This document shows positions 1 to 64,000 of a stretch of DNA of 64,000 nt, in pieces. Position 1 is the stretch's first letter. Each line of letters begins with the position of its first letter. Location: NCBI RefSeq assembly GCF_011745365.1, contig NW_024468915.1:2644653-2708652 (forward strand), read 5' to 3'. The DNA comes from Cryphonectria parasitica EP155. Taxonomy: Eukaryota; Ascomycota; Sordariomycetes; Diaporthales; Cryphonectriaceae. The notes beneath the pieces were generated by a model. It saw nothing but the letters and a program-made list of their open reading frames with translations, was not told the DNA's origin and did not search any database. The translations under genes were made by a program, and so were the position numbers.

Positions 1-3000
1 CTGGCGCCCGGATGTGGCTCCTGTACGCGCCATGCGTGGTGGCCGGCAGCCCAGCAACGCGGTCACCAGCCTTGACATTGGTGACGGCGGATCCGACCTT
101 ACTTATGACACCGGAAAACTCGAGACCGAAGTTTTTATGTGGGAGAATGCCCATACAGATGGCGACGTCCTTAAAGTTGATACCGACAGCCTTCATCTCC
201 ACCTCGACGTCATGATCTCCCAGTGGCATGTCGCCCTCCAGCCTTGGGACTTCGGAGAATGTGAGCGTCTGTAACAAGCCTGTCTGCAGGATGTCAAGTT
301 TCCAAGATGGATGCACGTCGCAGGTTGACGATCCTGTCGTCATAGCAACTGTGTTCTCATCGCTGTCTGGCTCCAGTGCAGGATGCAGGACTTGGAATGT
401 TTGGCTATCTGGGACGATGCGCTGGATATAAGCGACACCGCCTCGAATCGCGAACTCACGCTCTGCAGAGCCCTGCTTGGAGACCTTTTCGAGAATTCGG
501 AAAACGAGACGGGTGAGCACGTCTGCAGGTGTGGACGAGTCAATGTCTATCGTGATGAAGCACACCTCTGGTTCTTCCCTATAAATAACTCTTGCCAATC
601 CAGCAATCATGGCTCCAGCAGGATTGAATTTTCTGCAATTCATTGACTCAGCAGCAGAATTCATCTGGCAAGAAGCAGATAGCCAGATGAGGGCTGGATT
701 CGGCTTGCTGGAAGTGTCAGAGGAGCTGGAGGTTTTCCTGATGAGCGACTTGATGAGACGGAGCGTCTCTTCTGACATTTCAGCCAATATGCCTGGGTTG
801 AGGACGCCAGCAGAGACTAGCACAGCATCCTCTGTCTCCAGAAACATGTCATGCCCCTCAGTCCTGCCTGAAAGAATCGAAGACATGATCCTGGATACCT
901 TTGTCTCCTCGTGAAGGATACTGTGAACAGGCTGGTAACAGTTGACGCCATCCGTTGTGGATGCGACTAGAATCAGCGACCAGTCATCCGTATTTTCACT
1001 GAAGTCTGCGTCAACAAGACCAAACCCAGAACTGGACAGAGCCTTTTTCCACTCTAGACAGCTCGACACAAGGGCTGACTTGTCCACAAGGAGGATGAGT
1101 TTGCCGTTGGACTTCATCAGTCTTCGGACGGCTCTCAAGGAGTCATCAGGCGTGGACACCTATATTCGAAACCAATTTCTCATTAGTATCTTGAACTTCT
1201 TCCACCTCTGTGATAGCAAGAGATAACTATTCGCGTACTCACTTTGTGAACGACGACATCATGAGTATTTTCCTCTGATGGACCGTCCCCGATGCTCTCG
1301 ATAGCAAGCGTCTTGTACGAGATATTATGAGCTCTGGGAAAATGAGACCCAAGCTTATCTTCAGCCATCGACAAGATCTCGTCGTTATTTTCTGTGATTG
1401 TATAGGATGCGAACATTGGGGATACGGTTGCCGCTCCCAATGCACTCAGAATCTCGACCGACACGTTCCCTCTGCCGCCATTGATCTCCAAGTACGAAGC
1501 AGCCGGGTCTTGGTGCGCCAAAAGATCAAATAAAATAGACAGTGTTCCAGTCTTTGACTCACGTAACTTCTCTCGGAACGATGGATCAAAGGATGATAGA
1601 AGCGAGACATCGGGCTTCCAGATGACCTTGTGGACTTGCGTCAGTTCGCCACCACCGACCACATCAGCACCATCACCGTCGACCGCCGCCGCCGGAGCAC
1701 CCTCAATTTTGGTGCAAGCGAGCCGATGAATATGCACCACGACATTTCCGTCCTCGTCGACAGCCTCAGCCGAGCCCAGGATGCCGCTCTTGCTAGCTTC
1801 ACTGTCTGTGACCTCAGGAACAATATTCGCAATGCAATTCAACGCCGTTGTCGACAGAGATGGCGGTGCAACGTAAATCTCATCAAACTTGGTCGGCACA
1901 CACAAGTCACGTAGCGCACCAGGCTTGCCATTGGCAGCGGCTGCAAGCATGCATTGCATTAGGCCGTCGATGATAGCTGGCGCCACCAGATAGCGAGATT
2001 TGAGCGCAGAAAGGGTAGGAAGCTGCAGAACAGCATGTATAGCTGAACCTGCGGTATTTTCAGCCGTCACCGCCTGGGTTCTGACGGTCTGGATGACCTG
2101 AAAACTCTCAGTGTAGTTGAACCCGATACGTGAGAAGTGCTTGTACCATTGTCGTCCTGAGGCACCGCTGGTAGCCCACTGTGCATCTTGGTACAAATCG
2201 TGAAGGACCCTGTCGGATACAGGACGCTTGTCCACAGCAGAGATCTGCCCGTAACAGTGAACGTCAGTGTGCTGGTCTGGGTCCTGCTGGCTCTGGTGGA
2301 TGGCTTCAGTGCCTTGGGCTGGTAGTTGCTGACTGCAGATGGTGAAGTCGAACCATTTGGAGTCAGCATGGTCACGCGTCAGTGTTAGAAAGGTGTAGAT
2401 GCCCTCAGAGTTGTTGCCGACGTTCATGACTAGGGCGCTCCGGACTTGAACATTGCGGAGCTGGACAGCTTGCGAGGCGTCATGTGTGTACTGCCTCACC
2501 GCTTCGATTGCCATGGAGATATATCCTGCGGCCGGAAAGACAATGTCATCATGCAGCTTGTGATGTGGCAGCCATTTGGTGTTGGCCAGTGAGAGTAGGT
2601 TGCGCCAGGTGGGCACCATGGGGTTTCCATCCGGGACACGTGAGCCGAGAATCTCATGCCTCCTGAACTGCTTGAATCGGTGGTTTCTTGAGGCTCGAGG
2701 TTCGTACCACATGGATTTGGTCTTGTTCCAGGCGTAGTTAGGCAGGTCGACGATTTGTTTGCCCGTGATGTACGAAATCACCGTCGTTGTTCCACTTCTG
2801 CCTTTGGTGGCGGACTCCACCTTCACTTCCATGCTGTTCACCTTCTCTGTGTCCACAGGGCAGCCCATCATAACCAACGTACCGGCTGTCTTAAGCATGT
2901 CCTCTGCCGAATTTGAACCTCCAATCAGTGTCGGCATGTATCTCGGGACCTCTTCTGGCGCAAGGCTCTTGGTAGCAGACACGGTAGCCAGTATCTGTCT

Positions 3001-5973
3001 CACCGGCCCCTTGAGCGTCGATGACGGCCCGATCTCGATGAAAACCTGCGCTCGCGTCTCATTCGGCTCATCTAACATGGCATTTACTGCCTCGTTAAAG
3101 AGAACGGGACATTCCATGTTGCGCCGCCAGTACTCTCCGGTCTGCACATCGGCTGGCTGAAGTTTCAGGTCCTTGATAGCTGTTGAGAACATGGGACACA
3201 CATTTCGTACGGGAACCGCCTCATCGTCAACGAAGGTGGCGGCCTGCTCGAGCGCCTTCTTGAAAATGATACTATACCCAGACATGTAATTGGGGTTGTG
3301 GTAGGCCTTTGTAACCTTGAGCCGTCTTGCGAAGATCCTTTTGGCCTCCAGTCTCTTCTGCAGTTTGTTCAGCGCCTCAACACCACCAGAAATTGTGGTA
3401 CTTTCTGGGCTGTTGTCACAGGCCACAACAAGGTCTGTATCCGCGAGGTCGTCTAAGTACTTTTGCGCGGCCTCCTTGCCCAGACCGGTGGCAAGCATGC
3501 TCGCGTCTGCCCACAATTTGTCCTCGCTGCTAAGCTCAGTGGTGATGGAGAATCCACGGAAATAGCCTATCATAATGGCCATGCGTTCAGTGATAAGGCC
3601 GGCGGCGTATGCAGCAGGTATTTCTCCCGAGCTGTGGCCCACGACACCAGCTGTAGGGGTAATTCCCCACTGTCTAAGAAGATTGATGATGGCGATCTGT
3701 AAAGCACAGGTGAGGGGCTGGGAGAATCGCGGGTCGTTCACCCGTGTCATCTCTTCTGGCTTGAGGAGCTCTTCTCGTATGGACCAGTCTGGACGGTTGC
3801 ATTCTGGTAGTTGTTCGAGGCACTTATCGAGCCTCAGCATCGTTGCGCCGACTGAGGGAAATTGCTCGATCAGGTGTTTGCCCATCTGCCCCCGTTGGGC
3901 ACCCTGGCCGGTCAAGATGAAGCCGATCCTGGGCGGTGCTGGATATTCCTTCTTGCCAGTTGTCCAGGCCTCCAGCTTCAAAGCTTCAGTAATGGGCTTG
4001 TCTGCGCCAAGAACAGAGAAGCCACGGTAGAAGAGCTTCGAGCGCCTCATACCCAAAGTATAGGCTAGGTCAAGCCTATCAACTGTCGTATTTGGATCCA
4101 TGACATGATCATGGATAACTTGGATATTTTGGTGCAAGGAGTGTATATCATTGGCTGATGAGATCATAAGATATGGACGACAAGCATGCTCTTGATCATC
4201 GTTGACTTGGCCGGCGTTCATGTCTGGGACTTGCTGGGACAGATACTTCCTGGAGTACCGGTATGTGCAGCGGTCTGCTTCCCATGTATTTTTTAGATGG
4301 TCCTTGGCAGACTCAAGGATCGTGTGTGCATTTGCTCCGCCATATCCGAATGCCTGTATACTGACTCTTCTGATTTCCTTCTTGGGGAGAGGTGTGAGTT
4401 CTTGAACCACCTTGATCCTGTTTTGGTAGAAGTCGATAGCGGGATTCAAATTCGTGATGCCGACTGTTGATGGGATCAGGCCCAGGTCTAGAATGAAGGA
4501 CGCCTTGATGATATGGGTCAAGGCGCTCGCTGCCTCGGAATGGCCCAAGTTCGTCTTGGCGGAGCCGATCAAGAGAGGATCATCGGCTGACTTGGACGAT
4601 GCGAAAATGCGTCCGATGGCATCGACCTCAATGGGATCCCCAGTGGGCGTCCCCGTCCCGTGGCATTCAAAATATGCAGTGTCGCCTAAGTTGTGAATCC
4701 CAGCTTTCGTGTAGGCCTGGCGAATATTGGCCATCTGCGCCTCCTTGCTCGGCATCAAGATGCCCGGTGTCCTGCCGTCAAAGTTGGTGGAGACAGCTTT
4801 GATGACAGCACGGATGGGGTCACGGTCTCGGATTGCATCATCCAGACGCTTAAGAAAGACAACGCTGGTGCCGTCAGCGCGCGAAAAGCCATCGGCAGCG
4901 CTATCAAAGGTGTGGCACTTCCCGCTCCGTGAGAGCAGCCGTGGTTTTCTGCCCAGGACCTCCGGGAGCAGCGTCAGATTGCTCGCTCCAACGAAGCAAC
5001 CATCTATGGCCCCTCTGGACAGGTAATTGCAGGCCATGTCAAGGCCAACCATGCCTCCGGAGCAACCCGTGTCGAACGACACACTGGGTCCCGCGAGGTC
5101 ATAGACATGGGAAATGCGGTTGGCATATATGGCCTCGCCTGTCCCGACAGCGTGGTAGTTTTGCTGCACCTCAAGATCTTTGTCCCATAGCCTGCCGTAT
5201 TCTGATGTGATGGATGTCAAAGAATTTGTTAGCTTTAGCTGGGGCATTGAAAAGAAAAACGAATGGTCTTGAAGGAGCTCTCACCTCCCATAGAGAATGC
5301 AACAAAGCATCCCACCTTCCTGCCAGCTACATTCTCCATCGGAATCCCTGCATTTTCCAGGCACTCATCTGCAAGCTCTCGCATTAGTTACTTCCTATTC
5401 TCCGTGGATATCATAACCAGATCCTTCTGTAACCCTCACCTGCCTTGAAGGCGGAATAAATACCAAGGGTTTTTAAAACAACCTAAGTCATTTCTTCGAG
5501 AGGCACGTACAAGATACTTCCAGCAGAAGCCTCTGCTGTGGATCGAGGATCCTTGCTTCAGATGGCGGTAATCCAAAAAAGGCCGAATCGAACCGTGTCA
5601 GATCGATGTAGTCGTTGAAATGACCACCGGCTACAGAGAATGTGCCTTCAAAATCTGGATCTTCATGGGAGAAAGCGTCCCAGTTGAACCGGTCTTTGGG
5701 TGCTTTAGGCTTCCAAGAGCTCTTTCCCTCACAAAGGAAATCCCACAACTTAGAGGGCGATGAGCATTCACCAGGCAACCTGCATGCCATACCCACAATC
5801 GCAATAGGTATATCTTGGACTTTCTGATCCACCAGACGTGGGCATTCTGAAGAGCCTCCATTAGACGAACCCGGACTGTATCCAAAGAAGCTGTTTGGAT
5901 CCAAGTTGGCGCCATCAGCATCACTAGAGTTCTGGCTCGTGAGAAGCTGTGGTACTGTTTCTGCTGGCCCCAT
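1..5973 (-). CDS. Highly reducing polyketide synthase, 3' end cut by window edge
   Basis: Type I HR-PKS; about 1,888 residues are inside the window. My gene model is exons 5973-5511, 5368-5285, 5201-1243 and 1159-1 (continuing left), with introns of 142, 83 and 83 bp all in phase; the ATG at 5973 precedes the KS. Domain order: KS (DTGCSGG with Cys about 229, HGTGT His about 363, NLGH His about 403), AT (GHSSGE, Ser about 706), DH (His about 1063 in HKLHDDIVFP, Asp about 1261 in DGLMQ), a short degenerate methyltransferase region (LEINGGRGN about 1420-1428), then an ER whose GroES-like part (NFKDVAICMG...GDRVAG) reaches the edge. KR and ACP are expected to the left. In the DH motif HxxxGxxxxP the Gly is Asp, so DH activity is less certain. 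With the alkylcitrate enzymes downstream it most likely supplies the acyl chain. Family certain; splice sites inferred by frame and homology. Confidence 0.93.
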
Positions 5974-6989
5974 TTTGAGTGAAAGGGTTGAGGCGAAAAG
6001 GAGAAGAAGAAAAGGCGCCGTGGAATTGAGGTCAGAGTGTGATATGATGAGAACTGTACGACAATGGATGTGTTCAAAGGATAGAGAACATAAGAAAGTT
6101 TCCGTTGACTAGTCAATATAAGTAGTTTTATCTAAGTGTCTCGATCCTAGGCGGCAAAGGACATCCCGCTTGATGAGAGTAAGAGGGACAGGAAATGAAC
6201 TTCAGGAGAGGAGCCAAGGAGGATCGTCCACGGCCGCACTTCATGCTCCTCAGTTAATGAGTTGAATGTGACAATCCCATCTACCTTCAGCAGGAGCCAT
6301 CAATACTTTCAGCTTACAAATTCACCGTCTGCATTTTCATGGCGTGATATTGGTAGTGTAATCTGCATTGAGTATTGTGCATCCTCTGGAGAAAAAATGA
6401 AACGTTCCATGCTCGGCGCCCAGGGTTACAGTGAACCTACTGAACGGATAAAGGCTATTAGATTCTTTGTACGCATACATCTGATGATGTTCTATTTCCA
6501 AAATCAAGCACTGTGTGGGACACTCCTTTTCTTGATAAGTAATGTGCCTTCTAACGTCGGTTGAGAGATTTCGCAAGATGTGCTCGGACGTGTGCCTAGG
6601 CGGGGGCTGTCCATCCATATTCAAGAACCTGATGTCATGGAGATAGCAACAATCAAGGGTCTCTGGAACCTGAGCGGTACATTCAAGTACCACGACCTTT
6701 TGGAGAGTGAAGATCGTATTACTTAGACTTGCCGATAACGCCGGTGCAGTGGCCAGCCCCATTTTGAGCAACTCGCTTCTCATTTAGGTGTAACTATCAA
6801 TCCTTGGTATTTTACGAGATGTCATAAGATATCTCGGTGCGAGCTCATTTTCCTTCTTTTAGTAAGTCTTCTGTGCGGGCTCTTCTACCCCCACTCACCC
6901 CATGTTCGCGGAAGGAATTACCTATCTTAAGTATTCATCCTCGACAATCAGGAACAAGTCATTTTCCTTTGGGCGAACTAATTTAGATC
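5974..6989. promoter_or_regulatory. Divergent intergenic region between PKS and membrane-protein gene
   Basis: One kilobase between the PKS start (leftward) and the membrane-protein start (rightward), so it should hold both promoters. I did not identify a convincing regulator site. It contains the weak 148-codon minus-strand frame listed separately. Confidence 0.5.
6337..6783 (-). CDS. Doubtful hypothetical protein, 148 aa
   Basis: An intronless frame from an ATG at 6783 inside the PKS/membrane-protein intergenic region. I recognise no domain, signal peptide or membrane segment in it; it has several His and Cys residues. It would be transcribed in the same direction as the PKS, starting about 0.8 kb upstream of the PKS start. 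It could equally be chance open frame in promoter DNA. No function is proposed. Confidence 0.2.
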   Translation of the reverse strand: MRSELLKMGLATAPALSASLSNTIFTLQKVVVLECTAQVPETLDCCYLHDIRFLNMDGQPPPRHTSEHILRNLSTDVRRHITYQEKECPTQCLILEIEHHQMYAYKESNSLYPFSRFTVTLGAEHGTFHFFSRGCTILNADYTTNITP

Positions 6990-7831
6990 ATGAATTCCTC
7001 AGTTCTCGCATATTCATTCAGCGATGCGCTCGGCGTCCACACCATGGATGGACTGCAGGCCATTTTCGGTAGATACAGCCCAGAGCTGGAGCTGCTTTTT
7101 CGCATCGCCATCTTCACACCTTTCATACCCAAGTCGATGAAGCACCTCAAGCCCAAGACGAACAAAGCGAAGAATTTCCCATACATTCCCATGCTTGTCC
7201 ACCTGGTCACAGGCCCTCTTCAGTTCATCCGTTACTACGCCAAGTACGTGACAACTCGCACATATCCGTTGCCAGACGAAGTAGATTTCGTTCTGATGTC
7301 GCTTTTTCTCCTCTCATCCGCGCTGCTGCAAATCTCACGGTCCAAGGCAAACTCTACCATTATCAAGACAACATTTCAGACAACAGTCATCCAACAAGGA
7401 GTGCCATTCTTTCTGGGCTATCACTGGAACGATGCCAATCTCTTCCGGCTCAGCGTGCAACTTCTGAACTGGTTCTCGTGGTTCCGCATCACACACCGTG
7501 TCCTCCCACGCGTCGTCCCACATCGATTCAAAGGACTGGGGAAATATGTGGTTTGTTACGAAGCAACCCTCGTCTTGTCTAGTTGTGTTGCTATGTGGGA
7601 AGTGGGTTATCCTGGCGGCGTTGGGGCGTTCCTGGGGATATTGACCGTACTCTTGTCCCTTGAGCGGACACTTACTAGAAATATTGCTAGGTGAGTGTAT
7701 CAGGTCAAGTCCAGATTGTCTTTTATGTACTAACACCATGAAGCATGCAGGAGAGGCATATGTTGCGGCGGCTACTCGTTAACTTGGGCTTGGTTGATTT
7801 CGAAATCCTGCGCCCTCACAAGTCGGAGTAG
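6990..7831 (+). CDS. Unidentified polytopic membrane protein of the cluster
   Basis: Starts at ATG 6990 and is open for 234 codons. Hydrophobic stretches lie near residues 35-48, 66-83, 98-116, 190-205 and 210-224, suggesting several membrane spans; basic residues dominate the loops. A likely 3' intron starts at GTGAGT (7691). With acceptor AG at 7754-7755 the protein ends with a charged tail and stop at 7829-7831; with acceptor AG at 7749-7750 it ends at 7844 in another frame; unspliced it stops at 7694. The C-terminus is therefore uncertain. I do not recognise the family. It lies between the PKS and the citrate-synthase-like gene, so co-regulation with the cluster is plausible, but its role (transport, enzyme or chaperone) cannot be read from sequence. 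Confidence 0.65.
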
Positions 7832-9007
7832 TTTTTGCATCTGAAATTTTCTCCGAGAATGTGCACGGCAGAGATGGATGTCTTACAGTTGGCTGTAGAT
7901 GGGGCCTGTTCTCTCATTTCTTGCCGAATCGTTATAGTTTGAAATTCCGATATTCAGAGAAATTTGTCTATCTGTGTTACTAAAGGATCATCGAATCAAA
8001 CTCCTTTTTTCCGTTAGTCTCTCCAACACATGATGTGGCGTCTCAATGAGCTGATTCTTCTACGTATCCATGTGTACAATGATTTAGATGGTATTCTTGA
8101 GGTTACATGGCTGCAACATAAATATACGAAGAGTAATTAAGATTCAGACGCAATCGGTTGCTGCTCCCAAATCGGATATCTGGGCTTATCTGTGAATAAG
8201 GAATTTTGTTTTTCCCACTACCGTTTCAATTTGACACAGTACTTAATTTGGCATAAAGTTTATGAATCCTGATTTCAACTAGCAAGTTATTCATTCATCG
8301 CTAGCTATATGGATCCTCACAAACTTGCTAGTTACGGGCACGACAGGATCCCTGTTTTGGAGGTCAAATAAAGTTCGTAGATCTATCCACACGTTGTAAA
8401 GTTTATAGATCCTTCTTTCAGGTGACATATCATTCTTCACTATTGGCCGACCGATACAATGAGAAATCCACACATCAGCGAATGGACCGTGAATAGGGTT
8501 TCGGATATAATACTTGTCCCGTGATCACATGTACGGTAAAACTTACAGGGCCTTGATTCAAGACACGGTTCGTTCTTAGCCACCTGTACTGTATCCCACC
8601 GAATTCAGTAACCTCAGGTGTCGATGGCAGACCGCTTTCATATGCAATTGGTTAACCGAGTTATCTTAAAGTTTGGCTGCAATTTATTCTCATACAACAC
8701 CGAATCATTGCCATTGACGTGCTTCCTGTTTTGGAAGTCAAGTGTCTCGTGGAACGGGATTCCTAATTGAGTGGACCTCGGCAGTGAAAGCAATTCCTTG
8801 ATGCGAAATATACATGGCAGAAGATGCATTCTGCGTGATGAGAGGCCGTTAGGCACACACAATAGTGCCTTCACATCGATTCCAGACCTTTGATCCTCTG
8901 TTTCCTTGCTACTCATGCTCGCGCAACACCTCATCGTCAGTTCATCTTGTGAATTCTGCGCTCTCATCATACAAACAGGTACCCTATACGACTATTGAGT
9001 TGTCAAT
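7832..9007. other. Intergenic, no gene seen
   Basis: About 1.2 kb holding the 3' end of the membrane-protein gene and the promoter of the citrate-synthase-like gene. Only short unrelated frames occur. I see no RNA gene or clear repeat. Confidence 0.5.
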
Positions 9008-10844
9008 ATGGGTTCATCAGGTGGTTCTGTTCAACAGGAAGCACATTTCGAAGTGGCCTCAGGGCCTAGCGATACGCTCACAATAACTGACAACCGAACT
9101 GGTCAAACTTATTGTCTTCCCATCGAACATAATGCAATACGTGCCACAGATTTCAAGGCCATCAAATGTCCGGTTAAGGACAGAAACCCGGCCAACCAAT
9201 ATGAGAATGGAATTCGTCTCTTTGATCCGGGATTTCAGAACACGGCCTGTAGTGAGTGTTTCTCTTATTGATCCAAGGCTTGAGAACTTTTCTCCGGCCC
9301 AGATAATTGACCCAGGACATTGCAGTGCAATCTCAGATTACCTATGTCGACGGCGAGGCTGGAGAGATTTACTACCGCGGCATTCCTGTTCCAGAATTAT
9401 ATCGCTCTGGACGACCTTTCGAACACGTTGCTTTCCTTCTTATCTTTGGTCATCTACCAACGAATGAAGAAGCTGCTGCGCTCAACACGTCCATCGCCGG
9501 AACGCCACCCCTACCGCAGAACATCTTATCCATGATCAAGCAGCTGCCGTGAGTGACAAAAAAGAAAAGATCGTTCTTTGAAATCTTGCAGAAATTTCAG
9601 TGTTTCAATACTAATTACTTGTATTCATCATGCAGACTCGATGCCCACCCCGCCACATGTATAGCTTCTATCGTCGCCGCCTATGCAGCATCTCGACCAG
9701 AGAAAATCCCTGCCCATTGTGGCAAGAACATTTACAAAGGGAATTTGGCAGTGTGTGATGCTGAGATCCCCCAATTCCTGGGGACATACGCCATGATTGC
9801 AACAGCAATATTCTGCCATCTCAGACAAGAAGAGTGGCAACCTCCCAAGCTGGAATACTCATACACCGAGAACGTGCTTCATATGCTCCGGTTTATTGAC
9901 ACGGAGACTGGTCGGCCCAATCCAAGAGTGGTCAGCATTCTCAGCAGACAATGGATTCTATGTGCAAACCTGGAGCTTACTAACTCGACGGCCGCATTCC
10001 TACATGCTGCGTCGACGTTGTGCGATCCATGGTCCTGTTCCGCTTCCTCGAACTTGTCAGGTACAGGAATTCTACACGGTGGCGCCATGGAGGTGGCGTA
10101 CAAGCAGCTGGAAACTATTGGGGATGTTTCTGGCGTTCCCAGGCTCATTGAGCAGGTAAAGCAGGGCAAGCAACGGCTTTTTGGTTATGGCCACAGGATG
10201 TACAAGGTTTGTGTTGCCACGCAACTCCAACTTAACTCAAGATTAGGCCATCGGCGATGCCGAAAAAAAATGCTGAAAAACCGACAGGTCACCGATCCAA
10301 GAGCCGCCTTCGTCCGCGAGCTCATTGCAGAGGCGACGAGTGATCCCGAGAAGTTGAAAGCGGACAAAATTCTCCAGGTCGCCCTAGAGATCGAGAAAAT
10401 CGCCGCAGAAGATGAATACTTCATCTCTCGCAACCTCTGTGCCAATGTTGATCTGTTCCTAACATTCGTCTATAAAGCAATGTAAGTGAAGATCTTCCTT
10501 TCAGTTCAAGTCCTCTTCCAATCCCGGAAACATCATTGTTCCTATGCTGAAACTTATGGGAATAGTGGCATCCCAGCCAACTATGTCCTTCCCATGTGCC
10601 TCCTCGGTCGCACTCCAGGGATGGTTGCGCACTGGCGCGAGTCTATGAGTGAGTCTTCCCCACCGTGATCTTTTCCAATAACAAAAAGATCACTGTGCAA
10701 TTACGAAAACGCTAATAGTGTAATTATTCAGGTGATCCGAAGCCGCGCATGTGGCGTCCACTTCAGCTATATGTTGGTAAACTGCCGAACCGAACTGAGG
10801 AAAATAGTCAGGGCCCGAAGGACGTGCTTGATGACAAGTCCTAG
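9008..10844 (+). CDS. Citrate-synthase-like enzyme, probable alkylcitrate synthase
   Basis: Six exons: 9008-9251, 9326-9548, 9636-10206, 10288-10481, 10566-10648, 10732-10844; five introns of 74-87 bp, all in phase, give 475 residues, normal for citrate synthase. Diagnostic pieces: ITYVDGEAGEIYYRGIPVPEL near the N-terminus, GILHGGAMEVA (catalytic His), GYGHRMYK (second His), CANVDLF (catalytic Asp position) and the C-terminal GIPANYVLPMCLLGRTPG. No obvious mitochondrial targeting peptide, unlike primary-metabolism citrate synthase. At the oxaloacetate-binding site, where canonical enzymes read HADHE, this one reads CANLE. Known homologues in HR-PKS clusters condense a polyketide acyl thioester with oxaloacetate; that role is inferred here from the PKS and PrpD-like neighbours. 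2-methylcitrate synthase is the alternative. Confidence 0.9.
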
Positions 10845-12428
10845 ATGCGTACTACAATGAGGACACAACTCAGGTACAGCGTTTGTGCTTGGATCTTCAA
10901 TATTCTGGTTTTCGTCTCATCAAATCAACCATCTCTTTCTCGTAGTGTAGTTAAACATTCACACCTTTTCTGAACCTCTGTTTAGCAACTCAACTTGTTT
11001 CGTAGTATCTGACCATCTGATACACATTTCTGTTACATGATTTTAATATTGGTTGGATTCTGGAAGTCGCAATCGCGAACCGATTTGGAGGGTATTCAGA
11101 AATCAATTTCACTGGGTATAGAGACCCTCCTCTTCCTGGAGTCCTTTGGATTAAACAGACCCTTTCCCAAGTGACTACTTCATTATCTTCCTGGTCCACT
11201 TCTAGTCCCCTGCATAAGGCGTGGAAGCGCTGAGGATGAGGTCAATTCACTTGATAACAAAGATCCTTGGCAATAGAAATTGCTGATTGTCTAACTTAGA
11301 CGAGAAGGAGCGATTTAGCTTTGAGACCACAAATTCGGAACCAGCTTATGCATATGACAAGACGTTGTCCACAGGGAGAGCTAGTCAGTTTAAGCCGCAA
11401 GCCCCCACACGGCAAATTCCGTTCCCCGGATTGCTCCGGGATTGCTTGGTTGACTGTGGAGCTTCGGGGGAACTGCGGATGTTGGAGAGTAGGTATGAGC
11501 AGGGATTGCAGTACTACGGTACGCAAAAGTCTTTTTGATGTCAATGTGGGGGGTTGGAGACAATAAGCACTGGTGGGTCGCGCAGATATCTAGCAAATGC
11601 TCAACCTCTGTCGATGTAAATATATGGATCTTTTGGATCTACTCCGTACTTTTCTTCTTAGAACCCCTGTTTCAGCCCGGGTTTCCTGTGTCATGATACT
11701 GTAAAAGGCTTGGTAAGATGCCTTTATAAGGAAGGTGACAATGCACACCAAACGATAATACGGAATACTGTAAAAAGCAAAGTGCATATACACATTATTG
11801 TGTGATGAACTCTGATAGTGCATGGAATCAAGAAAATAGACAAAACTCTCAAGAATTTACATTATTCAGGCTTAGGTAATAATATTGTCAGAGCCAAGTA
11901 CAGGTGGTTGCCACTATCTTGGCCTGTATTTCCTACATGTAAATACTCCGACCATACGTGGTACTGTGACTTCGTGTCGTTTTCTGCACTGTGGTTTTTA
12001 CAAGTCATTGATAGTCCGATATATGGCCGTTGAATTTCATTCTGGAATGGTCCTGCCAGTGGGTCTACTTCCCAACCTTGTGTCATTCGACATGAAAGTC
12101 TAAAAGCCCCTGAAAACGTGTCAAGTGGTCAGATTCTATAGCGAAGGCCTGGCTTATACAGAACACGGTTGATACGTATGAATTTAGTGTGACATCACGC
12201 CGAGCTCGGACATCTTAGGGACACAGCAACTTTTGCTTGAGAGTTCCTTCAAGTTGAGAGGTGTTCATGACTGCAGGCTGCCTATAAAATGTTTGAGCCA
12301 GAAATCAGCCTGTGAGAGATGATGACACGGCAACTATACGAAGTGTAGATCACCTCTTCGAATTACTAGTCCTAAACTGCTTTGAACACCTTTGTGCCTC
12401 AAAAGCTCCTCAATTGATCCCAATCAAT
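10845..12428. other. Intergenic, no gene seen
   Basis: A 1.6 kb gap between two cluster genes transcribed in the same direction. Only short frames on both strands without recognisable domains. The distal part must contain the dioxygenase promoter. Confidence 0.5.
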
Positions 12429-13732
12429 ATGGCTCCTTCAGCTCTGACAACCATTGACACGTCTCCCGAAGAAGTCTTGCCCGCTCTCACACCGTCTGTG
12501 GTGGGCAAACCTGTCAAAGGCCTACCCCAGGCTAAAGCGTATGTTGATCCAGAGCTACTTTCAGGGCATATTGAGCCTCTCAAATACAGCGGCTCTCTGG
12601 ACCAGTTCAAGAGCTTTGAAGTCACTCCCAACATTGGCCGGGAGTATGAAGACGTCAATCTTGCTGAGTGGCTCCGAGCCCCCAACTCTGACCAATTGAT
12701 CCGAGACCTGGCTATTACTGGTAAGCAGTGCCATCCTTCTCCACTACTTCTTCCTTCGTTCAATGTTACTATTGTACGTAATACCTAACATAGTTACTAG
12801 TCTCTCAACGTGGAGTGGTTTTCTTCCGCGCTCAGAATGAAATGACCGTCGAGCTGCAGAAGGACCTCGCTCAGAAGCTCGGCGTCGCATCTGGAAAACC
12901 ACCAACCTCAAAACTCCACATCTTCCCCTTCGTGCACAAGGAGAAGCAATTGGACGATAAGGAGATTACAGTCATTACGCACGAAGACAAGCCTGTTGAC
13001 AAGGACAAAGCGCGAGCACGGCTGCAGGACCCTAACGTTACGCCAATCTACCATATGTGGCACTCAGACACGACCTTTGAGCACGTCCCAGCGGATTATG
13101 CGGTGCTGCGCATGGTTGAGATTCCATCTACAGGCGGTGATACTGTCTGGGCGTCTGGTTATGAAGTCTTCGACAGGCTTTCGAAGCCGATGCAGTCGTT
13201 TCTGTCGTCGCTCACATTTACCGGTGGACAGCCCAAGTACCACGAAAACGCCGCCAAGAATGGCATTCCGTATTATACAGATCCCCGTGGCGCCCCTGAG
13301 AATGTAGGAAAGCATATACGCGCTATCCATCCAGTGTAAGTTGATATATAATCCAACCTGGAGAATACTAGCTCACTGTTATGGGTCTCATGAAGGGTCC
13401 GGACGAATCCTGTTACCGGATGGAACAGTGTGTACTGTCTGGGTCACCACGTTGAGAAGATTAATGGTGTGACTCCGGTAGAGTCTCGCAAGCTGCTCGA
13501 ATGGATTCATGAGATGGTTGTGCTTAACCACGACATTCACGTTCGCCATCGCTGGACTCATCCCAACGACATGGCCATCTGGGATAACAGGTCGATGGTT
13601 CACACAGCTACGCCGGACTATCTTGGCAAGGGACTGGGCGATAGGCGTGGGTTTAGAGCCATGAGTATTGGTGAGCGTCCATACTTTGACCCTGAGGCTT
13701 CTGGACGCGCCGAAGCACTGGAGAGAGACTAG
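12429..13732 (+). CDS. TauD/TfdA-type Fe(II)/2-oxoglutarate dioxygenase
   Basis: Three exons (12429-12720, 12801-13335, 13396-13732; introns of 80 and 60 bp, in phase) encode 387 residues. The facial triad is visible: His185 and Asp187 in YHMWHSDTTFEH and His345 in DNRSMVHTATPDY; the 2-oxoglutarate-binding Arg is in RRGFR, about 360-363. GGDTVWASGYEVFDRL is also typical of the family. Such enzymes hydroxylate or otherwise oxidise aliphatic carboxylates or sulfonates. A primary role in sulfonate use is possible, but the position between the citrate-synthase-like and transporter/dehydratase genes suggests oxidation of an alkylcitrate-derived intermediate. Substrate not deducible. Confidence 0.9.
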
Positions 13733-14268
13733 TTCAGATATGGGAAAGAACAAGTCCAATGTGTATGCGATAGACTTCTCAGATTCAATTGTCAAATGGT
13801 CAGAAACGTGCTTTCCCACGTCTATCCTAACTTGAGTCTTGAGTCCCAATGTCATATGCCGTTCTTCCCCAACTTCCACACAGCACAATGTCACAGTATT
13901 GTAGTTGGCAAGGCCTTAATGTTCCAGTGGATGTACATTCTCAGTTTCTCAAGGCCGTAGTGCAGAACTACGCTCACTTAGATATGTAAGAGAATGCGAT
14001 TTTCTGGAGGTGTCCTTATAGTATAGAGCGGATTCTTGCGTATTGTAGTTTGATCAAAGCTCCATTGCTATATAGCGTTGTTAACTGGACGTACCAAGAT
14101 AACTTAGTGGCTAGATACAACCTTCAACATCTTTCAGCCCTCCAAACTCTAGTCAAACATTGTCCTTGCTTTCCTAGCTTACTGTGTTAGTCTAATACCG
14201 GGTCCATTAGCATTTGAAAGGCATCTTTGCTGCTGATCCGGACACAGCGAGGAGCAGAGGTGTAACCA
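13733..14268. other. Convergent 3' region
   Basis: Space between the 3' ends of the dioxygenase gene (rightward) and the MFS gene (leftward). No gene seen; it should contain both polyadenylation regions. Confidence 0.5.
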
Positions 14269-16041
14269 TCATCTCGAGGCCCCTCCCTCCTGAGTCCTGT
14301 CCACCACCATCTCCTCCTGGCGCCACTTTGGTCCATATCGAATAGGGATGAGTAACAACACACTTGCGGAGCTCCAAATTACCGCCACAACAGTATAAGC
14401 CCAACCATAACCCAGAGCTGAAATCAGAGGTTGCACTACTGCCGCGGCGGCAGCACCCAAGAGACATTTGGCCAGATTTATCGCTGCCGCGGCGGTTGCC
14501 GCACTTTTAGGATACACATCCATGGCCAATGTGCTCATGACGTTGATTGTCCCAGTATTGCAGAATCCAATAACAACCAAGACGACACAGGGACCTGCAA
14601 TATGGAGCCTTGCCTGCACCATCCAGCCGTAAGCTAGAATAGCGGCACTCGCAGCGTAAGCCATAGGCAGGGCAATTTCCAGGCGTGCCCTCTCAATGGG
14701 AAATGACCCCAGTTTGTCTTGGCGATTTCGTATGATGGGGTATGACAAGCCCATGGCGAGACGGCGGTAGTTCCTGTCGACAGCGCGGCCGACCATTTGC
14801 GTTGACAGAAAGGACCCAGCTCCCAAGGGAATGTAGCAGAGGCCAATTTGTAGGTCATTTAAACCATATACCCGAGCAAGAGTCCCTGGTATAGCTGCTG
14901 TGACGAAGTAAAATGCTGCGTAACCTAGAGCGGTATAGGCAAGAATGACGCCCGTCTGTTTCTCAAAAATGAGTCGAACAGTCCTTAAAGGATTCATCGA
15001 GCGCCAGTCAAACCTCTTGGCTGGCGAGGCCTGACTAGGAGACGACAGGTCTGTCGTATCTGTATAGCCTTTAACTTGCGATGACTTCTGTTGTCTTGCT
15101 GCACCCGTGAGGAATGTGAACAAAGGAACATTCCACTTTTGTGGCGGCAAGCTACCATTACCCACGACTTTTCGGGACGTTTCCGGGTAAAAGAGGATCA
15201 TGCAAATGAGGATGATACCAGCGACAATGGTTAAAAACCAGAAAACCGCCCGCCAACCGAGATACTGCGTAATGACTCCACCAAGAACGGGTGCTATGGA
15301 TGGAGCGAGAGCCACTGTCGTCAACCCATACCCGTAGTATGTACCCCTTTCAGCAGTGGCAGCAATATCTGCTATGACAGCGGAGCCGAGTAGAACTGTC
15401 GCGCTACTTCCTGTGCTCTGCAAGCACCTCAAGACCAGTAATGCAAAGTAGTTGTTTTGCAGGGCCAGCGCTACATTGGCGGATATGTATAGTCCAAGGC
15501 AAAGGAAGTAACATGGTCGTCGACCAACCATATCCGTCAAACTGCTGAAGAAAGATGGAGCTATTCCTTGCAAGATCTATATATGGAACCCTACGAATCA
15601 GCAATTCAGCGTTCTTGACCATTTGGAAATGCACATACCATGTAAGATGTTATTGTCCAATTCATAGCCTGGAGAGAGACTCCAAGGTCTGACCCTATCG
15701 CATTGAGTGCGGGGAAATAAGCAGAAGTAGACGCTGGCGATAGAAAGGACGCCATGCTAGCCACCAGAACGATTGCAAGCTTCTGCTTTGGAGTATAAAC
15801 AGAATAAGGAATGCCATCGCCAGCATTGGCGGCATTCACATTAGCCGTGTCTATATAATTTGCCTTATTAATGCTGTCATAAGAATTTTGGACTTCTAGA
15901 ATCGTCACACATACTTGTGCTTGCAGCTGTACCATGAGCTTGATTAACCTCTTCTTCACTCGCCAGATGATGCTCTTCTACCTTAGAAGCCGCTGTAGTC
16001 TCGACTTTCTCTTTCATGGCGGTAGACTCCTCAGATGACAT
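14269..16041 (-). CDS. MFS transporter (DHA1-like, 12 TM)
   Basis: Exons 16041-15915, 15850-15639 and 15576-14269 with introns of 64 and 62 bp, in phase, give 548 residues. The start is chosen at ATG 16041, which yields a hydrophilic acidic N-terminal arm before the first membrane segment (YTPKQKLAIVLVASMASFLSP). DMVGRRPCYFLCLGLY matches the MFS loop 2-3 motif, and a long hydrophilic central loop near residues 270-310 separates two six-helix halves. The plasma-membrane drug:H+ antiporter type is usual for export of secondary metabolites. Divergently transcribed from the dehydratase gene and likely co-regulated with it. Substrate inferred only from context. Confidence 0.88.
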
Positions 16042-16906
16042 GGCGTATGAACCAGAGGCGGTGACTTTGCGTAATATCTTTAAGGATACTGTGGTGAAAG
16101 GGTTTTGGCGTTCTGTTCTCTCTCATCAGTAAGAGAAAGTCAACCCAATATGCGTTGCTGACCGGAGTACCTGTGCCCTCCTCTTCTTCCATGAGCCAGT
16201 CTGCAGTTATCCTCCAGGAACCTGATCAACTACTCACCACCGTTGTCGGAGCGCCCAAAGTCAGCCATAAGAAGTCATGTCTTGATGGGCTGATAGTTTA
16301 TCCTCTTTGCCGGCAAGCTCCCCCGAGTCGGACAAGATAGTTGCATCCCTGGGAGTAGTACATACGTTTGCAAATTAACAAAGTTAAAATCATCCGACGT
16401 TTGAGACCCCAGGAAATAGATATGCGCCCCACATATCCACAGTCAGTGAGCACTTGGGCAAACCCCTGTTTTTAAAGTTTCCTGGAGTGATTAAGCTTCC
16501 TACTTTCAAGGTTCTGCTGTAGACTTGGCGGGCATTGTATAATACTCGAGGGATCGAAGACATGTACCACCAAAGTACTACAAATGTACCATGATGTCGC
16601 GATATTGACGCAGGCCGCCAAACCCATGCTTGATGGGGCGGTGATGAACCTAATTGTTTCATTGAAGTTCTGAGTAAATAACGTAAGGTTACATCGATAG
16701 TCGATCGTTACATCAAGGAGTCTATTCTCGGTAGATGGCGATGGAGGAAGTTGGTTGATATCAGTATTTACGTGGTTACTTAGTTAGATTTTCAAGGCAC
16801 ACCCCGATCACCACCACGGGCATGGAACCTGCGTACTTGAACAAATCTAAGCAAGTCATCTATTCGGGATCAAAACCAGCTCATCAGACTTAGACACTCC
16901 ATCAAC
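16042..16906. promoter_or_regulatory. Divergent promoter region, MFS gene / dehydratase gene
   Basis: An 865 bp intergenic interval between the two start codons, so it carries both promoters. Small frames inside are not convincing. I could not assign a transcription-factor site by eye. Confidence 0.5.
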
Positions 16907-18521
16907 ATGATCTTTTCCAGTAAACACGACACCCCTTCGTGGGACCAGGTCATTGTCGATGTCAAGGACTACGTTTTCAATTATCAGGTCACGAGGCCTG
17001 AGATTCTGGAGAAGGCTCGCGAAGTCATCTTAGATTCCATCGGTTGTGCCATCCTAGCAGTCAACACAAGTGAAGAGTGTCGGTCACTTCTGGGGCCGTA
17101 CGTCCCGGGCACTTCCGTTGCGAATGGATGCAGGCTCCCGGGCACATCGATTGTTCAGGACCCTGTCAAAGGTGCCTGGGACCTGGCAAGCTTGATTCGC
17201 TGGCTGGACTACAATGATTGCATAGGCGGCGTGGACTGGGGTCATATTTCTGGTACGTCCAAGAATCCTCGGCCATTCAATCCGAGGCCGAGCTGGCGGC
17301 TGGATTTCAGCTGAGAAATTGAATGGAGAAGCAAAGATTGACAAGTAGCACTCAGACAACTTGGGCTCTATCATCACGGTCTGTGATTGGCTGGCTCGCT
17401 CTAAGCAGCCAAGGTCAGCAGGAGCACCACCTCTCACGATGCGGACTCTGCTCGAGGCCATTGTCAAGGCAGCCGAGATCCAGGGAACCTTCAACGTCCT
17501 GAATTCATTCAACAAACTGGGCCTTGACCACACAGTCCTTGTGAAGCTGGCGTCCACTGCGGTTGTATCCTGGCTCATGGGCTCCAACGAGGAGCAGACA
17601 ATGGCAGCCATTTCGCACGTATTCATGGACAGCTGCCCTCTACGTGTCTTCAGAGCCGGCTCCAATACGATCCCGCGGAAAGCCTGGGCAGCTGGCGACG
17701 CATGCAGCCGCGCCGTCCAGCTGGCCCTGATCGTCCGAGCAGGCCAGCCTGGCGCCCCAACGGTTCTGACCATGCGAAAGTGGGGTTTCTACGAAAATAT
17801 TTGGCGTGGACAGCAGTTTGCTTTCCCACTCGTTTCTAAGGAGAGGGATGCGAGCTCGGAATCGAAGCTGGCGTCGCCTTTCCAAACGTACATAATGGAG
17901 CGCGTTGCGTTCAAGCTGAACCCTTGTGAGGGCCATGCCCTGTACGCAATCGAAGCCATGCTCGATGCCGGGCGACAGCTGCGCGGTCGAGGGCTTGACC
18001 CTTTCCGGGACATCAAATCTATCAAGCTTCGGGCGTGCAGGCCTATTGTGCTGATCCTCGACAAGCCGGGTGAGCTATACAACTACGCAGATCGGGATCA
18101 TTCGATCCAGTATGTCCTTGGTGTAACGCTGCTCAAGGGCTCGCCACCAGAGACACATGACTACAGCGATGACAGCCTCTGGGCTTCTAGCCCGGAGTTG
18201 CGGGAGACCAGGGCCAAGTTCCAGGTGATTGAGGACCCCGGTTTCACGGCCGAGTACTACGCCAATAGTAGGGGTGAGCCTTCGCCTCCGGTAGCAGGTG
18301 TGACGCTGGTGTTGAGTAGCGGCGAAGTTATGGAGGAAGCCGTCGCGAGAACATGCCCAGGTGTTCCAGCCAATCCCAAGACGGCGGATGGGGTGAGGAC
18401 CAAGTTTCTTAAGAACATGAAGAGCGGGAATTTCTCCGACCAGGCCATTAGAAATATTGTCGACTTGGTCTACCAGGATGACGCGTCTGTTTCACACCTG
18501 GTAGATTTGCTTGTCAAGTAA
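16907..18521 (+). CDS. PrpD/MmgE-family dehydratase, probable alkylcitrate dehydratase
   Basis: Two exons (16907-17252, 17356-18521; 103 bp intron in phase) encode 503 residues, the usual length for 2-methylcitrate dehydratase (PrpD). The junction restores the family motif YNDCIGGVDWGHISDN (canonical form DWGHPSDN) around residues 102-117. AREVILDSIGCAILA near the N-terminus and FRAGSNTIPRKAWAAGDA are further PrpD-like blocks. PrpD enzymes dehydrate 2-methylcitrate to methylaconitate; paralogues in alkylcitrate/maleidride clusters act on longer alkyl chains. Presence of the HR-PKS and citrate-synthase-like gene within 18 kb makes the second role more likely. A housekeeping methylcitrate dehydratase cannot be formally excluded from sequence alone. 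Confidence 0.9.
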
Positions 18522-18940
18522 GCTGAAGAAGTTAGAGAGACGAGGTCGCTTCACTCTGCTTAGAACAGGACGTGGCCGCCACTTGGTACATGCTTCACAG
18601 CCTTCCCAAGATATGTGGGCTGTATTATGGACTTTCATAGTGTGACTATGAATGTATATTTAGACAATTGATTTGTAAGGCCGAGCCATTCTTTGCGCGT
18701 CACGTCACAGGGCATGCTTGAGTAGTCGGGTCAATCCGGATCGTGCATTGACTCCAATCAAAAGCGGCCACCGCCGCGATACAGGCCACTCGAGCACTAA
18801 CTCTCCAGATTTCAGCATTGCATGCCTCTCTTACTCAGGACACAGAAAGAAATGTAAGCCCTCAAACTTCGAAAAGCTTCTCCCGTTCCTCCTCTTTTCA
18901 AATATTCTTTCAAAAGTCGTCCTTGTTTGTTCGTAACTGA
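18522..18940. other. Intergenic, no gene seen
   Basis: 3' flank of the dehydratase gene. The N-terminal half expected for the thioesterase-like gene that follows was looked for here and not found. Confidence 0.4.
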
Positions 18941-19728
18941 ATTTCGAACCGCCCTTCTTGGACCAACTTCGACAAGCCCCTGGGCTCATCTGTTCCAATC
19001 TCGGAGTCCTGGTCTGGAGTCCTTCCACCTCCTAAGCCAAAACCAGACTTCGACCGAATTTTGGAGCAGAACCCTGATGCAAATTGGGTGCCAGCTCGCT
19101 TTACAGGCGAGATTATTCCCATGGCAAGGCGCATACTGGACTTGTACCCCCGTGGAGGCTTCGTCGCTGCTGGCATCTGCGATTCGTGGCACAGATTCTT
19201 GGGTGATGAGTGGATCATTGACACTTGCGTGGCCTTCCTGACCGGTCGTTTACCTTCAATGTCCGACACACTATTGAAAAACCAGTGGATCATACAAATG
19301 CAATGCGCATGTTTTCCAGCAAGAGGCTGAGCAGTGAGCTAACGAGCACCCCGGTGCTACCCGTTAGTCAGAGAATACACTTGCTGTCGTGAGGTTTGAT
19401 ATGGAATCCTGGCAAACAATACCGTGTCAAGTGCCAAGTGCGTGTTTGATCACTGGATTTACTAATGGAACTAACATCCAACAGGCATATCCAACAACAC
19501 CCTCACGCTGGACATCGAGTTCAAGAGAAGTCTTCCCAAGGAAGGACAGCGCTTTGTCTTCATCCGCACCACTGCAAGAATACTTTCTAGTGGAAAGATG
19601 GACAGAGAGGTCACAATCTGCAACGAAGACAAGGAATTGGTTTGCACGGCGCGGCAAGTCATTCTAGTTTGGAGGCTGAACGAAAGTTCCGCGGTGGACA
19701 GAAGAAACCAGGTTCACGTATGTAGATA
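18941..19728 (+). pseudogene. Thioesterase-like (4HBT_3/TesB-type hotdog) gene, 5'-truncated and frameshifted
   Basis: Two blocks of recognisable thioesterase-like protein lie in different frames. Block 1 (18941-19330) contains PPPKPKPDFDRILEQNPDAN and ARFTGEIIPMARRILDLYP, then SMSDTLL, and stops at TGA 19328-19330. Block 2, after a probable 47 bp intron (GTGCGT at 19438 to CAG at 19484), contains ISNNTLTLDIEFKR...KMDREVTICNEDKELVCTAR. At about 19666-19670 the frame is lost: one extra base there would continue into a lysine-rich tail, LEAERKFRGGQKKPGSRM, ending at TAG 19723-19725. The first hotdog half is missing upstream, where the frame begins right after a stop. Family assigned from remembered patterns. 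I infer a decayed remnant; an assembly error at the frameshift is possible. Whether it once belonged to the adjacent cluster is unknown. Confidence 0.6.
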
Positions 19729-20471
19729 AGTAAACTGGGAGATTGGAATATAATTCCACGTAGCAGAGGCGAGACAATGAAAATCATAAAAATCTTGAAA
19801 GCGATCAATTCGAACTCGGTCATGACTGGGACAGATGTAGAGGAGGAATGCTTAGAAGAATCAAGCTTGCTCTGAGTGCTTTGCCTGCATCAGGCCAAGC
19901 ATCTCGGTCAATTATTATATACACTCAAAGACGCATAGGAGAAGTTGTATAGATGCAACAGAAAAAGTACAGAGCATGACAACTATATTGGAACAAGCGG
20001 AGTACCGCAATTGCGGAAGTGCTGAAACTTAAGCTGTGAGACCTGAGTCTCGAAGCCACACCCGAAAAAATAAACCACCCGATGGACTCCTTCTGGATTC
20101 ACTCTCTTATTGCTTCGAAGATACGGTATTAGCTGTGGAAGGAGATGCGTGCTGACTTCGCCTTATATCCAACATGCACGTCACAGAACGGACCACGCAG
20201 AGCAGTGGACCCAGGACGCCATGTGTCAAGATCCAACATCTGACAACACAGCGTGTACATTCCTGGGATGAGAGTATGATTGATGAGATCGATTATCGAT
20301 TTAGTCGAGGTAGATGAATGGACCTGCATGACAAGTACGAGCGATCTGGTTTGCAAATGAAACTGACACAAGGAATTCAGGCATAATATACGAATATGTA
20401 ATATTATTAAAGCAATGAGCAAAAGCTTACAATGATTGATATTATGATAAATAACTCATGTATCTTTATCC
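19729..20471. other. Intergenic, no gene seen
   Basis: About 740 bp without a convincing coding region; the 97-codon minus-strand frame at 20129-20422 has no recognisable features. Confidence 0.4.
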
Positions 20472-20893
20472 CTATGCTGTCCCAAGATGATTGATGTGTT
20501 TCCTTGACGTCATTTGCATTAATTCCCGTACCTCGACTGCGCATATCTTGGAGAGATACGCGCCTGTCCACTCCTCACATAAGCGAACTCTAACGAGCAA
20601 TCTGAGGCATGACTGAAATGCGCAGCACCAAAATGATCCGCTTAAGCTCGTCATTAGCACCACTTCACAACATCGGTTAGGAAAGAAATGACTGGAAGTC
20701 TTAAATGAACCCACCTTTGTTCCGTGTCCGGTGTCCAACTAATCTTTGTCTCAACCGGCTTTTGGCACCTTGGGCAGTCGACGCAGTCCTTCTCGAAGAC
20801 TAGGGTTTCTGGGTCACGGACCACACGTGCGTTCTCATGTGTAACCATTTCTCCATTCGGCTGGTAAGGAGCATTGTGAGTTTCTAGTTCCAT
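20472..20893 (-). CDS. Small LITAF-like zinc-ribbon protein (tentative)
   Basis: Proposed exons 20893-20715 and 20646-20472 (68 bp intron, GTGGGT..GAG acceptor, with CTAAC inside) give 117 residues in phase. The N-terminal exon has CVDCPRCQKPVETKISW, the first CxxC half of a LITAF/PIG7-type zinc ribbon. The second exon starts with a hydrophobic, Cys-rich segment (SGSFWCCAF), as expected for the membrane-inserting middle, followed by RLCEEWTGAYLSKICAVEV where the second CxxC should be. That second pair is not clean, so the gene may be divergent, partly decayed or spliced differently. LITAF-like proteins are monotopic endosomal/plasma-membrane proteins. Confidence is moderate for the first exon only. 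Confidence 0.45.
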
Positions 20894-21693
20894 GGCTGGC
20901 TGGCTGACTGTCTGGATGGCTGAAGTGATGTCATACGGATTGAATTGTTGAGAATTCTTCTGCTGATGGAGAATGAGTCTGATGGTACAGGCTGGGTTAA
21001 GAATCTGGTATTATAAGCCACAGACAACATGCGTATTCTGAAAGGCCTCGCAAAACGCGTGTTAGCTATATTCAGCTCTCCTTCATCTTAATCTATTCAT
21101 TGGTTGGCTCGATCTTCCGCAACCTAATGGAAATCACGAGGTCCAACTGGTTCGAAGGGGCGAACATTACTGCCTGATTTGCAAATATCGAGGCGCCCTT
21201 CAGCTTGGTTTCAACTCGTTCGTTCAATGGTCGGCTCGGTTCTCCACCAATGGAAGTTGCGAGACTATTCTTAGACAAGTAGGCGAAGACAAGGGGAGAA
21301 GGTAGCCATTGCGCGAAAATGCTTGTTATCCTGGCTCCAGCTCGGTTCCAACTTGTTCGCGCAATGGTCGGCTAGGTTTTCCACAGATGGAATATATGAG
21401 ACAGCATTACTCATGCGCAGCAATCGAAGGAGAAAAGCTTGTGCAAAGGATTCTCCACCTAAATGCCTTATCAAAACAATTATTGAGATGCTCTAGACCG
21501 ATATTTCCCGGGTAGGGATCTGGAGCACATTCTAAAGCATGTGCATTTACCATATGCTGCTTCTGAGGTGCTAAGAGCAAAATACACTGGACTTTCTGCA
21601 TCGTTGCAAGAAGAACATTCGAGATAATATTTCTATTAACTATATTACGAAATACTGCAGGTGTTGTCGCCTACCACGAGCAAGTAAGCAAAC
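20894..21693. other. Intergenic between divergent LITAF-like and HET genes
   Basis: Contains a short GGCT-type run near 20894-20930 just upstream of the LITAF-like start, and partially similar segments around 21180-21260 and 21340-21390 (both include an 'aatggtcggct' core). No gene seen. Confidence 0.4.
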
Positions 21694-22872
21694 ATGCGGC
21701 TCCTCGATGTGCGCCCCTACCGCGTTCTCGAGACCGGCACCGGATCGTTACGCATTGACGAGCCGTATGTGATCATCTCACACCGCTGGCTCCCAGGCGG
21801 GTCAGAAATCGTCTTTTCGGACATGCCCCAACTCGCGGAGTCATATTGTCTCTCTGGCTCCCTACAAGCACCGCCAGGGAAAGAGGAGAGCCTCCGAAAA
21901 CTGCACGGGGCGTGCGAGACGGTCAAGGGCCTTGCAGGCCAGAATGTTAATTACGTTTGGCTCGACACAATTTGCATTGACAAGTCCAGCTCATCTGAGG
22001 TCTCTGAGAGCCTCAATTCTATGTACATGTGGTACACAAAAGCAGAACGGTGCCTCGCCTACATGTCCGACTACCAAGTGGGCTCACCCACTTCGTTCAT
22101 CAACAGCGAATGGTTCGACCGAGGCTGGACGATGCAGGAGCTAGTAGCGCCGAGCAAGCTCGAGTTTTATGACGCGAATTGGAGACGATTCGGTGACCGA
22201 TCCCTATTCACTAGGGAGCTTGCGCAGAAAACTGGAATGAGAAGCGGTATTCTTTCGGGCCAAATCACGGCAACGCACATCTACCACGCTAGTATATCCC
22301 ACCGTATGTCGTGGGCCGCCCGACGGACCATGACGAGGAAGGAAGACATTGCATACTGCTCGATGGGCGTTTTTGATGTAAACATGCCGGTTCTTTACGG
22401 CGAGGGCATGGATAGCGCTTTTCGGAGGCTTCAAGAGGAGATCATAAAATACTCTATCGACCACTCGATCTTTGCATGGACGATCAAAGAAGACACATGT
22501 GATGACAGTGCCAGTCTACATTCTCGAGACTACGGGCTGCTAGCACCGTCTCCTCAATGCTTCGCAGAGACCGGGCACTTTGCGCGTGGGCATGGAAGCG
22601 AGCCTTACGTTTTGACGAACAAAGGCTTGGAAATAAGCCTAAGAATGTTCGAGATCGAGGGAAAGAATGGGAAGCCGGTATCAATTGCTTCACTGAACTG
22701 TCCTGTCGATAGAGATCACGTTGTGGGCATTTATTTGCAACGCGATCATTGGCACAGTGGAAGTAGTAACCAGTATCGAAGGGTTTTTGCGGATACTATG
22801 CAAGGAAAAAAGCTCGTATTGCAGTGCGCTCAAGAGAAGAGAAAAGAAGAGAAAAGCCACGAGGGCAACTAA
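21694..22872 (+). CDS. HET-domain protein (heterokaryon incompatibility type)
   Basis: An uninterrupted 392-codon frame from ATG 21694. The start MRLLDVRPYRVLE and PYVIISHRW, then YVWLDTICIDKSSSSEVSES, SMYMWYTKAERCLAYMSD, WFDRGWTMQELVAPSKLEFY and the downstream RKEDIAYCSMGVFDVNMPVLYGEG are the ordered motifs of HET-E-1-like HET proteins. No NACHT/NTPase, ankyrin or WD repeats follow; the product ends in a Lys/Glu-rich tail, so this is the short, HET-only class. HET domains trigger regulated cell death upon non-self recognition; such genes are numerous and variable in Pezizomycotina. It lies within 0.6 kb of the retrotransposon block, a usual setting for fast-evolving HET genes. Its specificity is unknown. 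Confidence 0.92.
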   Translation: MRLLDVRPYRVLETGTGSLRIDEPYVIISHRWLPGGSEIVFSDMPQLAESYCLSGSLQAPPGKEESLRKLHGACETVKGLAGQNVNYVWLDTICIDKSSSSEVSESLNSMYMWYTKAERCLAYMSDYQVGSPTSFINSEWFDRGWTMQELVAPSKLEFYDANWRRFGDRSLFTRELAQKTGMRSGILSGQITATHIYHASISHRMSWAARRTMTRKEDIAYCSMGVFDVNMPVLYGEGMDSAFRRLQEEIIKYSIDHSIFAWTIKEDTCDDSASLHSRDYGLLAPSPQCFAETGHFARGHGSEPYVLTNKGLEISLRMFEIEGKNGKPVSIASLNCPVDRDHVVGIYLQRDHWHSGSSNQYRRVFADTMQGKKLVLQCAQEKRKEEKSHEGN

Positions 22873-23423
22873 CTGAGGCTATCAACAGGTCTGGCTGTTG
22901 GCTGGCTGGCTGGGCCGTGCACAGATACACTGTGCAAAGTGAAGACAGATAGTAGGGAAGAGCTGAGAAAGATATATATACGGCAGAAATAAGGCTGGCT
23001 TCTAACGGAAGCGCGCCATAGAACAGGCTACACAGAATAGTTGAACTCGATACCCCGCATGTCAATATCCAACATCAAACAGAACAGTGCTTATATGACT
23101 CAGGTAGATTTGTAGCACCCAGCTGCAGCATAGCATCGGTAACAGCGACGCGTATTTGTGTGGCAGTGGCCATAGGGGCCTTAGGTGAATGAGGCCTGGG
23201 TGGCCACCCTGACTCACTGGCCTGAGCCATTCAATGGAAAGGCAGTGAGTCGCCAGGTACGCTAGCTCAGTTGGGACTAGTGCTAATTGCCTTCTATATA
23301 GAAGGCAATTGGCAAGCATGCCTTGAGATAGATTAATTGAAGAATCATCTTCCCTTCTACCATTTGTATAGCTCCTAGAGTGCCTTCTACAAGTAGTAGC
23401 TACGATCATATACTGCATTGAGG
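22873..23423. other. Intergenic border between GC-normal DNA and the transposon block
   Basis: No gene seen. Holds a GGCTGGCTGGCTGG run near 22898-22912 and a 26 bp perfect palindrome at 23285-23310. The E1 target-site duplication AATTC is at 23424-23428. Confidence 0.5.
23285..23310. repeat. 26 bp perfect palindrome
   Basis: Half-site aattgccttctat followed directly by its exact reverse complement, without a spacer. Could be a protein-binding site or chance; function unknown. Confidence 0.8.
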
Positions 23424-23428
23424 AATTC

Positions 23429-23872
23429 TGTTATGACCCATCCAACATGCAGGTCACAGAACAGGTCACGAGTAACAGGGACCAGGTGTCAAGGATTCAA
23501 CGTCCTGACAAAGCATCGATTACATAACCCAGGGTTAGGGTTATTAGCGGATAGATACAGTCGACGTCTATCCCGTTGATGAAGGAATCGATGGAGTCGA
23601 TATCGATCCTATCTATCCGGACTGAAGAACCAAGTATATGAAGGTTTATATTTCCTACTGTTAGATAAACTTCCTTCAGAAAGTTCTTTAGTTGTTAATC
23701 TAAGTATTCAGTTTCATATACTGAGTAGCTCCAAAAGCAGTGAATACTTGCATTGCTTATTAAGAACTTGTATGATTCCGTATTCAAGAACTTGACACTT
23801 GATACCGCTCTTGTTAGCATAAACTCCCTTTGTATACTTTGGAATCTTCAGATTGCTGCAGTGCTTATTACA
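23429..23872 (+). repeat. E1 5' LTR
   Basis: 444 bp, starts TGTTATGACCC, ends TTATTACA. Differences from the 3' copy that I compared are transitions (C/T, G/A), as RIP produces. From about 23690 to the end it is closely similar to the E2 LTR; before that (U3) it is largely unlike E2 apart from the first ~20 bases. Confidence 0.93.
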
Positions 23873-23979
23873 TTTTGATAACTCTTATTCAAGAACGGTT
23901 CAGTATTACTCCTTGAGCAATACGGAATACGATAGCTCCTCCAGGAATCCCTTCGTTCTCGCACGCCCCTACTCAGAAA

Positions 23980-25330
23980 GAACTAGTTAATCAGATATAC
24001 TAGCTTATCCAGCATATTCAGAATCTATGCGAACAACAGCAGGCTCAGAGCGCTACTATTGCTAACTAACAGGCTTAGCTAGCTTAACAGGCTTAGCAGA
24101 TGCAGTCTATCTCTGCAACTACTAGTAATGCTGAAAAAATATATAAGATAAATAAGCTTGCTATATATAATAGCAATCAAAAAACGCTATATAGATTCCT
24201 TACTCACTGCAGAGCATATTTCCTGCATTATAAGACTCAGTTTACTAAGAAATTTGAGAAAGTTATCTTTGCAGGAACTCATCTCGAAAAGAATACTCTT
24301 ATCTAGTATAAGCCTTCTCTATACAACTACTTGAAGTATCAGAATAATCCCAATGCGTATATTCAGAATACTAAGAATATATTTGATTCTTTTGAAAGCT
24401 TCAAGAAAGCTCTTAAGGAAATCTTTAATAATCCTAATAAAGAACATATTACAGCTCAGCAGCTTATAAATCTTAAGCAAACTAAATTAGCTTCTGCTTA
24501 TATAATTAGATTTAAGCAATTCTCAGCATAACTTCTATAGAAAGATAAGAATCTCATGGAATATTATTACAAGAAACTCAAGAATAATATTAAAGATGAA
24601 ATCTCCAAGCAGAATTAGCTGAAGAACTTCGCAATATTCTCCAATTAAGCTATCTGCATTAATAATTATCTGTATAAACAATAGATAGAGAAATCCAAGA
24701 AGAAAGAAGATTAGATTTGGAGATTTCCAGCTAATACAAGCAAGAAATTCCAGAATAAGAATAGCAAATAACAGAGCAGCATAGCTCAGAGCAGCATTAT
24801 GCATGCTAGTTCTATAGAATTCAATGCTGCTAATAAACAGTATAACAAAAGAAATAGCATTACTTATTATAATTATAACAAATAAGAATATATTATATAT
24901 AACTGCTATTAATTCCAAAAGAATAAATAGCAATCAATTCAGAAAGAATACTAGATAAATATTGCTTAATAATAGAAATCTAATTAACTAAGCAAAAATA
25001 TCTTCTTAGAGCAAGTATTGGATTCTATTGATCACGAAAGTCTTAGCTAAACATTCTGCTATAATAATAACTGCTTAATATACTTCTCGAGTAAGAAAGA
25101 TTCAGAATAGTTTCCTTAGAAACCTAAGCGCTACAGGCAGATAGCGATAGCAGAGCAAGAGTATACGCTTAATATAATTATAAGCAGCAACAACTCAGAC
25201 TGCTTCAATATTATTGAATAAAGCATTCAGGCACTGGAGGAAGAGCTTAATAACAATACTCTTCGCTATTTCTCATTATCTGTATCAAATACTATAATTA
25301 GAGAAATGAACAAGGAATAATATTCTCTTA
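23980..25330 (+). pseudogene. E1 gag remnant
   Basis: Broken frames carry MQSISATTSNAEKIYKINK, LYRFLTHCRAYFLHYKTQF and FDSFESFKKALKEIF, typical of a retrotransposon capsid, and a zinc-knuckle position read as YYNYNK..EYIIYNC, where Cys codons have become Tyr. The same blocks occur in E2 on the opposite strand (54530-55540) with fewer changes. Non-coding now. Confidence 0.8.
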
Positions 25331-27584
25331 GTTATTGGTATAAATACTTAAACAATACTGAAAATGCTTCTCAAGCAACAGAAAAATCAAGCTAGAACGA
25401 ATGATCTAACGATTTATCGGAGTCTCTTATGAATAATAAACTCAAGAAACTTACAGAAAGGTTCTCCTTTGGTATTGGATGGAATAAGGAAACAATATAG
25501 ATTAAATATTTCGTTTATAGGATAAGATTAGAAGAGCTCTTCATCTGCATCTCCTTGCAGAATATTAAGATATAAGAAGATAAGAACTTTCGAATCAGCT
25601 CACTTCACAACCTATACTACAAACTAGCATAGATCTTCTACGCTTATTACAGCTGCTAAGCACATTTCTCGGAGAAGGTGCAATACGAATAGTTTTCTGT
25701 TAGAGAATCAGAACAAATCCTTCAGGCTATTGAAGAACAGAAACTTCGCTTCAGAGAAGTTCTTAACAAGTAATACTACAATGCATATATTGAGCTATCG
25801 AATAATTACTTTATATAATATATAGATAAAAAGATAAAGTAATAGCAATATAAGATAGCATTCTGTATAATTTACAGCAATAATAAGATTTGCAACTAGT
25901 ATTAACAGAAGAAAGATTAGAAATAATGATAATATAAGCAAAAGCAAGCTAAGAAGCTTGCTTAAGAAGCAGCGAAGCAAGCTTAGAAGAATAAGCAGTT
26001 CTTAATAAATCCAAAAGGATAGGATTGCTTGTAAAGAGATTGCAGATGATTAGACTGAAATAGTTCTTATATGAAGCTTCTAAAACAGATTACGCTTATA
26101 TTAAGTTTAACATATATATTCAAGAATACAAATACAGCATACTATTAAACAGTAGCGCTCAAGGAAACTTTATATCCTTATATATCATCAATTAAGCACA
26201 ACTATAATGAAGATGAAAGAGATGCTTATATACTCTTAATACTATAAAAGAATAATCTGTTGCATACAACCAAGAAATAATCAATAAGAAGACTAATTAT
26301 CTATCTATTTTAATCCAAGAATATATAATCAGAGCTTCCTTTGATATTACGGATATAGCATAGCATAAGCTGATTATAAAGCTTCTATAGCTTAAGAAGT
26401 ATAATTCTTAAATCAATTGAATTACTAGCTAGATCTTATGAGAATAAGCTATATTCAGAGAAATAGTTGCAATTAATAATGCAGAATCAAAGCTAGTGAT
26501 TGAAGAATACTCAGAAAAAGAAGCTTTACATAACTTTATACATATTTTCAAATCAGCAGAGCTAGCAGTTCAAGAAGAAGAACTTAGTAATAAGCAAATT
26601 CAAATAGTACTAGAATGCTAATAGATTAGCAAAACAATAGAAGCAAGACTCTTAGCAAGTTAATCCGCCCCGGAGCAACAAGAAAAAGCTTCAGAATGTG
26701 GATTGTAAAACTATACAAGAAAAATCTCGAAACCAAGCTCTCAAGCGCTTGGTTCAGCTCGGAGCGAATGCTCAAGGCCCTCAGAAACGCCATTAGAAAA
26801 GAAGCATGCTTAATAGTATCTACTGTTTCTCCAGATAGCAGAAATAGTATAGGAATCAGAATTAATACTTGCGAACATATTATAAGAATATTATAAGTTT
26901 AAGAAACTATTTCAGAAAAAATTGAATACAGGATTACTAGAATACAGCTTATACAATCACAAGATTCTGCTATAAGAAGGAAAATAGCTTAAATTCTTTC
27001 CTATTTATAAACTAAATAAAGTATAACTAGAAACACTTAAGAAGTATCTTGATAAGAATCTTAAGAAGAAATATATATAATCATTGCAATTACTAGCAGA
27101 ATACTCTATCTTGTTTATATCTAAGAAAAATAGCAAGCTTAAGCTATATATTAATTATAAGCAATTCAACGATATTACAATTAAGAACTAATATTTATTA
27201 TTACTTATTAAGGAACTATAAGATAGATTGCAAGAAGCATAGTAGTTCATAGTTCTGAATCTGAAAGAAGCTTATAATCTAATCAGAGTAAAGGAAGGAG
27301 AAGAATGGAAAACTGCTTTCAGAATACGCTATGAATACTACGAATATTTAATTATGCTCTTTGGTTTAATAAATACTTCAGCTTCGTTTCAGAAAATGAT
27401 CAATTATATTCTATGCAAGCATCTGAATCAGTTCATCATTGCTTATCTCAACAACATTCTTATTTACTTTCGAATATTGGAAGAATATAAGAAACATATG
27501 AAAATAGTGTTGCAAATGCTTCAAGATGCAAAACTCCTTGTAGAATCCGCAAAGAGCTACTTTCATATATAAAAGATCAACTAT
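25331..27584 (+). pseudogene. E1 protease/RT remnant, 5' part
   Basis: Degraded pol; the clearest part, 27100-27580, is an RT with LFGLINTSASFQKMINYILC and AYLNNILIYF, where the YxDD catalytic pair has become Asn-Asn by G-to-A change. Interrupted at 27584 by E3; the continuation is at 47520. Confidence 0.85.
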
Positions 27585-27903
27585 TGAATCAGAACTAGGG
27601 CGCTGTCGCCCTCGAAAGAAAAAGAGATAAACAGCTGCTGAAGCAATGAGCAAGAGCTCGTGCAACCCAAGCGTGCTTATGCAGATAAGAACAGCAAACT
27701 AAGGCCATACAAGCACAAGAACAGAGTGAAAAATCTATCTTAAACCTGTTCAAAGAATTCAAAATTGAAAAGAAGAGAAAGAATGCTTCATTATTGCTTA
27801 TAGCTAAAGAATTTGAAAAGTGAGTGATATTCTTTATATGTATGAGGACCCCTGATCTACTATACTTCACATTCCACGGACTACTATCCTAGCTACTATA
27901 ACA
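27585..27903 (-). repeat. E3 3' LTR
   Basis: 319 bp, same length as 47197-47515 and 42901-43219; RIP transitions throughout. Confidence 0.88.
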
Positions 27904-29104
27904 GTTTTCCTTCAGCAACTTTCTTCCAAAGTTGCAACAAGTCCAATGATATGCCAGATTTGATTAGAGAAAGATAAAGTAAAGAAATAAAGAATTCATT
28001 ACAAACTGCTAAAGAAAATACTGCAAACCAAATCATTCTTCCAATTCAACTCTTATACTTCTTCCTATTGCTTGAGCTATTATTCAAATCAATGCAGAAA
28101 TATTAGTATTTATTTTCAGTTTATTTGTAATACAAGCATAATCTGGATAGATTTTAATGCTAATCTCTTTTCTATTCTCATCTGCTCTCAAATTCTGCTT
28201 AAGCAGCAGCAGCAGCAGCAGTTCTCTCCTAATTCTGCATTCTCATTCAACAGATCCTTTTGCAATCCGCTTTATATATATCCATCTTGATAGCATGATT
28301 GAACTCTATTTAGTTCGGAGAACTTACTGAGAGCTTAATAGGATTAAAGCTATAAAGCTTATTTTATAGAAGCATACAAAGCTTCTAAGGTTTATTAGGA
28401 AAACTGAGAAGCATGATATTGCTGCTTCTCAATCTCTGATGCAATAGAGCTTCAGTAGCACATCCAAGCCTAGCTATTTGCTGCATTAACAAATTAATTA
28501 TTAGTTCTGAATCAACAGGCATTCCTTAAGATAAAGAGAAATAAGAATTAATAAAAGTTCCGAATGAGAATTAACTTAACTCTAAGCTAATACTACATCC
28601 TCTTAATAAATGCAAGATTGAGCTAGCTAGAGCTATGCTTTCTCGGAACTATTATCTTAACAGAACTAGGCTGAATGCTCTACTCGCTCTGAAATCCTTC
28701 AGAGCAAAAGCTAATATATTTCTTCTTATTCTATTAAGATCGCTTTCAATAGATAATTTAAGCAAGTCTGCAACTTCTTCTATAAAGAAGATAATATTCA
28801 GCTTATAGATTATATTTAGTACTCTATTAGCTTCTATTTATACAGCCTTATATTCTTGAAATGAGATACTTCTTCTTAATAGCTGATTAGGATATCGTAT
28901 ATAGTTATTATATCTCAGCTCATAGAAGAAAGCTTAGCAGTACAGGCTTATTATAGCTATCTCTATACCTCATTCTTCCACATTTTGTATAATCTTTCTA
29001 TGATTAAGATAGAGAGCTTGCTTCCAATCTGAATAGCTACTAGATGATTAGTAGAAATCAGTAGATTTCAGAATTTGAAAGCGAAATAGTTTGATTGCAT
29101 AAAG
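27904..29104. other. E3 internal DNA, degraded, one unidentified + strand frame
   Basis: AT-rich. If TAG/TAA are read as former Gln, the + strand from about 28310 to 29060 gives a long hydrophobic/Leu-rich frame that I cannot assign. A short (CAG)n tract lies near 28202-28220. See findings. Confidence 0.4.
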
Positions 29105-29109
29105 CAGAG

Positions 29110-29419
29110 TGTCAGGGCTTGTATGCGCACAAAGGAAATAGGTGGCCCTTGCGACCCCTGGTGGCGGTCCAGGGCTGCTGCGAGGGCTTCGCTCCGAAGC
29201 AGCGCTCTCGTACGATGCCGCGTGGCCATCAGGCCATTGTCAGCCCATCTAGTCCAGGCCAATTGTGTACATAAGGGAAAGGGGAACAACAGGTCCAGCA
29301 GCGAAAAAGAGGAGGAGGGAGATAGGTTCAGTAGTCCCTTTGAATGGAAGCATCAACAGAGCGGCTTGGGAGCAGCTCACACCCCTTCACCTCACTTGTG
29401 TGCCCTTTTTACCCTGACA
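29110..29419 (+). repeat. E5 5' LTR
   Basis: 310 bp, by eye identical to the 3' copy. Contains a TACATAAG element near 29267-29277 that could serve as TATA box. Confidence 0.97.
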
Positions 29420-29434
29420 AGTCTGAACCTTCTA
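29420..29434 (+). other. E5 candidate primer-binding site
   Basis: The bases after the 5' LTR do not begin with TGG as a tRNA-primed site would. CTGAACCT (29423-29430) is the exact complement of AGGTTCAG inside the LTR (29324-29331), compatible with self-priming as in Tf1/sushi-type chromoviruses. Only 8 bases match, so tentative. Confidence 0.35.
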
Positions 29435-29468
29435 CCCTTTCCCGGGAAGTGAGCCGTCGGGGGTGAGA

Positions 29469-30779
29469 ATGGCTCCGGTTACACGAAGCGGTAGCGCCGC
29501 TCCAGAGCGACAACCACAACGAGCCGGCGACTCCGACCCCTCACAGACCCTAAGCCAACTCCCCTCTCAGACCCTCCCTCCAAGCTCGAACCCAGGCCCA
29601 GCCCACGAGAACCCCTCGCTCGAGGCACCAGCAGATATGGCCGGGTTGCAACGCCAGGAACGCGAGCTCGATCGTCAGTTGGAAGAAGAGGAGATACGGC
29701 AGCGGCTGAGGAGCAAGCGCGCTCGCTTAACACTACTCCAGAGCGGCGACACCGGCCCGGAGCCCCGGCCAGCTGGCCTCAGCCCTCTCAGCACCCCTCC
29801 TGTGCCGACCCCTTCAGAGGCACCCTCGACAGCGCCTGCACAGCTATATCGCGGCTTGCCAGCCCTCATATACAAGGGGGGATCGTACATGGAGTTGAAG
29901 ACGTTCCTATACGACCTGCGGTACCATTTCGACATCTGCCGCTTGACCAATGAAGCGGATAAGGTGGGATATGCAGTGCGCTGCTTGAAAGACGATCCCA
30001 AGCGGGACTGGGTCAACTATGTCGCCCGCCAGGAGGAGGGACAGCGTGAGCCTGTCCCTATCACCTTTGGAGAACTCGAGTCCTTCCTGGAGAACCAGTT
30101 GGCCGATCCCACCACCCGCGCTGTCACTGCTGCAGCGACGCTTGCAAGCATCGCTCAAGGCAAGGGCGAATCAGTGATAAGCTTCGTGCGCCGGTACCAG
30201 GAGGCGGAGCTTGAGTCTCCCTATCCTGACACCGAGCAACATCGCATAACGGCTGTTCTCACACGCCTCAGACCAGAGATCCGTATCGCCATCAGTGCGC
30301 AGACGACGCTCCCGAGCAGCTGGAATGCCCTGATTGGCTTAGCACGACGTATCGAATCCGCTCAAGGGACGGTTACCAACCCTCAACCTGCTGTCAAGAC
30401 GCTCCTAAGCAGCAGCCCAGGAACTGCTACCCCCTCATATCGTGGCTGTTACAGCTGTGGCAAGCCAGGCCATATAGCAAGGGACTGCACAGCTCCGCGT
30501 GGTTCTCAGGCACTTCCCCTCACGGGCACTCAAGCTTCGTCGACGCGCCCTCAGACAGTTGATAACAACTTTGCCCGCTGTTACAACTGTCAGAAGACAG
30601 GCCATTTTGCTAACCTATGCCCGGAGCCTCGACGAAACGTCTGTTACACCTGCAATAAGCCAGGCCACTATAGTTCCAGTTGCCCAGAGGCAGAATGTCG
30701 GATTTGCAGGAAGAAGGGGCATACAGCAAACAGCTGCGAGCAGGCCAACAAGGTGGCGACAGCCACGCAACAGAGCTGA
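29469..30779 (+). CDS. gag: E5 Gag: capsid with four CCHC zinc knuckles
   Basis: 436 residues from ATG 29469. A Pro/Ser-rich N-terminus is followed by an acidic/basic coiled stretch (QRQERELDRQLEEEEIRQRL, about 60-80), a retrotransposon capsid region (YMELKTFLYDLRYHFDICRL through SWNALIGLARRIESAQG, about 140-300), and four CCHC knuckles near the C-terminus: CYSCGKPGHIARDC, CYNCQKTGHFANLC, CYTCNKPGHYSSSC and CRICRKKGHTANSC. Four knuckles is more than the usual one or two. Gag packages element RNA in virus-like particles. It ends at TGA 30777-30779, after which the same frame continues into pol. Confidence 0.95.
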   Translation: MAPVTRSGSAAPERQPQRAGDSDPSQTLSQLPSQTLPPSSNPGPAHENPSLEAPADMAGLQRQERELDRQLEEEEIRQRLRSKRARLTLLQSGDTGPEPRPAGLSPLSTPPVPTPSEAPSTAPAQLYRGLPALIYKGGSYMELKTFLYDLRYHFDICRLTNEADKVGYAVRCLKDDPKRDWVNYVARQEEGQREPVPITFGELESFLENQLADPTTRAVTAAATLASIAQGKGESVISFVRRYQEAELESPYPDTEQHRITAVLTRLRPEIRIAISAQTTLPSSWNALIGLARRIESAQGTVTNPQPAVKTLLSSSPGTATPSYRGCYSCGKPGHIARDCTAPRGSQALPLTGTQASSTRPQTVDNNFARCYNCQKTGHFANLCPEPRRNVCYTCNKPGHYSSSCPEAECRICRKKGHTANSCEQANKVATATQQS

Positions 30780-33700
30780 GGAGACGCCGAGCGGAAGCCT
30801 CGCCAGCTCACCGTCCACGCGAGGCTGTCGCTCGGAGACAAAAGGAAGCACACGTATGGGTTGGTCGACTCGGGGGCAGAGGAGAACCTGATCGACCGCC
30901 GCTTGGCCGAGGCTCTGGCGCAGAACCAACCTTTTGAAGCATGCCCCAGGCTCGTCTCAATTAACCAGGGAGCTATCATCACATACGGCAGCTGCTCTAT
31001 CGATGTGAAGGTCACAGATAGCCTAGGAACATCCAGGAAGCAGCGCCATCGCTTCGTGGTAGCAGATATTGGCCAGCCCAGCCTGATCCTGGGGTTCCCG
31101 TGGCTTGAGGTCGTCAACCCGGTAATACGATGGGATATGAGGCAATGGAGGTTTCCCCTCCAGCGCTCCCAGATTCGGCTCTGCACTATGGCGAAAGGGC
31201 TTGAGGGAGCGAGGGTTGCCTTTGCGGCATATTACTACCCAAGCCCACCAGACCTACCCCTCGAGGCTAAGCCAGAAGACGCAGCGCCAGAGCTGCGCCT
31301 GCCCCCTGAGTACCGCGACTTCGTCGACCTATGCATGGAGGAGGCATCAAAGTCGCTCGCACCCCACACTGATATCGACCATCGCATCGAGCTCGAAGAG
31401 GGGGCAAGACCGCCCTGGGGGCCCTTGTACGCCCTCTCCGCGGCCGAACTAGAAGTGCTCAGGAAATACTTGGAGGAGATGCTAACCAGGGGATGGATTC
31501 GACCCTCGACCAGCCCTGCTGGCGCACCTATACTGTTCGTGCCAAAGAAAGGAGGCGAGCTGCGCCTCTGCGTGGACTACAGGGCGCTGAATCGGATTAC
31601 ACGCAAGGACCGCACCCCGTTGCCTTTGATTGCCGAGATCCTCGATCGACTGAGCCATGCACAAATCTATACCAAGCTCGACCTTAAGGATGCGTACCAT
31701 CGGCTCCGAATCCGTGAAGGAGACGAGTGGAAGACCGCCTTCCGTACGAAATACGGCCATTTCGAGTACTGTGTTCTGCCCTTTGGCCTCACCAACGCCC
31801 CGGCCACGTTCCAGGCATACATCAACAAGGCGCTGGCGGGCCTGGTGGATGTGATCTGCATCGTCTACCTGGATGATATCCTGATCTACAGTGATGATGC
31901 CAAGCAGCATACAAGCCACGTTCGAGAGGTCTTGGAGCGGCTACGGCAATGGGGGCTATACCTCAACCTGAGGAAGTGCGAGTTCAACATACGACAGGTG
32001 GAATTCCTGGGCTTTGTGGTGTCCCCAGAAGGAATCAGCATGGACAAGGGGCGCGTCGCAGCTATTGCGCAGTGGCCGCTCCCGCGCACCGTCCGCGATA
32101 TTCAGATATTTCTTGGGTTCACTGGGTTCTACCGTCGATTTATACGGAACTACTCCAAGGTCGCTACACCATTGACCGACCTTTTGCGAGGCGGCGGCAC
32201 AGGCGTAGTCGCGCTCTCGAACCGCGCCCGAGTAGCTTTCAAGACCCTGATCATGCTCTTTACAACAGCCCCATTGCTACGCCACTACGATGCTGCATTA
32301 CCAACGAGGGTTGAAACGGATGCTTCTGCTTTCGCTATAGGAGCTGTGCTGGCCCAGCTGTTTCAAGGCCGCTGGCATCCAATTGCCTTTCGTTCAAAGA
32401 AGCTCTCTCCAACAGAAACACGGTATGGCGTGGGGGATATCGAGCTGTTAGCTATTGTGGACGCTGTATCAAACTGGCAGCATTATTTGTTGTATCTGCC
32501 TGAGCCTGTACTCGTCCTCACGGACCATCTCAACTTGCAGTACTGGGAGACTAAACAGAAGCTATCTGCCCGCCAGTTGCGCTGGCTGGACGATCTCAGC
32601 GTGTATAACCTCATCATCCAGTACCGCCCCGGCAAGTCCAACCCGGCTGATGGGTTGTCCAGGCGGCCAGATCACCAGGGGGGAGAGGGAGCTGAGCAGG
32701 AGCTGCGAAGCCCCAGCGATTTCGTCACGATGGAGAATCTGGAGGATCAGAGAGGACCTTGTGTTGGTCGTATTCGAAGAGTGAGAGTGGAGCAAGCAGC
32801 AGACCTGAGTGTCTCCTGTTTTCGAGTGTGCGCCCTTCGCTATTCGAGCGAGGGCGCGGAGTTTGAGCAGACAGCAGACCTGAGTGTCTCCTGTTTTCGA
32901 GAGTGCGCCCTTCGCTATTCGAGCGAGGGCGCAGAGTTGAAGCGGAGTGTCCGCTTGGCAACTGATGTTGCTTGGGTGTCGGGTCGCGAACCGACCACCC
33001 TTCCGCGCCTAGCGGTGGAGCGAAGCGTGGCAACGGCGCCGGAGCAGCTTGCAGAGCCAATGAGGGCGCATCTGCTACGACTGCAACAAGAAGACGTTTT
33101 TGTTCAGACGGAAGCTTGGCGCAAGAGGCGAACACGCAGCTCTACAGCCGGTGTGGAGCTATGGCAAGTCATCGAGGGCTTGCTATGCTTCAGGGGACGT
33201 GTATTTGTGCCAAACCATCCATCAACTCGCAAGGAGCTTTTGGAGGCGTACCATGATGATCCAACAGCCGGCCATCTCGGCATAGCTAAGTCCACTAAGA
33301 TGATTTCTCGTTACTACTATTGGGATGCGTTAGCTAAGGATATGAAGAAGCATATTAACACGTGTGCAGTGTGCCAGCGGATAAAAACGAGGAAACAACG
33401 CCCATACGGCCTGCTCAGTCCCTTACCACCAGCAACTCGCCCATGGGCCGAGATATCAATGGACTTTATCACCGGTCTGCCCGGGTCCATCGGTCTCTAC
33501 AATAAGGCTTACGATGCTATCCTGGTGATCGTCGACAGATACTCGAAGTACGCCCTGTACATTCCGACAACAACACGGCTCACAAGCAGCGGCCTAGCAG
33601 ATATCATGCTGTGGCACGTGTATCAGTTCTACGGCATTCCTGAGGGCATTGTGTCAGACAGAGGGAGCCTCTTTACAAGCCACTTCTGGACTGACTTCTG

Positions 33701-34511
33701 CTTCCACCTGGGGACCAAGCGGCGCCTGAGCACTGCGTTTCACCCCCAAACAGATGGACAGACCGAGCGGCAGAACCAGAACCTCGAACAATACCTCCGC
33801 GCTTATTGCAGCCTTTCTCAAGCGGATTGGGCGCGGCGCCTACCCCTTGCACAGGCAGCGTATAACAGCGCAGACCATAGCGGGACAGGATCATCACCTG
33901 CTATGTTGCTCTACGGATTCCAACCAACAAAACCGACAGATATCAACACGCAGCGCCCAAGCTACGTCCCCAAGGTCTCAGAGCGGCTCGAAGACCTCGC
34001 CAAGGCTCGTGAGGAGGCTCAGGAAAGCCTCAACCATGCAAGACAAGCATACACCAGGTGGTACAACAAACGCCATACCGATAAAAGATTCTCCCTTGGC
34101 GACCTCGTCCTCGTCTCAGCCAGGCATTTACGCCAAAAAGGCGTCAACAATAAACTGGCAAACAAATACCTTGGCCCTTTTCGAGTGCTGGAGATCGTGG
34201 GAGCGCATGGACTGGCGTACAAGCTCGAATTGCCAGCGAAATACAAGGTCCACAATGTCTTTCCAATCGTGGCCCTGAAGAACTTCAATAAACGAGATGG
34301 AGAAGAGCTCGAGGCGCACCCTGACATCGACCTCGAGGAAGAGGCGCGTTGGGAGGTGGAGGCTATTCTGGCACACCGAGGGCCACCTAGGAACCGCCAA
34401 TTCCTCATACATTGGAAGGGATATAGCAGCGATGAGGATTCATGGGAACCACGGGCATTTATTGACGACGGACCATTGATCAAAGAATACGAAGCACGGT
34501 TGAAGCGGTAA
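30780..34511 (+). CDS. pol: E5 Pol: protease, RT, RNase H, integrase, chromodomain
   Basis: 1,243 codons open from the codon after the gag UGA, in the same frame; no separate ATG is needed near the protease, so UGA readthrough is the simplest expression route. Order: aspartic protease (LVDSGAEENLID), RT (LKDAYHRLRI, PFGLTNAPATFQ, YLDDILIYSDD), RNase H (ETDASAFAIGAVL, GDIELLAIVDA, LTDHLNLQYW), integrase zinc-binding HHCC (HDDPTAGHLG...CAVCQRIK) and DDE core (MDFITGLP, GIVSDRGSLFTS, TAFHPQTDGQTERQN), then a C-terminal chromodomain (WEVEAILAHRG, FLIHWKGYSSDEDSWEP). All catalytic residues are present. A 75 bp tandem duplication lies between RNase H and integrase. The chromodomain probably directs integration to heterochromatin, fitting its landing site in RIPed repeats. 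Confidence 0.97.
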   Translation, partial: GDAERKPRQLTVHARLSLGDKRKHTYGLVDSGAEENLIDRRLAEALAQNQPFEACPRLVSINQGAIITYGSCSIDVKVTDSLGTSRKQRHRFVVADIGQPSLILGFPWLEVVNPVIRWDMRQWRFPLQRSQIRLCTMAKGLEGARVAFAAYYYPSPPDLPLEAKPEDAAPELRLPPEYRDFVDLCMEEASKSLAPHTDIDHRIELEEGARPPWGPLYALSAAELEVLRKYLEEMLTRGWIRPSTSPAGAPILFVPKKGGELRLCVDYRALNRITRKDRTPLPLIAEILDRLSHAQIYTKLDLKDAYHRLRIREGDEWKTAFRTKYGHFEYCVLPFGLTNAPATFQAYINKALAGLVDVICIVYLDDILIYSDDAKQHTSHVREVLERLRQWGLYLNLRKCEFNIRQVEFLGFVVSPEGISMDKGRVAAIAQWPLPRTVRDIQIFLGFTGFYRRFIRNYSKVATPLTDLLRGGGTGVVALSNRARVAFKTLIMLFTTAPLLRHYDAALPTRVETDASAFAIGAVLAQLFQGRWHPIAFRSKKLSPTETRYGVGDIELLAIVDAVSNWQHYLLYLPEPVLVLTDHLNLQYWETKQKLSARQLRWLDDLSVYNLIIQYRPGKSNPADGLSRRPDHQGGEGAEQELRSPSDFVTMENLEDQRGPCVGRIRRVRVEQAADLSVSCFRVCALRYSSEGAEFEQTADLSVSCFRECALRYSSEGAELKRSVRLATDVAWVSGREPTTLPRLAVERSVATAPEQLAEPMRAHLLRLQQEDVFVQTEAWRKRRTRSSTAGVELWQVIEGLLCFRGRVFVPNHPSTRKELLEAYHDDPTAGHLGIAKSTKMISRYYYWDALAKDMKKHINTCAVCQRIKTRKQRPYGLLSPLPPATRPWAEISMDFITGLPGSIGLYNKAYDAILVIVDRYSKYALYIPTTTRLTSSGLADIMLWHVYQFYGIPEGIVSDRGSLFTSHFWTDFCFHLGTKRRLSTAFHPQTDGQTERQNQNLEQYLRAYCSLSQADWARRLPLAQAAYNSADHSGTGSSPAMLLYGFQPTKPTDINTQRPSYVPKVSERLEDLAKAREEAQESLNHARQAYTRWYNKRHTDKRFSLGDLVLVSARHLRQKGVNNKLANKYLGPFRVLEIVGAHGLAYKLELPAKYKVHNVFPIVALKNFNKRDGEELEAHPDIDLEEEARWEVEAILAHRGPPRNRQFLIHWKGYSSDEDSWEPRAFIDDGPLIKEYEARLKR
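32790..32939 (+). repeat. 75 bp tandem duplication inside E5 pol
   Basis: Two copies (32790-32864, 32865-32939), nearly identical, each adding 25 residues that include ADLSVSCFR.CALRYSSEGA. It keeps the frame and sits in the linker between RNase H and integrase, where length change is likely tolerated. Confidence 0.9.
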
Positions 34512-34673
34512 CAACGCAGCGCGGAAGCTGCTCGGTCTTTGATTGGAAAACTAAAAACCCTTATATGGCCCACCCACCCGGGGAGTTAGCGACGCCCCTG
34601 CGTCGTGGCAATCAGTGCCAGTTATTTCCCACGCTGTAAAAGCGCGCCCACCCACCCAGGGTTTTTAAAGAGG

Positions 34674-35602
34674 TTACCCTCCCTCTTCGGGAGCCGCCTC
34701 AGAAGGCTTGCGAGCTGCCTCGGCCAGCGTCTCCAGAGCGCTGACACCGCGCCGAAGCAGCGACATCAACTCCCCGCTCATAACAGGGGCAGGAGACGCG
34801 CCGACCACCGGCGCAGGAGCAGCGCCCACAGAGCGCACCAGCCGGAGGACACCCTGCAAGTCCTCGTCGGTCGGCTCCCGACCAAAGGAGCAGGCATTGT
34901 CCAGGGCCAAACCCGCCTCGTAAGGAAGCTATAGTGGCTTGTGAGCAGCGCGAAAGACAAGAGGGAGCAGGGGTAATACTACTCACGGGCTGGCAGGAGT
35001 GGTTGCCGCGAGCACACCGAAAACAACGGGCACCGGAGCCTATGACGAATCAATATGAGGATTTGTAAGGCAAGGAAACTGGCGCACCTGACTGGTCCCG
35101 GCACCGGACCTCAGGCTCCTGGATGCGGCGACGCACGCACCCCTGGCACCAGCCGGCGGGGGGACGCACCGCACCCGGTCCCTCGGGGACCTTCTTCCTC
35201 TTGACGGCCTAGCAACGTCAGCGCGGCGCTGTATACACGATATATATGAGTACTCACGGAGGCCGTGGGAGTGACGGGAGGCGGGGCCTCCGGGGCAGGA
35301 GTCTCGGGAGACTCGAGGGGGGGCGAGAGAGAGGGCGAGGGCGAGGGAGAGGCCCTCTTGCGCTTCTTGCTGGCGGGGGCCTTGCGGCCACCACGCCGAC
35401 CGCCGCGGCGGCCACGAGAGGGAGAGGACGCGGGAGCAGCGGGGGCGCCCGAGGGCAGAGGGTGGCGAGGAGGGGGCACCGCGTCAACAGCGCCGGAGGA
35501 GGCATTGCCAGCCTCCGAGGCCTCAGGGGCGATCTGACCCTCAGAGACCTCAGGGGCCGGCGCAGCCTCCCCAGACGCGTTGACAGCAGTAAAAGGAGAC
35601 AT
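34674..35602 (-). CDS. E5 antisense spliced gene: basic Cys-cluster protein
   Basis: On the strand opposite gag-pol, between the pol stop and the 3' LTR. Exons 35602-35258, 35208-35088, 35039-34987, 34928-34674; introns of 49, 48 and 58 bp, GT..AG, the first with a CTGAC branch-like site; phases 0, 1, 0 all fit and give 257 residues. Residues 1-115 are Ala/Pro/Ser-rich with a basic patch (SRGRRGGRRGGRK, SKKRKR) that looks like a nuclear localisation signal. Residues 136-171 hold six Cys as C-x2-C-x11-C-x9-C-x2-C-x6-C, probably a zinc finger, split over exons 2-3. Residues 174-257 look helical and end in EEGG. A non-random open frame with intron interruption is hard to get by chance, so I infer a real antisense gene. 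Function unknown: nucleic-acid binding or regulation of the element is plausible. Confidence 0.75.
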
Positions 35603-35654
35603 CTGCGACGAATCAGCTTCCACGCGATGCCTCAGAGGATAGGGATACACGTAC

Positions 35655-35663
35655 CGTGCTGTT

Positions 35664-35695
<32 letters not shown>

Positions 35696-35703
35696 TGTGG
35701 TGG
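35655..35703 (-). other. Probable upstream (5') exon of the antisense gene, CAG/CAA-rich
   Basis: Upstream of the antisense ATG, a 49-base CAG/CAA-repeat segment is bracketed by a pyrimidine-rich acceptor (CCCTTTCCTCAG before 35703) and a donor GTACGT at 35654; the 52 bp intron ends CAG at 35603. A further donor GTAAGT at 35936 may belong to a first exon near the 3' LTR. The phase does not keep a polyGln frame joined to the ATG exon, so this may be 5' UTR. Confidence 0.45.
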
Positions 35704-36078
35704 CTGAGGAAAGGGAAAAACAGAAAAGAGAGGGGGGTTCAGGCGCGAGGGCGAAATAGGGGGCAACAGTGCCCCACTAGCGCGCGCACCCCAGGCAACC
35801 CTGTTGTCTGGCCCTAGAAGCTATTCCGAGATCGCGGTAGCATGGATGACCGCGCCAAGCTGCGCAGTCTTCGTGACCACGCCGCGTCTGCGCTGCGCCA
35901 GCGCTGGGGCAACCTTCACGACATCACATGACTTACCGGCGGAGGAAAACTTGGCCCTCTAGGGCGAGGCACCCCAACAACAAGGACCAACTGACGAGAG
36001 GACTATTGACAAGTATGAAGGGACCTGTGGGTCTGCGTGGGAGCAGCTCGGGCGCGTAGTTCCTGGGGACAGGAACCT

Positions 36079-36091
36079 GGAAGAGGGAGGA
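36079..36091 (+). other. E5 polypurine tract
   Basis: GGAAGAGGGAGGA ends a few bases before the 3' LTR, the expected place of the plus-strand primer. Confidence 0.75.
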
Positions 36092-36094
36092 TTC

Positions 36095-36404
36095 TGTCAG
36101 GGCTTGTATGCGCACAAAGGAAATAGGTGGCCCTTGCGACCCCTGGTGGCGGTCCAGGGCTGCTGCGAGGGCTTCGCTCCGAAGCAGCGCTCTCGTACGA
36201 TGCCGCGTGGCCATCAGGCCATTGTCAGCCCATCTAGTCCAGGCCAATTGTGTACATAAGGGAAAGGGGAACAACAGGTCCAGCAGCGAAAAAGAGGAGG
36301 AGGGAGATAGGTTCAGTAGTCCCTTTGAATGGAAGCATCAACAGAGCGGCTTGGGAGCAGCTCACACCCCTTCACCTCACTTGTGTGCCCTTTTTACCCT
36401 GACA
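36095..36404 (+). repeat. E5 3' LTR
   Basis: 310 bp partner of 29110-29419, followed by CAGAG. Confidence 0.97.
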
Positions 36405-36409
36405 CAGAG

Positions 36410-39400
36410 CTGCATTCGAATTATTATCTAGCAGCATAGTTGGAATATTCTCAAAATCCCAATTCTAATTAGCTCTAGCATTTCTGAGCTAACTGTTTAG
36501 ATAGTACTTGCTTATATAAGCTAGTAGAATATTGCTAGATTTGTATATAGCAATATAAAATCCTTTTTCAGTTTTTATATCAAGCTAAGATAAAATATAA
36601 GCTAAAATTGCTATATTAACTAAGAGAAGAACTCATAAGCACTTCTATCTAGCTTTATATCTGAGCAAATCCTGCTTATTAAGAATATCAGAAGAGCTAA
36701 ATGAATAAGCTATTAATAGAATACAAAGACATTCTATTAAGAATACATCTTATTAGTTATACTAAGCATAATAATAAAAAGCAGCTATAGCATGCTACAA
36801 ACTAATATCTTAAGAAACTCCTGTATTTAAAAATCCAATCAGATTATAAATATTAAGAAGATATCTAAAAGAATTAGTACTAAAGATTGTAAGCAAGTAC
36901 AATTTGCAAGGAGATAATTCTGGGAAGTACTTCTTAATAAGTTCTGCTGCTAGATGATTTTCTTTATTTCTTAGACTGAAGTAGAGCGAATAACTCTTAA
37001 TTATTTCAGTTGAATATAGCGCTCTGGGAAAGATAGTTCGAAAGCAGTAAGTCTTGGTTATCCAGTTCTCTCAGCTATGCTGGATAGATAGGAATAGAGA
37101 GTACTTGAATTCAGCTATTGCTGCTAAGTTGAAAAGAAAGTGAAAAGAGAAGAACAGCTTTATTGAAAGATAAGCAATTGTAAGAAAGATTTGCAAAGAT
37201 ATAAAGTTAAGAAACTGAAAAGATATTAACTGAGAAAGAAAGATAGAGAAGAATACAGCTTCAGCTTAAGAATCTATTAAGGAAGATAATATTATATAAG
37301 CAAAGCAGTTAATAATTTGCTCTAATGTTAGTATATAGATTTGAAGTAGTATTAATAAGAAAGAAAAAGAATGTATATATGCTTAAGAAAAATAGTTGTA
37401 AAGAAATTAAAAGAGAAAGAAGAATAGCTAGCTGCAAGTATAAATAGAATAGCTAATTTATCTTATCTAGCAACTATTTAAATAATTTATTGCTTTCCAT
37501 TTGTTACAAAGCAAACAGCTTTACTCTTAATTAGATAAAAGCTATTTAGCAATAAACTGAATAGAAAGTATAATAACTCAGTTAGATATATTTATTATCT
37601 ATTACTATCTCATCAATCTTCAGCAAACTATTCAATAATCTCTTCTTCAGTTCATCTTGCTTTTCAATTCATTCTTTATATAATAACTTCTCCTTCTATT
37701 AATCTTCCCTTGCTTAGCTCTACAATATACTCAAGATATCTCGAATTATTATCGATGCTGTTTTCTCTTTGCAGATAAATACTGCTTCTTAAGAGATTAA
37801 TAAGATCTGAATCTAGTTTTCTTCTTCAATTCCTCCTTCTCAAAGCAGCAACTATTACTAGCTTAAGAATATTCATATTAACTTCCTTAATATTACAAAC
37901 TTTAATACTATTAAGAGAAATCTTAGCTTAATATATATTTCTTGAGATATTCAAAGCAATATTATATTTTGAAATAACTTATTATTAAGCTCTAGCTTTA
38001 CTGCTTATTTTGCAAAACTGAATAATAAGAATTCTATTAAACTGAATTCTATTATAATATATAAAGCTAGTTAGAAGCTCTTTAGCAAGTATCTTATCTG
38101 CATCTTCTTCTGCTCTAAGCAAGTAAATTCCCTTCTTATTCAGTTTTATAATTAGCATAATCTAGTTTCTTGCAATTACTGCTTCTATTAATATACTACT
38201 GCTTGCATGCTTATTCAGAAGCAGTAGATTAATATCAATTAGCTTTTCTTAGAATGCATCTTAATAAAGAGCTTCTTCAATAAGAAGTATAGCAACTGCA
38301 TTTATTATACAAAGTCTGAATATAATTATACTAAAAACTTCTTTTATATTAAAGAGTATAATATACAAATAAGATTTCTATTCTAATATTCTTAATTAGA
38401 TTTAAGTATATACTAATTATTATTCTTCTTGCAGTATTAGCATTCATTTTACTAATTCAGCTCTTAATATATAATCAAGATAGATTCTCAAATCAATTCT
38501 AATACTAACATTAAGCGTATTATTAAAGCTTAATATAAGCTTATACAGAATAAAGATATTATATATAATCAAATTAAATAAATTCCTCTTATACTAAGGA
38601 AATAGTATCTATAGAATATTATAAATCTTATAATTAATTATAGTTGCAATACTTAAAGAGATTACTGCTAACTTTATCTATATAGATTAGCAAGAAGAGT
38701 ATTGCTTCTTCTGCTTCTAAGAAGGAAGTATCTGAATCTGAATAAGCAGCTTTATAATCTATATCTTGCAGCAAGAATAAAAGCAAGAGCAAAGCTATAG
38801 TAGAATCTTATATCAAGAAATAAGCTAAGTTTGTTTAATTTCAAGATTCTTTCTCTATTTTTAATAATAATTCTTCAGCGAATAATACAAATAATATAGA
38901 TCTGAACAGAATAAGAAGAGAGCTATCAGATAATATTTATAAATATTCTGATAATAAGAATAATATATAAAAATAAGAAGTTTCCATAGATTGCAGTATT
39001 TCTTTAGTGCTCTGCATTTTTCATACATTATATTCCAATATATTACAATTTTTGAATAATAAAAATAGCTTCAGAGCTAATCAATATGCTCTATACTGAA
39101 TACTTTGAAATTTTTAGATAGGTTTACAGTATTCTGTAGCAAGTAGTAGCAAACAATACTTTATCTCTTCTTTCTTAGCAAAATATATAAGATGAAATAG
39201 AAAAGATGAAAAGAAAACGTATTTTGCAAACAAAAAGGAAATATGAATAGAAAGAAATCAACCTTTCCTATAAGCTAGAAACGCTGATTTAGTTGGAATT
39301 AGTATAAACATCCTACTTCTATCTGCTTTCTCCTGTTCTTGCTTCTTCTTCTCTACTGCTTATATAAAATATTCATTATTACTAACTCCATTTCCATTCT

Positions 39401-40100
39401 CAGCATCATTATCCGCTTTAGTTACTAGATTAATAGTTTCTGAATTAGAACTAGTTTAGCTAGATATAGAGTTGTACTCAATAATATCTGAAATTCAGAA
39501 TATAGCATTATCGCTTAAATCTGCTTTCTGAATTTCAAGAATATTATTATTTAGTTCCTCTTGCTAGAAAGCTCTTATTGAATCCAGCTTTTCTGCTAAT
39601 AATTAGCTAGATTGAAGCTTAATATTTTCTTCTCAGAGCATAAGCATCTCAGATTTTCAAATGCTATTCATATTTCATATAAACTTTTTGAAATTAATAG
39701 CTAAATATATGCTTTTTAATAGAACTCTATCTGTAGTCTTGAGCTTATAAGCATGTTTATCTAGAATCTAAGCAATCAGATATAAATTCTTTTACTTATA
39801 AGAGATTTTAGCATTATGCAAATAGCTTATTTTCCGAATATAATTATAAATAAGCACAAGATTTCCAATATTCAGTTGAGATTTTCATATTAGACTCTGC
39901 ATTTAATTTTTAGCTGCAATCTTTTAATAATATATCTAAACAGCTTCAATTGCTTTCTATATATCATCTTCCTTAGCTGCAATTATTCTTAACTGCATTT
40001 CAAATGCTTTCTGAGAGAATTGGTTTTCGATTTATATAAGAACTCTTTATATTAGGATTTCAGTTTCAATTGAAATAAGCAGCTCTCAACTGAAAATCAA
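36410..40100. other. E3 internal DNA, AT-rich, no recognisable product
   Basis: Very AT-rich, dense in TAA/TAG in all frames. Between the E5 insertion and the E3 integrase remnant. Presumably the 3' part of E3 or a further unrecognised insertion. Confidence 0.4.
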
Positions 40101-42850
40101 ATAGAAGGAGCTATATTCATATAACTAGCAGATTGTAATTCTTTTAGCAAAGAGTATAAATCTTAAGTACTGCTTCCATCTTCAGAGTTAAGTATTAGCT
40201 AGCTTAGCAAGAGTATTTGCTAAGAAAAAATGATTAGCTTCTACTTATTCTTGAGTATAGAAATTATAACTAAAGATCTGAATAAGCAGAATCCTAAGAG
40301 CTCTGATGATCTTAGCTATCTCAGCTTTGTTTTCTAATTCTTCATTAATAGTAATTTTGAAAAAGCATTCGAATATAAGAATAATCTCTTTCAAAATAAA
40401 CTTTCTTATTTCTGCAGCTATAGCTTTCTTAAGAGATCTTATAAGCATATAGCTAGTTAGATTATAGCAAGCCTTTATAAAATATCTATAATCGCTATTC
40501 TCAGCTATATATTGAATATTAATACTGATTCTTATAAAGAATTAACTTGGAAGGATTGGAATCACTCCTTTCTTTCACATCTTTAGATCAAACTTTGCAT
40601 ACTTCTCGCAATCCGAGATAGTATTAGCTACATCTATTCAGAAATCTTTCCAATAGTAAAGTTGCTTGATACAAGCTACTATAGAGTCTCAATCTCAATA
40701 TCCAAACTTAGCATAACATTCTCTAATAATTTAGTAACAAAGATCAGAATTATCTACTACTTATTAGCATAAAAGTTTTATATTAGTGCAGCGCTACAGA
40801 GCTTAATTAAATACTTGATACTTTAATATCTCTACTATAAAGTTCTTGCAATTTCTCTTGAAGAGTTTTAATAGAATAATCCTATAATATAAGAACTCTG
40901 CATACTATTTCAACTATTCCATCTACTAAAGAATTGAATTTAGCAGTAATACTAAGTTAGCTCTATTTAAATTTATATTATTAAGCTAAGTATTATATCA
41001 GTTCTTAACATTGCTATCTTTATTTTTCTTAAATAGCATTGAGTATGAAGATTGAGAAAGAGCATTAGCTACAGAATTCTTTAATCCGGGAATATATTTG
41101 ATAATAAAATCAAATATCTTGATTACTGCTATTCATCTATTCAGAAGAGCACTGAATATATTATTTATTCCTTTATTGAATTAATCTACTAGAATGCAAG
41201 CATCGGTTTCCAGAATAAAATAGCAACTATAGAAATATTACTAAAGAGACTATAGAGCATAAAGAACAGTATAATACTCTCTCTTAGTAGCATTATATTT
41301 CTATACTGCAACTATTCAGATTCTGCTAACGAAATATGCTAGCTTTCGTTTATTCTCTACTATCTGCATTAGTACAGCTTTTCTAGCTTAATAAGCTTGC
41401 ATTTATTATAAGAACAATCTTTCCAGCATTAATGCTATAATCAATTAAAATAATAACTGAATAAGATATAAGTATTCAAATAAGTATAGCAATAGCTTCT
41501 TTCTATTCCTTTTTCTATTTCTATACAATATCTTTCTTGAGAAGATTATAGAATAATCAAGCAATAATTGCAAAGTTCTAAATCCAAGCTGCATAATAAA
41601 TAACTAATCCAATGAAAGAGCAAATATTTTTAATATTCTTACATTCTATCCAAGCTAGAAGCTTTTCCATCTTTCTATTCTAAGGTTATTATCTGCTAGA
41701 ACTAATAATATAACTAATTATATCAACTTTTACTTAGCATTATTCTAACTTGAATACTGAGATTGTAGCTCCAGCTAGCTCTATATTTATAAGAATCTTA
41801 TTAAGATTTCTGATATGCTTAGCAATATATCTATGCACTTCGGAAAAGCTCGGAATCTCTTCATTCTTATAGATTATTGTAAGACTATAAACAGAAATAT
41901 TATTAAGAAAAAGCTAGCATATATAAGAAATAAGATTATATAGAAGTTTAATCATTATCTTTATAAACTAAGCAACAGAGTTAGTAGCACTTTAAAATAA
42001 AGTATATATTCTGAATAAGCTTAAAAGCATTGAAAAGATTATTATATCTCTGCTGTTAGAATGTAGTTATACTTAGTTATATTTGGAAAAGAAGTTGAGC
42101 AGTAAAAGAATCTTGCATATAGCGAACTTCTCCAAGAATTCATCTGAAGCAAGCAGCATGAAAGCATTCTTGAAGCTATGCTTATTATACTTTTGAGCAT
42201 TATTAATCAAATATAAGCTATTATTCTTTTTGATAATCAGAAACTAATTATTTCTATATAATGTATAGCTTTTCTTAATAATCTTCCGTTTGATATATTA
42301 TTTCAGAAGCTCTATTAATTTTAGCTTAAGAGCATTAGAGATTGAAATATGCCTTACTTAAAAGATCTTATAGAATATAGTTCTGATTTCTTATAAGAAA
42401 GCTACTTTCTCAATAATCTTTCCAATCTTAGTAAAATTCTATGCAAGAGCTTTAATCCTATTTCTTAATATATATTTGAATATTTTTTTCTCAGCTTTAG
42501 AAAATCCTTTATAGTTTTTTTCTTGCATAGCAGCTCATTAATCAGATCTCAGATGCTAATCAGAATTCAGATTGCTGAACTTGGATTCAATTTACTTATT
42601 ATACTTGGTAAGCTTTGTAAATCGTTGAGCTTATCTTATCTTCTTAATCTTAGCAAGCTTTCACTCAATCATCCCTTCCAGTACTGAACTATCAGGCTAG
42701 GAATCATTAATTAGCTTAATCTTCTTGTTTTTAAGCTTGTAAAGAGTATTGATTAAGCTTAAAATATCTTTTCTTTCCTTTTCTATACAACGTAGCTAGC
42801 ATGAATAGTGCTAGCTGCTATGCATTCTATACAAGCAAGACTCTTGAATC
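40101..42850 (-). pseudogene. E3 pol remnant: RT, RNase H, integrase
   Basis: Read on the minus strand with stops ignored: RT at about 42300-41820 (AQKYNKHSF.., LASDEFLEKFA, ..GATNS-like block, then FLNNISVYS where catalytic Asp pairs became Asn-Asn), RNase H near 41330-41095 (LETDA), and the integrase zinc-binding region near 40750-40560 (QLYYWKDF.., DCEKYAKFDLKM). A Ty3/Gypsy pol, different from families A and E5. Destroyed by RIP. Confidence 0.7.
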
Positions 42851-42900
42851 GCTTCTTTCTTATTTATTATAAAGCAATTCTTCTTCAACTTCCTTTCTAT

Positions 42901-43219
42901 TGAACCAGAACTAGGGCGCCGTCGCCCTCGAAAGAAAAAGGGACAAACAGCTGCCGAAGCAATGGGCAAGGGCTCATGCAACCCAAGCGTGCCTGTACAG
43001 ATGAGGACAGCAAACTAAGGCCACACGGGCACAAGAACAGGGTGAAAAACCTGTCTTAGACCTGTCCAAAGGGTTCAAAATTGAAAAGAAGAGAAAGAAT
43101 GCTTCATTGTTGCTTATAGCTAAAGAATTTGAAAAGTGGGTGGTATCCTTTATATGTATGAGGACCCTTGACCCACTGTACTCCACGTCCCACGGACTAC
43201 CACCCTGGCCACCACAACA
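42901..43219 (-). repeat. Solo LTR of family B
   Basis: 319 bp copy of the E3 LTR, flanked by CTAT at 42897-42900 and 43220-43223. It is visibly more GC-rich and less mutated than either E3 LTR. It lies inside E3, so it is probably a later insertion that lost its internal part by LTR recombination. Confidence 0.8.
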
Positions 43220-43223
43220 CTAT

Positions 43224-46200
43224 CAGTTCTATTATTAATTTGTTTACAACAGCTGCAATATCTTATTCAGATATAGATATTACAGCTATATCTCTCTCCT
43301 TCAATAATATCCACTCTGGAATAACTTCTCTGCTGATAGCTCTGCATTTCTCAGAATAGCTGCTAGCATTTAGTTTTTTAATATAGTTTTGTATAAATCC
43401 TTCTCTTCAAGAAGTTTCTAATCGCTGATTATAGTAACTAGTTATACTTCTCCAAAAGCGAAGCTTGTACAGAGAAATCTGAGAATGAAGTAATTAAAGA
43501 AAAGCTTAGTCTGCATTACAAACAGCATTCCTAATAGCATAGAATGATTTAGTAATATCAATCTATTGTTAATAATATAGAATATTATCTATTTAGAAAA
43601 GCTGTTACAGAAAATATCGATTTTAAGAATTCTAATAAGTATTATATCTAATTCATTATATATATATGAGATAATATTTAATATTAGTATATAAGATAAG
43701 CGCATGCTTGAATATAAAGAGAAAGCTACTAAGCTTATTTCAGCATCTGTATTCAGCATTGCTTATACAGATTCATTCTCTTTACTTCTCAGCTGCAGAG
43801 GAATATATGCTACTAAAGCAATGCTTCTATCTCGAATACTGCTGAAAGCAGTTATGAAAGCTATTATAAAAGGAAATAAGAATTTGTTGAAAGCTTGAAT
43901 CATATTAATAGTAAGCTTGATATAGCTAGATTTAGCAATAAGAGATAAAGCTTGAATTGCAAATAATTGAGCTAGTTTCAAAAGATACTTAGTAATATTC
44001 CAAGTATTAATAATCTAACTATTAATAAGCTCTTTAAGCTGGGAAAGCATCGAGATTCTGAGTTTATGCTGCAATGAATTGGCTGATTTAGCAATATTTA
44101 CCTTATGCAGATTCAAGCTAGTTTAATTATTAAAATTAATAACTTTTCAAGCTTTAGAGCTAACTTCTTGAAGACTGTAAATCAGATAAGCTTTCTATTC
44201 TGATAATATAACTATTATCTCCTAGCTTGAAATCTTTAATAAGTAATCTAGAAACTAATTTAGAAGCTTATTACTAATAGCTTGAACTATTAGCTCTCTA
44301 TTCAGACTATTGAATTGCTTATTAAATTTCTTTAATTCAATATTTCTGAAATATATAGAAATCTTAATAGTTCTTATACTTGCATCTCCTCCAACCTTAT
44401 CATTATTATATTCAGCTTTTCCAATACAGCACTTCTTTGCTTCACTTGCATTTATCTAAGCTTAAACAAGCTCAATATCTACAGCATTAATACTAAGAAG
44501 CTTTGATAGATATAGTTCAGCTTGAGCTGAAATAAGATATAACTTCCTCACTTAAATCTCACTAGCATTGCTAAGAATCTCAATATTATTAATTCTATAC
44601 TAATTATTATATCTGAGAATAGGATTAATCTCTTCCTATAATATCTTATTCTTAGCTATTTTAGAATCTTCATACTATTTCTTATTCTCTTAAATCAAGC
44701 TAATATATTAAGAGATCCAAGAATTCTTAATATCTTTCAGCTGCTAATTCTTATAGAAACCAAGAATCAGATAGATTATACTGCCTTTGGAATTATCTCG
44801 AGTAGATATAATCTAGCTATATAATACTAGTTTTAACTTAGAATTCAGAAATTCCAAATAATTATTAAGATGCTACTCTGGCTTTATTAATACTAGAGCA
44901 TAGCAAATGCTACAGTTTATAACAGTACGGAGTTTCATATACTTATAAGCTTTATAGAACTTCGATCTATAGCTGTAGCATCTGTATAGAGTTCTATTCT
45001 TCTTCAGGATTTTATTAATCTTTGCTTATCATACTTCAGAATACTGCTCTCTCTCGTTCTCCGGATTTGTATAGATAATATTCATCTGTAAGAAATTTGC
45101 ATTTTCCTAGAAAGAATTTCTTGCAGAAACAGTTTAGGAATGCTTAATTAGTTATAAGATTTTCTGTAGAGCTTTGATTTGATTATACAAAATATCCTAT
45201 ATCTATCTGAAAGCATTAGTTTGTAGCTTTAAGGATTTTACTATTGCAATTTAATTAATGTAGAATTGCTTTATTATTAAAGCTAATTAGTTGTATTCTT
45301 AATTGCTCTTTTAAGCAGATTTAGCTTTTAAGATCTGCTTAATTAGTTTAAGCTAAGCTTGCTAATTATGAATTAATTATTAAAGCAGTTGATAGTATAA
45401 TAGCTCTACTGCTTATTTCAACGGATTTATTAGTTAATTAGAAGTATTATATATCAGATGTAGAATAGGAATAAGCTGTATCTGATCAAGAACTAGCTGA
45501 GATAAAGATATAGAAGAATCTTGGAATTAAGCCTGTTGATAAAATTAAAAGTTAGTAGTATTAAAAGCAAGTTAGTTTTAAATCTCCTTCTGAAGTGCTT
45601 TATAATGAATCTTCAACAGCTTTTCCATAAGATAAGGCTACTTCTTATTGCTGATGCTTTCAGCAGTAACATTATAGTTAGCTCGGAGATGCTTAATTCA
45701 GATTGAAGAAAGCTTTATTCATGCTTCTGCTACAGATTAACTATCTCTAATCTTAAAATAAATAAGAGCATTATTATAATTCATAATGAATAATTAGAAA
45801 TTAGCAGCATTAGTAATGAAATAGTTATTAATAATATTCAGATGCTTCTGCTTAGGAATATATGCTTGAAGATAGTTTCAAGAGTAATAAGCAATCAATA
45901 ATTGCTTCTTCTATTCATTCCAAGTTTTAGCGCTTGTAATAAATCTCTTTACTTCTTTAGCAATGATTGTATCTATACAGAAGCTTTTTATAAAGTTAAA
46001 TACTTAAGTATTATTAATTCCTTTAATCTAATGCTATCAGTTGAATTGCTTCAGCTACAAGGAGACTTTTATATAAGCAAATAATATTAATCTACTATTA
46101 GCAAGCTTACTGTAAAAGAAGAATCTGAAGTTCTAACTATAGTGATTGTTAGCTAAGTAGTTAGCTGAACTGAGTATCTGATTGAAAGAGCTTTTAGATG

Positions 46201-47196
46201 TAGAAGCTATTTTCTCTCTTGATTATTGCTTCCTCCAATATTTCTTTGCTTTTCTAATTCAAGATTCTTGAATTGAGAGTATTATAGCTAAAATGCTTTC
46301 TGTATTCTGCAGAAAACAATATTGTAAAAGTTGAAAGGATTCAGATGCTTGAAAGAGGTTCAATCTGTAAGTAAAGCATATATAAGGTTTATCTTATAAT
46401 AAATAATAAGAAATTAAATTAGCTATTCTATACTATATTAAGATTTTCTTTATTAATAGTTCTGCTAATTAATAGAAGTATTTCTAATTAGATATAAAAT
46501 ATTAATTAAAATTTAATATTGGATAATATTATTATAATTCTTAATCTTTATTTCTTATATATATTAACAGTTTCTCATCTTTATCTTTCTATATTCTTTG
46601 CTTTTAGAATAATGCAATTAGCAAGCTTTTAATCTAAAGAATTAATGTAGCTAGATATATTCAGATAGAGCATACTAATCGAATTATTGCAAGAAGTATA
46701 AATCTTATTAATTATGCTATTTTTCTCTATAGAATACTATTTACTAAAAGCATTCTATTCTATAATTTAATTATAAACCCATATCTAATATGATTAAACT
46801 TTTCGCTATAGCTTGTACAGATCTAAGCTATATCAGCTTCTGTATAGAATTGTTAATTGATATGAGAAATGTTGGAAAAAGAAATTCATTTCTTCATAAT
46901 ATTAGCTTGCAGGCTCAATATATCGTTTATCAGCTTACAACCAGAACTCATACCACTCCTCCTCTATTCACTCATCTTCCTTCTACAAAAGATCTCAGGC
47001 ATAATCCAGAGTCTAGATATAATATATAGCTTATTATATAAGCATAATAGATAAAGGAAATAAAAGAGCTTAGCAGAGAAAAAGAGTATGCCTATTCATA
47101 GAATAAACTTGCTGCTCTTACTAATCCTTACGAACTATAATGCAAACAGCTCTGAGCTATCAGCCTGAACAGCTAAGTTCATACTTACTGCATTAT
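43224..47196 (-). pseudogene. E3 gag-side remnant
   Basis: AT-rich, minus-strand translation around 45100-44750 yields a coherent broken protein (LYRCYSYRSKFYKAYKYMK, YLEFLNSKLKL) that I take to be the gag side of E3 by position next to the 5' LTR. No intact motif remains. Confidence 0.4.
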
Positions 47197-47515
47197 TGAA
47201 TCAGAACTAGGGTGCTATTGCTCTTGAAAGAAAAAGGAACAAACAGCTGCTAAAGCAATGAGCAAGAGCTTGTATAACTCAAGCGTGCCTGTGTAGATGA
47301 GAATAGCAAACTAAGGCTATACGAGCACAAGAACAGAGTGAAAAACCTGTCTTAGATCTGTTCAAAGGGTTCAAAATTGAAAAGAAGAGAAAGGATGCTT
47401 CATTGTTGCTTATAGCTAAAGAATTTGAAAAGTGAGTAGTATTCTTTATATGTATGAGGACCCCTGACCTACTGTACTCCACATCCCACGGACTACCACT
47501 CTGGCTACCACAATA
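47197..47515 (-). repeat. E3 5' LTR
   Basis: 319 bp; its terminal CA has become TA. Followed by the CTAT duplication and then by E1 RT sequence. Confidence 0.88.
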
Positions 47516-47519
47516 CTAT

Positions 47520-48593
47520 CTCGGATTTACAATCGAGCTAGGATGCATTAAGCTACAGAAAGACAAGATAGAAGCTGTTAGAAATTAGCTAGTTCTTAGG
47601 AATATCAGAGATATTAAGTCTTTTCTTGGATATATCAACTTCTACAAATAGTTCATTAAGAACTATAGCTGAATTGCATATTCTCTTACAAATCTTATCA
47701 AAAAGAAGCAGCTCTTCGAATAAACTTTCAAAGCATAAGAAGCTTTTGATGAAATTATCAAGCATATTATCTCAGAACTAGTTCTGTATAAAGTAGATCC
47801 TTACAAACTCTTTGAGATCGAAACCAATGTATTGAGATATGCACTCGGAGAACAACTTAGCTAGCAAGATGATTAAGAGTATCTAAGAATTATAAGCAAT
47901 TTCTTAAAGAAGTTGAATAGCTTAGAAATCAACTACAGAATCCTTAATCAGAAATTTATAGCAATAGTGAAAGTCTTTGAGAAGTAGCAATACTATTTTA
48001 TTAGCATATAATATCTAATTATAATTTATTCGGATTATAAGAATCTAACTATATTTATAACAATTAAAATTTTGAATAAGTAACAAATTAGATAGGCAGA
48101 ATTTCTTTTACAATTCAACTTTAAAATTGTATACTGCAAAAGCTCAGAAAACGAATAAGCAGATGCTCTCAGCAAAAGATTAGACTATCAAGATGCAGAT
48201 TCCTCGAATATGCAGAATATCTTTGCTTAAGATAAATCAGGAAATCTTATTAATGTATATAGAGAACTGAATACTGCTCTCAAGATCGGATTCTTGGAAA
48301 GGAATTCAGAATCAATAACTTCGAACGAATAAGACAACTATATTAAGAATGTATATAATGCATCAGCATATAAGCATTAGAGAATCAGAGCAACTTATAA
48401 ATGCATTAAAAGATACTGAAATCTATCAGATCTTAGGAAAAGAATTGAAAGCATTCTATAATAATGCAATAGCTGCAAAAAGAATAAAGCAGAAAGATAT
48501 AAGCTTTATAAACTACTGTATTTCTTATTAGTATTTATAACTGTTTAGCAATCTATTAGTTTAGATTTTATTATTAAGCTATTTCTCTTATAA
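47520..48593 (+). pseudogene. E1 pol remnant: RT end, RNase H, integrase start
   Basis: Continues E1 from 27584: LGFTIELGCIKLQKDKIEA, SFLGYINFYK, then RNase H (FEIETNVLRYALGEQL, the DALSKR end) and the integrase zinc-binding region up to E2. Many TAA/TAG. The same protein is readable with fewer stops in E2 at 50985-52000, minus strand. Confidence 0.85.
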
Positions 48594-48598
48594 GAACT

Positions 48599-49064
48599 TG
48601 TAATGAGCACTGCAGTAATCCGAAGATTCCTAAGTACACGAAGGGGTTTATGCTAACAAGAGCGGTGTCAAAGTGTTAAGTCCTTGAATACGGAACTGTA
48701 CAAGTCCTAATAAGCGATGCAAGTATTCACTGCCTTTGGGGCTATCAGAGTAGAGAGTAATCTGATACTTAGATTGACAACTGAAGAGCTATGTACGAGA
48801 TCTATCTAATGGGAATGAACGTGTTCTTATATATCCCGCTCTTCAGTTCTGTTGGTAATGTTGGTTGTTGGATCCCTTGGATCACCTGGGTAATCCAACT
48901 GATCCGGATCACCATGGATCAGCTACTGATCTATCCTGATCCTGTAATTCTAATCCTTGCTTATGTAAGCCTTAGTCTTTGAAATGTTGAATCCTTCTCT
49001 GTCTTTCCAAACAGTTGTTCCGGATGTTCTGGCTGGTGATCTGCATGTTGGATGGATTATAATA
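48599..49064 (-). repeat. E2 3' LTR
   Basis: 466 bp; terminal CA changed to TA. Differences from the partner at 55594-56059 that I compared are transitions. Confidence 0.92.
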
Positions 49065-49156
49065 TCATCTCCCTTCTATTGATCGTTGTTTCTAACGATC
49101 TTCCATAAGTTTCCTAGCAAGTTATTTGCATACATGATCATGCCTTTCTAATCGAG

Positions 49157-49803
49157 ATGTTGAATAGAGTTAACAAATTGCATTCTAGTTGTTCAGTGAA
49201 AACTCAAGAGCGTTATCATCTTGCTGAGCTTATTTCTGCTTTTAGCGTTGAAATGTCTGCTTGTGCTTATTGTTAGGAGACGGGGGCTTTCTATTGTTTC
49301 GCTGAAAACTCTTCTTATTATGGGGAGTGTGTTTCTCTGGATCAAAGCTGTGATACTGGTTGTTTCTCAGCTTCTGCTGATTAGTTTCTTTGTTCCTTGG
49401 TATTCTTTGTAGTTACTGATTTTCCTCTTCAGCAGGGCGTTTGATTCGTGAAAAGTGCAAGATTTTGAGCGAGAAGGCTGAGGCAGAGTCAGCAAACGCT
49501 GCTGCTCTACAAGCTTTGCTGGCATTATAGGCTCGTCTTGATCGTATACGGAAACAGCGAAAGCTATTGGAGGAACGTGCTGCAGAAATGATTCGTTATA
49601 GCTTCAATTCCTTAAAGGGGTTTGCTGATGAAGAGGATTGCAGTCTTCATAAAGAGAAGACTTGCCTGATGTCTCAGGAACATCTTGAGATTATTGACTG
49701 GAGTTCCTTAGCTCTTGATTCTAGCGTATCTAGTTAGCCTTCCCTTCTGGAGAGTGAAACTGCAGCGCCTGATTCTCGCTCCGGAGCGGAGAGGTTGTCT
49801 TAG
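49157..49803 (+). pseudogene. E2 antisense gene remnant: Cys-cluster plus helical protein
   Basis: Opposite to E2 pol. Exon-like frame 1 from ATG 49157 (MLNRVNKLHSSCSVKTQERY...) contains CAYC, then C-x7 to C, a Tyr where Cys is expected, GEC and SC: C-x2-C-x7-C-x7-[Y]-x2-C-x6-C. Frame 2, 49438-49803, is a charged helix (LIREKCKILSEKAEAESANA, ARLDRIRKQRKLLEERAAEM) ending SGAERLS and TAG. A small intron between about 49400 and 49436 would join them. Only a few TAG (former CAG) and one Cys-to-Tyr break it. Its stop (49801-49803) overlaps by two bases the pol stop on the other strand (49802-49800). Function unknown; see the E5 counterpart. Confidence 0.65.
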
Positions 49804-52800
49804 GTGCTGGTTTTCTTTTTCCAATATTCAGCTACTTTTTCTTGAGCATTTTTAATGTTTTTCTGCAATTCCCAAGAATTTTCGCTTGCTGGGTATTCTT
49901 TCCATTTGATGAGATATTCCCTTGTATTATCCGTGCTTCTGTGCTTGAGAATCTTTTCTACCTCGTACTCTGATTCATTATTTTCCACTTCTGCTGTATT
50001 GTTTGTTAGTGTTTCCTGTGCTGCTAGCTCCAGTAGTAAGATATGAAAAACCGGATATATTCTCATCCCATAAGATAATGCTAATTCATAATTAACTGAA
50101 GAGATTTGTTATAAGATTTTGAATAATTCTAACTTCTTATAATCAAGCTTGTTGCTAGATCTAGTTGTTTTAATGTTTTTTCGAAGTAGATAAACCTTAT
50201 CTTCCTTCTGTAGGATTGGTTTCTCAATCCTTTTGGAGTTTGTATACTGCATTATTCATTCCTGAACAAATTGTAATTCTGATCGGAATTCCTCCTGAAC
50301 TTTCTTGATCTTCTTAACTCTTTTGTTTGCAGCTTCTGCATCTGCTTCAAGCAGTGCTTCGTAATAAGCTGTTGGATTGTATCTGTAGAGCATGAAGAAT
50401 AATAATCTCTTTATCATACTTGTGTTTGCGCTATTATAAGCGAACTGTATGAGAAGCAACAGGTTGACTTAGTTGTTCTATTCCTGATTGATATAGTATT
50501 GAAGATATTATTCGATAATCTGATTTATTCTTTCTATCTATTCATCTGTCTGCAGATGAAATGCTATAGATATTCTATAGTGTATTCCAAGCTGTTTTAT
50601 GAGTAAAATCCAAAATTTTGAGTTGAACTTCCTATCTCTATTAGAGATCACTTCTTCTGATATGCTATAGTTAGCAATAATCATTCTGAGGAATGCATAT
50701 GCGAGTTTCTCTGCTATACTGCTTTCCTTATAAGAGAGAAAATAAGTATACTTGCTCAGTTTGCAAACTACTACTAGAATGCTATTGTATTGCATCTTAG
50801 TTAAGAGTTCTCGTAAGAAAGGTAGCTTAATAATGAAGTTTAGATTAATGGATTGCTAAATAGTTATAGATACTAGTAAGAGATGCAGTAGTTTGTAAGG
50901 CTTGTATCTTTCTGCCTTGTTCTTCTTGCAGCTATTGCATTGTTATAGGATGTTCTCAATTCTTTTCCTAAGATCTGGTAGGTTTTAGTATCTTTTAATG
51001 CATTTGTAGATTGCTCTAACTCTCTGGTATCCGTATGCTGATGCATTGTATATATTCTTGATATAGTTGTTTTGTTCGTTTGAAGTTATTAATTCTGGAT
51101 CCTTTTTCAAGAATCCAATTCTGAAAGCAGCATTCAGTTCTTTATATATATTAACAAGATTTTCCAACTCATCTTGGACGAAGATGTTCTGTATATTCGA
51201 GGAATCTGCATCTCGATGATCTGATCTTCTGCTGAGAGCGTCTGCTTGTTCGTTCTCCGAGTCTTTGCAGTGCACAATCTTGAAGTTGAATTGTGAGAGG
51301 AATTCTGCCTATCTGACTTGTTACTTGTTCAAAATCTTGGTTGTTATGAACGTAGTTAGATTCTTGTAATCCGAGTGAATTATGATTGGATGTTGTGCGC
51401 TAATGAGATAGTATTGCTATTCCTCAAAGGCTTTTACTATTGCTATAAGTTTCTAATTAGGGATTCTGTAGTTGATTTCCGAGCTATTCAACTTCTTTGA
51501 GAAGTTGCTTACAATCCTTAGATATTCTTAGTTATCTCGCTAACCGAGTTATTCTCTGAATGCATATTCTAATGCATTAGTTTCAATTTCAAAGAGTTTG
51601 TAGGGGTCTGCTTCATATAGAACTAGCTCTGAAGTAATGTACTTGATAATCTCATTAAAAGCTTCTTGTGCCTTGAAGGTTCATTCGAAAGGCTGTTCTT
51701 TTTTAGTAAGATTTGTAAGGGGGTATACAATTCAGCTGTAGTTCTTAATAAACTGCTTGTAGAAGTTGATATATCCGAGGAAAGATCTAACATCTCTGAC
51801 GTTCCTAGGAACTGGCTAATTCCTGATAGCTTCTATCTTGTTTTTCTGTAGCTTAATGCATTCTGGCTTGATTGTGAATCCGAGATAGTTAATCTTTTGT
51901 ATATAAAAGTAACTCTTTGCAGATTTTATAAGGAGTTTTGCGTTTTGGAGCGTTTGCAATACTGTTTTCACATGTTTCTTGTATTCTTCAAGTATTCAAG
52001 AGTAGATAAGAATGTTGTTAAGGTAGGCAATGATGAACTGATCTAGATACTTGTATAGAATATAATTAATCATTTCTTAGAACAAAGCTGGGATATTTGT
52101 TAAATTAAAGAGTATAATCAAATATTCGTAGTATTCATAGCGTGTTCTGAAAGCAGTTTTCCATTCTTTTCCTTCTTTTATTCTAATTAGATTATAAGCT
52201 TCTTTTAGATTCAGAACTGTGAACTACTGTACTTCTTGCAGCTTATCTTGTAATTCCTTGATAAGTAGTAATGAATATCAGTTTTTGATTATAATATTAT
52301 TGAGTTGCTTGTAATTAATACATAGTCTAAGCTTGCTATTCTTCTTGGGTACAAACAGGATAGGGTATTCTGCTGGTAATTGCAATGATCGTATATATTT
52401 CTTTTTGAGATTCTCATTGAGATACTTTCTGAGTGCTTCTAGTTGTGCTTAATCTAATCTATAGATGAGGAAGAATTTGGGCTGTTTTCCTTCTTGTAGC
52501 GGGATCTCGTAGTTGTATAAGCTGTGTTCTAGCAATCCTGTATCCAATTCTTTCTGAAATAGTTTCTTGAACTTGTGATATTCTTGTGATATATTCGCAA
52601 GTATTAGTTCTGATTCTTGTGCTGTTTCTGCTATCTGGAGGAATAGTAGGTACTGTTGGGCGTGCTTCTTTTCTGATAGCGTTTTTAAGAGCTTTAAGCG
52701 TTCGCTCCGGGCTGGACCGAGTGCTCGAGGGCCTGGTTTCGAGGTTTTTCCTGTATGGTTTCACAATTCACATTCTGAAGCTTTTCTTTGTCGCTTTGGA

Positions 52801-53000
52801 GCGGACTAACTTGCTGAGAGCCTTGCTTCCGTTGTTTTGCTAACCTATTAGCACTCTAGCACTGTTTGGATTCGCTTATCACTAGATTCTTCTCCTTGAA
52901 CTGCTAGCCCTGCTGACTTAAAAGTATGTATGAAGTTGTCTGAAGCTTCTTTTCCCAAGTGTTCTTCAATAACTAGCTTCGATCCTGCATCGTTGATTGC
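49800..53000 (-). pseudogene. E2 pol remnant: RT to chromodomain
   Basis: Minus-strand blocks: RT near 52080-51985 (AYLNNILIY, catalytic Asp pair lost), RNase H and linker 51275-50985 (FKIVHCKDSENEQADALSRR), integrase core 50795-50538 (MQYNSILVVVCKLSKYTYFL, VISNRDRKFNSKFW), and a chromodomain 50066-49800 (YEVEKILKHRSTDNTREYL, IKWKEYPASENSWEL). Stops at former Gln/Trp codons. The chromodomain frame itself is open and ends at TAA 49802-49800. Confidence 0.88.
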
Positions 53001-54480
53001 AATTATCTCCCTGGGTACAGCTTATTCCTATAAGATCTGGCTAGTAGTTTAATCGATTCGAGGATTATGCTTCTTAAGCTATGAAAGCTCTATAATCAGC
53101 TTATAATATGCTGTATCTGTGATATTAAAAGAAGCTCTGATTATACATTCTTGAATCAAGATAGATAGATAATTAGTCTTCTTATTGATTATTTCTTGGT
53201 TATATGCAACAGATTGTTCTTCTATAGTGCTGAGAGTATATAAGCATTTCTTTCATCTTTATTGTAGTTGTGCCTGATTGATAATGTATAGGGATATGAA
53301 GTTTCCCTGAGCGCTACTGTTCAATAGTGCGCTGTACTTATATCCTTGAATATATATATCAAACTTAATATAAGCGTAATCTATTCAAGAAGCTTTATAT
53401 AGGAATCATTCCGATCTAATCGTCTGCAGTCTCTTTACAAGCAATCCTGTTCTTTTGAGTTCGTTAAGAACTGTCTGTTCTTCTGAGCTTGTTTTGCTGT
53501 TTCTTAAGCAAGCTTTTTAGCTTGCTTTTGTTCATATTATTATTATTCCTGATCTTTCTTCTATTGATGCTAGTTGCAAATCTTGTTATTGATGTGAATT
53601 ATGCAGAGCATTGTTTTGCACTGCTATCATTTTATTTCCTTATTTACGCATTGTATAGGGCAATTATCTGATAGTTCGATATATGCATTGTAGTATTGCT
53701 TATTGAAAATCTCTCTGAAGCGGAGTTCCTGTTCTTTAACAGCCTGAAGGATTTGTTCTAGTTTTCTGATGGGGAATCATTTATGCTGCACTTTATCCGA
53801 AAAATGCATTCTGCAGCTATAATAGATGCAGAAGATTCAAGTTAGTTCGTAATGTAGATTGTGAAGTAAGCTAATCCGAGAATCCTTATCTTCTTATGTT
53901 TCGATATTCTGCAAGAGGATGCAGATAAAGAGCTCTTCCAATTCTATTCCATAAACGAGATATTCAATCTATGTTGTTTTCTTATTCCATCCAATACTGA
54001 AGAGAAACCTTCCTTTAGGCTTGTTAAGCATGTTGTTTGCAGGAAGCTTCTGCAAGCTGCTAGGTTGTTTGCTCTAGCTTAATCCTTCTGTTGCTTGAGA
54101 AGCGTTTTCCATGTTGCTTAGATGTTTATATCAGTAGCTAAGAGGGTATCATCCCTTATTCATATTCCTGATCATAGTGCTTGGCATAAGCGATGAAGAA
54201 TGTTGAAGGATATCGTTGCTAAACTCTTCTTCCAATGCTTGGATACTCCATCCCACGATATCAGAGCAGTCCAAGTTGCTACTTGTAAGGATGCTAAGCG
54301 TATACTCTTGCTCTGCTGTTGCTATTTATCTGCAGCGCTGAGGCTTCTGAGGGAACTATTCTGAATCTTTCTTACTCAAGAGATGTATTAAGCAGTTATC
54401 ATTATAGCAGAATGTCCAGCTGAGACTTCTGTAATTAACAGAGTTCAATACTTGCTCCAAAGGAGTGTTTTTGCTCAGTT
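53001..54480 (-). pseudogene. E2 gag-pol junction / protease region remnant
   Basis: Between recognisable gag and RT. Broken frame; protease motif not identified with certainty. The colinear region in E1 (25000-27000) is more decayed. Confidence 0.5.
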
Positions 54481-55593
54481 GATTAGGTTCCTATCGTTGA
54501 GCAACATTTATCTAGCATTCTTTCTGAACTAGTTGCTATTTGTTCTTCCGGGATTGATAGCAGTTGTATGCAATATGTTCTTATTTGTTACAGTTATAGC
54601 AAGTAATGCTATTCCTCTTGCTATACTGCTTATTAGCAGCATCGAGTTCCATGGAATCGGTATGCATAGTGCTGCTCTGAGCTGTACTGCTATATCAACT
54701 GCTATTCTTATTTTGGAGTTTCTTGCTCGTATTAGCTGGAAACCTCCAAGTCTAGCTTCCTCCCTTCTTGAACTTCTCCATTCATCGTTCATACAGATAG
54801 TTATCAATGCGAATAGCTTAATTAAAGAACATCGCGAAGTTCTCCAGCTAATCCTGCTTGGAGATTTCATCTTTAATATCATCCTTGAGTCCCTTATAAT
54901 AGTATTTCATGAGATTCTTATCTTCTTATGAAAGTTGCGCTAAGAGTTGCTTGAATCTAACTATATAAGCAGAAGCTGATTTGATCTGCTTGAAGTTCAT
55001 AAGCTGCTAAGCTGTAGTGCATTCTTCGTTAGAATTACCAAAGATTTCCTTGAAAGCTTTCTCGAAGCTCTCAAAGGAATTGAACATGTTCTTGATACTC
55101 TGGATACGTGCATTGGGATTATCCTGATGCTCCAAGTAGTTGCATAGAGAAGGCTTGTATCAGATAAGAGCATCTTTTTCGAAACGAGTTCCTGCAAGAA
55201 TAACTTTCTCGGATTCCTTAGTAAACTGAGTTTCGTAATGCAGGAAATATGCTCTGCAGTAAATAAGGAACCCATGCAGCGTTTTCTGATTGCCATCGTA
55301 TATAGCGGATTTGTTCATCTTGTATGCCTTTCCAGCACTACTAGTAACTGCAGAGATGGACTGCACCTGCTAAGCCTGTTAAGCTAGCTAGGCCTGCTAG
55401 TTAGCGATGGTAGCGCTCTGAGCCTGCTGTTATTCGCGCAGATCCTGGATACGCTGAATGAGCTGGTATACCTGATTAACCAGTTCTTCCTGAGTAGGAG
55501 CATGCAAGAACGAAGGGGTTCCTGGAGAAGCTATCGTATTCTGTATTGCTCAAGAGATAATACTGAATCGTTCTTGAACAAGAATTATCAAAA
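54481..55593 (-). pseudogene. E2 gag remnant
   Basis: Contains MQSISAVTSSAGKAYKMNKS, LHGFLIYCRAYFLHYETQF and a near-complete zinc knuckle CYNCNK..EHIAYNC, colinear with the E1 gag but with fewer changes. A few TAG/TAA interrupt it. Confidence 0.82.
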
Positions 55594-56059
55594 TGTAATG
55601 AGCACTGTAGTAATCCGAAGATTCCTAAGTATACAAAGGGATTTATGCTAACAAGAATGATATCAAAGTATCAAGTTCTTGAATACGGAACTATACAAAT
55701 CCTAATAAGCGATGCAAGTATTCACTGCCTTTGGAGCTATCAGAGTAGAGAGTAATCTGATACTTAGATTAACAACTGAAGAGCTATATACGAGATCTAT
55801 CTAATGGGAATGAATGTGTTCTTATATATCCCGCTCTTCAGTTCTGTTGGTAATGTTAGTTGTTGGATTCCTTGGATTACCTGGATAATCCAACTGATCC
55901 GGATCACCATGGATCAGCCACTGATCCATCCTGATTCTATAACCCTAACTCTTGCTTATGTAAGCCTTAGTCTTTGAGATGTTGGATCCTTCCCTGTCTT
56001 TCCGGACAGTTGTTCCGGGTGTTCTGGCTGGTGACTTGCATGTTGGATGGGTCATAACA
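55594..56059 (-). repeat. E2 5' LTR
   Basis: 466 bp; on the minus strand begins TGTTATGACCC, as does the E1 LTR, then an unrelated-looking U3 with a GATATATAAG TATA-like box, then the conserved R/U5 part. Confidence 0.92.
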
Positions 56060-56064
56060 GAACT

Positions 56065-57070
56065 CTTAATTAAGATGCAATATAATAGCATTCTAGTAGT
56101 AGTTTGCAAACTGAGTAAGTATGCTTACTTTCTCTTTTATAAGGAAAGCAGTATAGCAGAAGAACTTGCATATGCATTCCTCAGAATAATCATTGCTAAT
56201 CATAGTATGCTAGAAAAAGTAATCTCTGATAGAGATAGAAAGTTTAACTCGAAATTTTGAACTTTGCTTATAAAACAGCTTGGAATATACTACAGAATAT
56301 TCACAGTATTTCATTTACAAACAGATGAACAAATAGAAAGAATGAATTAAGTTATCAAATAGTATTTTCAATACTATATTAATCAGAAATAGAATAACTG
56401 AATTAATCTATTACTTCTTGTATAGTTTGCTTATAATAGCATAGATATAAGCATAATAAAGAAATTGCTATTCTTTATACTCTATAGATATAATCCAATA
56501 ACTTATTACGAAGCACTACTAGAAGCAGATATAGAAGCTGCAGATAAAAAGATTAAGAAAATCAAGAAAGTTCAGAAGGAATTCCAATCAGAATTATAAT
56601 TCATTTGAGAATGAATAATGCAGTATGCAAACTCCAAAAGAATTGAGAAACCAATCCTACAGAAGGAAGATAAAGTATATCTACTTCGGAAAAACATTAA
56701 AACGATCAAGCTCAGCAACAAACTTGATTATAAAAAACTGAAACTCTTTAAAATCTTGCAACAAATCTCCTCAGTTAATTACGAGTTAGCATTATCTCAT
56801 AGAATGAAAATACATCCAGTCTTCTACATTTCATTGCTGAAATCAGCAGCACAGAAAATACTAATAAACAATACAGCAGAAGTGGAAAACAATGAATCAG
56901 AGTATAAGATAGAGAAGATTCTTAAGCATAGAAGCACAGATAATACAAAGGAATATCTTATCAAATGGAAAGATTACTTAGCAAGCAAAAATTCTTGAGA
57001 GCTGCAGAAAAACGTTAAAAATGCTTAAAAAAGAGTAGCTGAATATTGGAAAAGAGAAATCAGCACTTAA
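56065..57070 (+). pseudogene. E1 integrase core and chromodomain remnant
   Basis: Resumes E1 after E2: MQYNSILVVVCKLSKYAYFL, VISDRDRKFNSKF, then YKIEKILKHRSTDNTKEYL with IKWKDYLASKNS, a chromodomain almost the same as in E2. Ends at TAA 57068-57070. Confidence 0.87.
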
Positions 57071-57765
57071 GACGATTGCTCCGTCCCGAACCGAGATCCA
57101 GAGCTCTTAGAGGTCTCATTCTCCAGGAAACCCAACTAATCTACTACTATATTCCCTACATCCACGGAATTCCAATCAAAACTCTCAAAAGAAGAATCTT
57201 CAACAACTATAGCAGATTCCTCTGCAATTACAGAACGAACTCCGGTAGCAATGCAAGCCCGCTTCTCCGCCTTCATCCTTTCCAACTCCTTCACATTATT
57301 AATGCTTCAACAAACAGCACATATCATCTTTTCATACTACATTCTTTTCTGCTTATACAGCTTAAGAAGTTTAGCATTCAGCTCAGCAGCTTCCTCTTTA
57401 ATTGCTTTCATCTTTGCTTTCAAGCAATAGTATTAAGCAATTATACAATTCAATTATGCAGACGTTAAGCTACGAATATTGCAATTCGATAAACTCAGAT
57501 GCATGTAGGTTTGATAATAGGAAGATTCGAACTCAGCAATCTTGCATTCAGCTGAAAGATTATAATCTTCGCAGTATAAGCAAGGCATGAGCGAAAGAGA
57601 ACTGAAGATGGCTACGGTAGAAAGAAGGGATGATTTCTGCGAAGAACGAGAATAAGGCTTAGCAATACGATGAGAACTGACTCTATTCAACATTTCGATT
57701 AGGAAGGCAAGATCACGAACGGAAGATTTGCTAGAATACTTATGAAAGATCGTTGGGGATAACAA
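57067..57765 (-). pseudogene. E1 antisense gene remnant: Cys-cluster plus helical protein
   Basis: Opposite to E1 pol, between its stop and the 3' LTR. The first part (57765-57454) has MLNRV, then MPCLYC, C after 8 residues, and SSYYQTY..NC, i.e. C-x2-C-x8-C-x9-[Y]-x2-[Y]-x7-C, with two Tyr where Cys is expected (TGY to TAY, the RIP change). The second part is charged and helical (KMKAIKEEAAELNAKLLKLY, ELERMKAEKRA) and ends GTEQSS with TAA 57069-57067, overlapping by two bases the pol TAA. Same layout as in E2, but with clearly different sequence. Function unknown. Confidence 0.62.
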
Positions 57766-57783
57766 CTGATAGGAGGGAGATGA

Positions 57784-58227
57784 TGTTATAACTCATCTAA
57801 TATGCAGATCACAGAACAGATTACGAGTAACAGGGATCAGATATCAAGGATTCAATATTCTAACAAAGCATCGATTATATAACTCAGGGTTAGAGTTATT
57901 AGCGGATAGATACAGTCGATATCTATTCCGTTGATGAAGGAATCGATGGAGTTAATATCAATCCTATCTATTCGGACTAAAGAATCAAGTATATGAAGAT
58001 TTACATTTCCTACTGTTAGATAGACTTTCTTTAGAAAGTTCTTTAGTTGTTAATCTAAGTATTCAGTTTCATATACTGAGTAGCCCCAAAGGCAGTGAAT
58101 ACTTGCATCGCTTATTAAGGACTTGTACGGTTCCGTATTCAAGAACTTGATACTTGATACCGCTCTTGTTAGCATAAACCCCCTTTGTATACTTTGGAAT
58201 CTTCGGATTGCTGCAGTGCTTATTACA
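57784..58227 (+). repeat. E1 3' LTR
   Basis: 444 bp partner of 23429-23872, same ends, followed by AATTC. Confidence 0.93.
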
Positions 58228-58232
58228 AATTC

Positions 58233-61200
58233 CTTGAGAATTCATCCTATGAAGCTACTGCGCTGATACGCTTATCTGGGAAATCAGCAGCCTTAGCAAT
58301 CCAAAAATACTAAAAGCCTACTATTGTGAAGATTGTAGTATCAAAATAATAAGCTCTTAGTATTATGTTTATCTGAGACTGTGCTACGGACTTTTCTGAT
58401 GCATTATGCTCATCTGAGATCTTGCAAATAGGCGTTTTTATCAAAAATACTACAAAAAACTATCAAAAACATGCTTATGAGTATTTACAAGCATTTATAG
58501 CTAAGCTATTTTTTCCTTTTATCCCATTGCTAATGGAATCTCTAGCAGTTGAAATCAGCAAGTATACTCTGATTCTTGCAAGCATTATAGATATCCTTGT
58601 GCAGATGCTACAAGTTATTCTGATTATAGCATGCTTATCTGAAAAGCTTAAACCATTCTCTAGCCTTTATATTCATTTGTTGCTTATTGCTAATTAGCTT
58701 GATTAATAGCAATTCACTATTGATTTTAACTCTAGCAAGATAATCAGACAAGCTGAGCTAACTATAAGCAGTTTCTCAAAGAACCCAACTCAACTATCTA
58801 TTCACTATGCTATTATAGCCAATCTAGCTGCCAGTCTAGCAATACAGCTAAGCAAAAATCCTAAACTTCTTTACGGATGCTTAACGAGTAAAGATGTAAT
58901 AGCTTCTCAAGAAGAAGAGATTGCTAGTTAGAACAACTCATTCTAAGCAGAAGACTATTATAGCAACAGCTCAGCACTATTCGAGTTCCCTGCTGCACAA
59001 TGCAAGACTAGCACTCTCCAATACGAGAATCCTAAAGAACTAGCCAACTTCTTAAACAACTCTGCTTTCAAGAAGTATATTTATTATATTAAGATGCAAG
59101 CTGATAATGCTAAGATAGCTGCAATCTATATAAATCTGGAAATCAGAAAGACTTTAGAGGCTGTAGCACATCTTGAAATCTAGCAAGCTACAATAGCTAT
59201 CAAACAAGAAGCTCTCAATATTCAAGTTAGTAAACAAACCAATATGCTAGCTCAGCTGATACATTACTTTAAGCTTAGCTCTAAAGCTACTGCTTTAGAT
59301 ATTTGCTTTCAGGCTAGCAATGATAATCTACTTCCTGCTATATCTAACTCTTTATAAAATCCAGCAGCTTTCTAATGAGCTGTTTATTATAGCGCTGAAG
59401 AAGATGATTCTGATGATTCAGATAATGATTCCAATAACTAAGAAAGCAATAATGAAAGCTATCATTCTTCTAACAGGCTTCTAGAACCTGGATCAGGCAA
59501 TCTCTATAATTAGCGCAACAATATTCTATTCTCTAATCAATTAAGCATTCAGCATATTACTAAAATGAAAAGAAAGGAACTTAGAGTCTTTAATTCTGAA
59601 TACAACAATTCTGAAGATATTAGCATGATTATAATTAGCAAGGATCTTATCTTCACTAATATCTAATTCTTTCTAAACTGTTTTGAGTTTCTTAAAGATA
59701 ATACAAATAATATTAATATTGAGAATAAGATATTGCATATATTCAGCATCTTACTGCAAGGCGCTGCTATTTACTAATAAACTAATAAGTTAATTAATAC
59801 TAAGCATACTAAGCTTCATTAAGAAGAATATAGTATTATTACCAATCTTCTAGCTTAGCAATTTGCTATAAAATCTATACATACTATGCGAAAGTTCTGC
59901 AAAAGCTATCTGATCTTAAGAAACATTACTAAGAACAAGTTTGCTCTACGAAAGTTTATTCAGAAGAATCTCCAATACGCATACAATATAAGTATTCTTG
60001 ATTGCAAGAATCTCAACTGGAAGAGCGCTTTGAACAATATCTGAAGCAAGATAAATAAATGCATTCAGTATTATCTTGCTTCTCCTTATTGCTATAATAC
60101 TCTGAATAAGTATATAAAGAAGATTAAGCAGATTAAAAGTATCTTATTTAATATTGCTAATCAATGCTATTCTGAGTACTATAGAGAAAAGAATAGTTAT
60201 TAAAACTATTCCTCAGCTTGCAAGTATAACTCTTATACTAGCAGCAATTGCTGCAATAACTAAGATTATTAAGATAATTACAATTATAATTACAGAAGAG
60301 ATCATAATTATAACTGCTGCAATAAAGATTAATCAAGCTATTATAATAAGAGCATAACTTATTTCTCAAGATATAAGCTTCAAGATTGCAATTTATATCA
60401 AAACCAGAATTCCAATTGCAATAAGCTTCAGAATTGCAACTGCAATCATAATTATAATTAGTTCAGAAAGAATAGTAAGTCTAAGAATTGCAAGAAATGC
60501 AACTAGAATTGCTTAGCAACTTTCAACAAAAAGAAAGCTTATAATATTACTAAGAACAAGAGTGAAAATACGCTCTCTAAGGATAATAGTAATAATCTAT
60601 CTTTGCTTAGCAATAAGCAGATATACTGAATCAATAGTTCTGAATAATCATTCTTGCTAATCTTGTTATATTATTCTCAATTGCTTAGCTCTGTAAGCTG
60701 CATCTATAACTTATGCAAAATTAACTATTCAGTTAACTACATATATATCTTTTGTAATAGAGAGTTTGATTCTTGAAGCTAGATATTTCAGTATATAAGC
60801 ACTTGCTAAGATTGAAATCAGAAGATGAACATCTTTAAAGAGATCAAAAGATATTTAAAGCATATTATATCTTTTGAAACTACTTTGCTTAAGATAAGCA
60901 TACTACTGATTCAATATTATAATAAAAACATCCTTACAGAAGCTATACTCGAAAAGCAGCTAAATAAGCTTATCAGCAGTTATACTTACATGAAAATCAC
61001 CATACAAGCTACTCCTATCAAACCTAATATAACTCTCTGCAAAAATACTAGCACTGGTTACAACTTGATAAACCAATAGTTTCTCAATCAGTTCCCTGCT
61101 GCTAAGATCTCAGTTCACAAGCTTCAAAAGATCAGAAGTATAGGAAAGAGCATAATCATGCTATTCAAATACGCTAAATAAAACTTCTATGCCTGTAACA

Positions 61201-64000
61201 GATATGCTAACAGCTCTTCTGAACTGCTATACCAGCATGCTAAAGCATAAATCATAAATGATCTATCCGCTGAAGCTCTTATTAGCAACAGATAGCTCAA
61301 AGCTTGCAAAGCTATCATTAATTACAAGAATTAAGCTATTATATATTTAGAACAAAGCAACTTCCAGATGCTTTTCAAGATTCAGCATCAGACTCTCTCA
61401 CCTACAGTACAAAAGATGAGAATAGCTTATGCTTATATTATCAGCTCTAGCAAAACTGCTCAGATAGCTATAAGATATGCTGAACTGCTCAAAAGCTGCT
61501 CATTCTCTTTCATATCAACCCATAGCACCACGCTAAACATACAGATTAATACTTCTTCACTCTCTGTAATAGCTCTGTACAACGCTATAAAAGAAGCTAT
61601 CAAGATTCCTAAAAGCACTCACATAAGAACTATCTATAAGTATAAGAATATAGAATGATTCAAAGCTATCTTCAAGAGCGCTATAAAGGCTCTAGCAGTA
61701 GCAGCTGCCTTAGAAGAACTAGCATCAATCTATCAGCCAGCTAATATCTATATAATAAATGCATATAGCATGCAATTTGCATCTTCATTAAAGATTCCTA
61801 TTAATTAGATAGCAGTAAATGGAGAATTCAATCTTATGCTAGAAATCATTGCAACAGCTAAGAGCGCAGAAACAGAAATACATCCTATTAGTAATTTCCT
61901 ACTAAGGGATAGCTTATTCTCTATATCTTACAGCAATGCTGTTTATTACTTTCTCAGCAATATGGAAATAGCTTATAATATCAATCTCTCAATAGATACT
62001 AAGATACTACTGTCTGATAATCATAATCTTAATATATAGAAATCTTCAACTATTATTAAGAGATCTCTAAGCATTAAAGCTTCAAACAAAGCTTCAGCAA
62101 TAATTCTTAATAATAGCATTTACATCTGTTTATAAGATCCGATTAAAGCTTAACAATTCAAGAAGATTATTGAAAAGTATCCTGCTATATAGAAAAACAA
62201 AAGCTCTTTTAATATATCTAAGAATCAGATAATGAAGATTCCCTTAATAAAAGAATAGCAATATACAAAACTGAATTATTCTTACTACTCTATTTCCTGC
62301 AAGAATAAGAAGTTTATTAATTAGATGTACGAAGAAATGCATAAAGCTAGCTGCCTCGAGTTTGCTAATAATATCTATTCATTTGTATTGCTAATCTTTA
62401 TAATCTAGCAAATAGTATACGAGAAGGAAAAGAGCTGCATTGTTGCAGATCTCAGAGCTTTTAACAAGTAAGCAGTGCTTAATAATTACTCCCTTCCTCT
62501 TTAATCAGATATAATCAAAGCTATATACAGTAAGCAGCACATCACAGTTATTAATGCCACAGCTTTCTTTTATCAATTCCCTATTTACTCTAAGTATTAT
62601 AACTATTAAATTATGATTATGCATTATAGCTTTAAGCAATTAATAGTAGCTTTAATAAGCTACTGCAACTTGCTAGCTTATACTTAGAAGTATATGAACA
62701 AGCTACTTTGTAATCATAAGCATTTTATCAAAGCATTTATTAATAATATTATAATCTTCTCAGATTCATTTAAGAACTATCTGAAGCATCTTGATATTAC
62801 TTTGAACATTTTTGATAGAAAGGAAATCTCTATTTCTCCTATAAAGAGTTATATTAGTTTCCTCTTAATCAAACTTCTTAGCTTCTATATCAATATGCTT
62901 AGTCTGTTTATTACAAAGAAATGCATTGAGGCTTTTCGAAAGATAATCTTTCTTAGAAATCTTAAGAATTTCGAAATCTACTTTAGTGCAACCAGTTTCC
63001 TACAAATAATAATCCTATACTATATACAGCTCATAAAACTGCTTCAACTGCAAAAGATAGCGCTGCTAGCTGAAAGCTATAAGCTTGGAAAAATCATATC
63101 TGGGAAGAAATCGCAGCATCAAGCTTATATACATTATATATACTATAAGCTAATAAATGCTAAAAAGATAGCTTTTGAGAATCTACAGAATACTATCTAC
63201 AGAAAAATGCACTTATACTATATGAAATCATTGCAGAAGCTATTTATTTAAGTAGATGAATACTTGCAATGAGAATTTAGCATAATAATCTTTTAATTGA
63301 AGGAAGACTATATTTAGCAATCTAGCAAGCTAATCCTCTTGCATACTATCAAACTAGTAATATTTCTCAGCTGCTGCTTAATAAAAGCTGAAATGAATTA
63401 CAATCTCTCTAAGCAAGAGATTGCATATCTAGTTTAAGCAATAAAATGCTTGTATAAGCTGATTCAATTAAACCAAGCACAGCTTGTAATTATTCTTACA
63501 GATTACAACGCTACGCATAGCATCATTACTCAAACACGCTTTAATACCTTATTTACAAACTGTACTAACTAATATCTTATCAATGCTTTCATCTATCTCA
63601 GCTAGTACTAGTTCAATATTTACTATCTAGCTAGGAAGCTTAACTATATTCCTGATGCTTTATTAAGGCTGTTTGCAATAGGAGATGCAGAGATGCAATA
63701 GAGCAACAAACTAGCTACTCTTAATATAGTAATTGATAATCTATCCACAGTTTTCCTTATCTTATTGGAAGTACAAATATCTGAAAATATGCAATAGCGC
63801 TTCTAGCAAGAATACAAGAAGAATACAGTTTATAGGAATATCATTACAGATCTAACAAAGATCAGTTTAGCTAGAAAGAAGCTTTCTATCTTAATAAATA
63901 ATAAGAATATTATTTCTGCTTCTAAGCTCAGCTATTCATTCTGCTTAAAGAACTAACTATTATATAATTACAATAATAATAGAAAAGAATACCTTGTTAT
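58233..64000 (+). mobile_element. E6: RIP-degraded Ty3/Gypsy element, continues past the right edge
   Basis: AT-rich + strand remnant. 58422-59500: decayed frames with an acidic Asp/Ser stretch (about 59400-59460), taken as gag side. 60150-61700: broken frames without a clear motif. 62340-63250: RT with NATAFFYQFPIYSKYYNY, KHFIKAFINNIIIFSDSF (catalytic Asp pair to Asn) and a downstream RT/RNase H connection, including an open 185-codon stretch 62694-63251. The family differs from A, B and E5. No LTR seen; the left end may have been disrupted by E1. Incomplete in the window. Confidence 0.7.
62340..63251 (+). pseudogene. E6 reverse transcriptase remnant
   Basis: RT palm motifs in order (VADLRAFNK, AFFYQFPIYSKYYNY, FINNIIIFSDSFKNYLKHLD). 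The catalytic Asp pair reads Asn-Asn. Upstream part carries TAG/TAA; the last 185 codons happen to be open but lack catalytic residues, so this is not a functional gene. Confidence 0.75.

Follow-up and report, generated by a model that had tools for sequence, protein, structure and literature searches.

Within the 64,000-nucleotide window analysed here, a reading frame predicted to be spliced runs antisense to gag and pol inside an LTR retrotransposon, and this raises the question of whether it is a gene of the element and what its product might do there. We consider it highly probable that the frame is a real protein-coding gene. Its structure, its presence wherever the end of pol is kept, the retention of its introns, the suppression of amino-acid change and two alleles that differ within the gene and hardly outside it were all observed. 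The best explanation, in which we have moderate confidence, is that a chromodomain Ty3-like element has here an accessory gene that truly codes for a protein, probably a nuclear zinc-binding regulator.

The host element and its antisense gene

The host is an intact chromodomain Ty3-like element spanning positions 29110-36404 (the window was located once in a genome of 43.8 Mb and 17 contigs). Its two LTRs (310 bp each, 29110-29419 and 36095-36404, plus strand) match at 100%, with the ends TGTCAGGG and CCCTGACA, and the TSD is CAGAG (5 bp, 5' copy at 29105-29109). The gag ORF (29469-30779, plus strand) encodes zinc knuckles (Pfam zf-CCHC, 70.8 bits) and pol (30780-34511, plus strand) encodes reverse transcriptase (RVT_1, 133.6 bits), RNase H, integrase and a chromodomain (Chromo, 49.6 bits), the set that characterises a chromovirus; the Pfam match for protease in pol was weak and under the cut-off. 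Both ORFs share a frame, with one TGA (30777-30779) between them, which suggests that translation of this fungal chromodomain element reads through the stop codon from gag to pol. Between RNase H and integrase, pol has a 75-bp tandem duplication (32790-32939, 93% identical), also seen in other copies. A perfect palindrome (GTTCCTG-GGGA-CAGGAAC, 36059-36076) adjoins the polypurine tract, is identical in an older fossil of the element (L038) and represents a possible operator or stem.

In the interval between pol and the 3' LTR, four coding exons on the minus strand join to a product of 257 amino acids. Exon 1 (35258-35602) has the ATG and the basic patches RGRRGGRRGGRK and KKRKR, and is of biased composition and low complexity; exon 2 (35088-35208) encodes Cys 136, 139 and 151 and a KRKK patch, exon 3 (34987-35039) Cys 161, 164 and 171, and exon 4 (34674-34928), which has the stop, three predicted helices (single-sequence fold of exon 4 alone, mean pLDDT 70.6, pTM 0.47). 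They are separated by intron 1 (49 nt, 35209-35257, GTGAGT..TAG, the acceptor aligned in L038), intron 2 (48 nt, 35040-35087, GTGCGC..TAG, the region of greatest divergence between the two alleles described below) and intron 3 (58 nt, 34929-34986, GTGAGT..TAG), likewise on the minus strand. The four exons, three short introns, 257 residues and antisense position after pol had been proposed in a preliminary description, the coordinates and product of which proved exact; its six-Cys cluster was found at the same positions, with a seventh Cys at 186 in addition.

Immediately upstream of the start codon, a 5'-UTR intron (35603-35654, minus strand) is predicted to be spliced. Its CAG end abuts the ATG, and its GTACGT donor and GCTGATT branch-like site recur in L038, which thus points to this intron as an addition to the preliminary gene model. 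The adjoining stretch (35655-35760, minus strand) is a putative 5' UTR with (CAA/CAG)n and a CT-rich core promoter, of which the CT-rich stretch and the CAA leader are also present in L038. We set aside a coding exon further 5' (poly-Gln or the like), as inspection by eye revealed no in-frame ATG upstream, and the stretch was taken as leader; an extra upstream intron of 233 nt (35936-35704) is possible yet unsupported.

The antisense protein gave no Pfam family at E<=10, in searches whose HMMER filters discard most weak matches. No homologue was found in the protein collection; a control protein from a second retrotransposon family likewise had none there, and the collection may be poor in such fungal proteins. 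A scan of viral contigs matched 39 stretches, with zero relatives by tblastn. The spacing of the six Cys, C-x2-C-x11-C-x9-C-x2-C-x6-C, fits no tested family. A Zn2Cys6 cluster (PF00172, with the spacing C-x2-C-x6-C) was rejected, as there was no Pfam match and the first gap is x11, not x6. Kinship with DUF3716 (PF12511), which we had suspected from the Cys layout, was also rejected: there was no Pfam match above 22 bits, and the profile score was no better than that of shuffles. Aligned by hhalign to a DUF3716 profile from the same genome, the Cys region scored 8.7, a value that shuffled sequences attained in 187 of 200 cases with Cys fixed and in 137 of 200 with full shuffling; one row of the profile set (L046) was a poor pick.

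Copies, introns and two alleles

The gene belongs to the element family. Searching the whole genome at the DNA level (40 of 71 candidates scored, hence a lower bound) gave at least 43 matches. Of these, 27 are near full length, two are shorter relics and 12 are short hits to the CAG/CAA stretch; one further copy is split over two pieces. Three places, the window included, are nearly identical in the gene region (100% for two of them and 99.7% for the other). Queried with the 3' end of pol, the genome produced 29 matches (29 of 29 candidates scored), 27 of which reach the pol end or nearly so; the other two are short pieces that stop well short of it. By coordinates, the antisense gene follows pol in all 27 (at one place with 0.5 kb more in between), which supports the earlier proposal of an accessory gene, here one that belongs to the element family.

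For comparison of copies we fetched 20 loci of 9 kb each. The order pol-gene-LTR was found in 18 of them, L020 being without a detected 3' LTR and L023 without pol. Introns 1-3 are full length in 20 of 20 copies and the 5'-UTR intron is complete in 19, the alignment of L017 stopping inside it. On the strand of the genomic RNA the antisense introns appear as CT..AC and are therefore not spliced out, so that they pass through retrotransposition, as the preliminary description had claimed.

With its introns, its own leader and a promoter-like stretch, the gene looks as a host gene would, and might be a captured one, carried by the element as a passenger. We regard this as improbable: the whole-genome protein search (all 91 candidates scored, 85 matches at E<=1) yielded no separate host paralogue, all matches, compared by eye, being at element copies or relic pieces, and the gene is present throughout the family and under selection.

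In 18 of the 20 fetched loci, differences from the window in gag and pol, where present, are overwhelmingly C>T or G>A (in the pol of L014, 872 of 874), an excess in old copies that is due to RIP or a similar process; L009 is identical to the window, and the pol of L010 has 22 differences in 3,735 sites. Plain dN/dS among copies, proposed beforehand as a check, was rejected because these differences of the older copies record RIP and not selection.

L038 is, judged from its sequence, an older, decayed copy, with a GC content of 0.52; over 585 aligned columns it is about 66% identical to the gene region, and a fragment of its LTR is 78.5% identical over 107 bp. Aligned by eye, it retains the block on the side of the polypurine tract, the CT-rich stretch, the CAA/CAG leader, the ATG with the intron CAG abutting it, the acceptor of intron 1 and both ends of intron 2. 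A GTGAGT lies near the donor of intron 1, outside base-for-base alignment; part of the Cys region is lost and the exons, again by eye, are no longer in phase.

Seven of the 20 loci (L012, L013, L018, L019, L022, L025 and L028, hereafter type B) share differences that RIP cannot make, namely transversions, T>C and A>G; L022 contains two element copies, its own being type B. RIP-type changes were dropped first, so the sites counted are a subset of the true differences, and an allele site was required in at least 55% of type B copies and in zero type A copies. There are 52 such sites among 929 in the antisense gene and 1 among 478 upstream of it, vs none in 5,502 elsewhere (LTR 0/301, gag 0/1,309, pol 0/3,734, pol-gene spacer 0/158). 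The allele tract runs from 34704 to 35468, inside the gene span. Two diverged antisense genes are thus carried by elements with otherwise matching gag, pol and LTR, as if the gene alone had been swapped via recombination; the simplest cause would be template switching with a relative not encountered in the genome examined.

RIP-proof divergence amounts to 16 of 155 sites in introns 1-3 vs 37 of 774 in exons. The excess comes mainly from intron 2 (11/48), and introns 1 and 3 (3/49 and 2/58) are not more diverged than exon 2 (11/121). Conservation of splice sites between copies had also been put forward as a test of the gene. In type B, GT and AG are kept at the donor and acceptor of intron 1 in 6/7 and 6/7 copies, of intron 2 in 4/7 and 5/7, of intron 3 in 6/7 and 7/7, and of the 5'-UTR intron in 7/7 and 7/7; the stop is retained in 7/7, and the start codon is ATG in 3/7 and ATA in 4/7. 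The departures are RIP-type or silent, the losses of splice sites and ATG being RIP-like G>A changes. The intron 2 donor, GTGCGC in the window, reads GTAAGC in 3/7, GTGAGC in 1/7 and AT forms expected from RIP in 3/7, which is consistent with a donor kept through the divergence of the alleles.

The RIP-proof allele differences also allow selection on the frame to be assessed. We took 37 coding differences, RIP-type excluded, each present in at least four of the seven type B copies (one of them also in type A copies), and scored them singly on window codons. Seventeen are nonsynonymous vs 26.1 expected (SD 2.5; P=0.0004 from 5,000 random placements) and none creates a stop. Transitions (7 nonsynonymous, 12 synonymous) give a rate ratio of 0.29 (P=0.007), and transversions (10 and 8) one of 0.41 (P=0.055), alone short of significance. 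Nonsynonymous changes make up 7 of 13 in exon 1, 6 of 14 in exons 2-3 and 4 of 10 in exon 4, and the Cys codons are unchanged among the 37, save for a silent change at Cys 164. Every coding-exon indel between the alleles measures 6 nt and lies inside a GAGGGC repeat, where slippage by 6 nt is natural. As a control, one of the three sense frames likewise scores 17 of 37, probably through third positions shared with the antisense frame. Amino-acid change thus appears suppressed in the antisense frame, a purifying pattern observed in a single pair of allele lineages; where plain dN/dS is confounded, the RIP-proof version of the check gave fewer amino-acid changes than expected.

These results bear on two readings without a functional protein. 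A leftward transcript could act as RNA alone by pairing with the genomic RNA, the frame being incidental in GC-rich DNA. The GC content of the gene region is indeed 0.64, chance antisense open frames reach 187 codons opposite gag-pol, and antisense transcripts of transposons have been reported from a mildew fungus (PMC10648671). Such a role would leave the avoidance of amino-acid changes, the 6-nt steps of the coding indels and the RIP-type or silent nature of the type B splice-site departures out of account, and the sense frames across the gene contain 6, 7 and 4 stops, with 130 codons as the longest open run; we rate it as very unlikely. That frame and splice sites arose by chance in GC-rich DNA, with no gene at all, is more improbable still and close to negligible. 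A low-complexity exon 1 and empty homologue and domain searches are what chance would leave, against which stand the outcome of the selection test, the start and 5'-UTR intron ends kept in L038 and the occurrence of the gene in all 27 places that reach the pol end.

Another alternative retains the protein and gives it a different target: the product would counter host defence (RIP, heterochromatin or RNAi silencing) and not act on the element's own transcription. RIP is severe in this genome, old copies differing nearly always by C>T or G>A, and would exert strong pressure for a countermeasure; and, as might be expected in an arms race, no other part of the element has a second allele of such divergence. 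Set against this, 18 of 20 fetched loci are heavily RIP-mutated despite the gene, the allele pattern is purifying and not diversifying, and the sequence indicates no silencing target. Defence against the host therefore seems to us an unlikely role, and action on the element itself is preferred.

Proposed role and comparison with known antisense genes

We lean towards a nuclear regulator of its own element, which the features predicted from the sequence make somewhat probable. An internal promoter at about 35704-35760 would drive a leftward mRNA with a CAA-rich leader; its four introns, one of them in the 5' UTR, would be spliced to give a protein with a basic low-complexity N-terminus, a six-Cys zinc cluster and C-terminal helices. 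The protein would enter the nucleus via KKRKR and KRKK and bind zinc through the six Cys, and the C-terminal helices may pair, as the exon 4 fold suggests. It would then most probably bind nucleic acid or chromatin and, by acting on the chromatin or transcription of the element itself, tune its expression or integration. By analogy, a self-regulating role of this kind is known for HBZ of HTLV-1 and has been suggested for antisense genes of plants.

LTR elements with antisense accessory genes are known in plants and in one fungal group. The preliminary description named plant examples only, a background now corrected by brtn, the antisense gene of Boty-like (BcGypsy1) elements in Botrytis cinerea and Sclerotinia (Zhao et al. 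2011, as described in PMC8365987, PMC7264820 and PMC4227169). According to these papers, brtn also belongs to fungal Ty3-like elements with gag, zinc knuckle, RT, IN and chromodomain, and is a single antisense gene between pol and the 3' LTR. The window gene, compared with brtn by such description only, is built of four coding exons, with a predicted intron in the 5' UTR, and its product has a six-Cys cluster. It thus adds a fungal case to the already published antisense genes in fungal chromodomain elements; our search of the literature on fungal LTR elements, with most subscription papers outside it, gave no further antisense protein gene.

Among plant aORFs, gene23 of maize Grande has its own promoter and encodes a nuclear protein, as stated in PMC7264820 and PMC11963269; Grande gene23, RIRE2, Retand with TRP28 and PvRetro13 are likewise antisense and in the interval between pol and the 3' LTR. 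The plant elements differ in that Retand is not a chromovirus, and in having TRP28 or SMC-like domains vs the six-Cys cluster here. HBZ of HTLV-1 is a nuclear protein coded antisense in a retroelement, as described in PMC11963269. Its likeness to the window protein would be one of mode of working only, and no homology is claimed. The domain of HBZ presumably differs from that of the window protein.

New in the present fungal case are evidence for selection at the protein level that is unconfounded by RIP, two natural alleles within elements that otherwise match, three copies in one genome that are identical or nearly so, and the same general antisense design in a second, unrelated family. The role of antisense genes for a retroelement is now directly testable, and an antisense protein apparently kept by selection suggests that retroelements bring their own accessory proteins.

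A second Ty3-like family with an antisense gene

The chromodomain element is inserted into an unrelated Ty3-like relic (27582-43219, minus strand), the LTRs of which (27582-27903 and 42898-43219) are 87.6% identical; the relic, split by 29110-36404, is RIP-mutated. It contains the RIP-mutated relic of an antisense gene of DUF3716 type (37736-38970, plus strand), with exons 37736-38368, 38435-38620 and 38686-38970 mapped from L051, a member of this second family with open frames. The pol of L051 encodes RT, RNase H and integrase, gave no match to a chromodomain, and is followed by an antisense gene of 367 residues in three exons, read from splice sites, with a basic patch and a DUF3716 domain (23.9 bits, cut-off 22) that has six Cys. 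The gene region of L051 occurs at six identical places and at least 34 diverged ones (40 of 92 candidates scored, a lower bound). Our full-text literature search for DUF3716 found no paper.

The order of parts in L051 is unusual: after the 5' LTR come pol (RT-RH-IN), the DUF3716 gene in antisense, a 667-residue sense frame and the 3' LTR. The sense frame had zero Pfam matches, and no match to gag or protease was found in the fetched part, outside which the 5' end of L051 lies. Two further DUF3716 loci, L044 and L046 (C2:1994633 and C3:3012746), have about 2.3 kb in common at 92% identity, and DUF3716 genes may therefore ride on further repeats of the same genome.

The L051 and window genes are alike in genome, place, orientation, predicted introns, six-Cys domain and basic patch, and differ in that their sequences have no detectable relation and that L051 lacks a chromodomain match and has another gene order. 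As far as these predicted features go, the same design (antisense, intron-bearing, six Cys, basic) is present twice in unrelated elements. A wider, tentative reading, which we would put at rather less than even, is that an antisense, intron-bearing Cys-cluster nuclear regulator has been acquired repeatedly by unrelated fungal Ty3-like lineages, as a module moving between elements and forming an HBZ-like layer of control. On this reading the window would hold two such cases, one nested in the other, and in one of them the antisense gene comes in two diverged versions in elements whose gag, pol and LTR match.

To the left of the transposon block, 1183-22872 contains frames that, read by eye, are like those of a gene cluster. 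We take them to be polyketide synthase, citrate-synthase-like, transporter and methylcitrate-dehydratase-like frames, with a HET-like frame beside the transposon block, and the region presumably resembles an alkylcitrate or maleidride-type gene cluster.
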